From Burkholderiaceae bacterium (GTDB lineage: Bacteria > Pseudomonadota > Gammaproteobacteria > Burkholderiales > Burkholderiaceae), in assembly GCA_947448625.1 (NCBI GenBank), contig CANFOT010000004.1, positions 1 through 64,000 on the forward strand: a DNA stretch of 64,000 nucleotides, in the 5' to 3' direction. Positions 1-64,000 of this stretch are shown here, piece by piece. A program made the position numbers and the translations under genes. Under the pieces are notes generated by a model. It was given only the letters and a program-made list of their open reading frames with translations, was not told the origin of the DNA and made no database searches. Every line of letters starts with the position of its first letter. The first letter of the stretch is position 1.

Positions 1-74
1 GTCAGGTAGTAGTGTCCGTAATGAGTTTGTTATACAAGCATTACTGCAAGAAGTAATCGTTTGAAATTATCAAG

Positions 75-311
75 TTGTTTTTTAAAAGGGAGTTCAATAT
101 GAAATGTAACGTCGGTGGTATCGATCGTATTTTAAGAATCTCAGTAGGTATTGTCTTGGTAGCGCTCGCGGCGAACGGTATCGTAGGCTGGTGGGGTTGG
201 CTCGGCATAATCCCTTTAGCGACTGGTATTTTCCGTTTCTGCCCAGCGTATCCACTGTTGGGAGTGAATTCTTGCGGAACTTCATGCGGCAAAGATTCTT
301 GTTGTAAGTAA
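75..311 (+). CDS. DUF2892/YgaP-like small membrane protein
   Basis: 78 aa ORF MKCNVGGIDRILRISVGIVLVALAA...GWWGWLGIIPLATGIFRFCPAYPLLGVN, typical DUF2892; start probably at the internal ATG (~99). Confidence 0.8.
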   Translation: MFFKREFNMKCNVGGIDRILRISVGIVLVALAANGIVGWWGWLGIIPLATGIFRFCPAYPLLGVNSCGTSCGKDSCCK

Positions 312-328
312 GTCTTCTGAAGTTTGAC

Positions 329-370
329 TAAGGCGTATTGAGGGATAAGCGCTCAATACGCCTTATTTTT
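329..370. terminator. intrinsic terminator between convergent genes
   Basis: TAAGGCGTATTGAG...CTCAATACGCCTTA perfect 14-bp stem followed by TTTTT. Confidence 0.8.
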
Positions 371-799
371 ATTTAGGGCACTAGCGTTTTTTGCATAAAC
401 GCCGTGGAGCAAAAAGATGCCAAAAAAGGTGAGGCCGATAATCCAATGTGTTGCGATAACTGTTTCTCGAATTTCTTCGGGCCCATAGTAAAGCAAGGCG
501 CCCGAGATTAACAAGGCGCTTAAAAAAGCCAACTGGCTTAGGCCACTTAATAGCTTCCTCTTAGACTTTAGTCCCGCTTTGAGGTGAAATGGTAAGACTG
601 AGCCTAGAGCCATCGTCGCAAACATTGCAGCGATTCCATGCCACACCAAAATCGAGTGAGCGCCCAATACAGCGCGTTCAATCTGGAATTCATGACCAAG
701 TAAGTACGCTGTGCCGCTGAGGGAGCAACTTAATAGGCCAATGAGGACAAAATATCTTTGCCATGACGGCATTTTTCCTAAGCGACTGGTATTTTTCAT
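353..799 (-). CDS. multi-TM, histidine-rich putative b-type haem membrane protein
   Basis: 148 aa with about 4 TM segments and regularly spaced His; overlaps apbE start (operon). Confidence 0.5.
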   Translation of the reverse strand: MKNTSRLGKMPSWQRYFVLIGLLSCSLSGTAYLLGHEFQIERAVLGAHSILVWHGIAAMFATMALGSVLPFHLKAGLKSKRKLLSGLSQLAFLSALLISGALLYYGPEEIRETVIATHWIIGLTFFGIFLLHGVYAKNASALNKNKAY

Positions 800-1623
800 G
801 CTGTTAGGGTGTTTGGAATTTTGATGGCTTGAGCAGAAAAATATTTCAAGCAGGGGTGTTCAATGTTCTCAGAAATGCTAGCTACCTTTGTTAAGGCATC
901 TGCATATACGCATTGATTTGCCATGACTGAGTAAGACTCTGCAAACTCAACGTGAGCTTGATTGATGGGATTGATCATGAAGCTTTTTGAACCAGCGTCT
1001 CTTTTCGAAAAATAGAGACTACTAGTGGCGATTGCTCCAGCCTTTATGCTGCCAATCAGAATGAGTTCATGAGGCCTAGCTGGATTGCGGATGTGAATAT
1101 CCTGAGTATGGTCGCCAAATACGCGCATATCCCCACCAGCATTAACGGAGGCAGATGCGATATTGTGAGCCTGCAGAATCTCAACCGCCTTATCCACCGC
1201 ATACCCCTTGGCAATGCCACCAAGATCAAGGCAGAGTGGTAAACGCGATCGAACTAGGGTGGGCTCAATAAACAGGAGATCTTCAATGCCTCCAAAAGAA
1301 CTGGCATTGAGTTGGAAGTGTTTTGGAAGGAGCTTAGCTTCTACTAAGCGATGCCCAATCCCACAATTAAATATCCCTTGTGACTCTCTGTGGATCTCTT
1401 TCGATATCTGTAGGACTTCCGCAGTCCAAGCGTCAATTCTGAGGGGCTTTAGATGCGCGGAGGTATTGATTTTGGTAAGTTCACTTTCTGGGTTATGAAA
1501 ACCCATTAAAGATTGAACTTGCTCAATAGCCGTAAAAGCCTCTCTGAGTGCCACGGAGGAATGTGATTCATCTTTTATCGCAATTTCTACGAAGGTACCT
1601 AAGAGGGGCTTGCAACGAATCAT
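796..1623 (-). CDS. apbE: FAD:protein FMN transferase (ApbE family)
   Basis: LGTFVEI..., LDLGGIAKGYAVDKA, NAGGDMRVFG motifs. Confidence 0.9.
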   Translation of the reverse strand: MIRCKPLLGTFVEIAIKDESHSSVALREAFTAIEQVQSLMGFHNPESELTKINTSAHLKPLRIDAWTAEVLQISKEIHRESQGIFNCGIGHRLVEAKLLPKHFQLNASSFGGIEDLLFIEPTLVRSRLPLCLDLGGIAKGYAVDKAVEILQAHNIASASVNAGGDMRVFGDHTQDIHIRNPARPHELILIGSIKAGAIATSSLYFSKRDAGSKSFMINPINQAHVEFAESYSVMANQCVYADALTKVASISENIEHPCLKYFSAQAIKIPNTLTA

Positions 1624-2228
1624 TTTGCTTTAAGTGTTTGAGCTTGATTTTTGAGGGCAATGTCATAAAGGACTGCAACACGCTTCACCCCGTCTGTGAG
1701 ATGTTTACAGGAGAGCGTGGCCCCACCAATATTCTGAATATCTTGATTGAGCTTAATTGGATCCGCCGCCGTTTTTCCAATGAATTGCTTGCGCCACTGA
1801 GCCTCCGCTACTTCGTAACCGTATGACTCAACATAATCTAATATCTCAATTCCGAGTACTGCCCCAGTGGGGCTAAGTGCCACTGCATAGGTAATCATTT
1901 CATGTTTACCAACTACCTCATCTACGATGAACCAGCCACCATCAGCAGTCTTCCAAATTCGATCTCCTTGAAAGGGATGGCGAACACTTGAAGCGGCGCG
2001 CATTTTGTCCTGTAGCTCATCCGTAATGATGATGGGGTTCTTGGTTAGCGACTTGTTGGGGATGAGTATTTTTTGCGCTTGCTCCACGGATACATAAATC
2101 TTGGCATGGGCCACGATCGGTGCAGTTACAGCAGCTAAGCCGATGATGAGTAGGGGGTTAGGCTTCCAGTACATGATTTTTATTCTTTTTTTAGTTAAGA
2201 GGGAAACCCACTTTGACAATGAATTCAT
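1620..2228 (-). CDS. periplasmic FMN-binding domain protein (predicted ApbE substrate)
   Basis: N-terminal hydrophobic segment; C-terminal NIGGATLS flavinylation-type motif; adjacent to apbE. True start probably at the internal Met (~2174). Confidence 0.8.
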   Translation of the reverse strand: MNSLSKWVSLLTKKRIKIMYWKPNPLLIIGLAAVTAPIVAHAKIYVSVEQAQKILIPNKSLTKNPIIITDELQDKMRAASSVRHPFQGDRIWKTADGGWFIVDEVVGKHEMITYAVALSPTGAVLGIEILDYVESYGYEVAEAQWRKQFIGKTAADPIKLNQDIQNIGGATLSCKHLTDGVKRVAVLYDIALKNQAQTLKAK

Positions 2229-3105
2229 TTACGGAGTGGCTATCCCAGACGCGAGCATTAGAGCATTCAGCGGTACCGTCCCCCATGCAAGTATTTCCTT
2301 TTAACTGGTAGCGCCATGCACCGGTAACCCACCAATCTTTTTCTGCGTAATGTAAGTTAGGGCCAACAAAGGTAGCCTTTTGCACCTGATTTTGTAAGTT
2401 ATAGCTAGAGTAGTCGTTATGAAAACGAGCCTCAACGCCACCAGACCACTTGGGCGCGAATCGGTAACTAGCCCCAACAAGAAAGTCGAGCATAGATTCT
2501 GGGACATTACCGTTACCAACAAACTTCAATTGTTCGTTTGCGACAACTACGTTTCCGGCCAACACCAATTTGTCATCGATAAAGTTTGACTGAAGCAATA
2601 ACCTTGCCTCTATCTCATTCTTATTCTTCCCAATGGTTGGTTCCAAATAGACTCCCACACCAACTGGTGAGGTAACAGGATTGGTAATTCGATAAATTGC
2701 CTCCAGTGACCCACCTTCAACTCCACCTTTTCTGTAGGGTGAGGCTGGGTTGTGTGATTCTGGGACGGGTTGCCCGCCTGTACATGTAGGGCTGTCACCG
2801 CATGCTTCTGGATTAGTGTAGTTTTGGTTTGCATTGACGTAATAGGCATTGAGATAGCCAGCGAGCTGAAAATCGTTGGTGACGCCATACTCCAATTCAG
2901 AGCGTGAGAACCAAGCGTTGTATGACCCTGCAGCTTGTTGCTTGTTGAGTTGTAGGCGCTGCTCAAACTCCAATTTTCCTTTTGGCTGGAGATCTAGGGT
3001 GTAGATCCAACCAAACGCACCTTCTCCCGCGTTGGCAAAGGAGAAATGCAAGGCTGTGGCCAGTAAGGCGGCAAATAGGGCTATTCGTTTGATAGTCAGT
3101 TTCAT
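2191..3105 (-). CDS. outer-membrane beta-barrel-like protein (DUF6662-like)
   Basis: signal peptide, FGWIYTLDLQPKGKLEFEQRLQLNKQQAAGSYNAW..., alternating barrel-like sequence. Confidence 0.6.
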   Translation of the reverse strand: MKLTIKRIALFAALLATALHFSFANAGEGAFGWIYTLDLQPKGKLEFEQRLQLNKQQAAGSYNAWFSRSELEYGVTNDFQLAGYLNAYYVNANQNYTNPEACGDSPTCTGGQPVPESHNPASPYRKGGVEGGSLEAIYRITNPVTSPVGVGVYLEPTIGKNKNEIEARLLLQSNFIDDKLVLAGNVVVANEQLKFVGNGNVPESMLDFLVGASYRFAPKWSGGVEARFHNDYSSYNLQNQVQKATFVGPNLHYAEKDWWVTGAWRYQLKGNTCMGDGTAECSNARVWDSHSVNEFIVKVGFPLN

Positions 3106-3136
3106 GATGATCAGAGGTTGGTGGGTAAAAGTAATT

Positions 3137-3180
3137 GATAATCATTCGCAATATACAGCAAATGAGAATAGTTATCAATT
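3137..3180 (-). promoter_or_regulatory. two Fur-box-like sites upstream of the flavin module
   Basis: GATAATCATTCGCAATATA (13/19 to GATAATGATAATCATTATC) and AAATGAGAATAGTTATC (reverse of GATAACTATTCTCATTT) 32-75 nt upstream of the 3105 start codon. Confidence 0.6.
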
Positions 3181-3253
3181 GAGGAAATAACCACACCATG
3201 CTTGGTGTTGAGATTTACTCTGCAGATCAACTGAGCCTGTAAGATCCATAGCC

Positions 3254-3496
3254 ATGGATTCCGAAGCCCTTGAGAAACTTGTCACCATGAAAATGCCTTT
3301 TGGCAAACATGCGGGTCGTGCCCTTGCCGACTTACCAGGCAATTATTTAGCGTGGTTTGCTCGTGAAGGATTTCCCAAGAGTGAGCTTGGTCAGTTACTA
3401 GAGTTAATGCATACCCTCGATCACAATGGTTTACGGGGATTATTGGCGCCGATCCAGCGGGCCCATGGGATTCCTACTCGCACGCGCGAGTTTTAG
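3254..3496 (+). CDS. DUF3820 family protein
   Basis: MPFGKHAGRALADLPGNYLAWFAREGFPKSELGQLL. Confidence 0.85.
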   Translation: MDSEALEKLVTMKMPFGKHAGRALADLPGNYLAWFAREGFPKSELGQLLELMHTLDHNGLRGLLAPIQRAHGIPTRTREF

Positions 3497-3499
3497 TGA

Positions 3500-4519
3500 T
3501 TACTTAGAGCGCACTATCGCTATCACGCGATTTCGCTCGTAACTCACGTTGGGTGAAGCTGGCGGACTACTTTGGGAGAGGGTCGGCTGTATAAGCCCTT
3601 GCGCCCCAATCTCTTGCGCTAGCTTTTGGGCCAATTCAAGATTACGGTCATATTGAATCTGCACGCTAGCAACCTTTCCTGCTTTGATGCTGGCAATCAC
3701 CGCCGCCACTTTTTCGGAAGAGTACTGATCGAAGAAGACGGGGTACCAAGCGCCTATTGCTTGCTTAGCCTCAGCCATAGCTTTGGTGGGCTGAGCATTG
3801 AATTTGTCATCACCACTATCTATAGGGAGATGAAAGTCGATACCTGTTTTCTGAACGAGCTCTGAGTACGGTATGGGTGGACTCATTTGGGCTTCATCAG
3901 TGTTCTCAACCCAGTAAGCCCACGCCAATCTTTTGCTTGGGTCATAAACTAGCTTATATAGATGGCTTGGGATCGTGACTTTGCTTTTACCAATACTGCC
4001 AGCATGGCCAACGGATCCAGTAAACACGTAAATATCACCTTGGGCGCGCTTGACATACATCCTAGTTGGTTCTTCAACGCGTTTTGCCCAGATGCCCTGG
4101 TTGTTTTGTCTTGCTTGCGGCATCATATTTGCTAGGGAGAACGACTGCGCCATCCCCCTCTCCTGCGTCATGTCACCAGCAGGGACGTTGTGTCCGCGGT
4201 CATACCCGCTGCCTCGATAGTCAGTTAGTAGGGCGCGCTCATGAAAAGGAAGTCTAGCTTCTTCATAAAACTGGTTTGTACGACGAGGATGAGGTGCTTT
4301 CAGTTGAGTGGCATTGAGCTTCTCAACGGTATAAATAGGCCTTTTGTCGCTAGGTGAGTAGTAGATCGCGAAATCGTCAAAACACAGGTCTCGCCCTGCT
4401 TGAGTTGTACTGGGGATGCTCTGTGTGGGGAAAAGATCTTTACATTGATCAAAGAGTGCAGAGGCACTCAGTGGTAGCCAGAGGGCAATTAAGAGAGGGA
4501 GTTTGGCTAACCATTGCAT
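3500..4519 (-). CDS. DNA/RNA non-specific endonuclease (NucA/EndA-like), secreted
   Basis: signal peptide; GYDRGHNVPAGDM catalytic motif. Confidence 0.85.
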   Translation of the reverse strand: MQWLAKLPLLIALWLPLSASALFDQCKDLFPTQSIPSTTQAGRDLCFDDFAIYYSPSDKRPIYTVEKLNATQLKAPHPRRTNQFYEEARLPFHERALLTDYRGSGYDRGHNVPAGDMTQERGMAQSFSLANMMPQARQNNQGIWAKRVEEPTRMYVKRAQGDIYVFTGSVGHAGSIGKSKVTIPSHLYKLVYDPSKRLAWAYWVENTDEAQMSPPIPYSELVQKTGIDFHLPIDSGDDKFNAQPTKAMAEAKQAIGAWYPVFFDQYSSEKVAAVIASIKAGKVASVQIQYDRNLELAQKLAQEIGAQGLIQPTLSQSSPPASPNVSYERNRVIAIVRSK

Positions 4520-4594
4520 TACTTGTCAGTGTAATGAGTGCCATCAGGAAGAGAGGAATTTTCCTCTTGTTCGGTAATCAAGTTAGCTATAGAG

Positions 4595-4732
4595 CTAGTA
4601 TTTATCAGGACTTTTGAACATCTTGGTTATTTGTTTTCTTGAATTGCAAAGCCCTATCACCAAGGCAAATTCAACTTGAGGCAATCGGCTCAGAACACTA
4701 GCTGTAGAAAAAGAAGTCCTGATCAATACTAG
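4595..4732. repeat. 138-bp segment bounded by 19-bp inverted repeats
   Basis: CTAGTATTTATCAGGACTT (4595-4613) vs AAGTCCTGATCAATACTAG (4714-4732), 18/19 complementary, with inner TTGAATTGC/GCAAATTCAA. Confidence 0.7.
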
Positions 4733-5035
4733 ATGTATGGGTCTCAGCCTGCTTTTAAGGTTCAAAAATAGTAAATAAGTCGGATTTTGAAGGCTTTTTT
4801 ATTATATGAAATAAGTCCTCACTAACTTCCTTAAGTTATTGAAATTAAAGGATTAAATATAAATATTAGGGGAGTCCCTAAGGATCATCCCTATTTCAAT
4901 ACCTATAAGTTATAGAAATTGCATTCTTTATTCTTGACTTGATATAAGAACCTTCTTAGGATGACTCATGTTTTTTACTTATTGCATTGCAACATAAATC
5001 AGAAGTTTGATTCATGGGGTACTGCAAGACCATGA

Positions 5036-6019
5036 ATGATTAAATGCTTTTCTACCAATTCGAGTGACTTACAACTAGCGCAGCCAGCAAGGGCAAGCGC
5101 GAAAGAGTTGTTGGTTCACGCTTTCTCACCTGTGTATCGGGTGATGAATGGTTTGTTGATTGTGACTGTCTTCATGATCGTAGGTCTTTGGCTCTCTGGT
5201 AATGGAACCCAGGCAGGCGCCTTTGACTTAGCCCGCATATTAGTGCCCGATGAAGCTCGCCAAATGGTTTGGCAGAACGGCTTTGGAACACTCGATCAGT
5301 ATCAAGCTGAAGCTCCAAAGGCTGTAGCTGATAAAGAGTTTGCTAATGTGATTTATGGAAAAGGCTCATTAGCGCCTAATCGTGGCTTGATGAGTGCTAG
5401 ACAGCAGACGGTTGCTCTTTTGGTGCCGGCGGTTGCTCAGGCTCAAGTAAAGCCGATCTCGCATCTATCAGATCGGATCCCTGCCTCAAAGATAGATCCG
5501 CAGGCCTTGGATTCAAAGTTAATGGTGCCAATCCAAAATCAACGCGCTGTTGCTGATTTCTTTGAGAAGAAGTACAAGCTTGATCGCGCCAAGATTGAGG
5601 AATATGTCTCCAATACCGTATTAATTGCAAAAGAGGTCAATATTGATCCTGTCTTGTTGCTGGCGGTGATTTCGGTTGAGTCTAATTTCAATCCGCTGAC
5701 AAAGAGTCAGGCTGGGGCGGAAGGCTTGATGCAGGTGATGACCTCAATTCATCAAGATAAGTACGCTTTGTATGGCGGGGCTACGGATGCAGTTAAGCCT
5801 GAAGTCAACATTCGGGTGGGCGCATATATTTTGAAGTACCTGATTGCCACTAGCGGCTCATTGCGCAATGGCTTGAAATATTATGTTGGCGCTGCAAATG
5901 CCGAGAATGATGGCGGCTACGCCGATAAGGTGATGGCAGAAAGAAATCGCTTGATTGGTTTATGCCAGCCAGCAATACAAAATAAATTAACGCTGAACGG
6001 CAAAGATTTGCGTTCGTAA
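5036..6019 (+). CDS. lytic transglycosylase (SLT domain)
   Basis: LLAVISVESNFNPLTKSQAGAEGLMQVM... Confidence 0.9.
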   Translation: MIKCFSTNSSDLQLAQPARASAKELLVHAFSPVYRVMNGLLIVTVFMIVGLWLSGNGTQAGAFDLARILVPDEARQMVWQNGFGTLDQYQAEAPKAVADKEFANVIYGKGSLAPNRGLMSARQQTVALLVPAVAQAQVKPISHLSDRIPASKIDPQALDSKLMVPIQNQRAVADFFEKKYKLDRAKIEEYVSNTVLIAKEVNIDPVLLLAVISVESNFNPLTKSQAGAEGLMQVMTSIHQDKYALYGGATDAVKPEVNIRVGAYILKYLIATSGSLRNGLKYYVGAANAENDGGYADKVMAERNRLIGLCQPAIQNKLTLNGKDLRS

Positions 6020-6045
6020 TTTACGGTAGTGCTCTGGTAAAAATA

Positions 6046-6073
6046 AAGGCCACTCATTGAGTGGCCTTATTGC
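6046..6073. terminator. intrinsic terminator (convergent genes)
   Basis: AAGGCCACTC-ATT-GAGTGGCCTT stem. Confidence 0.75.
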
Positions 6074-6098
6074 TTTTAATGCCTGGTGCGCAAGGGTA

Positions 6099-6446
6099 TT
6101 AATTTACTCCGTGTAGTTCCACGTCAAATACCAATGTGGCATTTGGTGGAATGACGCCGCCAGCACCGCGTGCACCATAACCCATCTCCGAAGGAATGAT
6201 GAGGGTGCGCTTGCCACCAATCTTCATGCCCTGTACACCCTGATCCCAACCTTTGATCACATGTCCAGCGCCCAAGGGAAAGCTAAATAGTTGACCGCGA
6301 TCTAGGGAGCTATCAAACTTCTGACCCTTATTCTCAGGTGCCTTCTCATCAAATAACCAGCCGGTGTAATGGACATCTACATGATTTCCGGCAGTCGCTT
6401 CTTTGCCATCACCAACAACGGTATCTATTTTTTTAAGTTCGCTCAC
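6099..6446 (-). CDS. FKBP-type peptidyl-prolyl isomerase
   Basis: VDVHYTGWL...GQLFSFPLGAGHVIKGWDQGVQGMKIGGKR...YGARGAGGVIPPNATLVFDVEL. Confidence 0.95.
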   Translation of the reverse strand: MSELKKIDTVVGDGKEATAGNHVDVHYTGWLFDEKAPENKGQKFDSSLDRGQLFSFPLGAGHVIKGWDQGVQGMKIGGKRTLIIPSEMGYGARGAGGVIPPNATLVFDVELHGVN

Positions 6447-6521
6447 GTTTATTTTCCTCTTTGGCTGAAATTGAGGGGCTAGTATATTCTGAGCCTAATC
6501 TTTTTGTTCGAGCAAACTATC

Positions 6522-7538
6522 ATGACAAACTTTTGGCCCCATTCTGCTTATAAAACCCTTGTGGTGGGTTCGGACAATCAATTGCTGGTAACAGATCATT
6601 TTCTGCGAACCTATTTATTGCGCCCAGAGTTAAACCTGGTTCCCGAATCTTGTGATGCTGAGCGCGCTTTGCATCAGCGCTTAAGTGACAATCCTCGCTC
6701 AGTGATTTCTGAGCAAGAAATTGCTGCCATGGCAGACCCGGATATTCAGGTGAACTATCAAGTTTGGCTGCGTTATCGAAGCAAGCTATTGGCTGCCAGT
6801 TCTTTAGAAAACTTTTATATGGGTTTATTTAAGGGTGACGGCGTAGATGTACCGCCATTATTTATTGCGCAGCTGGCACAAATATTTATCAGGCATATCT
6901 TGGGTGAGGATTGCCATCCTCTAGATGCGCGCATGGGTGAGCTTTTCTTTCGAACCCAAAAGATCACCGTGCTGGAGGATAGCGTTGTGATGGGCGCAGA
7001 TGATGAGGTGGTTTCTCGTAATGCGCAAGCTGGTGAGACTGGCAACATTATGGATCTACTCAAAGGTAATTCGATGTCTATGCGCTCCATCGATTTAGAT
7101 GTCTTGCATGAAGAAAATGCTGATCTATATTGGGATAAAGATGAGAGTCATGACTTTGCAGTCCAGCTGAACTTTGGCCAGCCACCGATCAATCATTTTT
7201 GTCGCGTCCTTGAGAAATGGGTGCAGCACTTTCTAGGTGCTCAGGTACGCATTACCCCCATGCAACAAATCAACGACCCTAAATGGTCTTGGCATGTTGG
7301 CCTTGATGCTGCTGCAACCGATATCTTGAATAAGCTTTACAACAAAGAGCCGGTGGATGCTGATGAGCTTGAAAAGGTGATCTGTTTATTCCGCTTAGAT
7401 TTTATTGATGAAGCTGCCGTGACCCAAGCTCAAGCTGGAAAGCCGGTATATATGGCTATTGCCATGAATGATGAAAAGCAGTTAAAGCTGAAGCCACAAA
7501 ACCTATTATTCAATTTACCCTTGGCTAAAGTTTCTTAA
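6522..7538 (+). CDS. DUF6352 family protein
   Basis: MTNFWPHSAYKTLVVGSDNQLLVTDHFLRTYLLRPEL...; ATG at 6522 preferred over listed TTG at 6504. Confidence 0.75.
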   Translation: MTNFWPHSAYKTLVVGSDNQLLVTDHFLRTYLLRPELNLVPESCDAERALHQRLSDNPRSVISEQEIAAMADPDIQVNYQVWLRYRSKLLAASSLENFYMGLFKGDGVDVPPLFIAQLAQIFIRHILGEDCHPLDARMGELFFRTQKITVLEDSVVMGADDEVVSRNAQAGETGNIMDLLKGNSMSMRSIDLDVLHEENADLYWDKDESHDFAVQLNFGQPPINHFCRVLEKWVQHFLGAQVRITPMQQINDPKWSWHVGLDAAATDILNKLYNKEPVDADELEKVICLFRLDFIDEAAVTQAQAGKPVYMAIAMNDEKQLKLKPQNLLFNLPLAKVS

Positions 7539-8737
7539 GCGGTAGGGGTAACGCCAGATTTCCTACGATTGACGCCTAGCCAAATCAAGGCTCCCGCTGT
7601 GACGGCAACGGGAAGTAGGGATCCTAGGTTCAGAATATTCCACCCCTGTGAGGTGATCAGCGCTCCAGATCCAAATGAAGTGAAGGCCATGGTGCCAAAG
7701 ACGAAGAAGTTAATGGCCGCCTGAGCTTTATCGCGCTCTTCAGGTCGGTAGGCGGTCATCGCTAGAGATGTTGAGCCAGTAAATAAAAAGTTCCAGCCAA
7801 CGCCCAGTAGAAATAGCGCAATCAGGAACTGATGAAAGTTAACGCCAGTTAAGGCGATTGCAATGCAGATGAGGTTTAGTACAACCCCGACACCCATAAT
7901 CTTTAGTGTGCCAAAGCGCTGAATAAGTGAGCCGGTGAAAAATCCGGGCGCGAACATGCCAATGACATGCCACTCTAATACCAGTGCCGTATCGGAAAAT
8001 GGAAGTCCGCAAATCTGCATGGCCAGTGGAGTGGCTGCCATGAGTAGGTTCATCACCCCATAACCTAGAGCCGCACCAATGACTGCGACCATGAAGACAG
8101 GTTGTCGAAAAATGGTTTTGAGATCTCTGCCATCCGAAAGCGAGTGCTGAGTTTTAAATTCTTCTGGAAAGTGAATGAATTGCATCACGATGATGCCAAT
8201 CAAGCCGGCTACTGAGAGTGCGAGATAGGCGCCCAAGAAAGCGGTATCAAATAGATTTTTAGTCCAAGAGGCAAGGTTGGGTCCAATGACTGCGCCAAGG
8301 ATTCCGCCAGCCAGCACCCAAGAGACGGCTTTATCTCTCTGGCTAGCAATCGTGAGCTCAGCAGCAGCAAATCGATAGAGTTGCCCATTGGCGCTGTAAT
8401 AGCCTGCAATGAAGGTGCCCAGCACTAGGAGCCAGAAGTTCTTGGAAATCGCTGCATAGGCGCATAGAAGGGCTGAGAAGATAGCCACGAAGAGGCCAAG
8501 CTGAAAAGAGATCTTGCGACCAAAGTAATTTTGGGTTTTGGCCACAATAGAAGTAGAGAAGGCACCCCCAACAACATATCCCATGACTGGCAGGGTGGCC
8601 ATCCAAGCTACTGGACTCAGGCTAAGGCCAACCAGGCCATTAATGGCGATAAATGTCACATTGTTAGTCAGAAATAAGCCCTGACAGAGAATCAGTAGCA
8701 CAAGGTTTTTATTGAGTAGGGGGTGCTTACTGGTCAT
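7535..8737 (-). CDS. MFS transporter
   Basis: 400 aa, 12 hydrophobic segments, MFS-like loops. Confidence 0.85.
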   Translation of the reverse strand: MTSKHPLLNKNLVLLILCQGLFLTNNVTFIAINGLVGLSLSPVAWMATLPVMGYVVGGAFSTSIVAKTQNYFGRKISFQLGLFVAIFSALLCAYAAISKNFWLLVLGTFIAGYYSANGQLYRFAAAELTIASQRDKAVSWVLAGGILGAVIGPNLASWTKNLFDTAFLGAYLALSVAGLIGIIVMQFIHFPEEFKTQHSLSDGRDLKTIFRQPVFMVAVIGAALGYGVMNLLMAATPLAMQICGLPFSDTALVLEWHVIGMFAPGFFTGSLIQRFGTLKIMGVGVVLNLICIAIALTGVNFHQFLIALFLLGVGWNFLFTGSTSLAMTAYRPEERDKAQAAINFFVFGTMAFTSFGSGALITSQGWNILNLGSLLPVAVTAGALIWLGVNRRKSGVTPTA

Positions 8738-8938
8738 ATATTGGAGTTTACGGTGTATTTGAAGTGAGGATCGTCTTGGTGGATTCCCTTAAATTGGCTT
8801 GTGAAGGCCACTTTGGTGCCTAAATCACCTCAAATTGGCAGGGTCGATGATTTAAAATGATGATCTCAGCCCAGTATGTGAAAGAGCACAAAAAGGCGGC
8901 CAAAAGCGCCCGAAGTGTGGCGTATGGAATATGAGAGT

Positions 8939-8977
8939 GTCTCGGTATAGGCCGAGACCTAATATTTATCAATATTA
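8939..8977 (+). other. paired hairpins in icd 5' leader
   Basis: GTCTCGG-tatagg-CCGAGAC and TAATATT-tatc-AATATTA immediately before AGG SD. Confidence 0.5.
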
Positions 8978-8988
8978 AGGAAATATCA

Positions 8989-11226
8989 ATGGCTTCAGAG
9001 AAATCAAAGATTATTTACACGCTGACAGACGAAGCGCCAGCATTGGCGACCTGTGCATTTTTGCCGATCATTCGCACCTTTACATCACCGGCTGGAGTGC
9101 AGATTGTAACGAGCGACATTTCGGTTGCAGCACGAATCTTGTCAGAGTTCTCTGATTGCTTAACTGCAGAGCAGAAGGTTCCGGATAATTTGGCTGAATT
9201 AGGTCGCATGACCTTGTTGCCAGACACGAACATCATTAAATTGCCCAATATCAGCGCTTCAGTTCCTCAGTTGCTCGCCGCAATTAAAGAATTGCAGGCT
9301 AAGGGTTACAACATCCCTGATTTTCCGGATGATCCTAAAAACGATGCTGAAAAAGCGATTCGTACTCGTTACTCCAAATGCTTGGGTAGTGCAGTAAACC
9401 CAGTATTACGCGAGGGTAACTCTGATCGCCGTGCACCAAATGCGGTTAAGCGTTACGCCCGCAAGAACCCGCACTCCATGGGTGAATGGAGTCAAGCTTC
9501 CCGTACGCACGTATCTCATATGCATGGTGGCGACTTCTACGCAGGTGAGAAGTCAATGACTATGACTAAAGCATGTGATGTCAAGATGGACTTAGTCACT
9601 AAGAGTGGCAAAACTATTGTTTTGAAGCCGAAAGTCTCTTTGCTTGCTGGCGAGATCATTGACAGCATGTACATGAGCAAGAAAGCACTCTGCGAGTTCT
9701 ATGAAAAAGAAATCGAAGATGCTTATAAGACTGGCATGATGTTGTCCTTGCACGTGAAGGCAACGATGATGAAGGTATCGCATCCAATCGTGTTTGGTCA
9801 CGCAGTCAAGATTTTTTACAAAGATGCATTTCAGAAGCACGCTAAGTTATTTGAAGAGCTGGGTGTTAATGCCAACAATGGTATGAGCAGCCTCTATGAC
9901 AAGATCAAAACTTTGCCAGAATCCAAGCGCGAAGAAATTATTCAAGACTTACATGCCTGTCATGAACACCGTCCAGCATTGGCGATGGTTGATTCTGCCA
10001 AAGGTATTACCAACCTCCACTCACCAAGCGACGTGATCGTCGATGCATCGATGCCAGCAATGATTCGTGTTGGCGGCAAGATGTGGGGTGCTGATGGCCG
10101 CTTGCATGACACTAAGGCCGTGATTCCAGAAAGTACTTTTGCTCGTATTTACCAGGAGATGATTAATTTCTGTAAGACCCACGGTAACTTTGACCCAACT
10201 ACTATGGGTACTGTGCCAAACGTAGGCTTGATGGCTCAGCAGGCTGAAGAGTACGGTTCACACGACAAGACTTTTGAAATCCCCGAGGCTGGTGTGGCTC
10301 GTATTGTTGCTGATGATGGCACAGTATTGCTGGAGCAAAATGTCGAAGAGGGTGATATCTGGCGTATGTGCCAAGTTAAAGATGCACCGATTCGTGACTG
10401 GGTGAAGTTGGCTGTAAACCGTGCACGTTTGTCGGGCACTCCAGCAGTTTTCTGGTTGGATGAGTACCGTCCACATGAAGCTGAACTCATCAAGAAGGTT
10501 CAAACTTATTTGAAGGATTACGACTTAACTGGCGTAGATATTCAGATCATGTCTCAGACTCGCGCAATGCGCTATACCTTAGAGCGCATCATCCGCGGTA
10601 AAGATACTATCTCTGTGACCGGAAATATTTTGCGCGATTATCTGACTGACTTGTTCCCAATTATGGAACTTGGTACCAGTGCAAAGATGCTATCTATCGT
10701 GCCTTTGATGGCAGGTGGCGGCCTCTTCGAAACTGGTGCGGGCGGTTCTGCTCCTAAGCACGTTCAGCAATTGGTTGAAGAGAATCACTTGCGTTGGGAT
10801 TCTTTGGGTGAGTTCTTGGCTTTGGCTGTTTCCTTGGAAGATATCGGCGACAAGACCGGCAATCAAAAAGTGAAGATTTTGGCTCGTACTTTGGATGAAG
10901 CAACGGGTACATTGCTGGATAACAATAAGTCACCATCACCACGTACTGGTGAGTTAGATAACCGCGGTAGCCAGTTTTACTTGGCGATGTACTGGGCTCA
11001 AGCTTTGGCTGCACAAACCGAAGATAAAGAATTACAAGCCCACTTTGCTCCGATCGCAAAATCCTTGGTGGATAACGAGCAAAAGATCATTGCTGAGCTC
11101 AAGGCGGTTCAAGGTAAGTCGGCTGATATCGGCGGTTACTTTGTTGCAGATTCTGAGAAGTGCAAGGCAGTAATGCGTCCAAGCCCAACCCTCAATGCAA
11201 TCTTGAAGGATGCGCGCGCGGTTTAA
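8989..11226 (+). CDS. icd: NADP-dependent isocitrate dehydrogenase, monomeric type
   Basis: 745 aa; [24 protein letters not shown]..., [29 protein letters not shown]. Confidence 0.97.
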
Positions 11227-11260
11227 GCTATTGAACTTCAGTAAATGAAGTTGGTTCTAC

Positions 11261-11292
11261 AAAAAAGGCAAATCGTTTGATTTGCCTTTTTT
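11261..11292 (+). terminator. intrinsic terminator of icd
   Basis: AAAAAAGGCAAATC-GTTT-GATTTGCCTTTTTT. Confidence 0.9.
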
Positions 11293-11401
11293 CTTATGTT
11301 CTTCCTTTTGGGTGAAGATGGCGGCTCAGCAATAAATCGGTAAGCGTAGGAGAATAGGCGTATTGGTATTGTTGACTTAAATCTATCAAGGAGACTTTGA
11401 T

Positions 11402-12364
11402 ATGGGCTCAAACGATCAGAAGCGACTTTCTCAGGAAATTACTCCGAAGGCGGTTTTTGAGGGGCGTCGCGACTTAATTAAAAGTGCTGCTGCAGGGGCT
11501 TTTGGTCTGGCGCTTGCGCCTTGGTTCTCACGGGATGCGCTGGCTAGTAACTCCCAAAAGCTGCTTGCTACACCCAATCCAAGCTACGTACTTAAGGAAG
11601 AGTCGACTAGTTATAAGGATGTAACTGGTTACAACAACTTTTATGAGTTCGGGACCGATAAATCGGATCCAGCTGCTTATGCCGATAGTTTGCAAACTCG
11701 ACCATGGTCTATCACGATTGAAGGTCTAGTGAAAAAGCCAATGACTCTAGATATAGATGCGCTATTAAAACTTGCCCCAATGGAAGAGCGCATTTATCGC
11801 ATGCGCTGTGTCGAGGGTTGGTCCATGGTGATTCCATGGGATGGCTACTCCTTATCCAAATTACTCAATCAGGTTCAACCTTTAGGCTCAGCTAAATATG
11901 TGGAATTCGTTTCCTTGGCGGATCGCAAGCAAATGCCAGGCGTTAAGAGTCGCATTATTGAGTGGCCTTATCGAGAGGGTTTGCGCTTGGACGAGGCGAT
12001 GAATCCCTTGACCCTCCTGACTTTTGGTCTTTATGGCGAGGCCTTGCCTAAGCAGAATGGGGCGCCGGTTCGCATTGTGGTGCCCTGGAAGTATGGCTTT
12101 AAAAGTGCTAAATCGATTGTCAAAATTCGTTTAACAGAAGAGATGCCCAAGACTAGCTGGAGCCAGTTTGACTCACGAGAGTATGGGTTTTATTCGAACG
12201 TCAATCCTTTGGTAGATCACCCGCGCTGGAGTCAGGCGACCGAGCGTCGCATCAGCGATTCTAAGGGCGTCTTTGCCCCCAAAATAAAAACGCAAATGTT
12301 TAATGGGTATGGCGATCAAGTCGCAAGCATGTATAGCGGTATGGATTTGAAGAAATTCTATTGA
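11402..12364 (+). CDS. msrP: protein-methionine-sulfoxide reductase catalytic subunit (molybdopterin)
   Basis: Tat-like [40 protein letters not shown]. Confidence 0.95.
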
Positions 12365-12387
12365 TGCCAAGTGATCAGTAAAGCCTG

Positions 12388-12975
12388 ATGAAGTTATTCA
12401 TTTTCTTGCTGGGCCTCTTGCCTCTAGATCGTTTGGTATGGCTCGGCTTTACTGACGGCTTGGGGGCAAACCCGATTGAATTCATTACCCGGTCGACTGG
12501 AACTTGGGCGCTAGTTTTCTTATGTTTGACGCTAGCGATAACGCCATTGCGCTTGCTAACCAATTCAACGGCATGGGTTCGCTATCGCAGAATGTTGGGC
12601 TTATTTAGTTTTTTCTATGCCTGCTTGCATTTTGGAATTTGGCTTTGGCTAGATCAAAATTTCGATCTAGCAGAAATGCTGAAAGATGTATTGAAGCGGC
12701 CATTTATTACGATGGGCTTTATCAGCTTTGTTTTGCTCATTCCATTGGCTCTAACTTCCACCCATTGGGCGCAAAGAAAGCTTGCCCGTCGCTGGGCGCA
12801 ACTACATCGCTGTATTTATCTGATTGCCTGTACTGTGATACTTCACTATTGGTGGCATAAGTCAGGCAAGAATGATTTGGATACTGTGATGGTCTATGCA
12901 GCTGTTTTACTATTGCTGTTATGTTGTAGGATTCCTTATGTCCGCAAGATCCTGACTAGACGATCCACCATTTAA
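12388..12975 (+). CDS. msrQ: protein-methionine-sulfoxide reductase haem-binding subunit
   Basis: downstream of msrP; TGTWALVFLCLTLAITPLR...RRMLGLFSFFYACLHFGIWLW. Confidence 0.95.
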   Translation: MKLFIFLLGLLPLDRLVWLGFTDGLGANPIEFITRSTGTWALVFLCLTLAITPLRLLTNSTAWVRYRRMLGLFSFFYACLHFGIWLWLDQNFDLAEMLKDVLKRPFITMGFISFVLLIPLALTSTHWAQRKLARRWAQLHRCIYLIACTVILHYWWHKSGKNDLDTVMVYAAVLLLLLCCRIPYVRKILTRRSTI

Positions 12976-12987
12976 TCCATTTTTCTT

Positions 12988-13563
12988 ATGACCCAGTTTT
13001 TGCATCTTCGTACTGCACTCATTTCCATATTGGGCTTATTGCTTATTTGCATCGGCTCCTCTCAAGCGATGGCCCAGCAAGGCGACCAAAATGTGAAGAC
13101 CATAAAGGCTTTAGATGTTCCTCGCTATCTTGGTACTTGGTATGAGATTGCCAAGTCTCCGAACTGGTTTCAGAAGAAGTGTGTTTCCAACACCAAGGCC
13201 ATATATACCGCCAGACCTGATGGCAATCTTCGAGTGCTTAATAGCTGCAAAACTGCTAGCGGAGAAATATCGGAGGCAGAGGGCTTGGCTCGCCAAATTG
13301 GCGCCAAGAATTCGGCAAAATTAGAGGTACGTTTTGCCCCTGAGTGGCTTTCATTTCTACCATTGGTCTGGGGTGATTATTGGGTGATCGATTTGGATCC
13401 GCAATATCAGGTAGCGGCGGTAAGCGACCCTAAGAGAGAATATCTTTGGGTACTATCCAGAACCCCTCAGTTAGATCCCAAAGTATATGAAGATCTATTG
13501 CAGCGCTTGAAGCAGCAGCATTTCGATATTCAAAAACTTGAATTGACCTCTCAGAAAAATTAG
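12988..13563 (+). CDS. lipocalin family protein (Blc-like)
   Basis: LDVPRYLGTWYEIAKSPNWFQKKC...; signal peptide. Confidence 0.9.
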   Translation: MTQFLHLRTALISILGLLLICIGSSQAMAQQGDQNVKTIKALDVPRYLGTWYEIAKSPNWFQKKCVSNTKAIYTARPDGNLRVLNSCKTASGEISEAEGLARQIGAKNSAKLEVRFAPEWLSFLPLVWGDYWVIDLDPQYQVAAVSDPKREYLWVLSRTPQLDPKVYEDLLQRLKQQHFDIQKLELTSQKN

Positions 13564-13564
13564 C

Positions 13565-14503
13565 ATGACTGTGAAGCGGATTGGTAATTACCTGCTCCCG
13601 CCCGGAATCGATATCTTCGAGCGGGGCTGGTTATCAGCAAACAATATTTTTCTTTACGGTGACGCAGATGTTTCTTTAGTTGATACTGGCTACTGCGCTC
13701 ATCAACAGCTCACAGTGGATCTGGTATCGAATGCACTGAAACAGCATGGCTTATCGAGCCTAAACAAAGCGGTGAATACCCATCTACATTCGGATCATTG
13801 TGGTGGTAATGCGGCTTTATCAACGGTATTTGATTGCGAGATTTGGATACCAGAAGCAGAGGCAATTGCAGTCCAAGATTGGGATGAAAATTTGCTGAGC
13901 TTTCGGCAATTGGGACAGGATTGCCCGCGCTTTTCTCACCACGGGCTGCTTGTGCCAGGTGAGGAGATCGTGTTGGGCCCTTATCGCTGGCAAATTCTTG
14001 CGGCTCCAGGCCATGACAACCATTCGATCATGTTGTATCAGGAGCAATATCAAATCTTGATTTCCGCCGATGCATTATGGGAGGAGGGCTTTGGAGTCAT
14101 CTTCCCTGAGCTCTGGGGTGAAGGTGGCTTCGAAGAGGTCGCAAAGACACTGGAGCTTATTGAAGGGCTCCCAGTTGCCTTGGTAATCCCAGGACATGGA
14201 AAACCTTTTACCGATGTTCAGCAGTCGATTGAAATTGCAAAATCTCGTCTTGATTACCTTTCAGGCGATGTTGAGCGTAATGCCCGTCATGGCGCCAAAG
14301 TGCTCTTAAAGTACAAGCTGCTGGAGTGGCGTAGTCGGGAGTTGGTAGGGGTAAATCAGTGGATTAGAAGTACGCCAGCCTTAGAAAGTATTCGCAAACA
14401 AATGAATCTGTGTGCTGAGGATTTTCAAGATTGGTTAGTGCAGGCTTTGGTGAAATCGAAAGCTGCAGTGATTCAGCAGGGTCATCTCGTGAATCTTGAT
14501 TAA
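13565..14503 (+). CDS. MBL-fold metallohydrolase
   Basis: NTHLHSDHCGG; APGHDNHS; IPGHGKP. Confidence 0.9.
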   Translation: MTVKRIGNYLLPPGIDIFERGWLSANNIFLYGDADVSLVDTGYCAHQQLTVDLVSNALKQHGLSSLNKAVNTHLHSDHCGGNAALSTVFDCEIWIPEAEAIAVQDWDENLLSFRQLGQDCPRFSHHGLLVPGEEIVLGPYRWQILAAPGHDNHSIMLYQEQYQILISADALWEEGFGVIFPELWGEGGFEEVAKTLELIEGLPVALVIPGHGKPFTDVQQSIEIAKSRLDYLSGDVERNARHGAKVLLKYKLLEWRSRELVGVNQWIRSTPALESIRKQMNLCAEDFQDWLVQALVKSKAAVIQQGHLVNLD

Positions 14504-14511
14504 ATTGCTGC

Positions 14512-15345
14512 TCAGAAATTAAACGATAACTTGCCGTAAAAAGACCAGTTATAGATGGGGTAGCTTTGAATTAGCTCCTTACTTGCCCCAAGTGCAAATA
14601 AGAAATTTTTGTTAAGGCGATGGGTCACCATGGCATCCAATGGTACGAACCAGCCCCCGCCACCCCCGGTATTCCAGGAGATACCGTTTTCATCCCAAAA
14701 CCGAATTTGAGTATCTGGCGAAATATTAAATCCAAGCGTGGGGAAAATATTCAGGTTACGCGCTAGGGGTGGCTGGTTGGGATTATTGGCAAACGAATTG
14801 CCCTTGGTATCAAATCCATACATGTAACGTAAAAGCGGTGAAAAGTCTGAGAGGCGCGAATCACTTCCTTTTGAAGGTACATACACAGTGCCAATTTGAG
14901 GCCCCGCCGCCCATTGCCCATTATTGCCAAATGGAAAGATAATCCGACCACCCAAAGTGCCTTCCCAATTCTTGAGCATGCTGGGGTGATTTCCCCAGAT
15001 GGTGAGCATTGTGTTTCCAGCGTTATAGGTTCCAGATGACTGTTCTGGAAGGGTCGGACCATAAGTCGATACATAGGAGGTATCCAGTCTCATGGTGCCT
15101 CGCCAGTGGTCAAACTGAAGGGGTTGGTAGTAACGCAATTTGAGAGTATCGCTTTGCGTTTGCTCTCCAAAGGTGTTGTGATAGCCCCAAAATTCCAGTA
15201 CCCGTTGGCTTGAGTATTGATCGGCTGCTGTCTCTAGGTTTAAAAAGCCTTCTGAGAACTTGCTTCCTTGGGCCATGACCCCTCCCATTGATCCCAGCAG
15301 GATCAATGGGGTAAGGAGATGAGCAAGAATCCGCAGCAATGTCAT
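14512..15345 (-). CDS. outer-membrane/transporter-like hypothetical protein
   Basis: signal peptide; aromatic-rich beta-barrel-like, C-terminal FYGKLSFNF. Confidence 0.5.
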   Translation of the reverse strand: MTLLRILAHLLTPLILLGSMGGVMAQGSKFSEGFLNLETAADQYSSQRVLEFWGYHNTFGEQTQSDTLKLRYYQPLQFDHWRGTMRLDTSYVSTYGPTLPEQSSGTYNAGNTMLTIWGNHPSMLKNWEGTLGGRIIFPFGNNGQWAAGPQIGTVYVPSKGSDSRLSDFSPLLRYMYGFDTKGNSFANNPNQPPLARNLNIFPTLGFNISPDTQIRFWDENGISWNTGGGGGWFVPLDAMVTHRLNKNFLFALGASKELIQSYPIYNWSFYGKLSFNF

Positions 15346-15398
15346 ATACGCAGTAATATAAATGACTCAGTCAATTATAAAAAATAAGTAGAGAGAAT

Positions 15399-16169
15399 AT
15401 GGAACATACAGTTTTAATAACCGGCGCAACTGCTGGATTTGGGGAGGCTACCGCTAGACGGTTTCTGGCAAATGGCCATAAAGTCATTGCGCTAGGAAGG
15501 AGAGTGGAGCGTCTAGAAGCGTTGAAGGCATCCCTTCCTGGGGAGCAGCAGAAAAAATTATTGACCTTGGCCGTGGATGTTTGCGATAGTGCAAAAGTGG
15601 ACGGTCTTGCTGCTACCTTGCCACCCGAGTTTGCAAATGTGACAGTGCTAGTGAATAACGCAGGGCTCGCCTTGGGTTTAGAGCCGGCACACCAAGCATT
15701 TCTCGGGGATTGGGATCGGATGATTGATACCAACATTAAAGGCTTGGTGCATATGACTCGTGCTTTCTTGCCAGGGATGGTTGATCGTCAATGTGGTCAC
15801 GTGATTAATCTTGGCTCTGTAGCGGCGAACTATCCTTACCCGGGCGGCAATGTGTACGGAGGAACTAAGGCATTCGTACAGCAATTTAGCTTGAACTTAA
15901 GGGCAGATTTAATTGGCACGCCAGTACGGGTTACTTGTGTTGAGCCTGGCATGTGCTCTGGAACCGAGTTTTCGAATGTGCGCTTTAAGGGTGATGACGA
16001 TAAGGCTGGCAAGGTCTACAGTGGAGTTAAGGCGTTAAGCGCAGATGATGTTGCGGAGGCAATTTACTGGTCGGCTAACTTGCCAAGCCATGTCAATATT
16101 AATTCAGTCGAGCTGATGCCAGTGCAGCAAGCCTTTAATGCGTTTAATGTTCACCGTGGTGAGTTTTAA
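15399..16169 (+). CDS. SDR family oxidoreductase (YdfG-like)
   Basis: VLITGATAGFGEATARRF; NNAGLALG; YGGTKAFV. Confidence 0.92.
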   Translation: MEHTVLITGATAGFGEATARRFLANGHKVIALGRRVERLEALKASLPGEQQKKLLTLAVDVCDSAKVDGLAATLPPEFANVTVLVNNAGLALGLEPAHQAFLGDWDRMIDTNIKGLVHMTRAFLPGMVDRQCGHVINLGSVAANYPYPGGNVYGGTKAFVQQFSLNLRADLIGTPVRVTCVEPGMCSGTEFSNVRFKGDDDKAGKVYSGVKALSADDVAEAIYWSANLPSHVNINSVELMPVQQAFNAFNVHRGEF

Positions 16170-16175
16170 GGAAGC

Positions 16176-16715
16176 CTAGACTGTAGGCTTCCATTTGTAG
16201 AACTTGGGATAGGCGCGCATCACTACAGGCCCGTCAAAGTCCCAAGATTTACAGGTCCCCAAATAGAGTGGCGGTTTATTGTCATCTGGATCAAATAGCG
16301 CACCGGGTATAGACTGAAAAGCGGCTGTAGCAATATTACTTAGCAGTTCTCGCAAGTGCGTACACCCCTTAATGCCGCCAAGATGTTCATTAATAGTCTT
16401 GCGCCAGCCTTTGCCAAGGCGTGCTCCAATGAGTGCGGCCATTGGAGGTATCACTTGCGGACATTCTGGGTGAGGGTGGCTATCCATCGAAACTTCAATT
16501 GCTTGAATTACTAATTCAGTGTTTACAGTAAGGCGAACCCACATATCGTGAAAAGCCTGCCCTGGTTCCCAGGTTTTCCCGCCGGTAGTGAAGGCCTGAA
16601 ATTTAAAGTCTCGTAAATGGGCTTCAATGTCCCACAAGCCGTCCTCCCGAGCATAGCCCTGAAAAGTAATTTCACGCGTGTGGAGTGGGTTTCTAGGTGC
16701 TGGGGTTGAAAGCAT
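16176..16715 (-). CDS. DUF2889 domain protein
   Basis: HTREITFQGYAREDGLWDIEAHLRD...CTHLRELL. Confidence 0.85.
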   Translation of the reverse strand: MLSTPAPRNPLHTREITFQGYAREDGLWDIEAHLRDFKFQAFTTGGKTWEPGQAFHDMWVRLTVNTELVIQAIEVSMDSHPHPECPQVIPPMAALIGARLGKGWRKTINEHLGGIKGCTHLRELLSNIATAAFQSIPGALFDPDDNKPPLYLGTCKSWDFDGPVVMRAYPKFYKWKPTV

Positions 16716-16816
16716 GGTGGTAATAAATAGTGTGCAGATAAGAAGTAAGGATAAATAATAACGGCTTCAATTCACAGTCGCTCGCTAAGTTAGCTTTGTA
16801 GTATTCTCGGCAACAT

Positions 16817-17551
16817 ATGGCCAAACCAATTTCCCTCGAAAAAATACTATTTAGCCAAGGTTTTGGCACTAGACGTTATTGCAGCGATTTAGTGTATGCC
16901 GACCTTGTCAAGGTGAATGGTGTTTTGGCGGAAGATCCGGAAGAGCGAATTGCTACTGAGGGATTGATGCTCAGCGTAGAGGGTAAAGATTGGGAGTTCC
17001 ATGAAAAAGCCTATATCGCCTTTAATAAGCCGCCAAACTATGAGTGCTCCCATAAAACCACGCATCATCCGAGTGTTTATAGCTTATTGCCTAAGCCTTT
17101 TGTAGAGCGGGGCTTGCAATGTGTTGGGCGCCTAGATTTCGATACGACTGGTCTCATTTTAATTTCTGATGATGGTCAGTTTATTCATAAGATGACTACG
17201 CCAAAGAAGAATATTGGCAAGGTGTATGAGATCACTACACCTGAACCCATTACCCAAAAACAGATCGAACACTTGCTTAACGGCGTCGTGTTGGATGATG
17301 ATCCGAAGCCTTGTTTTGCAACAGCATGCAAGCAACTGGGCGAGAACATCTTGGCAATGACGATTGTTGAGGGTCGTTACCATCAAGTAAAGCGGATGAT
17401 GGCTGCAGTAGGAAATCATGTTGCCAAGCTACATCGTACAGAAATTGGGCAATATGTCATGCCCACTGATTTGGCCGAGGGTGAGTGGCGCTGGCTCTAT
17501 CCAGAAGATTTACAAAAGCTATCTAAGAGCGTGGATTCGCCAATTGCCTAA
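16817..17551 (+). CDS. rsuA: 16S rRNA pseudouridine(516) synthase
   Basis: S4-like N-terminus; GRLDFDTTGLILISDDG; EGRYHQVKRMMAAVGNHV. Confidence 0.9.
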   Translation: MAKPISLEKILFSQGFGTRRYCSDLVYADLVKVNGVLAEDPEERIATEGLMLSVEGKDWEFHEKAYIAFNKPPNYECSHKTTHHPSVYSLLPKPFVERGLQCVGRLDFDTTGLILISDDGQFIHKMTTPKKNIGKVYEITTPEPITQKQIEHLLNGVVLDDDPKPCFATACKQLGENILAMTIVEGRYHQVKRMMAAVGNHVAKLHRTEIGQYVMPTDLAEGEWRWLYPEDLQKLSKSVDSPIA

Positions 17552-17846
17552 AGCCCGGCTACTTGCAAATGATTTTGATTTTGCAAAGACACTGCCTGAG
17601 TGGCAGATAAATCTTGCTACTCAAGAGTTGGAGCGGATCTTCGTGTTTAAAGACTTCAAGGATGCTTTTCAATTTATGACGCTGTGTGCCAGCTTGGCCG
17701 AAAAATTAGACCACCATCCAGATTGGTCTAATTCTTGGAACAAGGTTTCAGTTCGATTGAGTACCCATTCAGTGAGGGCGTTGACTGAGATTGATATCAC
17801 CATGGCAAGAGCCATGGATCAATTTGCACTTCAAGTTTTAGACTAA
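17544..17846 (+). CDS. 4a-hydroxytetrahydrobiopterin (pterin-4a-carbinolamine) dehydratase
   Basis: FKDAFQFMTLCASLAEKLDHHPDWSNSWNKVSVRLSTHS; TTG start at 17544 overlapping rsuA end is proposed. Confidence 0.8.
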   Translation: MPKARLLANDFDFAKTLPEWQINLATQELERIFVFKDFKDAFQFMTLCASLAEKLDHHPDWSNSWNKVSVRLSTHSVRALTEIDITMARAMDQFALQVLD

Positions 17847-17852
17847 CCCGCC

Positions 17853-18071
17853 TTACTGAACTTCCTCATCTTCTTCATCTTCAGAGCTGATACTCATGAG
17901 GATGGTAGCTAATAAGCCATAAACAACTTCAGTTGCGATCATGCCATCTTCATCAAGCTCATCAATTAGATCGTTCAAACAATCTTCTGTGGGCTCATTC
18001 AATAGCGTCATGGCGCATTGGCAACCATAGTCAAAATCTTCGTCGTTTTGGGTTTGATTATCGTTGGTCAT
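17853..18071 (-). CDS. small acidic hypothetical protein
   Basis: 72 aa, C-terminal SSEDEEDEEVQ; plausible upstream RBS. Confidence 0.55.
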   Translation of the reverse strand: MTNDNQTQNDEDFDYGCQCAMTLLNEPTEDCLNDLIDELDEDGMIATEVVYGLLATILMSISSEDEEDEEVQ

Positions 18072-18126
18072 ATTAATCCTTTAAGTGATGCTGCAGAATA
18101 GCAAAGAAAGTCTCACTAGCCCAGCT

Positions 18127-18675
18127 CTATTCCTTCACTAGCGCTAGAACTTCCTTGAAGGCTGGGTTTTGAGCTGTCTTTAGCCATTCAAATCCCAGCA
18201 TCTCTGCGGTAATGAGTCTTGCTCCGGTGCTTGCCAGTCGGTCAAGTGCGATTTGCTTATCTAACGCTCCCCTTGAACCAACGCCATCAACCACTACCGA
18301 AACATCATATCCCTCATCTATCAGCTTGAGTGCTGTTTGCATGAGGCAAACGTGGGTCTCGCAACCCATGAGAATGCATTGCTGACGATTGCTAGGAATG
18401 ACTTCAATGAGGCCATCTGCGCAAGCGTTGAAATGCTCCTTGCTAATAGTTGTGCTGCAAAAGGACTTAATAGATTCGATATTGCTCCCTAAGCTCTTTG
18501 GACTTTGCTCCGTACCAACAATGGGAATTTCTAGTAGTTGGGCAATCTTTGCTATTCGTATGCATTGACGCACTACATCTTCGCCTTGATCGATCGCTGG
18601 CATGAGGCGAGCCTGTAAATCAATCAAGATCAGAATTGAAGATTCGGAATCAATCCGACTGAATTTTTTTGTCAT
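18127..18675 (-). CDS. isochorismatase family hydrolase
   Basis: ILILIDLQARLMPAI...CILMGCETHVCLMQTAL. Confidence 0.92.
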   Translation of the reverse strand: MTKKFSRIDSESSILILIDLQARLMPAIDQGEDVVRQCIRIAKIAQLLEIPIVGTEQSPKSLGSNIESIKSFCSTTISKEHFNACADGLIEVIPSNRQQCILMGCETHVCLMQTALKLIDEGYDVSVVVDGVGSRGALDKQIALDRLASTGARLITAEMLGFEWLKTAQNPAFKEVLALVKE

Positions 18676-19223
18676 GATTTATCTTGCAGCAACAGAGTAA
18701 CGATTTTAAAGTCTGGATCATCATCTGCACTAGAAATCTGAAACCCTAAATCAGCAACCAGATGCAACATCTTGGGGTTACCACTCAAGACATATCCAAC
18801 CATTTCTTGTAGGTCATGTTCTTTTGCATGCGCAATAAGATCAAGCATGAGATGCGTGCCTATACCGTGTTCGGTATGAGTATCACTAACACTAAGAGAG
18901 AATTCGCAAATCTGTTGATTGGGTGGAGTCACATAGCGTGAAATCCCAATAATTTCCTCTGATCCATTATGAGTTTGAATAACTGCAACCAAAGCCATTT
19001 CATTTACATAGTCCAAGTGCAGTATGTCATCGAGAAAATCGTCGGGCAGCTTAGAGATGGCATGGGCAAATCTGAGGTAGCGACTTTCAGGGGAGAGGTT
19101 GTTAAATAGGCCAATAATTCGCTCACGATCATTGATTTGTATAGGACGAATCAGGTAATCTCCGCCATTGCCTAGTGTATAGATCTTCTTTGGAAATGGG
19201 GTTGATAGATTCATGGGTATCAA
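18672..19223 (-). CDS. GNAT family N-acetyltransferase
   Basis: IRPIQINDRERI...GIGTHLMLDLIAHAKEHDL; overlaps next gene (operon). Confidence 0.88.
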   Translation of the reverse strand: MIPMNLSTPFPKKIYTLGNGGDYLIRPIQINDRERIIGLFNNLSPESRYLRFAHAISKLPDDFLDDILHLDYVNEMALVAVIQTHNGSEEIIGISRYVTPPNQQICEFSLSVSDTHTEHGIGTHLMLDLIAHAKEHDLQEMVGYVLSGNPKMLHLVADLGFQISSADDDPDFKIVTLLLQDKS

Positions 19224-19360
19224 TGGGCTATGGCTTGATGCTTTAGGATACCTTTTATATATGTTTGTTTAAAGTCTTTTGGTCCTAAAATGGATCTCTG
19301 GCTATCTTGGAAGAGTTCGAATCATTGTCGTGGCTTTTTCCTAAACATAATTAAGAAAGC

Positions 19361-19681
19361 GTGATGCATATTTCAACCCAGTTCAGAGCGATTTATTTTT
19401 CAGGCCTTGCTTTTGGTTTTGTGCTTCCGATTGCTGCTGTTGCGCAAACGTTCTCCCCCTACACTCCTGAACAAATACAGCAATTCAATCATCAACCAAT
19501 TGCACCTATAGAGACTCCAGAGGGCGCAGTCTATTTGGAAGCTCCCCCTGTTAGCGTGAAGCCAAATACGTCATTAGATTCTCGCTATGTTAAAAATCCA
19601 GATGGAGAGGAGCAGGCTGAAGCCCAGGGCGAAGAATCAGCTGCACCATTTGAGCCAATCTCCCCAACCTTCACCTTCTAG
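19361..19681 (+). CDS. small exported hypothetical protein
   Basis: hydrophobic N-terminus with VAQTFS cleavage-like region. Confidence 0.5.
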   Translation: MMHISTQFRAIYFSGLAFGFVLPIAAVAQTFSPYTPEQIQQFNHQPIAPIETPEGAVYLEAPPVSVKPNTSLDSRYVKNPDGEEQAEAQGEESAAPFEPISPTFTF

Positions 19682-19730
19682 CCATAGCCAGCTGTTAATA
19701 TCACTTCTACATTTTAGAAAAGAGTTATTT

Positions 19731-20549
19731 ATGAAATTGCATCCCCTTCGTTTTCTGGTGAGCGCTTTTATGGCCTTTGGATTTGTAGCCGCTGCACATT
19801 CTCAAAATTCATTACCGGTAAATGCCGCTGCCTCTGTTAATGGAACGATTATTTCCAATGACACGGTTGAACAAGCCATTCAGGTGGCGCTATCTCAGGG
19901 TCAAAAAGATTCCCCTGAGCTTCGTAAAGTAGTCTTGGGAAAGATGATTGAAATCTCTCTTCTATCGCAACAGGCAGATAAAGATGGGCTTGCCAATTCT
20001 GATAGGGCGAATAGTCAGCTAGCCCTGATTCGTCAAAATTATTTAGCGGACTTAGAGTTGACCACCTTTATGTCAAATAATCCTGTGAGTGATGCTGATG
20101 TCCAGGCTGAATATAACCGTGAGATTGCATCCTTGGGCTCTCAAGGCATGATTGTGGAGTACAAGGTAAGTGATATTGCTGTTGCTACTGAGGCTGATGC
20201 ACAAGCTGCTTTAGCCAGAATTAAAAAAGGCGAGTCTTTTGACAAGGTGGCTAAGAGTGTTTCCTTAGCGTCAAATAAAGTTCAAGGTGGGGCTGTAGGT
20301 TGGGTGCAGGCAGGTCAGACCTTGCCGCAGATTGCTAGTGTCCTCGTAACGCTATCTAAGGGGCAGGTTTCCCCGACTCCAATCCAAATGCCACAGGGTT
20401 GGTATTTGGTCAAGCTAGAAGACAAAAAATCGAGCAAGCCACCGTCTTTTGATCAAGCTAAAGCAGCCATTCGTAATGGCTTAATTCAGAAGAAACAATT
20501 TGAATTCTTATCTCAATTGCGCCAGGGTGCCAGCATCGTCGTACGCTAA
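19731..20549 (+). CDS. PpiC/parvulin-type peptidyl-prolyl isomerase
   Basis: signal peptide; VEYKVSDIAVATEADAQAALARIKKGESFDKVAKSVS...GWVQAGQTLP; ATG at 19731 preferred over listed start. Confidence 0.88.
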   Translation: MKLHPLRFLVSAFMAFGFVAAAHSQNSLPVNAAASVNGTIISNDTVEQAIQVALSQGQKDSPELRKVVLGKMIEISLLSQQADKDGLANSDRANSQLALIRQNYLADLELTTFMSNNPVSDADVQAEYNREIASLGSQGMIVEYKVSDIAVATEADAQAALARIKKGESFDKVAKSVSLASNKVQGGAVGWVQAGQTLPQIASVLVTLSKGQVSPTPIQMPQGWYLVKLEDKKSSKPPSFDQAKAAIRNGLIQKKQFEFLSQLRQGASIVVR

Positions 20550-20565
20550 ATCAAGGCTCATTGAT

Positions 20566-20596
20566 AGAAAAGGGTGCCCGAGGGTGCCCTTTTCTA
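20566..20596 (+). terminator. intrinsic terminator
   Basis: AGAAAAGGG...CCCTTTTCT. Confidence 0.65.
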
Positions 20597-20686
20597 TTTA
20601 TGCCGGCCTCTAGTGGTATTTCTCTATCTCAATGCCTGTCATTCAGGAGTAGATTGAATAATCACTGATTGAATAAGGGGGCGTAC

Positions 20687-21256
20687 ATGAGCAAGAATCC
20701 ATTTGATTTAAGTGCAATGGCAAATCATGCCAAGGGGGTTGAGGCTGCAAAAGCGCTTGGCCAAGCAGCATTGACCAGCGCTCAGGAGATCGCTCAATTA
20801 AATCAACGAGCTGCACAAGAGCTATCCTCCCGTTTGCAGGCCAAAGTCGCAGAGCTTATGAAAACGCAAGACCCAAAAGCAGTTTTTGATTATGTGCATG
20901 CGGAGGTGTTGCAGGATGCTGCAAAAGAAGTGGCTGAATATCAGTCTCAGCTTTTTCAAGCTTTAGCCAGTGGAAACAAAGAGCTAGCAAAAATTGCAGA
21001 ATCCATGATTAAAGAATCTCAGCATGACTTAATTCATTTTGTGAATGAGGCTACTCAAAATTCCCCGGCGGGAACCGAGCCCTATACCTCAGTATTTAAA
21101 ACCTCATTTAACAATGCACTCCAGAATTTTGAGATGATTCGTGCGGCAATGGCGGACTCATTTGTGAGCTTTGAGAAAAATGTGGAAAATATGAGCAAGA
21201 TTTCTGGTGTGCAGAAAAGATCTGCGGCAGCAGCTAAGAAAACTGAAAAAAAATAG
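20687..21256 (+). CDS. phasin family protein
   Basis: EAAKALGQAALTSAQEIAQLNQRAAQELSSRLQAKVAELM...; C-terminal AAAAKKTEKK. Confidence 0.85.
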   Translation: MSKNPFDLSAMANHAKGVEAAKALGQAALTSAQEIAQLNQRAAQELSSRLQAKVAELMKTQDPKAVFDYVHAEVLQDAAKEVAEYQSQLFQALASGNKELAKIAESMIKESQHDLIHFVNEATQNSPAGTEPYTSVFKTSFNNALQNFEMIRAAMADSFVSFEKNVENMSKISGVQKRSAAAAKKTEKK

Positions 21257-21273
21257 TACCTATCTTTCTCTTG

Positions 21274-21303
21274 ATTTAGACCGCCCTTGGCGGCGGTCTA
21301 AAT
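21274..21303 (+). terminator. hairpin downstream of phasin
   Basis: ATTTAGACCGCC...GGCGGTCTAAAT. Confidence 0.5.
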
Positions 21304-21414
21304 ACCTCTTAAATTCTTCATATTTAATTAATCTGACTGGAATCACAAATATCCAGAAATTGTTAGAATGTACAGTGCCCAACAAGGGGTAATTGCATTT
21401 AACAAGGATTGAAT

Positions 21415-24312
21415 ATGGGTGGTATTTCTCAGTGGGAGCAGCTCAACATTGAGCTGACAGCAGCTCTTGGAAGTTCTGTTCATTTCGATACAGCCCATCA
21501 GGCGGTTTACGCCTCCGAGGCTTCCAATTACCGCCAAATTCCGATTGGGGTGGTTACCCCAAGAAATACCGAGGAGTTTGTAAAGGGTATTGAGATTTGC
21601 CATCGTAATAAGGCGCCGGTACTCATGCGTGGTGCTGGCACCTCCATGAATGGTCAGACTGTTAACAATGCAGTCGTGTTTGATATCTCCAAGTACTGTA
21701 ACCATATTCTTGCTTTAGATCCAGCTGCTGGTAACGCTGTGGTTGAGCCAGGGGTAATCTGCGATTCTTTGCGCGATGCTGCTGAGCTGCACGGTTTAAC
21801 TTTTGCACCGGATCCTTCTACGCATAGCCGTTGCACCTTAGGCGGCATGGTTGCCAACAATTCTTGTGGCGCCCATTCGGTGATGGCGGGTAAGACGCTG
21901 GAGAATACCGAGGCGCTAGAAATCTTGACCTATGATGGTGAGCGTTTTTGGGTTGGCCCTACATCGGATCAAGAGCTAGAGCAGATCATTGCTGCTGGTG
22001 GCCGTAAAGGCCAGATCTATCAAGATTTATTAGCCTTACGTAATCGCTACGCCGACTTGATTCGTGCACGCTTTCCCAATATTAAGCGTCGTGTTTCTGG
22101 GTATAACTTAGATCAGCTTCTACCTGAAAATGGATTTAACGTGGCACGTGCACTGGTAGGCACTGAAGGCACATGTGCCCTCACTTTGGCTGCCAAGGTA
22201 AGACTGGTGAAGAGTCCTGCCAAGCGCGTAGTGTTGGTATTGGGCTTCGAAGATATCTACTTAGCAGGGGATGCAGTGCCCGAATACCAATCTTTTAATC
22301 CCATCGCGATTGAAGGGCTGGATTACAAAATCATTCGTGGCCTGCAGGAACGTAATTTAGCTAAAGCAGAAATTGATCTACTTCCACCTGGAAATGCTTG
22401 GGTAGTTGTTGAGTTTGGTGACGACACACTTGAGGGTGCAATCGCTCAAGCTGAAAAAGCAGAGCAGTACTTCAAAGCAAGAACTAAAGGTCCTCAGCCA
22501 TCCACTTGGCTGGTGCCTGATCCACTTTTGCAGAAGCGTATTTGGTCGATTCGAGAAAATGGCGCATCTGCTACGCACCTATCGATTGATCCAAACTCCC
22601 CTGATCCAGTGGTGGGTTGGGAAGATGCTGCGGTTGACCCAGCCCGCTTAGGTGAGTACCTGCGAGCCTTTCAGGCGCTAGTAGATTCTTATGAATATGA
22701 AACCTCACTCTATGGACATTTTGGCGATGGGTGTATTCATGCGCGCATTACTTTTAACTTACGATCTGCAGAAGGCGTTGCCAAATTTAGATCCTTTATT
22801 CGGGATGCAGCAACCCTAGTTGTCGAGTTTGGAGGTTCACTCACTGGTGAGCATGGCGACGGACAAGCTAGGGCGGAATTTCTGCCCATCATGTTTGGCG
22901 AAGAGTTAATGGGTGCGATGCATGAGTTCAAGCGCATCTGGGATCCACAGAACAAACTGAATCCTGGCAAAGTAGTTCACCCCTACCGCGTGGATGAAAA
23001 CCTACGTATGGGTCCAGAATATAAAGTCGTTAACATCAAGACACGCCTGAATTTCTTGAGCCAAGAAGGCAATGGATTTCAACGGGCCGTTGAACGTTGC
23101 GTTGGTATGGGTAAGTGCCGTAGTGAAAAAGTCGGCACGATGTGCCCAAGTTACCGCGCCACTAAAGAAGAGCGCTTTTCCACTCGTGGGCGCTCACGAC
23201 TCTTTTGGGAGATGCTCCAGGGCGAAGTCATTAAAGATGGTTGGGAAAGTAATGAGCTTAAAGAAGCTCTAGATACTTGCCTCTCCTGCAAGGGTTGCAA
23301 GACTGATTGTCCTGCTCACGTGGATATGGCCTCCTATAAAGCGGAGTTCTTATCCCACTATCACGAAACTAATAGCAGGCCACGTCAGGCTTTGACTATG
23401 GGCCGTATCGGGGATTGGGCACCACTAGCTAGTAATTTCTCTTGGCTCATTAATGCGGTCATGCAAACGCCCGTCATCTCCAATTTTGCTAAATGGGTTG
23501 GTGGCGTAGCGCAAGAACGCAGCCTACCTAAGTTCGCAAGCCAGTCTTTTAGAAAGCAATTTAAGCAATCGACGAGAGCAAACATCGGGCATAAGAAGGT
23601 CATTCTCTGGGTTGATACTTTCTGCGAGCACTTTCATCCTGAGGTCGCCAATGCGGCAGTTGAGGTGTTGGCTCACGCAGGCTTTGAGGCAACACTACCA
23701 AAAACGCCTTTGTGCTGCGGTCGCCCTTTGTATGACTTTGGTTATCTTGATCTAGCTAAGCAGAAGCTGGAGAAAATTCTGGATGCTATCGGCAGTGAGA
23801 TTAAGGCAAATCCAAATGCACCTATCGCGGTAGTCGGTCTCGAGCCAGGATGCATGTCAGTCTTTAAGGATGAGCTATTAAAGTTCTTCCCTCATGACCC
23901 AAGGGCAACGCTCTTGGCATCAAGCACCTATCTGCTCGGGGATTTCTTGCATGAGCAGGGCTATACACCGCCGCCGCTAGACTGCAATATCTTGGTTCAT
24001 TCGCATTGCCATCAGAAGTCACTATTTGGCACTAAAGGTGATGTGGCGCTGCTGGCTGCCTTAGGCGCCAAGGCGAATTACATCGACAGTGGTTGCTGTG
24101 GCATGGCCGGCTCTTTTGGGTTTAATCCTGAGCATGTTGAGATTTCGAAAGCAGTGGGTGAGCTGGTTTTATTGCCAGCTATCCGTGCCGCCGAAAAAGA
24201 AACCATCATTCTTACCAATGGCTTTAGTTGTAGAGAGCAAATTGAGCAAGAGACCGGGCGCAAGGTAAAGCATCTAGCTGAACTTCTACAAATGGCTCAT
24301 CAAGCTCAGTAA
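21415..24312 (+). CDS. FAD-binding and (Fe-S)-binding oxidoreductase (D-lactate/2-hydroxyacid dehydrogenase type)
   Basis: FAD_binding_4 region RGAGTSMNGQTVNNAVVFDISKY; CLSCKGCKTDCP; CCGMAGSFG. Confidence 0.93.
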   Translation: MGGISQWEQLNIELTAALGSSVHFDTAHQAVYASEASNYRQIPIGVVTPRNTEEFVKGIEICHRNKAPVLMRGAGTSMNGQTVNNAVVFDISKYCNHILALDPAAGNAVVEPGVICDSLRDAAELHGLTFAPDPSTHSRCTLGGMVANNSCGAHSVMAGKTLENTEALEILTYDGERFWVGPTSDQELEQIIAAGGRKGQIYQDLLALRNRYADLIRARFPNIKRRVSGYNLDQLLPENGFNVARALVGTEGTCALTLAAKVRLVKSPAKRVVLVLGFEDIYLAGDAVPEYQSFNPIAIEGLDYKIIRGLQERNLAKAEIDLLPPGNAWVVVEFGDDTLEGAIAQAEKAEQYFKARTKGPQPSTWLVPDPLLQKRIWSIRENGASATHLSIDPNSPDPVVGWEDAAVDPARLGEYLRAFQALVDSYEYETSLYGHFGDGCIHARITFNLRSAEGVAKFRSFIRDAATLVVEFGGSLTGEHGDGQARAEFLPIMFGEELMGAMHEFKRIWDPQNKLNPGKVVHPYRVDENLRMGPEYKVVNIKTRLNFLSQEGNGFQRAVERCVGMGKCRSEKVGTMCPSYRATKEERFSTRGRSRLFWEMLQGEVIKDGWESNELKEALDTCLSCKGCKTDCPAHVDMASYKAEFLSHYHETNSRPRQALTMGRIGDWAPLASNFSWLINAVMQTPVISNFAKWVGGVAQERSLPKFASQSFRKQFKQSTRANIGHKKVILWVDTFCEHFHPEVANAAVEVLAHAGFEATLPKTPLCCGRPLYDFGYLDLAKQKLEKILDAIGSEIKANPNAPIAVVGLEPGCMSVFKDELLKFFPHDPRATLLASSTYLLGDFLHEQGYTPPPLDCNILVHSHCHQKSLFGTKGDVALLAALGAKANYIDSGCCGMAGSFGFNPEHVEISKAVGELVLLPAIRAAEKETIILTNGFSCREQIEQETGRKVKHLAELLQMAHQAQ

Positions 24313-24337
24313 AAAACCCTTTTGCTATGAGTAGAAA

Positions 24338-24367
24338 AGTTCAATGCCACTACCGTGGCATTGAACT
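24338..24367. terminator. bidirectional terminator between convergent genes
   Basis: AGTTCAATGCCAC-tacc-GTGGCATTGAACT. Confidence 0.75.
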
Positions 24368-25445
24368 AAAAGGGCAGGAACTTTTCTTGTCCCGATTCAA
24401 TGGCGACTTGCTTTAGGCTCAGTAAAGTATCTTCTGGAAGGAGTAGGCCTTGGCGGCGATTTTCGATATCTGCTTGCGCCTCCATTTCCCCTGGGAAATA
24501 GACTTGTTGATGCCCCTCCGCTAGCGGCACGTCTTTGAGCGAGTAAATATACTCATCAATACGCTGCTCAAATTCCGCAAGCGGTTGAAATGCCGCAACA
24601 TTTAGTGAGATCACTAGATGCCCGGCACCACTTCGGTTCACCGGGTCATAAGGCCCATGTACTTGGTCTAAAAAGGAACCTCCAGATAGGACACCAGATA
24701 AGATATCAACCATTACACCCATGACGTAACCTTTGTGCCCCGCCATTGGCAAAATAAATCCCTCAATAGCGGCTTGGGGGTCGGTAGTAGGGCGCCCATC
24801 TTTATCAATCGCCCAATCATTGGGGATGGGCTGACGACGCTTTTGCGCAAGATAAATTTTTCCTCTAGCCACTCCAGAATTGGCCATATCCATTACCACT
24901 GGGCCATGTTTTCCGCCGGGGACTGCAATTGACCATGGATTTGTACCTATCTTCTTTTTGCGGCCACCCCAAGGCGCCATATTGGGTCCAGCATTACTCA
25001 TCAGTATGGTGATACAACCATTTTTTGCGGCCATTCTGGTGAAGTACATGCAAGTACCAAAGTGATTGGAATTTCTCACTGAGACGATGCCAACGCTATG
25101 ATTCTTTGCGCGTGCAATGGACTCTTCAATTGCTTTTTTAGCAATCACTGGACCAACTCCATCACCCCCATCTAGGACGGCGATAGCATTCGAGTCGACA
25201 GCTAAAGTAGTTTTGGTTTCTGCTTTCATTGCGCCTGATTTGAGGCGAGCGTAGTACCAGGCCAGTCTCAATAGGCCATGGGATTGATGACCCCATAAAT
25301 CTGCTTGAACTAAGGTATCCGCTGCTAAATAAGCATCGTTGGTGGGAACCCCAGCACTTTCGTAAACGGCTTGCGCGAATTGAATGAGTGCATCTGGGCT
25401 AATATGTTTTGCAGGATTCGTCATAGTCTTTCGGTTGGTATTCAA
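24366..25445 (-). CDS. Ldh family (malate/L-lactate/ureidoglycolate-type) dehydrogenase
   Basis: ADLWGHQSHGLLRL...VRNSNHFGTCMYF...MANSGVARGKI. Confidence 0.9.
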   Translation of the reverse strand: MNTNRKTMTNPAKHISPDALIQFAQAVYESAGVPTNDAYLAADTLVQADLWGHQSHGLLRLAWYYARLKSGAMKAETKTTLAVDSNAIAVLDGGDGVGPVIAKKAIEESIARAKNHSVGIVSVRNSNHFGTCMYFTRMAAKNGCITILMSNAGPNMAPWGGRKKKIGTNPWSIAVPGGKHGPVVMDMANSGVARGKIYLAQKRRQPIPNDWAIDKDGRPTTDPQAAIEGFILPMAGHKGYVMGVMVDILSGVLSGGSFLDQVHGPYDPVNRSGAGHLVISLNVAAFQPLAEFEQRIDEYIYSLKDVPLAEGHQQVYFPGEMEAQADIENRRQGLLLPEDTLLSLKQVAIESGQEKFLPF

Positions 25446-25568
25446 GCATGCATTAGTTGAGAGCTTGTCTACCGTTAATTGTGTCTCTATTATTTTTTTA
25501 ATTTATAGTGGCTGTAGAGCAATAATCTTACTTGCCAGCCTTTAAGAAAACAAGATAACGAGACTACC

Positions 25569-26522
25569 ATGAGACTACTTTTTGCTTTTAGCTTTGCATT
25601 TTTTATGCAGCTAACTTCTACCGTACAAGCTGCTGAGTATCCTCAACGTACGATCCGGATGGTGATCCCCTTTGCCCCAGGCGGTGGGTCCGATGTCTTA
25701 GGGCGCGTGCTGGCAGAAAAGATGTCTAGCGAGCTGGGGGTTTCTGTCATCGTTGAGAATAAGCCGGGAGCATCTAGCATTATTGGCAGCGAGGCGGTTG
25801 CTAAGGCAGCTCCAGACGGATACACCATTCTTCTAACCAATAGTGCTATTACTAGTAACCCAACATTTTTTAAACTGCCTTTTGATACCCAAAGCTTGGT
25901 CGCCATTACTAAGGTAGCCAATGCACCGCAGCTATTGGTTGCCAACCCCAATGCCCCTTTTAAAAATTTGAAAGAGATGTTGGTCTATGCCAAGGCTAAT
26001 CCTGGCAAGGTATCGATTGGGACTGCTGGAGCGGGGCAGATTTCTCATTTGGCGGCTGAATTACTCGAAAAATCCAGTGGCACTGAAATGATCATGGTTC
26101 ATTACAAAGGTAGCGGTGGAGCCTTAGCAGATTTAATTGGGGGTCAAATTAATATGTCATTTGGAACTGCGCCAGGATTAATGCAGCATATTCGAAACGG
26201 TAAAGTGATTCCAATTGCCGTCTCTAGCGCCCAAAGAATGTCGGCGCTACCAAACACCCCGAGTATTTCTGAAGTTTTGCCTGGTTACGATATTAGTAAT
26301 TGGTTCGGTATCTTTGCTCCACCACAAACCCCAAAACCGATTATTGACCGCATTTATCAGGCAATTACTAAAGCCTTAGCCAGTCCAGAGTTGAGTAAAA
26401 AATTCGGTGATGAAGGTTTTGATATTGTGGCAACGGCGCCGGATAAGTTTGAAAAATCGTTTAAACAAGAAATTACGTATTGGCAGAAATTTGCAAAAGA
26501 CAATAACCTCAAGATTGATTAA
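25569..26522 (+). CDS. Bug/TctC tripartite tricarboxylate transporter-type substrate-binding protein
   Basis: signal peptide; YPQRTIRMVIPFAPGGGSDVLGR...VENKPGASSIIGSEAVAKAAPDGYT. Confidence 0.95.
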   Translation: MRLLFAFSFAFFMQLTSTVQAAEYPQRTIRMVIPFAPGGGSDVLGRVLAEKMSSELGVSVIVENKPGASSIIGSEAVAKAAPDGYTILLTNSAITSNPTFFKLPFDTQSLVAITKVANAPQLLVANPNAPFKNLKEMLVYAKANPGKVSIGTAGAGQISHLAAELLEKSSGTEMIMVHYKGSGGALADLIGGQINMSFGTAPGLMQHIRNGKVIPIAVSSAQRMSALPNTPSISEVLPGYDISNWFGIFAPPQTPKPIIDRIYQAITKALASPELSKKFGDEGFDIVATAPDKFEKSFKQEITYWQKFAKDNNLKID

Positions 26523-26524
26523 AA

Positions 26525-27703
26525 ATGAGTGCCAAAAAACAAATCCCTATTCGCGCTACCTACATGCGTGGCGGCACCAGTAAGGGTGTCTTTTTCAATA
26601 TAAAAGATCTCCCTCCAGCAGCGCAAAATCCAGGCGTCGAGCGAGACAAAATCATGTTGCGCGTCATCGGTAGTCCAGATCCCTATGGCAAGCAAATTGA
26701 TGGCATGGGCAATGGCACATCAAGCACAAGCAAGGTGGTGATCATAGGGCCAAGTGATCGCGAAGACTGTGATATTGACTATTTATTCGGTGCAGTAGCT
26801 ATTGATGCGCCTGTTGTTGACTGGAGTGGAAACTGCGGGAACTTATCTTCTGCGGTTGGCCCATACGCCATTCAAGAGGGTTTGGTTGATGCCGGCACAG
26901 ATGGGGTAAAAACAGTTCGTATTTGGCAGGCTAATCTAGGAAAAAGAATTATTGCTCATGTTCAAGTAAAGGATCGGCAAGTTGTTGAGTTGGGAGATTT
27001 TGAGCTTGATGGCGTTACCTTTCCATCTGCTGAAGTGCAGCTGGAGTTTTTGGATCCGGGTGCGGATGCGGATTCAGAGGGTGGAGCTATGTTCCCCACC
27101 GGTAATTTTGTTGATCACTTAGATATTCCAGGTATTGGCAGAATGGAGGTCACATTAATTAATGCTGGCAATCCAACGATATTTATTCATGCTCAATCTT
27201 TGGGCTTATCTGGGATTGAGTTGCAAGAGGACGTGAATAGTAATTCCGACCTACTCAAAAAATTAGAAACAATTCGTGCGTATGCAACTGTGACAATGGG
27301 CTTAGCTGCCACTCCAGCAGAGGCAACTGAGAAGCGGCCCCATACCCCTAAACTTGCTTTTGTAACAGCGCCAAGTTCATATACCGCCTCAAGTGGAAGG
27401 GCGGTTAGCGAGCAAGAGATTGATATTGCTGCCCGGATAATGTCGATGGGTAAGTTGCATCATGCAATGACGGGCACGGGTGCAATTGCAATTGCCGTTG
27501 CTAGCGCAATACCAGGAACAATTGTGAGCTCAGTCCTGGGTGGAAAATCCTATTCAAGAGTGAAATTTGGCCATCCATCAGGAACTCTTGGAGTTGGGGC
27601 CGAAGCAAATAATGAATCCGGTGAATGGGTCATTACTAAAGCGCTCATGAGTAGAAGCGCCCGCCGTTTAATGACAGGCGAAGTATGGGTGCCTGAGGCT
27701 TAA
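26525..27703 (+). CDS. PrpF-domain protein (isomerase/tautomerase)
   Basis: IRATYMRGGTSKGVFFNIKDLP...GKQIDGMGNGTSSTSKVV. Confidence 0.92.
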   Translation: MSAKKQIPIRATYMRGGTSKGVFFNIKDLPPAAQNPGVERDKIMLRVIGSPDPYGKQIDGMGNGTSSTSKVVIIGPSDREDCDIDYLFGAVAIDAPVVDWSGNCGNLSSAVGPYAIQEGLVDAGTDGVKTVRIWQANLGKRIIAHVQVKDRQVVELGDFELDGVTFPSAEVQLEFLDPGADADSEGGAMFPTGNFVDHLDIPGIGRMEVTLINAGNPTIFIHAQSLGLSGIELQEDVNSNSDLLKKLETIRAYATVTMGLAATPAEATEKRPHTPKLAFVTAPSSYTASSGRAVSEQEIDIAARIMSMGKLHHAMTGTGAIAIAVASAIPGTIVSSVLGGKSYSRVKFGHPSGTLGVGAEANNESGEWVITKALMSRSARRLMTGEVWVPEA

Positions 27704-27707
27704 AAAA

Positions 27708-28679
27708 CTATTCAGCAGTAATGTTTGCGGTTTTAATAACCTTACTCCACTTATCGCGTTCCGATTTAATGAACTTACCGAAGCTTTCTGGGCTCCCTCC
27801 CGCGGACTGACTTGCCCCATCTGCAATCGCTTTTGCCATATCCGGATCTTGCAGAATCTCATTGATTGCTTTATTTAAGCGAAGCACAATGGCATTAGGA
27901 GTTTTTGCTGGCACCACAATGCCTTGCCAGTTATATGACTCAAAACCTGGCAGGCCAGCTTCGCTCATCGTGGGGATGTTGGGTAGTACAGATAAGCGTT
28001 TAAGTGAGGTTACTGCGATTGGGCGGATCTTCTCGGCCTTAATCGATGGTAGGGCTGCATAACCCATCTCAAACATCATAGCCAGATGTCCTGCCATGAG
28101 GTCTGTGGCTGCTGGAGCGCCGCCCTTATAGGGCACGTGTGTTAATTCAATTTTGGCCTCAGCCTTGAGCATTTCTCCAGAGAGGTGATGCGCACCACCT
28201 TGACCAGAGGATCCATAGGTAAGTTTATTCGGATCTTTTTTCGCGAGAGCAATTAACTCGGCTAAGTTTTTTACAGGCAACTGTGAGGAGACGCTTAAGA
28301 TGAGCGGGCTTGTCTCTAGCAAAATAACGGGGGCTAGATCCGACGCAGCATCGTAAGGAATGCTCTTCATGAGGATGGGGTTAATTGCTAGGGGAGCAAA
28401 ACTTCCGCAGCCTATGGTGTAGCCATCAGGATTGGCCTTAGCAATTAAGTTGGTACCAATGATGCCTCCTGCACCTGCTTTATTCTCAATGACAACAGGC
28501 TGCCCAAGCTTTTCAGTGAGCTTTCGCCCAAGAAGGCGCATACGGGTATCTGAATATCCGCCTGGAGCGTAGGGGACGATTAAGGTAATCGGTGATGAGG
28601 GCCAATTACTTTGAGCTTTTGCAGAGGTGCCACAGATAGTTGTTAGCAATACCAATAAAAATGAGAATAAGCGAAACAT
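27708..28679 (-). CDS. Bug/TctC substrate-binding protein
   Basis: PITLIVPYAPGGYSDTRMR...VIENKAGAGGIIGTNLIAKANPDGYT. Confidence 0.95.
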   Translation of the reverse strand: MFRLFSFLLVLLTTICGTSAKAQSNWPSSPITLIVPYAPGGYSDTRMRLLGRKLTEKLGQPVVIENKAGAGGIIGTNLIAKANPDGYTIGCGSFAPLAINPILMKSIPYDAASDLAPVILLETSPLILSVSSQLPVKNLAELIALAKKDPNKLTYGSSGQGGAHHLSGEMLKAEAKIELTHVPYKGGAPAATDLMAGHLAMMFEMGYAALPSIKAEKIRPIAVTSLKRLSVLPNIPTMSEAGLPGFESYNWQGIVVPAKTPNAIVLRLNKAINEILQDPDMAKAIADGASQSAGGSPESFGKFIKSERDKWSKVIKTANITAE

Positions 28680-28716
28680 TTAGGTAATCCCTTTATTTGA
28701 TTCTAAGTAGATAAGT

Positions 28717-28758
28717 AAAGCAGGCTTGATACATGATTTGGCACATCAAGCCTGCTTT
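28717..28758 (-). terminator. probable terminator of ahpF
   Basis: AAAGCAGGCTTGAT...ATCAAGCCTGCTTT perfect 14-bp stem. Confidence 0.65.
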
Positions 28759-28770
28759 AATCAATTTGGC

Positions 28771-30315
28771 TTACGAGCGAATCAGGTAATCAAATGCAGA
28801 TAGAGAGGCCTTGGCGCCTTCGCCCATGGCAATAATAATTTGCTTGTAAGGAACTGTGGTGCAATCACCGGCTGCAAATACACCAGGCATTGATGTTTCG
28901 CCCTTTTGGTCAATGATGACCTCACCGCGAGGGGATAAATCGATCACGCCTTTAAGCCAATCAGTGTTTGGAAGTAAGCCAATCTGAACAAAGATGCCTT
29001 CAAGTGCGATGTCATGCATCTGATGATTAGCGCGATCTTCATACCTCAATGTTGTGACTTTACCCTCGGCACCTAAGACTTCCTTGCTTAAGGCATTGGT
29101 GATTACCGTAACGTTAGGCAGGCTATGCAGCTTTTTCTGTAGCACGGCATCAGCGCGTAATTTGGTATCGAATTCCACTAATGTGACGTGACTCACAATA
29201 CCCGCCAAATCAATGGCAGCTTCCACTCCAGAGTTTCCTCCGCCGATGACCGCTACGCGCTTACCTTTATAAAGAGGGCCATCACAGTGTGGGCAGTAGG
29301 CTACCCCCTTGCCGCGGTATTCTTGCTCGCCTGGCACATTCATTTCACGCCAGCGCGCACCAGTACTCAGAATCACAGTTTTACTTTTCAGTATGGCGCC
29401 ATTTGCTAGAGTGATCTCGATCTCGTCACCAGTCTTGCTTAAGCTTTTAGCTGTTTGCAAATTCATCACATCGACATCGTATGCCTTTACATGTTGTTCA
29501 AGTGCCATTACCAGCTTAGGTCCCTCAGTCTCTTTAACGGAGATGAAGTTTTCAATGCCCACGGTATCGGCAACTTGACCGCCAAAACGTTCGGCCACAA
29601 CACCCGTTCTAATTCCTTTTCTGGCGGAGTAGATTGCTGCGGAAGCACCTGCGGGACCGCCACCAATGATTAAGGAATCGTAGGCAGCCTTGGCATTCAA
29701 CTTCTCTGCATCACGTGCTGAAGAATTTGTATCTAGCTTTGCGGCAATTTCTTCGACACTCATACGGCCTTGGCCAAAGACTTCGCCATTCAGAATCACT
29801 GTAGGTACGGCCATGATCTGATATTGGTCAACCAAGTCCTGGAAGAGGGCGCCATCAATCATTTCATGTTCGATGTTTGGATTAAGTGCAGCCATCAAGT
29901 TCAGAGCCTGTACGACATCAGGGCAGTTATGACAGGACAAGGAGATGAAAGTCTGAAAGCGCTTCTTGCCATCCAAGCCTTTAATGCTGTCAATCACGCT
30001 CTGCTCAACCTTGGGTGGGTAGCCACTGGTTTGTAAGATAGCCAGGATGAAAGAGGTCATTTCATGGCCCATTGGTAGACCGGAGAATGCAACACGAGCA
30101 ACTTCACCAGCTTTACCTACTGTAAAGCTCGGAATATTTTTGCTGCTACCAGATGTTGTGACGGTAAGCTTGTTAGATTGTTCGGCAACCTCGTTTAATA
30201 ACTCCAACATCTCCGCAGACTGAGTGCTGTTATCCAGAGTGGCCTCTAGAACAATTGGGCTCTCTATTTTTTCAAAATAAGCCTTCAACTGAGTCTTGAT
30301 GTTGGTATCTAACAT
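28771..30315 (-). CDS. ahpF: alkyl hydroperoxide reductase subunit F
   Basis: [49 protein letters not shown]. Confidence 0.97.
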
Positions 30316-30343
30316 GATGTATTCCTTGATATTGAATCTTGAT

Positions 30344-30408
30344 GAGTCTATTGGGCAGGGGCTCTATTACTCATCCTGCCCAATAGACTCTCCGAAGAGA
30401 GTCTATTG
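30344..30408 (-). other. mutually exclusive stem-loops in ahpC-ahpF intergenic region
   Basis: GAGTCTATTGGGCAGG (30344-30359)/CCTGCCCAATAGACTC (30375-30390), 16 bp; CAATAGACTCTC (30381-30392)-cgaa-GAGAGTCTATTG (30397-30408), 12 bp with UUCG loop on the transcribed strand. Confidence 0.85.
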
Positions 30409-30431
30409 ATTACTACTAAATGCCGACTTCG

Positions 30432-30463
30432 ATCTTTAGATCTTGCCTACGAGATCTAAAGAT
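30432..30463 (-). other. hairpin at the ahpC stop codon
   Basis: ATCTTTAGATCT-tgcctacg-AGATCTAAAGAT, 12-bp perfect. Confidence 0.8.
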
Positions 30464-30999
30464 GGAGTCAAGGTTGCTGCGCCTTCTTTCCACTTTGCTG
30501 GGCAAACTTCACCTGGGTGTGCAGCTGTGTACTGAGCGGCTTTGAGCTTACGCAATGTCTCAGAGATATCGCGAGCGATTTCATTTGAGTGGATTTCAGC
30601 TGTTTTGATAACGCCTTCTGGATTGATGATGAATGTACCGCGCAATGCGAGGCCTTCTTCTTCAATGTGAACACCAAAACCACGTGTCAATGTATGTGTT
30701 GGATCGCCAACCAATGGGAACTTTGCCTTACCTACTGCAGGTGAAGTCTCGTGCCATACTTTGTGTGAGAAATGGGTATCAGTAGTAATGATGTATACCT
30801 CTGCGCCCATCTTCTGGAATTCAGCATAGTTATCTGCCGCATCTTCAATTTCTGTTGGGCAGTTAAATGTGAAAGCTGCTGGCATAAAAATCAATACTGA
30901 CCACTTGCCTTTGAGGGTCTCGTCTGAAACGGTTACAAACTTGCCATTGTGGAAAGCTTGAGTCTTAAATGGTGGAACTGGTGTGTTGATTAGTGACAT
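30436..30999 (-). CDS. ahpC: alkyl hydroperoxide reductase subunit C (peroxiredoxin)
   Basis: FMPAAFTFNCPTEIEDAAD...EVCPAKWKEG. Confidence 0.97.
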   Translation of the reverse strand: MSLINTPVPPFKTQAFHNGKFVTVSDETLKGKWSVLIFMPAAFTFNCPTEIEDAADNYAEFQKMGAEVYIITTDTHFSHKVWHETSPAVGKAKFPLVGDPTHTLTRGFGVHIEEEGLALRGTFIINPEGVIKTAEIHSNEIARDISETLRKLKAAQYTAAHPGEVCPAKWKEGAATLTPSLDLVGKI

Positions 31000-31232
31000 G
31001 GTTTCTCCTGGAAAAATTAAATAGTTGATTCACAACAGAGTCCATTCTAGAGACTATTTATTTATTTGGATAATGAATAATTTAGATATTAATGATCTAT
31101 TTTTTAGATATATAAAATGGGATAAATAGAGGTCTTCAGGTGTCCTCGTAACCTATTAATCCTGCCTGGAGGCGATGTTTCGTGCTAACTTAATAGGGCT
31201 CAACCCATTAGATACTGTAGGCCTCCCCCTTT

Positions 31233-32504
31233 ATGAATATTCGTAACATCTGGGTCCGCATGAAAGCGCACCCTTTGTCCCGCGTGGGGCCAGGATTGGT
31301 GACGGGGGTTGCGGATGATGATCCTAGCGGAATCGTTACCTATTCTCAGGCAGGAGCCCAATTTGGCCTCAATATGCTTTGGACTATGCCTATTGCATAC
31401 CCCTTGATGTCTGCAATCCAGCTCTTGTGCGCGCGTATTGGTAGGGTGACGGGGCGTGGCTTGGCCGCCAACATTAAGACCACTTTCCCTCCGGCAGTCT
31501 TGTTCTGTTTAGTGCTTTTGCTACTCATTGCCAATGTCTTAAATATTGCTGCAGATATTGCCGCTATGGGCGAGGTAGCTGAGCTGGTTACGGGTGTTAA
31601 CTGGCACATCATGACTGCGGTTTTTGTCTTGATTACGCTCGCTTTGCAAATACTGGTGCCATATCACCGTTATATCTTTTTTCTGAGATGGTTAACGCTA
31701 TCTTTATTAGCTTATGCGGCCGTTCTGTTTACGGTGCATGTCCCTTGGGGTGAAGTTTTTTGGAGCACTGTATTTCCGAGGTTTGGTTTTACTGCTGAAG
31801 CTGCTGCGGTCATTGTGGGTATTTTTGGCACAACGATTAGTCCCTACCTATTTTTTTGGCAGGCCTCGCAGGAGGTTGAGGAGATGAAGGGGCACCATCA
31901 AGTCGGCTTGCTGTCGGAGGGCGATGTGACCGTGAAGTCAGAGTTGCGTCGCATGCAATGGGATACTTGGAGCGGCATGTTGTATTCGAATGTGGCGGCT
32001 TATTGCATTATTTTGGCTACCGCCGTGACCTTGCATATTGCTGGCATCACTGATATCAATACGGCTGCACAAGCAGCATCTGCACTAAAGCCTCTAGCGG
32101 GAAATTTTGCTTACCTCTTATTTTCTTTGGGCATCTTAGGTGTGGGTTTGATGGGGGTTCCAGTTTTGGCTGGATCTGCCGCTTATGCTTTATCTGAAGT
32201 ATTTGGCTGGCCGGCAAGTCTGGAAGAAACCCCTTTGCATGCCACAAGATTTTATGCGGTGATTGCACTCAGTGTTTTGGGCGCATTGGTAATTCAATAC
32301 TCGCCAATTAGTCCTATGAAAGCATTATTTTGGAGTGCGGTAATTAATGGAGTGGTTGCTGTGCCTTTGATGGTAGCGATTCTGATTCTGGCCTCCAAGG
32401 CATCTGTCATGGGCCCCCACGTTGCAGGAAAGGCCCTACTCTTTTTAGGATGGTTTGCTACAGCCTTGATGGCGCTTGCGGCTATTTTTATGTTCTTTGG
32501 TTAA
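31233..32504 (+). CDS. Nramp-family-like metal/ion transporter
   Basis: GPGLVTGVADDDPSGIVTYSQAGAQFG; TTISPYLFFWQASQEVEE; about 11 TM. Confidence 0.85.
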   Translation: MNIRNIWVRMKAHPLSRVGPGLVTGVADDDPSGIVTYSQAGAQFGLNMLWTMPIAYPLMSAIQLLCARIGRVTGRGLAANIKTTFPPAVLFCLVLLLLIANVLNIAADIAAMGEVAELVTGVNWHIMTAVFVLITLALQILVPYHRYIFFLRWLTLSLLAYAAVLFTVHVPWGEVFWSTVFPRFGFTAEAAAVIVGIFGTTISPYLFFWQASQEVEEMKGHHQVGLLSEGDVTVKSELRRMQWDTWSGMLYSNVAAYCIILATAVTLHIAGITDINTAAQAASALKPLAGNFAYLLFSLGILGVGLMGVPVLAGSAAYALSEVFGWPASLEETPLHATRFYAVIALSVLGALVIQYSPISPMKALFWSAVINGVVAVPLMVAILILASKASVMGPHVAGKALLFLGWFATALMALAAIFMFFG

Positions 32505-32507
32505 TCC

Positions 32508-33116
32508 ATGATGCCCATTTTGTATTCTTATCGTAGATGCCCTTATGCAATGAGGGCGCGTATGGCATTGAAATATGCAGGTATTGAAGTTGAGCATAGA
32601 GAGATAGAGTTAAGAAATAAGCCCTCATCCATGCTGCAGGTCTCACCCAAGGGAACCGTTCCAGTCTTATGTGTCGATCAGCTTGTTCTTGAGCAAAGTG
32701 TCGATATTATGCGTTGGGCGCTGGGAAAATCTGATTCAGATAATTGGAATTTAGTAGATCAATCCCTCTCTCAAGCATGGATTGAAAAAAATGACGGTCC
32801 CTTTAAGGCGCTTCTAGATCAATTTAAATATCCCAATCGATATCCTGAGCTTAATCAAGAGGAGGTCTTACACTCCGCACTAGATTTAATGTTGAATCCC
32901 ATGGAGGCTAACTTACAGTCTAGCCTGTACTTATTGGGTAGCAAGATGACATGGGTTGATATAGCAATCTTTCCATTCATTAGACAGTTTTCAATTGCCA
33001 ATCCAGAAAAGTTTGATGGACTTGATCTTCCGTGCTTAAAGAAGTGGCTTAATCAACACATTGAATCTGAGTTATTTCGGTCGGTAATGCAGAAATATCC
33101 AACTTGGGTGGATTGA
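32508..33116 (+). CDS. glutathione S-transferase family protein
   Basis: LYSYRRCPYAMRARMALKYAGIEVEHREIEL...VSPKGTVPVL. Confidence 0.9.
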   Translation: MMPILYSYRRCPYAMRARMALKYAGIEVEHREIELRNKPSSMLQVSPKGTVPVLCVDQLVLEQSVDIMRWALGKSDSDNWNLVDQSLSQAWIEKNDGPFKALLDQFKYPNRYPELNQEEVLHSALDLMLNPMEANLQSSLYLLGSKMTWVDIAIFPFIRQFSIANPEKFDGLDLPCLKKWLNQHIESELFRSVMQKYPTWVD

Positions 33117-33163
33117 GATCCCACAAAGTTGGGGTGTTATGTAATCACTTAAGCACCTACCCC

Positions 33164-34075
33164 CTAGCTGATTGCTTGAATTTCAGTCTCGATTAAATTT
33201 TTCATCCACGCATGAGAGGCTTGTCGGTGGGTTCTTTCATGCCAATACAGGGCAATTCTTACCTCAGGGATATTGAGGGGAATAGGACGTATCTCTACTG
33301 GGAATTTACTCTTAATTTCTTGAGCAATTTTTTTAACTGTGCATGCCAGATACCCTGTCTCTGAAACCACTTTGGCAAGACTAAAGATGGTTTGAACCTC
33401 TAAAGCAATATTAATTTTTTCCCCAATTTTTAATGCAGCCTGGTCAATTACCATCGTTGAAACACCATTACGTGGAGCCTCTAGGCGCACATGTCGCGTG
33501 CTAATAAATTCACTGATTGATAGCTTGTGACTTTTACTCCAATCTTTTTTTGAGAGACAAACTAATTCATCTCTAAATAGAATTTTGGTACGAAGCATCA
33601 AATTTGGTTTTGGCCACCAACCCAGTCGGAAGTCAAGCGACCCCTTATCCAGCATATCGAATGCCTCGCTCGGATTAGATGTTTTAAATTCAATCTTAAT
33701 ATTGGGCGCCTCTACCTCTAGTCGGGCCGCAATCCGTGGGGCCAAAAAGTATTCCACAAACTCTGGGCACATGATTGAAAACTTGGCTTCTGAGGTTAGT
33801 GGGTCAAATGAGGCTTCGGAGTTATTGAGTGCTTGGACCTTATTTAAGATTTCTTGAATTTCAACTTCTAGCGAGAGTGCTCTGCTAGTTGGAGTCATGC
33901 GTCCATTTGAGCGAATAAGCAATGGGTCCTTAAAAACTTCTCGAAGTTTTTTTAGGGCCAGGCTGACAGTTGGCTGGCTAAGTCCAAGGGCATTAGCCGC
34001 CTTAGAGACATTTTGATGTTTGATAAGCGCTACAAAGCAGGTGAGTTGCTGGAAGTCAATGTTCTTAATATTCAT
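33164..34075 (-). CDS. LysR-family transcriptional regulator
   Basis: FVALIKHQNVSKAANALGLSQPTVSLALKKLREVFKDPL. Confidence 0.95.
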   Translation of the reverse strand: MNIKNIDFQQLTCFVALIKHQNVSKAANALGLSQPTVSLALKKLREVFKDPLLIRSNGRMTPTSRALSLEVEIQEILNKVQALNNSEASFDPLTSEAKFSIMCPEFVEYFLAPRIAARLEVEAPNIKIEFKTSNPSEAFDMLDKGSLDFRLGWWPKPNLMLRTKILFRDELVCLSKKDWSKSHKLSISEFISTRHVRLEAPRNGVSTMVIDQAALKIGEKINIALEVQTIFSLAKVVSETGYLACTVKKIAQEIKSKFPVEIRPIPLNIPEVRIALYWHERTHRQASHAWMKNLIETEIQAIS

Positions 34076-34224
34076 TTATTAAATAGTAACTATTTATATT
34101 ATTGGTATACATATTATCTTAATGGACCTAAGCTTGGGGCTTGGTTGTAATCTGCTGTGGTCCGCATAAATTCATCGGAAATTATTCCTATATGTTTATA
34201 GAAGCTAAGATATTTTTGACGCGC

Positions 34225-35226
34225 ATGTATTTATTGTGTCGGCATGCTGCTCGTAGCATCGCTTTACTAGCTTTAGGTACATTGATTTTTACTCAGCTTG
34301 CCAACGCACAAAATAAGCAGAATCAATGGCCCGATCGTCCAATTCGGATGATTGTCCCCTTTTCTGCTGGCGGTCCAATTGATATCGTTGCGCGTAAGGT
34401 TGGGCAGAGGCTGAGTGATGCACTCAAAACCCCTGTAATCATTGATTACAAAACTGGTGCAAATGGATTAATTGGAGCGGATTATGTTGCCAAGTCAGCT
34501 CCCGATGGATACACCATGTTGATTATGACGGGATCCTTTTCGGCCAATGCGGCACTATACAAGAAGCTACCTTACGATCCCATCAAGGATTTTTCACCAA
34601 TCAGTCAGGTGTACCGTAGTTACGGCATGGTGCTCGTTGTCAATAATGATCTGCCAGTAAGCTCACTGAAAGAGTTGATTGCTTACGCGCACGCCAATCC
34701 CGGCAAGTTAAGTTATGGCTCTGGTGGATACGGTAACGCCTCGCATTTGGTAGGCGAGCTTCTAAATGTTCAGACCGGCCTTTCCATTTTGCATGTTCCA
34801 TACAAGGGGCTTGGACCCGCATTTAATGAGGTCATTGCCCGTCAGGTTGATATGACTTATATCTCAACAGCTAGCGCTGCAAATGGGATTAAAGAAAATC
34901 TTGTTAAGGGAATTGCTATTAGCGGTACCGCTAGGTCGCCTGCCATTCCGAATGTGCCCACTTTTACAGAAGGGGGCGTCAAAGGTGTTGACCAAGTATA
35001 TGGCTGGTCTGGGATTTTTTATCCGGCGGGCACCCCAAAATCAATCGTGAATAGAGTGCAACAGGCTTTGGCAAGTGTTTTAAGCCAGCCTGATATGAAA
35101 AAACAATTTGACGAGTTGGGTATTGTTCCGATTGGATCGACCCCGGCAGAATTTTCAAAGTTTGTGTCTCAAGACATTGAGCTACAAACCAGCTTATTTA
35201 AAACGGCCAATATTGCTCAACAGTAG
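34225..35226 (+). CDS. Bug/TctC substrate-binding protein
   Basis: signal peptide from MYLLCRHAARS; PIRMIVPFSAGGPIDIVARKVG...ADYVAKSAPDGYT. Confidence 0.93.
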   Translation: MYLLCRHAARSIALLALGTLIFTQLANAQNKQNQWPDRPIRMIVPFSAGGPIDIVARKVGQRLSDALKTPVIIDYKTGANGLIGADYVAKSAPDGYTMLIMTGSFSANAALYKKLPYDPIKDFSPISQVYRSYGMVLVVNNDLPVSSLKELIAYAHANPGKLSYGSGGYGNASHLVGELLNVQTGLSILHVPYKGLGPAFNEVIARQVDMTYISTASAANGIKENLVKGIAISGTARSPAIPNVPTFTEGGVKGVDQVYGWSGIFYPAGTPKSIVNRVQQALASVLSQPDMKKQFDELGIVPIGSTPAEFSKFVSQDIELQTSLFKTANIAQQ

Positions 35227-35249
35227 GGAATGATAAGCGAGACATACTC

Positions 35250-36224
35250 ATGAATATTAAGCACGGATTAACGGCGCTAAATTTATTTATTACGCTTTTT
35301 TTGTCGAGCTCATTTAGCGTAGCGCAAATTTACCCAAATCGGACCACTAAGATTATTGTTCCATTTGTTGCGGGGGGCCCAACTGATGTTCAGGCTCGCT
35401 GGGCTGCTCAGCAGCTCAATACGGCGCTTGGACAACCCTTTATTGTTGAAAATCGAGTTGGCGGTGGCGGCGTCCCTGGTGTTGAGGCTGTAGTAAAAAG
35501 TCCGGCAGACGGCTATACATTGCTTGCGGGTAATCCGGGGCCGCTGACTGTGGCGCCAGCAGTTAAAGCTAATATGCCCTATCAAACCAGCAGGGATCTA
35601 GCTCCAATCATGTTGATTGCGCGGACTGCAAGTTGCTTAAGTATTCATCCGGGCATACCCGCTAACAATGTGAAGGAATTTGTTGCCTATGTAAAAGCAA
35701 ATCCCGATAAAGTGAATTACGGCTCCCCTGGGGTTGGAACTGTTGGGCACCTCTCAATTGAATTATTTGCCACTCAGGCAGGTATCAAGATCAATCACAT
35801 CCCGTATAAAGGTGCGTCTCAGTATCAAAATGATTTAATTGCCGGGCATATCCAATTAGCTCAAATACAGCTAGCGAATTGCTTACCATTACTAAAGCAA
35901 GGCAAGATTAAGACGATTGGTATTACCGCGGATAAGCGTAATGCTTTAGCCCCAGAGATTCCAACTATTGCAGAGCAGGGACTGCCTGGATATCAAAGTT
36001 ATAACTGGAATGGCTTGCTTGCGCCTGCAGCTACGCCAAACGCCATTATTACTAAGCTGCATTCTATTCTGAGTAAGCAATTGGCGACAAAAGAAAATCA
36101 AGAGCTTTTTATCTCACAAGGATTTGAGCCTAGCAATTTCACGCCTGAAGAATTTGCTAATTTTATTCATCTGGAGACTGAGAAGTGGGCCAAAGTTGCC
36201 AAGGCTGCTGACATCAAAGAGTGA
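35250..36224 (+). CDS. Bug/TctC substrate-binding protein
   Basis: TTKIIVPFVAGGPTDVQARWAAQQL...VENRVGGGGVPGVEAV. Confidence 0.95.
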   Translation: MNIKHGLTALNLFITLFLSSSFSVAQIYPNRTTKIIVPFVAGGPTDVQARWAAQQLNTALGQPFIVENRVGGGGVPGVEAVVKSPADGYTLLAGNPGPLTVAPAVKANMPYQTSRDLAPIMLIARTASCLSIHPGIPANNVKEFVAYVKANPDKVNYGSPGVGTVGHLSIELFATQAGIKINHIPYKGASQYQNDLIAGHIQLAQIQLANCLPLLKQGKIKTIGITADKRNALAPEIPTIAEQGLPGYQSYNWNGLLAPAATPNAIITKLHSILSKQLATKENQELFISQGFEPSNFTPEEFANFIHLETEKWAKVAKAADIKE

Positions 36225-36272
36225 AACATAGTTAATCGACCCTAGTCAAAATCAAATCATAAGGAAATCATC

Positions 36273-37451
36273 ATGGCAGAAAAAAAAGATCCTCCGTATT
36301 TTATGTACTTCCCTGATAACTATCGTTGGTCTGCGGCATTTATAAACATGCTAAGTGCTGCGCCTTATGGTGGATCCGAGATTGGAGAATTACATAAGAT
36401 TGGCGTCAAGCTCAAGGGTAAGGCTGGGGATGATGACGAGGCTTGGTTTAATGCCTGCACAGAAGTAGCTGATGGTGTTTGTGAATATGCTGATCGTTGG
36501 GCCAAAGAGGGCAATAATCATTCTGCTGCCAATGCCTACCAACGTGCCGCTAATTATTACCATATGGCAGAGCGATTCCGCACCCCTAAGGACAAGAAGG
36601 CTCTTGAGGTATTTCAACGAGGCATCGACGCATTTCATCAATTTATCAAGCTTAGCGACTACAACATTGAAATTGTAGAGATCCCGTTTGTGGATGGTAG
36701 CTTGCCCGGATACTTTGTGCATCCCCAGAAAAAGGTTTCTGAAAAATCACCTTGCGTGGTTTACTTTGACGGTCTAGATGTAACCAAAGAAATCCAGTTT
36801 ATGCGTGGTATTCCGGATTTGATAAAGCGTGGCTTTTCAGTATTAATCATGGACGGGCCTGGAACTGGTGAAGCCATTCGCTTCCGTAATCATTATTTGC
36901 GATATGACTATGAGGTTGCGGGTAGCGCTTGCCTTGATTATCTAGAGACCCGAAAAGACGTTGATCCAAAAAAGATTGGCATTGTCGCCATTAGTCTTGG
37001 TGGCTACTATGCGCCACGATGCGCTGCGATGGACCATCGCTGGGCTGCTTGTATTGCATGGGGTGCACAGTGGGATTATCACGAAACATGGAAGAAGCGA
37101 ATTGATGCTCAATTCAAGCTTTCTCTATCCGTTCCTGGGCATCATATCAATTGGATTCTGGGGGTCGATACCCTAGATCAGGCGCTTGAAACACTGAAGC
37201 CGTTCAATCTTGATGGTGTTATGCAAAAGATGGAGTGTCCTTTCTTGTTGGTGCATGGTGCTGAGGATGAGCAAATTCCCCTGAGTGATGCTCAAAAACA
37301 ATACGATGCGTGTGGCTCAAAAGATAAGACTTTAAGGGTCTATACGGCGGAAGAGGGTGGATCACAACATTGCCAACGTGACTACCTTACATTGGTTGTT
37401 GCGGATATGTGGAATTGGTTTGAGGATAGGTTAATCCGCAATCCAAAGTAG
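36273..37451 (+). CDS. alpha/beta hydrolase related to 2,6-dihydroxypseudooxynicotine hydrolase-type C-C hydrolases
   Basis: helical N-terminal cap then PCVVYFDGLDVTKE...IMDGPGTGEA...GIVAISLGGYYAPRCAA. Confidence 0.75.
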   Translation: MAEKKDPPYFMYFPDNYRWSAAFINMLSAAPYGGSEIGELHKIGVKLKGKAGDDDEAWFNACTEVADGVCEYADRWAKEGNNHSAANAYQRAANYYHMAERFRTPKDKKALEVFQRGIDAFHQFIKLSDYNIEIVEIPFVDGSLPGYFVHPQKKVSEKSPCVVYFDGLDVTKEIQFMRGIPDLIKRGFSVLIMDGPGTGEAIRFRNHYLRYDYEVAGSACLDYLETRKDVDPKKIGIVAISLGGYYAPRCAAMDHRWAACIAWGAQWDYHETWKKRIDAQFKLSLSVPGHHINWILGVDTLDQALETLKPFNLDGVMQKMECPFLLVHGAEDEQIPLSDAQKQYDACGSKDKTLRVYTAEEGGSQHCQRDYLTLVVADMWNWFEDRLIRNPK

Positions 37452-37519
37452 TGCCATTTCGCGTGGTATTCCAATAATTTACATACAAGAGTAAAAAATA
37501 AAAAGCTTCAGGAGGCAAT

Positions 37520-39208
37520 ATGAGTGCAGCTACATCTGAAATATCGCAGCCAAAAGATCATGGAATGATCGCAGAAAAGGACGTAAAAATACCTTTGCGT
37601 GATGGAGGTTATTTGTATGCAGATATCTTTCGTCCTGATACGGTAGATGAAAAATTTCCTGCGATTGCTAATATTACCGTCTACAACAAAGACAAGCTGT
37701 GGATTCCGCCAAATGATTTGGAGGAAGAGGCTAATCCTTACATGAATTGGGAGGCCGCCAATCCAATGTGGTGGGTTCCGCGTGGTTATGTGTGTGTACG
37801 TATTGATTCGCGCGGGACTGGAAAGTCTCCAGGCCGATGCGAGCCAAGTTCATATCAAGAAAGTCTGGATTTTTATGATTGTATTGAGTGGATAGCGAAG
37901 CAAGACTGGTGCTCAGGTAATTTAGGTACATTGGGAATCTCCTATCACGCGGCTTGTCAGTGGCGCTTGGCTAATTTAAATCCACCTTCGCTCAAGGCGA
38001 TTATTCCTTGGGAGGGTCGTGCAGATCAATATCGTGATCAGGCCTATCACGGTGGAATTTTTTCAATGGGATTTTTGGGTAACTGGATTAATCAACATAT
38101 GGCGCGCCACCTGCTTGGCCGCACCAGAAAATACAATCCAGACTCATTTTCTCCAGACATGCTCTGGCAATATCTAAGCCATGATTTAGATTCAGAATGG
38201 TGGCGTATGTGTAGTGCACGCTGGGATCAAATTCAGGTACCCGTTTACTCGGTGGGGAATTGGGGTGGATGGGGATTACACTTGCGAGGAAATACCGAAG
38301 CCTATCTCTGCGCAGCATCCAAGCAGAAAAAATTACGCATCCATACCGGGGATCATTTCCGACCTTTCCATTCGAATGAGGGCAAAGTAGATCAGTTGCG
38401 TTTCTTTGATTATTGGCTGAAGGGGATTCAGAATGGCATTATGGATGAGCCCCCCATTAAGTTAGAGATCAGAACTGGTGGTAGCAAAAAGCCTTATGCA
38501 TTTCGTTTTGAAAATGAATGGCCGTTAGCCAGGACACAATGGACCAAAATGTATTTCAGCATTGAGAAGGAGCGTTCTCCTGATGAGAGCCATGCAGAAG
38601 GGCGATTACTTCCCGAGCAAATTTCTACCTCTCGCAAGATTAGTTACAGTGGGAGTAATCCCAATAAGGCAGGAATTGGTTCTGGCTCTTCTGCTCCTGG
38701 CATTGGCCGATCAGGAATTTCCTTTGTAACCGATCCCATGGTCAAGGATACTGAAATTACAGGGCCGCTCATGGCTAACCTGTGGGTCTCGAGTACCGCT
38801 GAAGATATGGATGTGATGGTGACTTTGCGTAATATTGATCCCGAGGGCAAGGAAGTATTTGAGCTTGGACAGCAGGGGCAACCGGTTGTTTTGACTAAAG
38901 GTTGGTTGCGCGCTTCTCACCGCAAGCTAGACCCAAAAAAATCATTGCCGTATCGTCCCTACCACGCTCACAATGAGCGCTTATGGTTAGAGCCTGACGT
39001 CCCAGTAGAGTGTCAGATTGAAATCATCTCCACTTGTATTGTCTTAAAAAAAGGACATCAGTTGCGCGTCGATATTCATGCGCAAGATAGTGCGGGCAGT
39101 GGAAACTTCACGCACTTCCATGCAGACTATAACGAGGGGGCCGTTCACAACTTTTATGCGGGCGGAGCTATGAACTCCTACATACTGCTGCCGATTATTC
39201 CGGCCTAA
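37520..39208 (+). CDS. CocE/NonD family hydrolase
   Basis: IPLRDGGYLYADIFRPD...VCVRIDSRGTGKSPG...LGISYHAACQW...C-terminal jelly-roll FVTDPMVKDTEITGPLMANLWVSS. Confidence 0.9.
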   Translation: MSAATSEISQPKDHGMIAEKDVKIPLRDGGYLYADIFRPDTVDEKFPAIANITVYNKDKLWIPPNDLEEEANPYMNWEAANPMWWVPRGYVCVRIDSRGTGKSPGRCEPSSYQESLDFYDCIEWIAKQDWCSGNLGTLGISYHAACQWRLANLNPPSLKAIIPWEGRADQYRDQAYHGGIFSMGFLGNWINQHMARHLLGRTRKYNPDSFSPDMLWQYLSHDLDSEWWRMCSARWDQIQVPVYSVGNWGGWGLHLRGNTEAYLCAASKQKKLRIHTGDHFRPFHSNEGKVDQLRFFDYWLKGIQNGIMDEPPIKLEIRTGGSKKPYAFRFENEWPLARTQWTKMYFSIEKERSPDESHAEGRLLPEQISTSRKISYSGSNPNKAGIGSGSSAPGIGRSGISFVTDPMVKDTEITGPLMANLWVSSTAEDMDVMVTLRNIDPEGKEVFELGQQGQPVVLTKGWLRASHRKLDPKKSLPYRPYHAHNERLWLEPDVPVECQIEIISTCIVLKKGHQLRVDIHAQDSAGSGNFTHFHADYNEGAVHNFYAGGAMNSYILLPIIPA

Positions 39209-39223
39209 GGTCTTGGAGTAGAA

Positions 39224-39260
39224 ATTGGATGGGGGTGCTGATTTTGCACCCCCAATCCAT
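39224..39260. terminator. terminator
   Basis: GGGGGTGC-tgatttt-GCACCCCC. Confidence 0.6.
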
Positions 39261-39277
39261 TTTATATTGGGATTGGA

Positions 39278-39532
39278 TTAAATCAGCGCCAACCGAATTA
39301 CTTTCTTTTCTCGTATCAAGCCCTGATTAATAAGATCAAGTAAGCTGGCGACCACTCTAAGAGAGGGCATAGTAATGTTGTAAATTTCAGCTACCTCTAT
39401 AACGCTATTCACAATGGCATCGCACTCAATAGGGCGCCCGGTGCGGACATCTTGGAGCATCGATAGTAGGCCACCTAAATTACTGCCAATTGCCCCAGAG
39501 CCATAGATTAATATTTTCACAATGACCTTCAT
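39278..39532 (-). pseudogene. internally deleted 2-dehydropantoate 2-reductase-like gene
   Basis: N-terminal KILIYGSGAIGSNLGGLLS joined directly to C-terminal-domain-like MLQDVRTGRPIECDAIVNSVIEVAEIYNITMPSL; 84 aa versus about 300 aa expected. Confidence 0.75.
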
Positions 39533-39756
39533 TTTGATTTAGTAATTGCTTCTAGAAGGCAATGGCATCCGTTACTAATTTGCCAACTTCTTTTTGTAAG
39601 ATTGCCGAAGATATGGAGTGAGATCCGCCCATGCATCAATCTCTGGGGTGGCGATTGGAACTCGAGCTGTGCACAGACTTTGCTTGCTCAGATTTCTTCT
39701 ATTAATGAGGATTGCTCTTCCGCCCCCTATATGTTGTCATTTATTCCTGCTATATT

Positions 39757-39774
39757 AATGATCAAATGATCATT
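39757..39774. promoter_or_regulatory. predicted TetR operator (perfect 8-2-8 palindrome)
   Basis: AATGATCA-AA-TGATCATT; resembles 42452-42471. Confidence 0.65.
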
Positions 39775-39862
39775 TCAATTGAATAATCACGTATATTTGG
39801 ACTTAAATTAAGCCCCCATTTCATCATTAAGGTTAGCAAAAAGTTATTAACTAAAGGTCGTC

Positions 39863-40654
39863 ATGACATCAATATCAAGCTCTTCCTTCATATTTGAGGG
39901 TAATTCAAATGCGCCAGTGGTGGTATTAGCTAGTTCTCTAGGGGCCTCTTTGGAGATGTGGGATTCTCAAGCGAAAATGTTGTCGCCTCACTTCCGTGTA
40001 TTGCGTTACAGCTATCAAGGGCATGGAGGTACGCCTGAGGTAGGTAGCGAGGCTAATATCGAGAATTTGCGCCAAGATTTATTGGCGCTCTTGAGCCGCC
40101 TTAATGTCCAGAATTTTTCTTTCCTCGGGCTATCTTTGGGTGCTATGTTGGGAGTTTATGTGGCCGCAAAGAATCCTGAGCGTGTTCAAGCACTTGTTGC
40201 CGCAAATTTTCGACCGTTCCAAATTGACTCTACAAAGGAACAGTGGAATCAACGTATAGAAGCAGTGAGGAGCAAAGGAATCGATGCCATAGTGGATGGT
40301 ACGGCTGATCGATGGCTCTCCGAATCATTTAGAGCCTCCTATCCCGAGCTTGATCAAGGTGTCCGCAAAATGATTCGAGGTACAACTGATGCGGGCTTTA
40401 TGGCTTGTGCAAAGGCTGTCCGCGACTATGATGCAAGACCATTCCTGAAGGATGTGCTGTGCCCCGTATTACTAATCGCTGGATCTGAAGATGTGGCTGC
40501 GCCGGTTTCTGAGTATCCATTAATGCAGGCCTCTATTCCGAATAATCAATATTTATTACTAAACGCAGCGCATATTTCTAGTATTGAATGTGAGGCAGAA
40601 TTTAATGAACAAGTATTCCGTTTTTTTCAGCTAGACAATGGCCAAAAACTATAA
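39863..40654 (+). CDS. alpha/beta hydrolase (3-oxoadipate enol-lactonase-like)
   Basis: VVVLASSLGASLEMWDSQAKML...LRYSYQGHGGT...FLGLSLGAMLG. Confidence 0.88.
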   Translation: MTSISSSSFIFEGNSNAPVVVLASSLGASLEMWDSQAKMLSPHFRVLRYSYQGHGGTPEVGSEANIENLRQDLLALLSRLNVQNFSFLGLSLGAMLGVYVAAKNPERVQALVAANFRPFQIDSTKEQWNQRIEAVRSKGIDAIVDGTADRWLSESFRASYPELDQGVRKMIRGTTDAGFMACAKAVRDYDARPFLKDVLCPVLLIAGSEDVAAPVSEYPLMQASIPNNQYLLLNAAHISSIECEAEFNEQVFRFFQLDNGQKL

Positions 40655-40666
40655 GAGGAGATTGCA

Positions 40667-41692
40667 ATGACTCAAAAATTACTTCGGGTAGCTGTTATAG
40701 GTTATGGCTGGTGGGGCAAGACTATTGTTGCGACTTTGCAGACTAGTAAGCTTATTCAGGTAAAAATGGTAGTTGAGCAAGAGTCTGTTGCGCGTGAGGC
40801 TGCTAATGTTCTTGGCGAAATGTCTGGATTTTCTGTTTCAGACTCGTATGAGGATGCGATTAAAAATCCAGATGTGGATGCTGTGATCTTATGCACTCCA
40901 CATAAATTACATTCCGCTCAGATTGCGGCTGCCGCCAAAGCGGGAAAACATGTATTTTGCGAGAAGCCCCTCTGCCTAACTCTTGCTGACGCAATTACTT
41001 CAGTAGTCGCGTGTAAGGCTGCCGGTGTCTTGCTTGGTATTGGCCATGAGAGACGATTTGAGCCGGCCATTATGGATCTCCGAAAACGGATTGCCAATGG
41101 TGAGCTCGGTACGATTTTGCAGATCGAGGGTAACTTTAGTCAGGATAAGTTTTTTGCTTTACCTCCAGATAATTGGCGCTTATCCAAAGAGTTGGCACCA
41201 TGCGGCCCGCTTTCAGCAACAGGAATTCATTTGGTTGATTTGGCGATTGCAATTTTGGGGCCGGCCGAATCGGTCTTAGCAAGATTAAATACCCTCGCCA
41301 GTAATTTTGCTAATGGCGATTCATTAGCAATCATGCTTGGATTCAAAGGCGGCCAGACGGCATTAATCAGTGCGATTCTTGCGACGCCATTTGATGGTCG
41401 ATTTACTGTGTATGGCTCTAAAGGGTGGGTGGAGGTGCGAGATAGAACGCATCCGGAAAACCCAACTGGCTGGGATATCAGTATGGTGTTTAGTGGAAAA
41501 GAAATGTTGACCTCTTTTAACGAGCCTCATCCTACTGTCCGCGCCAATCTCGAGGCTTTTGCTAGTGGTGCACTTGGGTTGACGCCTTACCCAGTCAGTA
41601 CAGATGAGATGCTTGCCAATGTTGCTGCCCTTGAATCTATTATGAAATCAGCTGAGAGTGGTTTAATTGAAAGAGTTCCTGCTATTAATTAA
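40667..41692 (+). CDS. Gfo/Idh/MocA family oxidoreductase
   Basis: VAVIGYGWWGKTIV...HVFCEKPLCLTLADA. Confidence 0.93.
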   Translation: MTQKLLRVAVIGYGWWGKTIVATLQTSKLIQVKMVVEQESVAREAANVLGEMSGFSVSDSYEDAIKNPDVDAVILCTPHKLHSAQIAAAAKAGKHVFCEKPLCLTLADAITSVVACKAAGVLLGIGHERRFEPAIMDLRKRIANGELGTILQIEGNFSQDKFFALPPDNWRLSKELAPCGPLSATGIHLVDLAIAILGPAESVLARLNTLASNFANGDSLAIMLGFKGGQTALISAILATPFDGRFTVYGSKGWVEVRDRTHPENPTGWDISMVFSGKEMLTSFNEPHPTVRANLEAFASGALGLTPYPVSTDEMLANVAALESIMKSAESGLIERVPAIN

Positions 41693-41707
41693 GAAATATC
41701 ACCGGTA

Positions 41708-42385
41708 ATGAATAAAAAAACTGCGTCAGATGCGGCATCTAGTACTCCAAGGCGTAGGCTAAAGCGAGAGGATAGGGATCGGGAGATTGCTCAGGCGGCA
41801 GTCGCCTTTTTTGCAGAAGTGGGCTTTGATGGCGACACTCGCGAATTAGCTCGTCGGATGGGTGTTACTCAGTCTCTTATTTTTCGCTATTTCCCATCAA
41901 AGGCAGCATTAATTGAGCGGGTCTATCAAGAGGTTTATGTGGGGCGGTGGAATTCTTATTGGGAATCCATCATTGCGGATCGAAACATTCCGCTGAAAAC
42001 AAGGCTCTTACGTTTTTATAAAGACTACGCCCGCGTCGCATTGACCTATGATTGGGTGCGTATTTTTATGTTTTCGGGACTGAGGGGCGAAAATATTAAC
42101 ACCCGATATTTAGAGTTTTTACGCAGTCGAGTTCTCGAGCCCATTGCCAAAGAGTTGCGCGTAGAGCTGGGCTTACCAAGCGTCGAAGAGGTTCCATTGA
42201 CGGAGGAGGAGATCGAGCTGATCTGGGGTATCAATGCCCGAGTTTTTTACTTGGGACAGCGCCTTTGGATATTTAATGCTCCCTTAAAGTTGGATATAGA
42301 TCAAATTATTGATCAAACGATTACTTCGTATTTAGCAGGTGCTAAGCTAACTATCCCAGCTCTCATGGGGTCCTCAGGGCAATAA
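41708..42385 (+). CDS. TetR/AcrR family transcriptional regulator
   Basis: REIAQAAVAFFAEVGFDGDTRELARRMGVTQSLIFRYFPSKAALIERV. Confidence 0.95.
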   Translation: MNKKTASDAASSTPRRRLKREDRDREIAQAAVAFFAEVGFDGDTRELARRMGVTQSLIFRYFPSKAALIERVYQEVYVGRWNSYWESIIADRNIPLKTRLLRFYKDYARVALTYDWVRIFMFSGLRGENINTRYLEFLRSRVLEPIAKELRVELGLPSVEEVPLTEEEIELIWGINARVFYLGQRLWIFNAPLKLDIDQIIDQTITSYLAGAKLTIPALMGSSGQ

Positions 42386-42424
42386 TCCTAAAATACCCGC
42401 TTATTTTTATAGGGTTAGTACTTA

Positions 42425-42438
42425 TTGATATAGATCAA
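42425..42438. promoter_or_regulatory. FNR/Anr-type box
   Basis: TTGATATAGATCAA matches TTGATNNNNATCAA; overlaps TetR-like site. Confidence 0.4.
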
Positions 42439-42471
42439 ATGATTACTTATAAAGTGATCAAGTGATTACTT
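42432..42471. promoter_or_regulatory. two predicted TetR operator copies
   Basis: AGATCAAATGATTACTT (42432-42448) and AAGTGATCAAGTGATTACTT (42452-42471). Confidence 0.65.
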
Positions 42472-42506
42472 AATTTGCTAAAACTAGCAATCAATGGGGC
42501 TAAGCA

Positions 42507-43007
42507 ATGAATATTGAAGTATCTGGCAACCAATTTGACTCAAGAGAGCTTCGGAATGTCTTAGGGTCATTTGGAACGGGAGTTACGGTAGTGACAACTG
42601 TTGGAGCGTCTGGAGAACAGGTTGGCTTAACAGCAAATTCATTTAGCTCAGTTTCCTTAGATCCACCAATAGTTTTGTGGAGCCTAGGCAAGCAATCGCG
42701 CAATCTCCCCGTATTCCACGAATCAGGACGTTTTGTAGTTAATGTTCTGGGTGTGGATCAACTTCACCTATCAAATCAATTTGCAAAACCAGCGGACGAC
42801 CGGTTTGCTGGCGTGGAGTGCATTTCTGGCTTAGGTGGTTTGCCGGTGATATCAGGATGTGCGGCAAATATTGAGTGCGAAACAATCAGCGCTCAAGAGG
42901 TGGGTGACCATATTTTGTTTCTTGGAAGAATTGTGCGCTACACCCACATGAAAAAAGATTCATTACTTTTTTGCAATGGCGCATATGCGCGCGCAATTGA
43001 TGTTTAA
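42507..43007 (+). CDS. flavin reductase family protein (monooxygenase reductase component)
   Basis: LGSFGTGVTVVTTVGASGEQVGLTANSFSSVSLDPPIVLWSL. Confidence 0.93.
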   Translation: MNIEVSGNQFDSRELRNVLGSFGTGVTVVTTVGASGEQVGLTANSFSSVSLDPPIVLWSLGKQSRNLPVFHESGRFVVNVLGVDQLHLSNQFAKPADDRFAGVECISGLGGLPVISGCAANIECETISAQEVGDHILFLGRIVRYTHMKKDSLLFCNGAYARAIDV

Positions 43008-43068
43008 GTTCCCCCCCATGTCTTGATATCAGAGATCATTTTCCGTCCACATTAAAACGAAGGAAGCA

Positions 43069-44160
43069 ATGAAATACAGTACTTTTATGATGCCTTTGCA
43101 TCCGCCGGGACGCAACATTATTGAAACTCTTAAAGAGGATCAGGAGGCCATTATTTTGGCTGATCAACTGGGTTTCTCTGAGGCCTATGTGGGGGAGCAT
43201 GTAACAGATGCTGCTGAAACAATCACATCGTCAATGATATTTTTGGCTACATTAATTCATCAAACAAAAAATATTAAATTAGGTACGGGAACCATCAACG
43301 TACCTAATTCTCATCCTGCAAATGTGGCTGCACAAGCAGCAATGATGGATCATTTGCTGCAGGGTAGATTCATTATGGGCATCAGCCCAGGTGGGTTGAT
43401 GTCGGATGCTGAGGTCTTTGGAAATCTTGATAAAGATCGCAATGCCATGTTTGTCGAAGGCATTAATACAGTGCTAAAAATTTGGGAGTCTGAGCCACCC
43501 TACAACATTAAGGGTGACTATTGGGATGTCTCAGTTGAGAAAACAATGGCTCCAGAGATTGGACAGGGATTCATCATGAAGCCATTCCAAAAGCCACACC
43601 CATTGATTGTTGGAACAGCGGTGGCACCTTTTTCTAAGGGTGTAACGGAAATGGCTAAACGTGGATGGCAGCCAATTTCTGCACCGTTCTTACTGCCTGA
43701 GTGGGTGAAGACCCATTGGCCAAAGTATGTGGAGGGCCGGGAAGCGGTGGGGGCTGTCGCACATCCGGATGAGTGGCGTATCGCTAAGAGTATTTTTGTT
43801 GCTGATGATGAGGCAACGGCAAGGCGTTACGCGCTCGAGGAGGGTGGGCCATACCATTTTTATTTTAAGCAATTGGTTCGTAAGCTTGTTGGAGGCGGGG
43901 GTCGTGGAAACTTATTTAAGCTAGACCAAAATATTCCAGACTCAGAAATTACAACTGATTACGTTACTAAGCGACTAGTAATTGCTGGGACCGTAGATTC
44001 GGTGGTTGATCAAATTTTAGCGTTCAGGGACTTGGTAGGTGATTTTGGGCAGCTGCTATATGCATGCCATGATTGGATGGACCCTAAGTTAGCAAAACGA
44101 TCGATGGAACTATTTGCCACCGAGGTAATGCCACGGGTAAATGCTGCCATTAAAGCGTAA
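43069..44160 (+). CDS. LLM class flavin-dependent monooxygenase (LimB-like)
   Basis: ADQLGFSEAYVGEHVTDAAE...LGTGTINVPNSHPANVAAQAAMMDHLLQGRFIMGISPGG. Confidence 0.93.
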   Translation: MKYSTFMMPLHPPGRNIIETLKEDQEAIILADQLGFSEAYVGEHVTDAAETITSSMIFLATLIHQTKNIKLGTGTINVPNSHPANVAAQAAMMDHLLQGRFIMGISPGGLMSDAEVFGNLDKDRNAMFVEGINTVLKIWESEPPYNIKGDYWDVSVEKTMAPEIGQGFIMKPFQKPHPLIVGTAVAPFSKGVTEMAKRGWQPISAPFLLPEWVKTHWPKYVEGREAVGAVAHPDEWRIAKSIFVADDEATARRYALEEGGPYHFYFKQLVRKLVGGGGRGNLFKLDQNIPDSEITTDYVTKRLVIAGTVDSVVDQILAFRDLVGDFGQLLYACHDWMDPKLAKRSMELFATEVMPRVNAAIKA

Positions 44161-44228
44161 TTGATTTAATTCTTCTGATGTAGTTGAGTGTTATTCGTAT
44201 CTAAATTTAATATAAATAAGGTGGGGAC

Positions 44229-45293
44229 ATGAAACAAATTAATCTTGGAATTATTGGAACGGGTTGGTGTGGGGGAATTCGCGCAGAAACGGCTCGCGCT
44301 AGTTCCCTAATTAAAGATATTCATATCGCAGAAACAAATGAGTTGCGCTTAAAAGAGATGGCTGATTTAGTGAATGCTAAAACTGCATCAACTGATTATC
44401 GTGACTTATTAAAAATAAAAGACATTGATGCAGTCATCATTTCGGCAACGCCAGAAACGACACACTATCCCATGGCGCGGGATGCCCTTTTGGCTGGCAA
44501 GCATGTCTTTATGGAGAAGCCTATTGCGCTTGAGCTTGCTGAAGCCGATGAGCTGATTGCATTGGCTAAAAAGTCGAATTTGAAGTTTAGTATTGGGTAC
44601 TCACAGCGATTTAATCCTAAGTTTGCGTATGTAAAAAAATCGATTGCAAACGGAACTATTGGCCGTCCAGTAAGCGTTTTAGTTAGTCGTCATATCACTC
44701 GTAGCTTAGGTAAGAAGATTAGTGGCCGAGTAAAACTATCCCCGGCGGCAATGGAGTCAACCCATGATTTAGATTTTGTTTTCTGGTGCCTTGAGCCCGC
44801 TAAGCCCGTGAAAGTCTATTCCCAATTAAATTTTGGAGCGATGCGAGAGGCCACGGGCGCAGATATTCCAGATTCACAATGGATTACGGTAACCATGGAT
44901 AGCGGACTGTCGTTTGTAGTTGGCGGTGGTTGGAGCTTGCCTTTGGGCTACCCTAACTTCTCTACAACTTGGATTGAGTTTATTGGTACAGAAGGTGCTG
45001 TCATGGTTGATGATAGCCATAAAGATGTGGTGATTAATACGATGGAAAAGGGGATGCAGTTGCCAATGTCAACCATGCCCGGAGAAAAGGTTGATCACGT
45101 ATTTGCCGGCCCAATGGCTGCTGAAACTATTTACTTTATCGAGGCGGTGGCTTTTGATAGGCCCGTGCTGGTGACTGGAGAGCAGGCCCGTACAGTCATG
45201 GAAGTTTATATGGCTGCGGATCTTTCCGCGGAAACAGGCGATCCAGTGTATTTACCTCTACCCGAGGAAAAACTCAAGATGGTTGCGGGGTAA
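44229..45293 (+). CDS. Gfo/Idh/MocA family oxidoreductase
   Basis: LGIIGTGWCGGIRAE...HVFMEKPIALELAEADELI. Confidence 0.92.
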   Translation: MKQINLGIIGTGWCGGIRAETARASSLIKDIHIAETNELRLKEMADLVNAKTASTDYRDLLKIKDIDAVIISATPETTHYPMARDALLAGKHVFMEKPIALELAEADELIALAKKSNLKFSIGYSQRFNPKFAYVKKSIANGTIGRPVSVLVSRHITRSLGKKISGRVKLSPAAMESTHDLDFVFWCLEPAKPVKVYSQLNFGAMREATGADIPDSQWITVTMDSGLSFVVGGGWSLPLGYPNFSTTWIEFIGTEGAVMVDDSHKDVVINTMEKGMQLPMSTMPGEKVDHVFAGPMAAETIYFIEAVAFDRPVLVTGEQARTVMEVYMAADLSAETGDPVYLPLPEEKLKMVAG

Positions 45294-46409
45294 ATGATGA
45301 GAGATCGCCAGGCAAAAAATATAGGTTTAGCAATTGTTGGTGCTGGTCGAGTTGGTCTGTTCCGCGGTGAGGTAGCTGCCCGGCATGCTCAAGTTGGCTG
45401 GATTGGCATTGCAGAAAAAAATCCAGAGAGAGCGAAGTTTGTTGCGGAAAAGCTGAAAGCAGATTTTGTAACCTCAGACTATCGTGAACTATTAAATCGG
45501 CCCGAAGTGAATGCCACGATTATCTCAACAGACGAGCACTTGCATGTTGATCCGGTACTGATGGCTGCGGAACGTAAGCATTCCTTAATGATTGAAAAAC
45601 CCTTGGCAACGGATCTTGGTGATTCAGCTCGAGTTTTAGCTGCAATTAAGGCTTCCGGTGTTGATGCAGTAGTTGGGTATACGCAGCGATTCCGTCGTCG
45701 TTGGTTGGCGGCAAAGGAAAAGGTCAGTACGGGGCAGCTTGGTGATGTCACTTTGGTTTCTTCGCGGGCATTTATGAATCGCCTCGTCGCAATTGATAAC
45801 TATAAGCGTACTGACCATCCGGAAAAAATATCCCCAATGGTTATATCGGGAACTCATGCCCTGGATATTGTGATGTGGATGATGGAGGGTAAGACCCCCG
45901 TAGAAATCTATGCCCGCTCAATCGATAAGGCCTTGGGTCCAGAATGGAAGGGGATTGATGCAACATCTGGAGTCATTACCTTTTCGGATGGAACCATCTA
46001 TCAGTCAACAATTTCCTGGGCTCTCCCTGTGGTTTGGCCGGGGGCCGTATACAGCCTTGATGTTGGGATTGTAGGGACTGAAGGCGTCTTAACAATTGAC
46101 GATACACATCGCGATATTGTGTTGGCTACCAGCAAGTCTCAGGGCGAGGGATATGCACCTGATGCAGCGCGTCGCGTTGACTTTATGGGCAGCTATCCTC
46201 CCGGCGATATGGCTCTGGGTGAGTTACGAGGGCCTATGCGAGAGGAAACTGAGTCTTGGTTAAATCGGGTGTCATTAGGCCTGCCAACCCCTGCTGCAAC
46301 CGCAGAGCAAGCCCATAGAAATTTGATGCTAACCAAAGCATTTGATTTATCTGCAAGACTTAAAAAACCCATATCTTTGCCAATTGAGCCGAGTGACGAT
46401 ATCTATTGA
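45294..46409 (+). CDS. Gfo/Idh/MocA family oxidoreductase (tandem)
   Basis: LAIVGAGRVGLFRGEVAARH...LMIEKPLATDL. Confidence 0.92.
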   Translation: MMRDRQAKNIGLAIVGAGRVGLFRGEVAARHAQVGWIGIAEKNPERAKFVAEKLKADFVTSDYRELLNRPEVNATIISTDEHLHVDPVLMAAERKHSLMIEKPLATDLGDSARVLAAIKASGVDAVVGYTQRFRRRWLAAKEKVSTGQLGDVTLVSSRAFMNRLVAIDNYKRTDHPEKISPMVISGTHALDIVMWMMEGKTPVEIYARSIDKALGPEWKGIDATSGVITFSDGTIYQSTISWALPVVWPGAVYSLDVGIVGTEGVLTIDDTHRDIVLATSKSQGEGYAPDAARRVDFMGSYPPGDMALGELRGPMREETESWLNRVSLGLPTPAATAEQAHRNLMLTKAFDLSARLKKPISLPIEPSDDIY

Positions 46410-46439
46410 GAGTATTAATTCACTATTAGGGATTTATAT

Positions 46440-47438
46440 ATGTTCAAAAATATGTCTTTTAGAGTTTTTGCGATCCTTGTAACCGTATTTCTAGGTTTCT
46501 TTCAAAGTGTCTTAGTACATGCGCAGTCTGCGCCCTATCCGAATCGGCCAATTAAGATGATTATTCCATTCGCCCCTGGTGGCGCATCTGATTTTATTGG
46601 CAGGGTCTTGGGTGTTAAGTTAAGTGAGGTATTGGGTCAGCAGGTAATCGTTGATAACCGTACCGGTGCGGCTGGCAATATAGGCATGGAGGCTGCAGCG
46701 AAGTCTGCTCCGGATGGTTACACAATCTATTTAGGCAATATTGGAACGATTGCAGTCAATCCAGCCTTATTTCCTAATCTCAACATTAATCCATTGAGAG
46801 ATTTTGTTCCTGTGACGCAAATTGCAGATGTACCAAGCGCTTTAGTTGGTAACAATGATTTTCCTCCGGGTAATGTGCCACAGCTAGTCACCTACTTACT
46901 AGCCAATCCCGATAAGTTCAATTTTGCGACGCCTGGCGGTGGAAGTGCAAATCGCCTAGAGATGGAGGTGTTTATGAAATTAACGGGAACCAAGATGACT
47001 CACATTCCTTATAAAGGCGGAGGCGGTCCTGCTGCAATTGGTTTGATTGGTGGCGAAACTCAGGTCATGTTCAATACTTTACCTTCGGTTAAGCAATTTA
47101 TGATTGCCAATAAAATGAAAAGTTACGCAGTCACTGGTTTGGTTAGGCAGCCCGGTTTGCCTAATGTTCCCACGCTGACCGAGTTGGGTTATCCAGAATT
47201 TAAAACGGGTTCTTGGCAAATGATTATGGTGCCAACAGGAACTTCCCCGGAGATTACTAGCAAGCTATTTGATGCGATTACTAAGGTTTTAGCAATGCCA
47301 GATGTCATTGACCGAGTAGTGAATGGGGGAGCCAGTATTACCACTAGCAAATCTCCAGCTGACGCAAAGACATTTGTAGCAAGTGAGCTGAAAAAATGGG
47401 CCGTCGTGGTGAAGGACTCCGGCGCCTCTGCTGACTAA
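46440..47438 (+). CDS. Bug/TctC substrate-binding protein
   Basis: PIKMIIPFAPGGASDFIGRVLG...VDNRTGAAGNIGMEAAAKSAPDGYT. Confidence 0.95.
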   Translation: MFKNMSFRVFAILVTVFLGFFQSVLVHAQSAPYPNRPIKMIIPFAPGGASDFIGRVLGVKLSEVLGQQVIVDNRTGAAGNIGMEAAAKSAPDGYTIYLGNIGTIAVNPALFPNLNINPLRDFVPVTQIADVPSALVGNNDFPPGNVPQLVTYLLANPDKFNFATPGGGSANRLEMEVFMKLTGTKMTHIPYKGGGGPAAIGLIGGETQVMFNTLPSVKQFMIANKMKSYAVTGLVRQPGLPNVPTLTELGYPEFKTGSWQMIMVPTGTSPEITSKLFDAITKVLAMPDVIDRVVNGGASITTSKSPADAKTFVASELKKWAVVVKDSGASAD

Positions 47439-47477
47439 AGATAATCCCCGTCTTTTTTAAGCGGGGATTATCTTTAG
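47435..47477. terminator. bidirectional terminator overlapping both stop codons
   Basis: CTAAAGATAATCCCCG-N11-CGGGGATTATCTTTAG, perfect 16-bp stem. Confidence 0.85.
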
Positions 47478-48439
47478 TCTATTTTTCCAATTGCGCGAAT
47501 GACTTTAAGCATTCTTTGGCCATCCTCATTAGCAAACTTTTTAAATTCTGGGGCATCTCGATAATCCATGAGAATGCCTGATTTTTTTATCGAATCAATG
47601 TATTGTGGATTTGACGTTGCTTTTTGAATAGATTCGCGCAGTGTGCGCAAGACCGCTATCGGAAGGGGTGCAGGAGCATACAATCCAGCCCAAATATAGT
47701 ACTCAGTGTTGTATCCCAAATCCTTGTAAGTTGGAATATCTGGGAATGCTGCCAGCCTTTTTGCGCTAGAAACTGCTAGCGGTCGAACTTTTCCAGCTGC
47801 GATTTGTTGGGCTGCTACAGAGGGTGCTGCGGTAGTAAAGTCAACTTGACCCCCAAGTAAGGCAATCATGGATGGCCCGCCGCCGCCAAATGGAATTTGC
47901 GCAAACTTTACACCAGCCTGATAGGCAAGCATTTCTACCGATAAGTGAATGGGGCCGAAATTACCTGAAGAAGAATAGGTGATGGTATTCGGTTTTTCTT
48001 TGGCTGCTTTAAGCAAGTCTTCCATCGTTTTATAGGGTGAATCAGGTCGTACAACGACGATCATTGGGTCACTACTTAATAGGGCTATTGGCTCAAGTTG
48101 ATTGAGCTCATAAAGCGACTTTCTGCCACTTACGAGTTCTGCTTCAGGGGCTACGATCACCGAAGATAATGCGAGAAGTAGGTTATATCCATCGGGCTTA
48201 GATGTTGCTACCTGAGCGGTTCCAATTGCGCCACCTGCCCCCGGGCGATTAATAACAACTACTGGCTGTTTTAAAACACTTGATAATGGCTCCACTAGTA
48301 TTCGTGCATTAATATCGGATGCCCCTCCCGGAGGGTTGGCGACAATGAGATTTACAGATTTATTAGGGTATGGATCATCTGCCATCGCAGGCGAGGCAAG
48401 TAGAGATAAGAGCGCAAGAAAAAGACGTGCTAACTTCAT
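47474..48439 (-). CDS. Bug/TctC substrate-binding protein
   Basis: SVNLIVANPPGGASDINARIL...VINRPGAGGAIGTAQVATSKPDGYN. Confidence 0.95.
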   Translation of the reverse strand: MKLARLFLALLSLLASPAMADDPYPNKSVNLIVANPPGGASDINARILVEPLSSVLKQPVVVINRPGAGGAIGTAQVATSKPDGYNLLLALSSVIVAPEAELVSGRKSLYELNQLEPIALLSSDPMIVVVRPDSPYKTMEDLLKAAKEKPNTITYSSSGNFGPIHLSVEMLAYQAGVKFAQIPFGGGGPSMIALLGGQVDFTTAAPSVAAQQIAAGKVRPLAVSSAKRLAAFPDIPTYKDLGYNTEYYIWAGLYAPAPLPIAVLRTLRESIQKATSNPQYIDSIKKSGILMDYRDAPEFKKFANEDGQRMLKVIRAIGKID

Positions 48440-49416
48440 ATCGACACCTTTACTGTAGACTGTTCATTAATTGATTTCACGATTGCTTCAAATAAGCCAA
48501 TTGTTTGATTCATTTCTTCAGTAGAAATTGGGTAGGGTAGTTTTCCCTGGCTGTCTATTGAATTGGCGAATGCGTCCAACTCAGCTTTAATGGAGTCAAT
48601 TGGTGCAAAGTTAAAGCGCTCAACCTGGCCGCCATTTTGACGCACAATGCATTCGGTCTCGCCAATAGCCTCTACAGATCCTATGTCGCCAAAAGCATGA
48701 ACGCGCCAAAAAATAGGTGTTGCCCTGACCATTGCAAAATAAGCGCTTACACCATTTTGGAAACGTACATTGACTGATGTGGCGTCACGGGGATCCTTGC
48801 CTGCCCTAAAACTGGCAATATGGGCAGATACCTCGCTTGCGCTTCCTGCTAAATTCACCATTGCATCAATTATGTGTATCCCAGTGCCAGTCAACCCGCC
48901 CGCAGGGGACTCAGTTGGTTTTTCACGCCAGTCAGAAAAAAATTTCGTAGAGTGCTCGTTGCTATAGTGTCCTTCGATATGCATTAGCGTACCTAAGGTG
49001 CCATTGGCTACCACTTCCCGCAGCTTAGACATTGAAGGCCAAAATCGTTTGTTTTGTCCGACCGCCAAAATCACCCGATTTTCTTCGCAAGCTCTGATAG
49101 CAGCTATTGCATCTTGATGTTTGAGTGCTAATGGCTTTTCACAAAACACATGTTTGCCTGCTTGCGCGGCAGCAATAATTTGTTCGGCATGCATTGAGTG
49201 AGGTGTTGCCAGAACAACTGCTGTGATGTCTGGGTCGGCAAGTGCATCAAGGTATTCATCACTCAATTTAATGTGTCTTGACTTGCAATATTCTGCGGCA
49301 TCATCAAGATCTTTTGTCACAATTCTTGTGAAATGAATTAAGGGGTTATCACCCTCCATAGATTTAGCTAAATTTTTTCCCCACCAGCCAAATCCAATTA
49401 ATGCAGCCTTGACCAT
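48436..49416 (-). CDS. Gfo/Idh/MocA family oxidoreductase
   Basis: MVKAALIGFGWWGKNLAKS...HVFCEKPLALKHQDA; internal ATG at 49416 preferred. Confidence 0.93.
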   Translation of the reverse strand: MVKAALIGFGWWGKNLAKSMEGDNPLIHFTRIVTKDLDDAAEYCKSRHIKLSDEYLDALADPDITAVVLATPHSMHAEQIIAAAQAGKHVFCEKPLALKHQDAIAAIRACEENRVILAVGQNKRFWPSMSKLREVVANGTLGTLMHIEGHYSNEHSTKFFSDWREKPTESPAGGLTGTGIHIIDAMVNLAGSASEVSAHIASFRAGKDPRDATSVNVRFQNGVSAYFAMVRATPIFWRVHAFGDIGSVEAIGETECIVRQNGGQVERFNFAPIDSIKAELDAFANSIDSQGKLPYPISTEEMNQTIGLFEAIVKSINEQSTVKVSI

Positions 49417-49435
49417 CTGTCTTTCCCTTGAAAAA

Positions 49436-50542
49436 TTACACTTGAAAATGCTTGAGTTTTGATTCGCTAACCTCAATTCCAAGTCCAGCTTGATTTGGTA
49501 TGTGGTAAATGCCCTTATTGGGCTCTATAGGCTGATCAACAACGTCTTCAGCCAAATAAGGATGGCTAGGGCTAATGCCCCAATTCACTTTATCTAACGC
49601 AGCACTTAATTGCAGTACAGCAGCTGACGCTATAGAAGTCTCAGCAATTTTTCCTGCGAGATTAATTTGTAGGTCTAGAGAGTTGCATACAGTAGCGCTT
49701 CGTAGGACGCCGGAAATGCCACCTAACTTGAGGGTTTTTAGTGAAACCCCAGAAACCCCATATTTTTTTGACTCAATTACATCGGCAATGCTGGTGATGG
49801 ATTCATCAAGGCCAATTGGCGCAATGTTAAGGCTGCAGATATGCTTGAGACCCACCAAATTTTCTTTAGCTAAAGGTTGTTCTAAGAAGGCGATATTGGC
49901 GTCTCTAGACCCTTCTAAAAATTCAACCGCCTGTTCTGTTGAGTAGCCCATATTGGCATCAGCACAGATTTGAATTGCATCCCCCAAAACGCTGCGCAGC
50001 CCTAATGCAGATTGGATATCCTCTTTCACTGACTTCACACCAAGTTTGAGCTTAAAAAATTGATAGCCAAGCGCGCTACATTTTTGCGCTTCAGCAATAT
50101 CTGTTTCTACAGACTTTGTCCCAATCAGCCAAAGGAGCGGAATTGAATCTCGTCTCTTGCCGCCCATTAAAGTATATGCGGGGGTGCCTAGATCTTTCCC
50201 TACGAGATCGTAGAGAGCCATATCAATTGCAGCAATCGCGCCGCTTCCTTTGGGAAATTTTTGCGTAAGAAGCGCGCTAATTGAAGATAAATTCTCTGAA
50301 TTTAAGCCAATCAAGGCGTCCTTAATGCCGCCGTTAAATGCTTGAGCCATATCGCTTAAGGTTTGGCCTCCATGGCTCGGTGCGGCTGTATTTTCACCCC
50401 AGCCAATAATTCCCCGATGAGTTTCTAGTCTCACAATCAAAGTTTCAGTATGAGTGATATGAATTCCTGCCATGAGCATGGGCTTTATCAGAGGAATTTT
50501 GAGGGCAAATGCACTCGCGTACCGAATATTTTTAAGGTTCAC
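49436..50542 (-). CDS. enolase superfamily, muconate-lactonizing-like enzyme
   Basis: FKLKLGV (KxK), CADANMG, FLEQPL, IGLDESI, SLKTLKLGG catalytic-motif set. Confidence 0.9.
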   Translation of the reverse strand: MNLKNIRYASAFALKIPLIKPMLMAGIHITHTETLIVRLETHRGIIGWGENTAAPSHGGQTLSDMAQAFNGGIKDALIGLNSENLSSISALLTQKFPKGSGAIAAIDMALYDLVGKDLGTPAYTLMGGKRRDSIPLLWLIGTKSVETDIAEAQKCSALGYQFFKLKLGVKSVKEDIQSALGLRSVLGDAIQICADANMGYSTEQAVEFLEGSRDANIAFLEQPLAKENLVGLKHICSLNIAPIGLDESITSIADVIESKKYGVSGVSLKTLKLGGISGVLRSATVCNSLDLQINLAGKIAETSIASAAVLQLSAALDKVNWGISPSHPYLAEDVVDQPIEPNKGIYHIPNQAGLGIEVSESKLKHFQV

Positions 50543-51423
50543 GCAGATTCCCCTTGACGTCGAATAGCTTCTAGGATGATGGCGTTATCTTTCTTGCCCT
50601 CACCCTTTTCAAGGCAGGATTGCAGTAAATCGACATACTGGCTCGCTAGCGGGAGCGGCTGTTTTTGTTCGAGCGCTAATTTCTGTATGAGGCCAAAATC
50701 TTTTAAGCTTTGATCTACTCGACTTTGTGGGTTATCAAACTCGCGCTTTGCCATCATAGGGCCTTTAACTCTCATTACGCTAGACGATGCTGCCGAATTT
50801 TGTAGAAGATTAAGGAGGATGTTGGGATCTAGTCCTATACGACTTCCAAATACTAGGCCTTCGGCTAATGCAGCTCGATGTAGGCCAAGTACTAAATTAA
50901 TAGCTAGTTTTGCTTTGCTAGCACTACCAATCTCCCCGACATACATTCTCTTTTTGCACATTGCATCTAGGATAGGAGATAAATCTTCAATGAGTTGCTT
51001 GTCCCCACCCATCAAGCCTAGCCCCTCTCCATCAGCCACCTGCTTACTAGTTCCAGAGATTGGCATTTCAAGAAATCGAACGGGGTAGGCCTTACATTGA
51101 GCCGCAATCTCAGCAATCTCATCCGGTTCACAGGTGCTGGTGCAGATGATGTTGAGCGGATTCGTTCGTCCCGATGCCAATAAACCATGGCTACCAAGTA
51201 AAACATCTCGAATTTGGTGACTGTCAAATAAGCATAAAACTAGAGTGTGACATTGCTCGGCTAATTTGAGTGCTGATGACGTAGTGCTACTTTGCCCAAA
51301 TTCAGAGCAACGCTTTGGGTCGATATCAAAACCAAGGGTAGAAAAACCACCGGAGTTAAAAATTTTCCCAAATGCTTGCCCCATTAACCCGAGTCCGATG
51401 ATCCCGATTGCTTGCTTATTCAT
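50539..51423 (-). CDS. NAD(P)-dependent 3-hydroxyisobutyrate dehydrogenase-like oxidoreductase
   Basis: IGIIGLGLMGQAFGKIF...MPISGTSKQVADGEGLGLMGG...ASKAKLAINLVLG. Confidence 0.9.
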   Translation of the reverse strand: MNKQAIGIIGLGLMGQAFGKIFNSGGFSTLGFDIDPKRCSEFGQSSTTSSALKLAEQCHTLVLCLFDSHQIRDVLLGSHGLLASGRTNPLNIICTSTCEPDEIAEIAAQCKAYPVRFLEMPISGTSKQVADGEGLGLMGGDKQLIEDLSPILDAMCKKRMYVGEIGSASKAKLAINLVLGLHRAALAEGLVFGSRIGLDPNILLNLLQNSAASSSVMRVKGPMMAKREFDNPQSRVDQSLKDFGLIQKLALEQKQPLPLASQYVDLLQSCLEKGEGKKDNAIILEAIRRQGESA

Positions 51424-51430
51424 CTGATGA

Positions 51431-52555
51431 TTAATTTAGAGGAGTTATGTTTATAAATGGGTTGTTGAGGGAGTCAGAAAAAAGTTCATTGGCAGAGTAT
51501 TGGCCGTAATGTCTAGTTGACTCATGAATTGCCGCAATCATTTGTTTTGATGGATAACCTAAGGACTGTATCTTTTGTGAAAACTGAGTTTCAACACCAG
51601 CCAACTTTGCTTGCCACTGTTTAATCTCACCAGCAGAAATATCTATAAACTGAATCCCTGATTCTTTAAACGCTACGCGCGCGCGTGCTCCCGCAAGCCC
51701 ATAAAATAGCTGAGCACCAGCTTGGGCTAAGGCTCTAAGCCATTGATTGAAGATTACCTTTAGTTCGGGCGATAGCTTGTTCCAGAAGTGATGTGAAAGT
51801 CCATATTCGAGATTTACTCTAACTAAATTTGCAGAAGTTCGGTAACCGGCATCTTTATAAATACCGGCTGTATGCGCAGCGCTATCCGATATGGAAACTG
51901 CGGCCACTTCCTTATTAGAAAATCGTTTCTTGGCTTCAGGAGTGCTGCATCCGATAGGGGTGGCACCCAATGCTTGATAGATGTCAAATTCCATGCCATC
52001 GCTGCAGGCAATCTTTTTTCCTTGTAGGTCACTCAGGCAGGTGATGGGCTCGCGACTAAAGAGGTTGTATTCGCTAGTGGCTACTAGCCGCCCCATTAAA
52101 ATCTTGTTCGCCTCAAAATCTTTTTTGAAATATTCGTGATACAGCGCTTCCGAAACTGCTGTTGCGACTTCAGCACTCGGAAAAATGAAGGGTAGGCTAA
52201 GGCCTTGTGCTGCAGGAAATGCGGCCGCATCCCAGGCGGAGTAAACGGGGCACATATCTGTGATGTTGTTGACTAACGCATCAATACCATCGCGCTCCTT
52301 ATGTAGACTTCCGCCCCAAAATCCCTCTACTGTAATTGCACCTTGGGTCATCGCAGTTAAGCGTTTAAATGCCGGCTCAAAGACATCTTTTACTGCGGGC
52401 GAATCACCGGGAATATGCGCGCTCACTCTGAGGGTAAGCGCATCAGATTTAAGGCTTAAGTCCTCTTTGTCTGTGTTGAGCCAGGCACGTGCTGCACTCG
52501 TTTTGGAGATAACATCGTCAACTGAGTCGTTTGCGCTGATTTGTAATGGATTCAT
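51431..52555 (-). CDS. DctP-like (TRAP) solute-binding protein without apparent signal peptide
   Basis: LTLRVSAHIPGDSPAVKDVFEPAFKRLTAMTQGAITVEGFWGGSLHKERDGIDALVNNITDM...; hydrophilic N-terminus MNPLQISANDSVDDVISKTS. Confidence 0.75.
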   Translation of the reverse strand: MNPLQISANDSVDDVISKTSAARAWLNTDKEDLSLKSDALTLRVSAHIPGDSPAVKDVFEPAFKRLTAMTQGAITVEGFWGGSLHKERDGIDALVNNITDMCPVYSAWDAAAFPAAQGLSLPFIFPSAEVATAVSEALYHEYFKKDFEANKILMGRLVATSEYNLFSREPITCLSDLQGKKIACSDGMEFDIYQALGATPIGCSTPEAKKRFSNKEVAAVSISDSAAHTAGIYKDAGYRTSANLVRVNLEYGLSHHFWNKLSPELKVIFNQWLRALAQAGAQLFYGLAGARARVAFKESGIQFIDISAGEIKQWQAKLAGVETQFSQKIQSLGYPSKQMIAAIHESTRHYGQYSANELFSDSLNNPFINITPLN

Positions 52556-53587
52556 TTAGTCACTTGATTTCAGGTTGGCTTCTTTAACAATGCGGCCGTA
52601 GCGATTAATTTCAGATAAATAGTATTTACTGAAGTCAGCCCTAGTGCCACCAATAATTCTGAACCCCTGTTTTTCCAATTGAGCTCGTACGCTCGGAGTA
52701 TTGATAATGCTCTGGGTGGTTTGATTAATTTTATTGATGATGCTGTCAGGTGTGCCGGCCGGTAAAAAAATTCCGAACCAGGTCTCTACCTCAACCCCAG
52801 CCACACCTACCTCTGCCATAGTTGGAATATCGGGTGCAAGTGGCGATCTTACTGAGGAGGCTAATGCGAGAGCGCGAATTTTTCCGGCGCCCAATTGTTG
52901 CAATACCAGAGGAAGCGTTGGGAACATGGCATCTACCTGACCTGCGAGTGTATCGCTCAAAGCCTGGGCTGTAGATTTATAAGGTACATGAGTGATATCT
53001 GTTTTAGTGGAGATCTTGAAAATCTCTCCAGCAAATTGCCCAATACTTCCATTTCCCCAAGAGGCGTAATTCAGTTGACCTGGGTTTGCCTTAGCTAATG
53101 CAATAAACTCCTTCGCGTTTTGCGCATTGACATTGTTATTGACTACCAATACCAGGGGAACAGCGGCAATCAAAATCGACGGGGTAAATGCTTTTTTAGG
53201 GTCATAGCTTAAGTTACTCATCCAGGGGTTGGTAGCAATTGATGTGGATTCCAGCATGAGGGTGTAACCATCAGGCTTGGCCCTTGAGAAAATCTCTTCT
53301 CCAATCGCCCCATTGGCGCCAACGCGGTTATCAACCACGACGCTTTGCCCCAGTTTTTCTGTTAGCAGTGGGGCTAAGTTACGCGCTAATAGATCTGCAG
53401 TCCCTCCTGCAGACATGGGGACAATTACCGAAATGGGTCTTGAGGGGTAGTTATTAGCGTTTTGCGCCAAAGCGCTCGTAATGATGGCAATTGAGGCCAT
53501 CATTACTATTAAAGGCTTGTACAGGTTATGCATGGGTCTCCTCCACCTGTTTTTATCAATATTGTTATGGATGTATTTAATACTCAA
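52556..53587 (-). CDS. Bug/TctC substrate-binding protein
   Basis: PISVIVPMSAGGTADLLARNLAPLL...VDNRVGANGAIGEEIFSRAKPDGYT; start likely at internal Met (~53533). Confidence 0.93.
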   Translation of the reverse strand: MSIKYIHNNIDKNRWRRPMHNLYKPLIVMMASIAIITSALAQNANNYPSRPISVIVPMSAGGTADLLARNLAPLLTEKLGQSVVVDNRVGANGAIGEEIFSRAKPDGYTLMLESTSIATNPWMSNLSYDPKKAFTPSILIAAVPLVLVVNNNVNAQNAKEFIALAKANPGQLNYASWGNGSIGQFAGEIFKISTKTDITHVPYKSTAQALSDTLAGQVDAMFPTLPLVLQQLGAGKIRALALASSVRSPLAPDIPTMAEVGVAGVEVETWFGIFLPAGTPDSIINKINQTTQSIINTPSVRAQLEKQGFRIIGGTRADFSKYYLSEINRYGRIVKEANLKSSD

Positions 53588-53645
53588 GAATCCATAAGCA
53601 CAAATACCTTTTTTGTAGATTAAGATATAACAAATCGTTATGGAT
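53564..53645. promoter_or_regulatory. candidate LysR-regulator binding region
   Basis: TTATGGAT (53565) ... ATCCATAA (53590) ... TTATGGAT (53638) between divergent genes. Confidence 0.5.
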
Positions 53646-53668
53646 TTCGATAATGGGGGCTAAAAATC

Positions 53669-54565
53669 ATGGAATTAAGAAGTATTCACTACTTCGTTGC
53701 TATTGCTGAGTTGGGCAATATTTCTGCGGCATCCATTAAGCTTGGAATTGCACAACCTGCTCTTACGCGGCACATGAAGCAGCTTGAGACCGAGCTAAAT
53801 ACCATCTTGTTTAATCGCCTTGCTAGAGGGGTCCAGTTGACAGCTTCCGGCAGGGAGCTCCTGGAGTATGCAAAAAGAATTGTCAGTGAAGTTGCGCAGG
53901 CTAAGGAAGAAATTACTGGGCTTAGCTTAAAGCCTAAAGGCACTATTGTTTTTGGTGCAAGTCCGACAATATCGTCTATTTTGATGCCCAGAGTTGTTTC
54001 AGATTCATTGAGGGAGTTTCCTGGAATTAATTTGAGACTGATGGAGGGTCGAAGTATGCGACTCAATGACTTCTTGCTCACGGGCGTTTTGGATATGGCG
54101 ATTCTGACAAATCCATTGTCATCATATAAGTTACACCTTACGCCATTGATTTCAGAGCCACTCTGTTTAGTGGGTTTTTCTGGGCAAATTCCCAAGGGGG
54201 TGCCCAGGTCATTGGAGGACTTAGATGGATTACCTCTCATCCTAACGCCTGGAATGTTAGCGCTCACAACAAAAGTGGGGTCAGGTAAAAAAGCGAAGCT
54301 AAAGGTAGTTGCCGAGATAGAGTCAATAGAGACAATTCGCAGTTTGGTAAAAAGTGGTCAAGGTGTCACCATTACACCAGCTAGCGCTTTCTATCAAGAA
54401 TTGAATCGAGACGAATTGCGAGCGCAGACTATAGAAATAAAAGGTTTACGTAGGGACCTAGTCTTAGCCTCAAGGACCGATAATGCACATCTACCGACCG
54501 TAAGGGAGCTATCAAGAATCGTGAAGATGGCTATTAATAGCGAGATGGGTAAATATGCTGTCTGA
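53669..54565 (+). CDS. LysR-family transcriptional regulator
   Basis: ELRSIHYFVAIAELGNISAASIKLGIAQPALTRHMKQLETELNTILFNR. Confidence 0.96.
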   Translation: MELRSIHYFVAIAELGNISAASIKLGIAQPALTRHMKQLETELNTILFNRLARGVQLTASGRELLEYAKRIVSEVAQAKEEITGLSLKPKGTIVFGASPTISSILMPRVVSDSLREFPGINLRLMEGRSMRLNDFLLTGVLDMAILTNPLSSYKLHLTPLISEPLCLVGFSGQIPKGVPRSLEDLDGLPLILTPGMLALTTKVGSGKKAKLKVVAEIESIETIRSLVKSGQGVTITPASAFYQELNRDELRAQTIEIKGLRRDLVLASRTDNAHLPTVRELSRIVKMAINSEMGKYAV

Positions 54566-54653
54566 TGGCTATAGCGATAATGCAATCTTCCATTGCGGGT
54601 GATCTTTAGTTCACTCTGGCTTGACGGGTCTTATTTGGGAATATTTTTTCTGA

Positions 54654-55103
54654 TTATTTATCAAAGTCGGCATATTTATCGTGACAGGCTTTGCAAGCGT
54701 TATAGATTTTTCCGCCAGCATCGAATAATGCATCCTTGTTTTTATCTTGAGCAGCTTTCAGTGCGATTTCGGCAGTTCGACTAAGTCGTTTGGAGTACTC
54801 TATCCATTGATCGCCTTCCTTGGCTCGTCCCTCGATCATCAGGAGATTCCCAGCCTCTACTAAAGTTGCCGCACTATTTCTAACGGCTTCCCATTGGGCA
54901 TCTGTGCGGGGGTAGATTTCTGTTGTTCCTTTGATATTGGAGATAGATTTAACTGAGTCCCACACTACATCAGCATTGGGATCAATCACCCATTCCATTA
55001 CTTGCTTTAGGCTAAGGGCGGTATTTGCTTGAGGTGGCTTAGGGCTGCATCCAAATAAAAAGGCAATACCAAAAAATAAACCAAGGGCCTTTAGTTTCAT
55101 CAA
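54654..55103 (-). CDS. c-type cytochrome, probable lipoprotein
   Basis: FLFGCSPKP lipobox-like; C-terminal CKACHDKYADFDK (CxxCH). Confidence 0.85.
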   Translation of the reverse strand: MMKLKALGLFFGIAFLFGCSPKPPQANTALSLKQVMEWVIDPNADVVWDSVKSISNIKGTTEIYPRTDAQWEAVRNSAATLVEAGNLLMIEGRAKEGDQWIEYSKRLSRTAEIALKAAQDKNKDALFDAGGKIYNACKACHDKYADFDK

Positions 55104-55272
55104 GTCTCCAATCCTAGCGAAGAGTTTTCATTTACGGTGGCTCAATTTTTTTAGAGCTATTTAATGTAAGAGCATATATTAATAAAGCTGCAGCAACACC
55201 AAATTTTGTTGCAACTTTACTATTAGAGGTGGATGGAAGGCGCTCTTGATTTGGGATTGCTACCAAAAGGAA

Positions 55273-56637
55273 TTAGATTTTAATGTGGGCTCTGAGGCCA
55301 AAGAAATTAACTGGGCCACGGTCAGCGTTATAGCCAGGATTTGCTATGCGCTGATAGTCTGCTGAAAGCGACAGATTTTTGTAGGCATTCCAGCTATAGA
55401 AAGTTTCGAAGATTTGCTCTTTTTTGTAATTGAGTCTGCCATCGCCAATGAACATCGTCACACCACCTTTTTGCAGATAGCTAATTTGCTGAGATGAGAT
55501 TCCATTTAATGCGGCGCCAATACCAATCGTATCTAGGGGCCTTCCCCAGTCTTGTCCTTTGATGGATAGCCCACCTGATAATGAATTACTAATATCAGTA
55601 AATGCTTGTGTTTCAGTTTGACCATTATTCCAGCTCCATCTTGCAAATGCACCAATATTTTTGGTAATCGCTTGCTCACCATTTAAGGCGTAGCCCCATT
55701 TGGTTTGGTATCCATTCCTAGTATTCAATATATCCGGAATGGTTGCGGTTTGCTCTCCAAAGTTAATCGCATTTTTATAGGTAGACATGACTCCACGATT
55801 TTGAAAGACTAAAACTCTCGCTTTACCTAGTTGTCCATTTATATCGTGAAGGTGCGTTAGTTCAGCCGTGTTGCCATATTGCTGAGTAAGGTCGTAGTCA
55901 AGCCCTAATGAGTTCGGCGATTTAGGCATAGCTAATCGAGCCAAACGAAGCGCCCATTCTTGATCATGGTAATACTCGCCTACAAAACCATAGGTATAGC
56001 CGCGGGAGTTGGCAGCATAGTCATATGCGCCGCTAGCCATCAGAGACCAGTTTAGAAACTGAGTACGAGGGTCATGGCTATAGGTATTGGCATCAAAGAA
56101 ATCCAAGGCGGAGAATGTTCCATAGGAGACTACCAGCCTCCGCTTATCGACATTACCAGCAAGTTGATTGGCACCACCTTCAACGTGCTCTTGCCCGCCA
56201 CCAAAACCAAGGGTCTGGCGTAGGAATATTCTTGCCATGTAATAAATTGGTGGAATCGCCGTTCCCTTTTGAAGCTCCCCATTACTGAATCCTCCCAAAC
56301 CACTCAGCCCTGAAAATGGAATGCCTTCAAACATCTCTGGGTTGATATAGGCCTCAGCGCCTTCCCATAATCTGGCGCCCAAGAATGCCGTCGCTGAAAA
56401 TGTGTAACTCTTAGAAATATCACCATTCGTCTTATTTAAAAGACTCTTTGTCCCGTAATAGGGTGAATTAAAGTTGTTTTTAAATTGATTGATATAAGTG
56501 GTCTGCCCATGAATGCTCCATTGTTCTGTGTCGCCCTCGATGGGAAATTGGCTATCGACTACGGGGGAGCTGCTAATGGGTGATTCAGCATGGGCGGCCG
56601 AATACAGGCCAATCAAACAGGCCGAGATTGCAGGCAT
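55273..56637 (-). CDS. carbohydrate-porin (OprB)-like outer membrane protein
   Basis: WSIHGQTTYINQFKNNFNSPYYGTKSL...; barrel pattern ending FFGLRAHIKI. Confidence 0.75.
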   Translation of the reverse strand: MPAISACLIGLYSAAHAESPISSSPVVDSQFPIEGDTEQWSIHGQTTYINQFKNNFNSPYYGTKSLLNKTNGDISKSYTFSATAFLGARLWEGAEAYINPEMFEGIPFSGLSGLGGFSNGELQKGTAIPPIYYMARIFLRQTLGFGGGQEHVEGGANQLAGNVDKRRLVVSYGTFSALDFFDANTYSHDPRTQFLNWSLMASGAYDYAANSRGYTYGFVGEYYHDQEWALRLARLAMPKSPNSLGLDYDLTQQYGNTAELTHLHDINGQLGKARVLVFQNRGVMSTYKNAINFGEQTATIPDILNTRNGYQTKWGYALNGEQAITKNIGAFARWSWNNGQTETQAFTDISNSLSGGLSIKGQDWGRPLDTIGIGAALNGISSQQISYLQKGGVTMFIGDGRLNYKKEQIFETFYSWNAYKNLSLSADYQRIANPGYNADRGPVNFFGLRAHIKI

Positions 56638-56815
56638 AAGAAACCTTCTGCCAGTCGATTGAAATGAGTGTGGCAGCGTAAATGCCCAATATTATTTAAA
56701 TAAGAATGGTTTTCATCGTATCAAATAATTGACCTTCACTTTCCGCGCTGGAAAAAGGGGCATGTTTTTCTAAGCCTCAACATTAGTCTGAAAAATGTTG
56801 CAACTGCAGCAAAAA

Positions 56816-56841
56816 ATTACCATAGACCTTGATATGGTAAT
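56816..56841. promoter_or_regulatory. 9-bp inverted repeat, candidate operator
   Basis: ATTACCATA-N8-TATGGTAAT between divergent porin and DUF6644 genes. Confidence 0.45.
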
Positions 56842-56919
56842 GTCACGTTATTAAATAAATAAACGCTAATAGCGGTAGGTCACAACCCGCCCTATTAGTA
56901 AATAATATGCTGGAGACTT

Positions 56920-57405
56920 ATGCGTAATACTGCATTGCTTGATTTTTGTGCATACCTAGAGAACACTCCATTGGGTCTCGCAATACAAGATAATTTCTGG
57001 GTGGTTCCAACAATGCAAACTTTGCATATTTTGGCGATCTCAGCACTTCTAGTGTCGATTCTCATGATTGATTTGCGAGCGCTCGATTTGCATGGAAAAA
57101 GTGATTCAATTTCAACGATTGTTTCTCGTTACATCAATATTATTTGGTTTGCATTACCAATTCTCTTTATTTCCGGCAGCCTTTTGATTGTTGGGGAGCC
57201 CGCCCGATCTCTTGCCAATCCAGCATTTCAGCTAAAAATGATGATGTTGCTAATGGCTATCGTTATTACTCTTGGGATTCAAAAATTGGGATCTAGGAAT
57301 ATTGGCCTTGAGCAGGCTAATGGAAAAGTTAAGCTCTTGGCAATCCTTTCCCTGTTGTTATGGTTTGGCATTGTTGCCTCTGGTCGCTGGATTGCTTACA
57401 CCTAA
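56920..57405 (+). CDS. DUF6644-like membrane protein
   Basis: LENTPLGLAIQDNFWVVPTMQTLHILAISALLVSILMIDLRAL...SGRWIAYT. Confidence 0.75.
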   Translation: MRNTALLDFCAYLENTPLGLAIQDNFWVVPTMQTLHILAISALLVSILMIDLRALDLHGKSDSISTIVSRYINIIWFALPILFISGSLLIVGEPARSLANPAFQLKMMMLLMAIVITLGIQKLGSRNIGLEQANGKVKLLAILSLLLWFGIVASGRWIAYT

Positions 57406-57417
57406 CTATCAAAAAAA

Positions 57418-57924
57418 ATGAACGATATTCTTATTCTGCTGCATGGTAATCCGATTGCCCAAACTATTCGTGAAAATGAATTGCTGTTTCCATGGATCGA
57501 AGCGCTTCATGTTTTGGCAATCACACTAGTATTTGGTTCAATTGCATTGGTTGATTTGAGGCTGGTGGGAGTGCGCGCTTTAAGCCGCCCGATTAGCAAA
57601 ATTAGTGAAGAACTGCTTCCGGTGACATGGGTGGCATTTTTGGTGGCTGCAATTACGGGCGCAATCTTGTTTACCTCGAATGCACTTAGTTATAGCCAAA
57701 ACTTTTACTTTATCTCCAAGATCATTTTGCTTGCCTTGGCGGGCGTCAATATGTTGTGTTTTCAATTTATTATTGGCCGCAATCTTGAGGGGTGGAGTCA
57801 CCTTCAACAACTCCCAAATTCAGCACGTATTGCCGGGGCCATTTCACTCCTCCTATGGATCAGCATCATTATCTGTGGGCGCTGGATTGGTTTTACTCTC
57901 GAACCTGTTTTAGCAATTTCGTAA
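57418..57924 (+). CDS. DUF6644-like membrane protein (tandem paralogue)
   Basis: IAQTIRENELLFPWIEALHVLAITLVFGSIALVDLRLVG...CGRWIGFT. Confidence 0.75.
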   Translation: MNDILILLHGNPIAQTIRENELLFPWIEALHVLAITLVFGSIALVDLRLVGVRALSRPISKISEELLPVTWVAFLVAAITGAILFTSNALSYSQNFYFISKIILLALAGVNMLCFQFIIGRNLEGWSHLQQLPNSARIAGAISLLLWISIIICGRWIGFTLEPVLAIS

Positions 57925-57932
57925 GGAAAAAA

Positions 57933-58760
57933 ATGAATAGAAAACTACTGCCTCTAATTTGGGTCTTGAGTGCTGGCTTGATAAGCTCTAGTCTTGTATT
58001 TGCTCAAGCTGAAAAACCTATTATCAATCCACCACCAACTGCTAAAGATTGGGCCAATCTAGCCAAGCTACCAGACTGGAGTGGTGTTTGGAATCCCAAG
58101 ATTACAGACCAAGATAAGCAGGTTAAAACGAATATGCCGCCATGGGTCCCTGCCGCTAATGAGATGATTCAATTTCAATTGGCAGAAGAGAAGGCTGGCA
58201 GACCTCCTCCACTCTTTGTCAATTGTCTTCCTGAGGCGATGCCATCATGGATGCTGATTACGCACAATGCAATGGAGATTCTGTTTACGCCGGGTAGGGT
58301 GACATTGCTAGGAGAGTCGGACGGGAATCGTTTGCGTCGTATTTATACAGATGGCCGCCCCCATCCTGAAGATCCAGATCCAACATTTCATGGACATTCA
58401 ATTGGCAAGTGGGAGGGGGATACTCTGGTGGTAGATACCATCGGGATTTTGCCGCAATCGCTTATTGCTGTGAACGAAGCTGCTGGCGTCCCAAATAATG
58501 GCGATATGCGTGTTATTGAGCGGATTCATTTAGTCGGTAAAGACGAGTTGCATGATGATATTGAAGTCATTGCACCAAAAGTGTTCACTAAGCCATGGAA
58601 AACAACTCGAATTTTCTTTAGACAGCGCGCCAGAAAATTTGACATCGTTGAAGGTGTATGTCTAGAAGGATACTTTGCCCCCGGTAAAGATCAGCAAGGC
58701 AATGATATTTTTGTACCTATTCAGCACGATGTTGGTGGCAATCGCATTCCACCGCAATAA
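57933..58760 (+). CDS. exported protein of unknown function
   Basis: signal peptide MNRKLLPLIWVLSAGLISSSLVFAQ; PDWSGVWNP, HGHSIGKWEGDTLVVDT; ATG at 57933 preferred. Confidence 0.8.
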   Translation: MNRKLLPLIWVLSAGLISSSLVFAQAEKPIINPPPTAKDWANLAKLPDWSGVWNPKITDQDKQVKTNMPPWVPAANEMIQFQLAEEKAGRPPPLFVNCLPEAMPSWMLITHNAMEILFTPGRVTLLGESDGNRLRRIYTDGRPHPEDPDPTFHGHSIGKWEGDTLVVDTIGILPQSLIAVNEAAGVPNNGDMRVIERIHLVGKDELHDDIEVIAPKVFTKPWKTTRIFFRQRARKFDIVEGVCLEGYFAPGKDQQGNDIFVPIQHDVGGNRIPPQ

Positions 58761-58790
58761 TTATTTAAATTATTTTAAGGAAGAGTAATC

Positions 58791-59222
58791 TTGAAAATCA
58801 ACACAATAGCTAGTTTGGCAGCATTGATTATTGCTGCATCCGCGTCTATGCAAGCCTTAGCGCACCATTCAACCACTATGTTTGATAGGGAGAAGGTATT
58901 AACTATTACCGGTACGATAAAAGAAGTTCAATGGACAAACCCTCATGTGGCTATTTTTGTAATGGGCACCATCAATGATGGCGATAGTCCTACTCTGTGG
59001 CTAATGGAGATGACGAGTCCTGGTAACTTAGTGCGAGCCGGGGGCTGGAGTAGGAACGTTGTTAAGGCTGGGGATAAGGTTGTAGTGAACTTCAGTCCTT
59101 TACGAAACGGCACCAAGGGTGGAGCCCTTAAAAAGATCACCGTGGTTGATACTGGTAAGTTCTATACGGCCGATATTAGAGCTCAGGAAAGTGCAAATCT
59201 TGAAGAAAGAGAGCAGAAGTAG
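58791..59222 (+). CDS. DUF6152 family exported protein
   Basis: AHHSTTMFDREKVLTITGTIKEVQWTNPHVAIFV; starts TTG at 58791 after AGGAAGAG SD. Confidence 0.85.
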   Translation: MKINTIASLAALIIAASASMQALAHHSTTMFDREKVLTITGTIKEVQWTNPHVAIFVMGTINDGDSPTLWLMEMTSPGNLVRAGGWSRNVVKAGDKVVVNFSPLRNGTKGGALKKITVVDTGKFYTADIRAQESANLEEREQK

Positions 59223-59282
59223 AACTGAGTTGCTATGTTGGATATCATCGACCCATAGATGATCCTGTCTCTGGGTTAAATG

Positions 59283-59316
59283 AAAAGCCCCTGAATCACA
59301 ATTCAGGGGCTTTTTT
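59283..59316 (+). terminator. intrinsic terminator
   Basis: AAAAGCCCCTGAAT-caca-ATTCAGGGGCTTTTTT. Confidence 0.9.
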
Positions 59317-59345
59317 AGTTCTAGCAACTCAGTTCAACATTGAGC

Positions 59346-59690
59346 CTATGAATTGCAACGGTTTTTCTCAGATTTTTTGGATGCGATAGCAAGATTTTTT
59401 GGATCAAAATATGGATTTGCTAGCGCTTTAGTAGTTTGGTTTCTTAAGAAAAAATGCTTCCATTGATCGCCGGTTTTAGTGTTGTTAATAGCAATGCAGC
59501 GACTCTCATTTAAGCGACTTTTAATTTCGATAAAGTTCATGCCGAATAGATTGCATGTGCGCGTCATTACATCTGGAGAGTTTTGCGAAGATTCTTTCCA
59601 CTCAGAAATACCATCACACTCACTTTTCTCATAGGCTTGAGTATTTGAAAGAGGAAAAAGAAGTGCAATTAACAATAAAATTTTTTTCAT
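59346..59690 (-). CDS. small exported hypothetical protein
   Basis: signal peptide MKKILLLIALLFPLSNTQAYE. Confidence 0.6.
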   Translation of the reverse strand: MKKILLLIALLFPLSNTQAYEKSECDGISEWKESSQNSPDVMTRTCNLFGMNFIEIKSRLNESRCIAINNTKTGDQWKHFFLRNQTTKALANPYFDPKNLAIASKKSEKNRCNS

Positions 59691-59759
59691 TACGCTAGAT
59701 TCTCACAAAGCCATTGGATAGCCATAACAATAAATACAGAAAGTATTTTTTGATATAAA

Positions 59760-59811
59760 ACTTTAGCTCTAGAGCCAACATTTTTTTGACTTAATACTTT
59801 AGCTCTAGAGC
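59760..59811 (+). promoter_or_regulatory. two direct copies of ACTTTAGCTCTAGAGC
   Basis: exact 16-mers at 59760-59775 and 59796-59811 (36-bp spacing). Confidence 0.85.
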
Positions 59812-59895
59812 TAGAAATTTCACAGTTTCCTAGATTAAGATTCTTCCGGCTAGAAGAAATTAGCTTTAATTTTATAATTTACAAAGGGAAGTTAA

Positions 59896-60057
59896 GTGAA
59901 CAAATTTAGTGTAAATTTAATCATAGCGGTATCCGCTTTTTTAATTGGCCTGGCAAGCGCCTCAGCTTTAAATCGATTTGACGTAGAAGAGCAGGCTCAT
60001 CTAATGCAAAGCGCCCAATCAGATCCTATGGGGAATGTTAGGGCTAATCAGGACTAA
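59896..60057 (+). CDS. 53-aa exported small protein, GTG start (not in ORF track)
   Basis: MNKFSVNLIIAVSAFLIGLASASALNRFDVEEQAHLMQSAQSDPMGNVRANQD; upstream TATAAT at 59873-59878. Confidence 0.6.
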   Translation: MNKFSVNLIIAVSAFLIGLASASALNRFDVEEQAHLMQSAQSDPMGNVRANQD

Positions 60058-60058
60058 T

Positions 60059-60074
60059 ACTTTAGTTCTAAGCC
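60059..60074 (+). promoter_or_regulatory. degenerate copy of the ACTTTAGCTCTAGAGC motif
   Basis: ACTTTAGTTCTAAGCC. Confidence 0.5.
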
Positions 60075-60083
60075 CCGCAAATA

Positions 60084-60125
60084 TTGACTTTAGTCAAGTA
60101 GTCGCGCAATGCTGAGCTTTATAAA
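60084..60125 (+). promoter_or_regulatory. FNR/Crp-family box plus -10, class II spacing
   Basis: TTGACTTTAGTCAA (60084-60097) centred 32 nt upstream of the centre of TATAAA (60120-60125). Confidence 0.55.
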
Positions 60126-60131
60126 TCAGAT

Positions 60132-60200
60132 TCCTAACTATTCAAACTGGCGTGACAGCTATTTGAATATTGATAACCACCTTTCGAGGTGGTTTTTTTT
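60132..60200 (+). ncRNA. candidate small RNA (about 68 nt, two stem-loops)
   Basis: TATTCAAA-CTG-gcgtga-CAG-cta-TTTGAATA hairpin followed by AACCACCT-TTCG-AGGTGGTT-TTTTTT terminator; no ORF. Confidence 0.45.
60175..60200 (+). terminator. intrinsic terminator
   Basis: AACCACCT-TTCG-AGGTGGTTTTTTTT, perfect 8-bp stem. Confidence 0.9.
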
Positions 60201-60223
60201 GGCATCGCTACCCACATAGACTG

Positions 60224-60922
60224 TCAGAAATGATAACCAAGTCCAAAAATAAAATCGTAGCCTGTTGCATCGGCTGTGGATCTGACGGTCGACCCACTAT
60301 CAGTTAGGACTGTTACTGGTTTGGCCCTATTAACCGCATAATTTCCCTCGCCAAATGCATAGATGGACTCGGTGATGAATTGCTTGTAACCCAAGCCATA
60401 AACCGTGCCGTTAACTCTATTGGATTGTTGGGGGTAGTTTCCGGGGGAGTTGGCATTGATAGTCGAGCCCGCATAACCTACTTTGGCATAGACCAATCGA
60501 GTGTTGTCAATTGCATATCCCGGGATGATGGTGAAGCTAAAAACATTAGACACATCATACGTTCCCGTCTTTACTATCGTGCCATTGGTAACTAGCGTAG
60601 AGCCAGCAGATCGTGAGTGGCCTGGATATAGCGCGGCCCCAATTCCGAGTAGATAATTTCCGCTAACCCCAAAGTTGTAGCCGACAGCAATATTGGCTGC
60701 CGGCCCATTTGCATGGTTTGCTGTTGCTGTGTTGCTATAAGCTGTGCCGCTAGAGGTGGTAGTTGTGCCACTTGCGCCTTTGGGGATATAACTCTCATAT
60801 CCAATAAGCCCAAGCTGACCGTATGCGCCTATCCAAGGATTTGGGGTGGATTCTGCATATACGTTTGCTGAAATAGATATGCTGAGTATCGATGCTATGT
60901 AGCTAAATTTAAGTACGCTCAT
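60224..60922 (-). CDS. outer-membrane beta-barrel protein
   Basis: signal peptide; Gly/aromatic barrel pattern ending YDFIFGLGYHF. Confidence 0.75.
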   Translation of the reverse strand: MSVLKFSYIASILSISISANVYAESTPNPWIGAYGQLGLIGYESYIPKGASGTTTTSSGTAYSNTATANHANGPAANIAVGYNFGVSGNYLLGIGAALYPGHSRSAGSTLVTNGTIVKTGTYDVSNVFSFTIIPGYAIDNTRLVYAKVGYAGSTINANSPGNYPQQSNRVNGTVYGLGYKQFITESIYAFGEGNYAVNRAKPVTVLTDSGSTVRSTADATGYDFIFGLGYHF

Positions 60923-60944
60923 TCTTTGTCTTGGTTTATTAAAG

Positions 60945-62702
60945 TTATTTTTTTAGAAGTAATTTGATTGCATCAACAATGTCGCTATAGCCTATGGGTT
61001 TATAGAGAACCTTGATATTTAATTCTTTAAATAATTGAATGTGCTGAGGTGAGGTATCGGCGGTAATGATGATTGCCGGAATATCTATACCGAAGCTATC
61101 TCGCAACTGCTGAATAATGAGATCTCCAGTAGTCGTCTCAAGGCGATAGTCGCTTAAGATGCAGTCAATGTGATTGATGTTGGCTAGCTGATTCATTAGG
61201 GACTGGCTATTCTCGGGGAGTGAGAGTACGGCAAATCCATTTTGCGTTAATGCCTGCTTGTAGGCATCAAAAATCGTGTGATCATCCTCAAAAACAGCAA
61301 TAGTTTTAGTCTCTAAAAGAACTTCTTGTGGACTTGGGCTTTCATGCGATACGTTTTTGATGAGACTTTCAGATCCATCTCTTAGGGGGAGGGAGGGATA
61401 TTTTGTATGAAGGGTGATGGTTGTTCCAGATCCTAGGACGGAGTTAACGGATAGCTCTGTATCGGAGAGCTTGCAAAGTCTTTTAACAATAGAGAGCCCA
61501 AGACCAAGTCCATCATGCATATTTCGGGTGCTATCCACTCTAAAAAATTCATCAAATATTTTATCTAGCAGGGTTGAGTCGATTCCGCAGCCAGTATCTT
61601 CAATCGTCATGTGCAAGCAATTATTCACGGCGGTGGCTTTTACCAGGATAGTTCCTATCGCGGTGTATTGAATGGCATTAGAAATGAGGTTGCCCATCAA
61701 CTGCTGAAGCAGTAGCTTGTCACCATTGATCCCCATATTCATGAAGTCAAACTGAAGCACTAAATTCTTATTGGATGCAATTGGGGTGTAGGTGTTTGAT
61801 AAAAAGCCAATCAACTCGATAAGCTCAAATGGTTTTTCTAGCTTATCTGAAGCGCCTGCATCTAGCTTACTTAAGTCCAATAGAGAGCTAAACATAGAAT
61901 TTAAGGTTTTAATACTTTTCCTGATTTGTAGGAAATTGATTCTTTCTTTGGGATTGAGCTTATTTGGCTCAAATAGATCTAGATAGATATTTACGGCATG
62001 TAGTGGTTGTCTCAAATCATGGCTTGCCGTTGCAATAAATTTGGATTTTGCAATGTTTGCAGTAATTGCACTATTGCGCTCAAACTCAAGTGCCTTATTT
62101 AGGGTCTGATTTTGTATTTGTAGGCTAATCGTTTTTACCCATGACTTAGAGAAATACGACGCCATCTTTATTGCATATAAGGAGAATGCAAATTCTCCCA
62201 GAAGAATGGGCCATGGGAACATGAATGGAGGGATGAGTGAGACAATAAATTGCCCAATAAAGATCGGTAAAGCAAAGCATAGGAATGTCGGTCGATGAAT
62301 CGAGTAGCCATAGAGGCCCACAAAAACTGCTGTTGAACTCATCAAGAGATATAGACATTGCAGGTTAAATGGCAGAGTCGGTGTAACAATTAGCCATCCT
62401 AGCCCCCAGCAGGCAGTCACCGTGAACACACCTAGATTTAGGTTGAAGATCTTTTTCTTGGTGGATAGCGTTTGATCTTTATTTTTAGAAAAGACCATAT
62501 AGGCCCTGAAGGCCACGCATAAAGCCATTGTCGTAAGCCAGACAATCAGATTCCCAAGAGCGGCTTCTTGAAATATCAAGGCCCCAGTAAGTACTGGGCC
62601 AATAACTGTCCCTGCAGTATTTGCCTTAGAGGCCGTTTCAAGAAATTGATATTTTTCTTCTAAAAGCAGCTCTTCATTGTTTTGCATGGAGTATGTATCC
62701 AT
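60945..62702 (-). CDS. membrane hybrid histidine kinase with C-terminal receiver
   Basis: multi-TM N-terminus; IATASHDLRQPLHAVNIYLDLF (H box); IEDTGCGID, GLGLGLSIVKRL; receiver FEDDHTIFDAY...DCILSDYRL...YKPIG. Confidence 0.95.
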   Translation of the reverse strand: MDTYSMQNNEELLLEEKYQFLETASKANTAGTVIGPVLTGALIFQEAALGNLIVWLTTMALCVAFRAYMVFSKNKDQTLSTKKKIFNLNLGVFTVTACWGLGWLIVTPTLPFNLQCLYLLMSSTAVFVGLYGYSIHRPTFLCFALPIFIGQFIVSLIPPFMFPWPILLGEFAFSLYAIKMASYFSKSWVKTISLQIQNQTLNKALEFERNSAITANIAKSKFIATASHDLRQPLHAVNIYLDLFEPNKLNPKERINFLQIRKSIKTLNSMFSSLLDLSKLDAGASDKLEKPFELIELIGFLSNTYTPIASNKNLVLQFDFMNMGINGDKLLLQQLMGNLISNAIQYTAIGTILVKATAVNNCLHMTIEDTGCGIDSTLLDKIFDEFFRVDSTRNMHDGLGLGLSIVKRLCKLSDTELSVNSVLGSGTTITLHTKYPSLPLRDGSESLIKNVSHESPSPQEVLLETKTIAVFEDDHTIFDAYKQALTQNGFAVLSLPENSQSLMNQLANINHIDCILSDYRLETTTGDLIIQQLRDSFGIDIPAIIITADTSPQHIQLFKELNIKVLYKPIGYSDIVDAIKLLLKK

Positions 62703-62705
62703 GCT

Positions 62706-63299
62706 CTATACCAAGCCATTTTCTTTTGCTTTGATGACGGCTTGAGTTCTATTGAATACTTTAATTTTCTTAAAGATTTCACCTAAATGAACCTTCACAG
62801 TCTGCTCGCTAATATTGAGGGAGTAGGCAATCATCTTATTTGAGTCGCCATTAGAAATATGGCTGAGAATTTGTTTCTGCCTATCTGTCAGCCTGGTTAC
62901 TTCAGGCTCCTTTGGGCATAAGCCCATTAATTCGCAGAGGCTTTGATAAATATATGAAGTTTCACTGCTCTTGGGAATGAAAATGCTACAGCCGGCCTCA
63001 AGACATTCTTTTTCTAAGGCCTCTTTCTCAAGGCCAGAAATGGCGGCAATGGCCACCACCTCTTCAAGCTTTTTAAATTCCGTTATGCCAAAGAATTGAC
63101 TTTCCGAGTCTGGAATTAGAAGGTCTAAAAGTATTATCCATTTCGACTTTTTAGAGTGGACTATCTTTAATCCCTCTTTGATCGAATTTGCTGAAAAGAC
63201 CTGATTCCCTGATGCAAAGAATTTGCGGGTTAAAAACTGGTGAAGGGCATCCCTGTAGACCGGATGGTCATCTACGATCAGCAGTGACATCGAATGCAT
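62706..63299 (-). CDS. NarL/LuxR-type response regulator
   Basis: SLLIVDDHPVYRDAL...ILLDLLIPD...LTDRQKQILSHISNGDSNKMIAYSLNISEQTVKVHLGEIFKKI. Confidence 0.96.
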   Translation of the reverse strand: MHSMSLLIVDDHPVYRDALHQFLTRKFFASGNQVFSANSIKEGLKIVHSKKSKWIILLDLLIPDSESQFFGITEFKKLEEVVAIAAISGLEKEALEKECLEAGCSIFIPKSSETSYIYQSLCELMGLCPKEPEVTRLTDRQKQILSHISNGDSNKMIAYSLNISEQTVKVHLGEIFKKIKVFNRTQAVIKAKENGLV

Positions 63300-63379
63300 A
63301 GATACCCTTGTTTTTAGGCTAAGTAGTGCGCATATTTAGAGGGATTTATTATGTCATCCATCATATTTGTATTTCTAAT

Positions 63380-63393
63380 ACTTTAGCTCTAGA
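63380..63393 (+). promoter_or_regulatory. ACTTTAGCTCTAGA motif copy
   Basis: exact match, in 17-mer AATACTTTAGCTCTAGA shared with 59793-59809. Confidence 0.8.
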
Positions 63394-63400
63394 TAAGGGG

Positions 63401-63414
63401 TTGACTCAGATCAA
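63401..63414. promoter_or_regulatory. FNR/Anr-type box
   Basis: TTGACTCAGATCAA (TTGAC-N4-ATCAA). Confidence 0.45.
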
Positions 63415-63499
63415 TTAATTGGATTTAACCACATATTTGGGCTCAATATTAGGGCTTTCACTTAGCTTGAGCTGATGGCGCGAAATGCCAATTTGCTTG

Positions 63500-63512
63500 C
63501 TAGAGCTAAAGT
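63500..63512 (-). promoter_or_regulatory. ACTTTAGCTCTAG motif copy (reverse)
   Basis: CTAGAGCTAAAGT. Confidence 0.8.
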
Positions 63513-63573
63513 TCTATAGATGCGAATCAGTGGCGATCTTAGGATGGTTCAAATTCAATCTCTGGAGATCTAC

Positions 63574-63901
63574 CATGCCATCAACCTCTTTTTTTAGTCG
63601 TCATTCATTGATTGCCTTGCTGACATTAGCCACTCTTATTTTTGGCTCCGTAGCGATTGCCGGAACGCAGATTCAGGCTGGCATTGATGCGCAGTATCGG
63701 GAAGATCGAAATAACCCACACCGGATCCCAAGCCCCATAGATTCCAAGTCTCAAGAAATATTGCAAGAGGCTATAGTTATCAGGGGTGAAGTTAAGGAGG
63801 AGGCTGTGGAACTAGTTGATACTATTCACAGCCTTGCTTTTAGAGGGCAGAACAGCTATTCACAGCCAATTTTGGATTACACGACAGGAACATCGAACTA
63901 A
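63574..63901 (+). CDS. small exported hypothetical protein
   Basis: MPSTSFFSRHSLIALLTLATLIFGSVAIAGTQIQAGIDAQYRED...; ATG at 63574 preceded by CTGGAGAT. Confidence 0.65.
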
Positions 63902-64000
63902 GGCTTTCTGCAAAGACTATTTAGGATTCCACGGCTTGAATTATGGAATCTTAATCAAGTATCTTTAGGCATAGAAGGCGTAATTAGAAGACTGAGCTAT

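Follow-up and report, generated by a model that had tools for sequence, protein, structure and literature searches.

The locus described here, from the freshwater bacterium Polynucleobacter, probably encodes an autoregulated NarL-type two-component regulon that receives an oxygen input through FNR and includes a small RNA, as judged from its sequence and those of its relatives. The initial annotation of the window (the whole stretch of 64,000 nucleotides that was analysed) had proposed an autoregulated two-component system controlling small exported proteins. Box conservation and promoter geometry support this proposal, with the 62706-63299 protein as the presumed binder; the small exported proteins stay in the regulon, which gains the gene of an outer-membrane protein as well as a predicted small RNA, and at two of the promoters a second regulator, FNR, appears to take part. 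We regard the autoregulated regulon as well supported because the geometry is fixed, boxes co-occur with the response regulator, and the same geometry is kept in Comamonadaceae. The genes concerned are as follows:

62706..63299, minus strand: NarL/LuxR-type response regulator (REC and GerE), first gene of the operon
60945..62702, minus strand: hybrid histidine kinase (HisKA, HATPase_c, C-terminal REC)
60224..60922, minus strand: outer-membrane beta-barrel protein (predicted model), third gene of the operon
63575..63901, plus strand: small exported protein, 108 aa, no known family, divergent from the regulator operon
59346..59690, minus strand: small exported protein of 114 aa with four conserved Cys
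59896..60057, plus strand: small exported protein of 53 aa, a conserved ORF that starts with GTG

The regulator matches PF00072 and PF00196, both above the Pfam gathering scores, and its nearest solved structures are NarL and VraR. Its phosphorylation pocket (DD, D, T/S, K) is present, with D10, D11, D59, S88 and K110 invariant in 11 orthologues. In the kinase, HisKA, HATPase_c and REC are the only Pfam domains, and the N-terminus (~200 aa, hydrophobic, multi-pass) belongs to no known family. The barrel gene is syntenic in orthologous loci wherever the contig extends far enough, and the model of its product (mean pLDDT 66, moderate confidence) matches barrels of the OprG/OmpW and OmpA types; neither this protein nor the small proteins received a Pfam or NCBIfam name. 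The 63575 protein has a conserved NNPHxIP motif and a C-terminal DYTTGTSN (20-row alignment), and the 59346..59690 gene is swapped for other small genes in some genomes. A non-coding artefact at 59896 was rejected on the codon-position pattern and the pairwise dN/dS of 0.11-0.37.

Four exact copies of the 13-mer ACTTTAGCTCTAG had been reported and were re-found at 59760, 59796 and 63380 on the plus strand and 63500 on the minus strand, as was a degenerate fifth copy with two mismatches (60059, plus strand). With up to two mismatches allowed, the window holds 6 matches against 1.5 expected by chance, in agreement with the earlier view that the recurrence exceeds chance. The exact copies at the locus are indeed all intergenic, since conservation places the start codon of the exported gene at 63575 and not at that of the longer 63485 ORF. 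Genome-wide work consisted of pattern searches. Across the whole assembly (1,763,325 bases, 82% complete) ACTTTAGCTCTAG occurs exactly five times and the reversed pattern not at all; the sole exact copy outside the four non-coding ones (C15:14934) lies within the smc coding sequence and was rejected as a regulon member. The motif is thus no generic genome-wide repeat.

While the copies are real, the 13-mer is, by its sequence, one register of a 16-bp NarL-like 7-2-7 inverted repeat, TAGAGCT-AA-AGTATTA, which is the likelier functional unit. Boxes show two-fold 7-2-7 symmetry, perfect in some (TAGTACT-AA-AGTACTA). The 17-mer said to be shared by two copies is shared, at a length of 18 (59792-59809 and 63376-63393). 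The perfect palindrome TAGCTCTAGAGCTA also exists (59800-59813) but is incidental, because it is found in a single copy and is not kept at orthologous loci, and it was rejected as a functional unit. Three promoters carry the exact copies, their start sites, and hence the centre positions, being placed from -10-like hexamers:

63376..63391, minus strand: regulator box TAGAGCT-AA-AGTATTA of the regulator-kinase-outer-membrane protein operon, centre -42.5
63348..63353, minus strand: putative -10 hexamer CATAAT of this operon, putative transcription start about 63341
63401..63414, minus strand: FNR box TTGATCTGAGTCAA of the operon promoter, centre -66.5
63501..63516, plus strand: regulator box TAGAGCT-AA-AGTTCTA of the exported-protein promoter, centre -43.5
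63540..63545, plus strand: putative -10 hexamer TAGGAT of gene 63575
59756..59771, minus strand: proximal box TAGAGCT-AA-AGTTTTA of gene 59690, 23 nt upstream of the -10 TATTGT (59727-59732)
59792..59807, minus strand: distal box of the tandem pair of gene 59690, 36 bp from the proximal box

At the operon promoter the regulator box stands exactly 22 nt from the -10 hexamer (CATAAT, AATAAT or CACAAT) in 15/15 genomes; the FNR box keeps 8/8 core bases in 14 of the 15 and is separated from the regulator box by 9 bp in 13 genomes and by 18 bp in one. Before gene 63575 the distance is 23 nt, with TAGGAT, TAAGAT, TAGCAT, TAACAT or TAATAT as the hexamer among orthologues. The proximal box of gene 59690 is followed at 22-23 nt by a -10-like TAnnnT in nearly all orthologous loci, where the tandem boxes are spaced by 33-36 bp.

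The degenerate fifth copy leads to a new element. Counted from a start placed by the hexamer, this copy is predicted to sit near -70 in the FNR class II promoter of a conserved, previously undescribed small RNA:

60055..60070, plus strand: regulator box TAATACT-TT-AGTTCTA (the degenerate fifth copy) of the small-RNA promoter, centre -69.5
60084..60097, plus strand: FNR box TTGACTTTAGTCAA of the small-RNA promoter, centre -41.5 (class II), 22 nt to TATAAA
60120..60125, plus strand: putative -10 hexamer TATAAA of the small-RNA promoter
60132..60200, plus strand: predicted small RNA of about 69 nt, with stem-loop TATTCAAA/TTTGAATA and a rho-independent terminator

The 60055 box shares bases with the TAA that ends the 53-aa ORF 59896-60057. 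The centre of the box falls at -69.5 or -70.5 in 8/9 loci, and the FNR box is centred at -41.5, relative to the putative start, in 7/9, being degenerate in L066 and L143 and absent in L075. A leftward promoter at this box, antisense to 59896, was judged less likely, because a well placed -10 is missing leftward and the FNR box and TATAAA point right. The RNA folds with a z of -3.9, and a consensus fold was obtained. Within the genus, scores above 80 bits for its model R1 are confined to the nine genomes from which the model was built, eight with the regulator and one with a kinase remnant; the regulator-bearing G012, G073 and G034 gave no strong match. Rfam 15 returned no family (best Phe_leader, 24.7 bits against a threshold of 55), and in duplex energies against local mRNAs no gene exceeded shuffles convincingly. 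We consider it unlikely that the 60132-60200 stem-loops merely terminate the 59896 mRNA as its 3' end. The RNA does follow the 53-aa gene in 8/9 loci (L075 has another small gene there), and G011 has a related terminator directly after a 63575-type gene, but most loci have, before the RNA, a TATAAA hexamer with an FNR box at exactly -41.5, and conservation of the upstream stem-loop and the 5' bases goes further than a terminator would require.

FnrS of E. coli and AniS of Neisseria are FNR-activated small RNAs. The predicted small RNA resembles them, compared through Rfam alone, as a short RNA with a terminator behind an FNR promoter; unlike them, it has no Rfam sequence match, carries a two-component regulator site at -70 and sits 3' of a small exported-protein gene. 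The FNR box pattern has 13 matches in the genome against 0 for the control, some of them in front of genes for cbb3 oxidase, formate dehydrogenase and cytochromes. The one PF00325 match in the genome is an FNR protein (C1:40613, beside ccoG) with an N-terminal cluster of C13, C16 and C22 plus a later Cys.

Orthologous kinase/regulator pairs bear out the expected conservation of the motif beside them: the box is kept in the genus, and a diverged form occupies the same position in another family. At least two boxes occur in 12/12 genus genomes with the regulator versus 2/89 without it, a co-occurrence whose p values overstate independence since the genomes are related. Homologues of gene 63575 follow the same division (11/12 versus 3/89), those of the regulator-less G011 and G095, and a second copy in G033, being without a box. 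In G033, the unit of 53-aa gene, box, small RNA and tandem pair lies 393 kb away from the operon with its boxes retained. Boxes that occur singly, as in G004, G013, G046, G035:C2:413740 and others, were left out as regulon members; several of them are inside ORFs. Comamonadaceae orthologues of the regulator are about 41% identical, and their regulator promoter has a diverged box, TAAAACC-TA-AGTTTCA, once per genome, followed after 22 nt by TAGCAT; one-mismatch boxes of the original form there were rejected, lying mostly within genes with no -10 at 22 nt.

A search of the source genome (82% complete) with TANNACTTTRGYNCTA gave six boxes, five at the regulator locus and one at a GGDEF gene; acs was not located. 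A perfectly symmetric relative of the box, TAGTACT-AA-AGTACTA, is flanked by a further NarL-type regulator (G000:C8) and an NMT1-GGDEF gene. This neighbour, and the similarity of the box to the CrbR ACTU motif, would suit a different binder (the G000:C8 regulator or a CrbR-like protein), with the adjacent regulator merely one target. Such an arrangement seems improbable, as genomes lacking the regulator lack the boxes despite other LuxR-HTH regulators, and in Comamonadaceae the box diverges along with the regulator and is present once, at its promoter.

The closest described relatives are CrbR/ErdR with the ACTU motif and the E. coli NarL promoters. CrbR has its imperfect inverted repeat, e.g. 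TACGACTAAAGTCTAAA, between -52 and -36 and so directly ahead of the promoter (PMC5715377), and NarL uses single 7-2-7 sites adjoining the core promoter or tandem sites at -44.5/-77.5 (PMC7419079, PMC9314961). The window system shares with CrbS/CrbR (MxtR/ErdR; the Pseudomonas/Vibrio acetate regulon) a LuxR-type regulator, a hybrid kinase partner and an inverted repeat immediately before the promoter. Unlike CrbR/ErdR, the regulator scores 93.2 bits against ErdR (NF041830), its best NCBIfam match and far under the cut-off of 390; the kinase has no SLC5 or STAC domain in Pfam; no box was found at an acetate gene in the 82% complete genome; and the presumed regulon consists of small exported proteins together with a barrel protein and a small RNA. 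With NarL at yeaR and ogt it has in common the 7-2-7 repeat, as a single site near the core promoter or in tandem about 33 bp apart, whereas the heptamer is TACYNMT there and TAGAGCT here, and the partner kinase differs. The NahK/ErcS hybrid kinases have the same HisKA-HATPase-REC core; however, the window kinase reaches 237.7 bits against that family (NF041832, its best NCBIfam match), below the cut-off of 400, and its N-terminal membrane domain sets it apart.

Repression instead of activation is possible at some sites. That the bound regulator generally represses these core-promoter-adjacent sites, with the kinase signal lifting the repression, is doubtful: position by itself is no proof of activation and the box abuts the -35 region, but the 22/23-nt spacing is fixed over 15 genomes, the operon promoter has no good -35 hexamer, and NarL and CrbR sites so placed have an established activating role (PMC7419079, PMC5715377). 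Lastly, a chance or mobile interspersed repeat, which the shortness of the motif and a transposase sequence in the region of L070 might suggest, is refuted for practical purposes because the boxes are conserved across genomes at fixed promoter positions, with 83 candidate sites in 18 loci against 10 expected.

We postulate that the hybrid kinase responds to some envelope or membrane signal by setting the phosphorylation state of the regulator, whose active dimer would bind the 16-bp 7-2-7 repeats, as sequence, geometry and co-occurrence suggest. From -42.5/-43.5 it would activate its own operon (regulator, kinase and barrel protein) and the divergent exported-protein gene, and from the tandem pair the third small gene, in the manner of NarL at ogt. 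A second input would be oxygen, through FNR boxes at -66.5 in the operon promoter and at -41.5 in the small-RNA promoter, which has its regulator box near -70; the RNA would presumably adjust other mRNAs in trans. Low oxygen together with the kinase signal would then remodel the envelope by way of the small exported proteins, the barrel protein and the RNA. We give about even chances to the complete picture of a two-input Polynucleobacter envelope regulon (FNR oxygen and kinase signal) having an undescribed small RNA behind the 53-aa gene and mirrored activator positions, regulator at -42.5 and FNR at -66.5 in the operon, FNR at -41.5 and regulator at -70 for the RNA.

Members of Polynucleobacter are common in fresh water and have small genomes, and among the open-access papers searched for the genus together with two-component systems, none was listed as describing such a system. 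The locus would offer a compact regulator, operator, promoter geometry and likely small RNA, each predicted at single-base resolution, and a case in which a CrbR/NarL-like box and its regulator diverge jointly while one fixed promoter geometry is kept across two lineages.

All four exact copies of the 13-mer reported in the initial annotation, and the degenerate fifth, were found in place when the window sequence was checked. The sole further exact copy in the organism's own assembly (1.76 Mb, 82% complete) lies within the smc coding sequence, and the reversed pattern, used as a control, gave no exact match there. The repeat is real; the 13-mer is one register, on the opposite strand, of a 16-bp box that would be the functional unit. 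Two copies share an 18-mer (TAATACTTTAGCTCTAGA, at 59792-59809 and 63376-63393) rather than a 17-mer. From 83 candidate sites in 18 loci, read in promoter orientation (10 expected by chance), the consensus is TAGAGCT-AA-AGTATTA, with T1 A2, T7, A8 and T15 A16 near-invariant, the search itself having demanded C6, G11 and T12. Judged from these sequences, the box is a 7-2-7 inverted repeat, perfect in some copies (TAGTACT-AA-AGTACTA, TAGAACT-AA-AGTTCTA), an arrangement described for NarL (PMC7419079, PMC9314961).

Of 101 genus genomes, 12, the own genome included, have a close orthologue of the regulator (62706-63299, minus strand; at least 54% identity). The regulator-kinase-barrel operon order is kept in orthologous loci as far as contigs reach, with boxes at equivalent places; a box between the genes is also present in G034, whose regulator diverges most (54% identity). 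The proposed tie between the motif and the kinase/regulator pair held in related genomes: at least two boxes were present in 12/12 regulator-positive genomes versus 2/89 others (G039 and G089; Fisher p ~8e-14, uncorrected for relatedness, the related genomes not being independent). In G039 (L150:1-1178) the kinase gene is cut off at the contig start, and the barrel gene, the small RNA and three boxes are retained; no regulator was found in this genome, reflecting either an assembly gap or recent loss. The exported protein encoded at 63575 is present in 11/12 regulator-positive and 3/89 regulator-negative genomes. Its copies adjoining the regulator do have an upstream box; none was seen upstream of the homologues readable in regulator-negative genomes (G011, G095) or of the second copy in G033. 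A scan of named genomes with the regulator alignment matched Polynucleobacter, the genus to which the window belongs (P. parvulilacunae, P. finlandensis and further strains; 54-88% identity), and, at ~40%, Comamonadaceae including Limnohabitans.

At the regulator promoter of 15 genomes, exactly 22 nt separate the box end from CATAAT, AATAAT or CACAAT, which centres the box at -42.5 of the start site inferred from the hexamer, as all start sites were here. Gene 63575 has 23 nt between its box and TAGGAT-type hexamers. Tandem boxes, 33-36 bp apart, precede the third small gene (59690, or a gene that replaces it); in nearly all loci a TAnnnT hexamer follows 22-23 nt after the end of the pair. In G071 (L070:10900-12150) an IS30-type transposase sequence separates the 53-aa gene/RNA unit from the tandem boxes, whose spacing and -10 are retained. 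The tandem pair resembles the E. coli ogt promoter, which has two NarL sites, at -44.5 and -77.5 (PMC7419079).

In 14/15 genomes the regulator box is preceded by TTGATCTTGGTCAA or a sequence close to it, with a gap of 9 bp in 13 genomes and a centre at -66.5. In the own genome, TTGATNTNRRTCAA matches 13 times as against 0 for its reversed control; several matches precede genes for cbb3 oxidase, formate dehydrogenase, cytochrome c oxidase and cytochrome c (names read from translations), and the sole PF00325 protein has the FNR cysteines and is encoded next to ccoG. We therefore predict an FNR site, resting on the respiratory-gene matches, the FNR protein and general knowledge of FNR sites, from which the box type is in part presumed. 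A further FNR-type box, TTGATATAGATCAA (42425-42438), precedes the flavin-reductase-like gene at 42507-43007 by ~70 bp.

Both box types recur beside the 53-aa gene (59896-60057, plus strand), which is coding (dN/dS 0.11-0.37). To its right lie:

60055-60070, regulator box (predicted)
60084-60097, FNR box (predicted)
60120-60125, TATAAA hexamer (sequence)
right of TATAAA, two stem-loops with a terminator end at 60200 (predicted small RNA)

At this promoter 7/9 loci have the centre of the FNR box at -41.5, and 8/9 have that of the regulator box at -69.5 or -70.5. The RNA matches no Rfam family; its folding z lies between -2.7 and -3.9, and covariation is modest (3/17 pairs). A covariance model built from the nine loci exceeds 80 bits only in its nine source genomes (eight with the regulator, plus G039), the informative part being the RNA's absence from other genomes. 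Duplex energies compared with shuffles gave no target among local genes. In G033 a distance of 393 kb separates the regulator operon from the unit made up of 53-aa gene, box, RNA and tandem pair, so any control of that unit would need to work in trans. At L164:1004-1352 in G011, which lacks the regulator, a 63575-type gene is directly followed by a hairpin and terminator similar to the RNA's 3' part (48.6 bits), a hint that the RNA perhaps derives from the 3' end of such a gene.

Boxes also occur elsewhere. A perfect one, TAGTACT-TT-AGTACTA (G000:C8:6912-6927, i.e. L145:3413-3428), lies between another NarL-type regulator (2615-3340, minus strand) and an NMT1-GGDEF protein (3521-5134, plus strand), 22 nt from TACTAT on the GGDEF side; it is either one more target or a site for a paralogous regulator. 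Three unlinked boxes lie in conserved upstream sequence (L144, G091:C1:2004059; L146, G034:C2:7694; L147, G071:C11:197465), two of them followed by a 46-51-aa exported protein (MG.KHLVVGFVIGLFVGVVSASTLEVGKIGFTKDG.ITYLNQACSN). These sites, with no clear -10 at 22 nt, mark a candidate extra regulon member. Adjoining the regulon, 56920-59222 encodes two neighbouring membrane proteins with DUF6644 and one exported DUF6152 protein; an OprB porin lies further out. This interval has no boxes.

The best curated matches, ErdR for the regulator and the NahK/ErcS family for the kinase, both score well below cut-off, and the system is classed with NarL-type two-component systems rather than with ErdR or NahK. 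The site of CrbR (ErdR) is an imperfect inverted repeat, the ACTU motif, at -52 to -36 (PMC5715377). This motif resembles the Polynucleobacter box, but CrbR is paired with a kinase that carries SLC5/STAC domains, and it acts on acetate genes. By analogy, the Polynucleobacter system would work like NarL/CrbR regulons. The structure model of the barrel protein (mean pLDDT 66) only supports a putative outer-membrane beta barrel, OmpW/OprG- or OmpA-like.

For a second lineage, the regions upstream of eight orthologous regulators were examined, drawn from Comamonadaceae and one Burkholderiales bin (regulator 39-43% identity; kinase 37-39% where present). In L206 the kinase gene is directly followed by one for a PF13557 outer-membrane protein, L208 has ModE-like and molybdate/formate-dehydrogenase-like genes nearby, and L201 has a PQQ-type dehydrogenase-like ORF; these neighbours may hint at the kinase signal. 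Six of the eight regions carry ACCTAAGTTT upstream of the regulator. This diverged box, TAAAACC-TA-AGTTTCA, has a core, ACY-WA-AGT, identical to the Polynucleobacter core, and lies exactly 22 nt, counted on the sequence, from TAGCAT, TACGAT or TAATAT (L201, L202, L204, L205, L208, L211). Each of these six genomes has one exact copy, at the regulator; one-mismatch sites are mostly inside genes. That a second lineage keeps a box 22 nt from the hexamer at the regulator promoter favours the autoregulation first proposed for the pair, and the simplest reading of these sequences would be that autoregulation has been conserved across lineages while the operator diverged.
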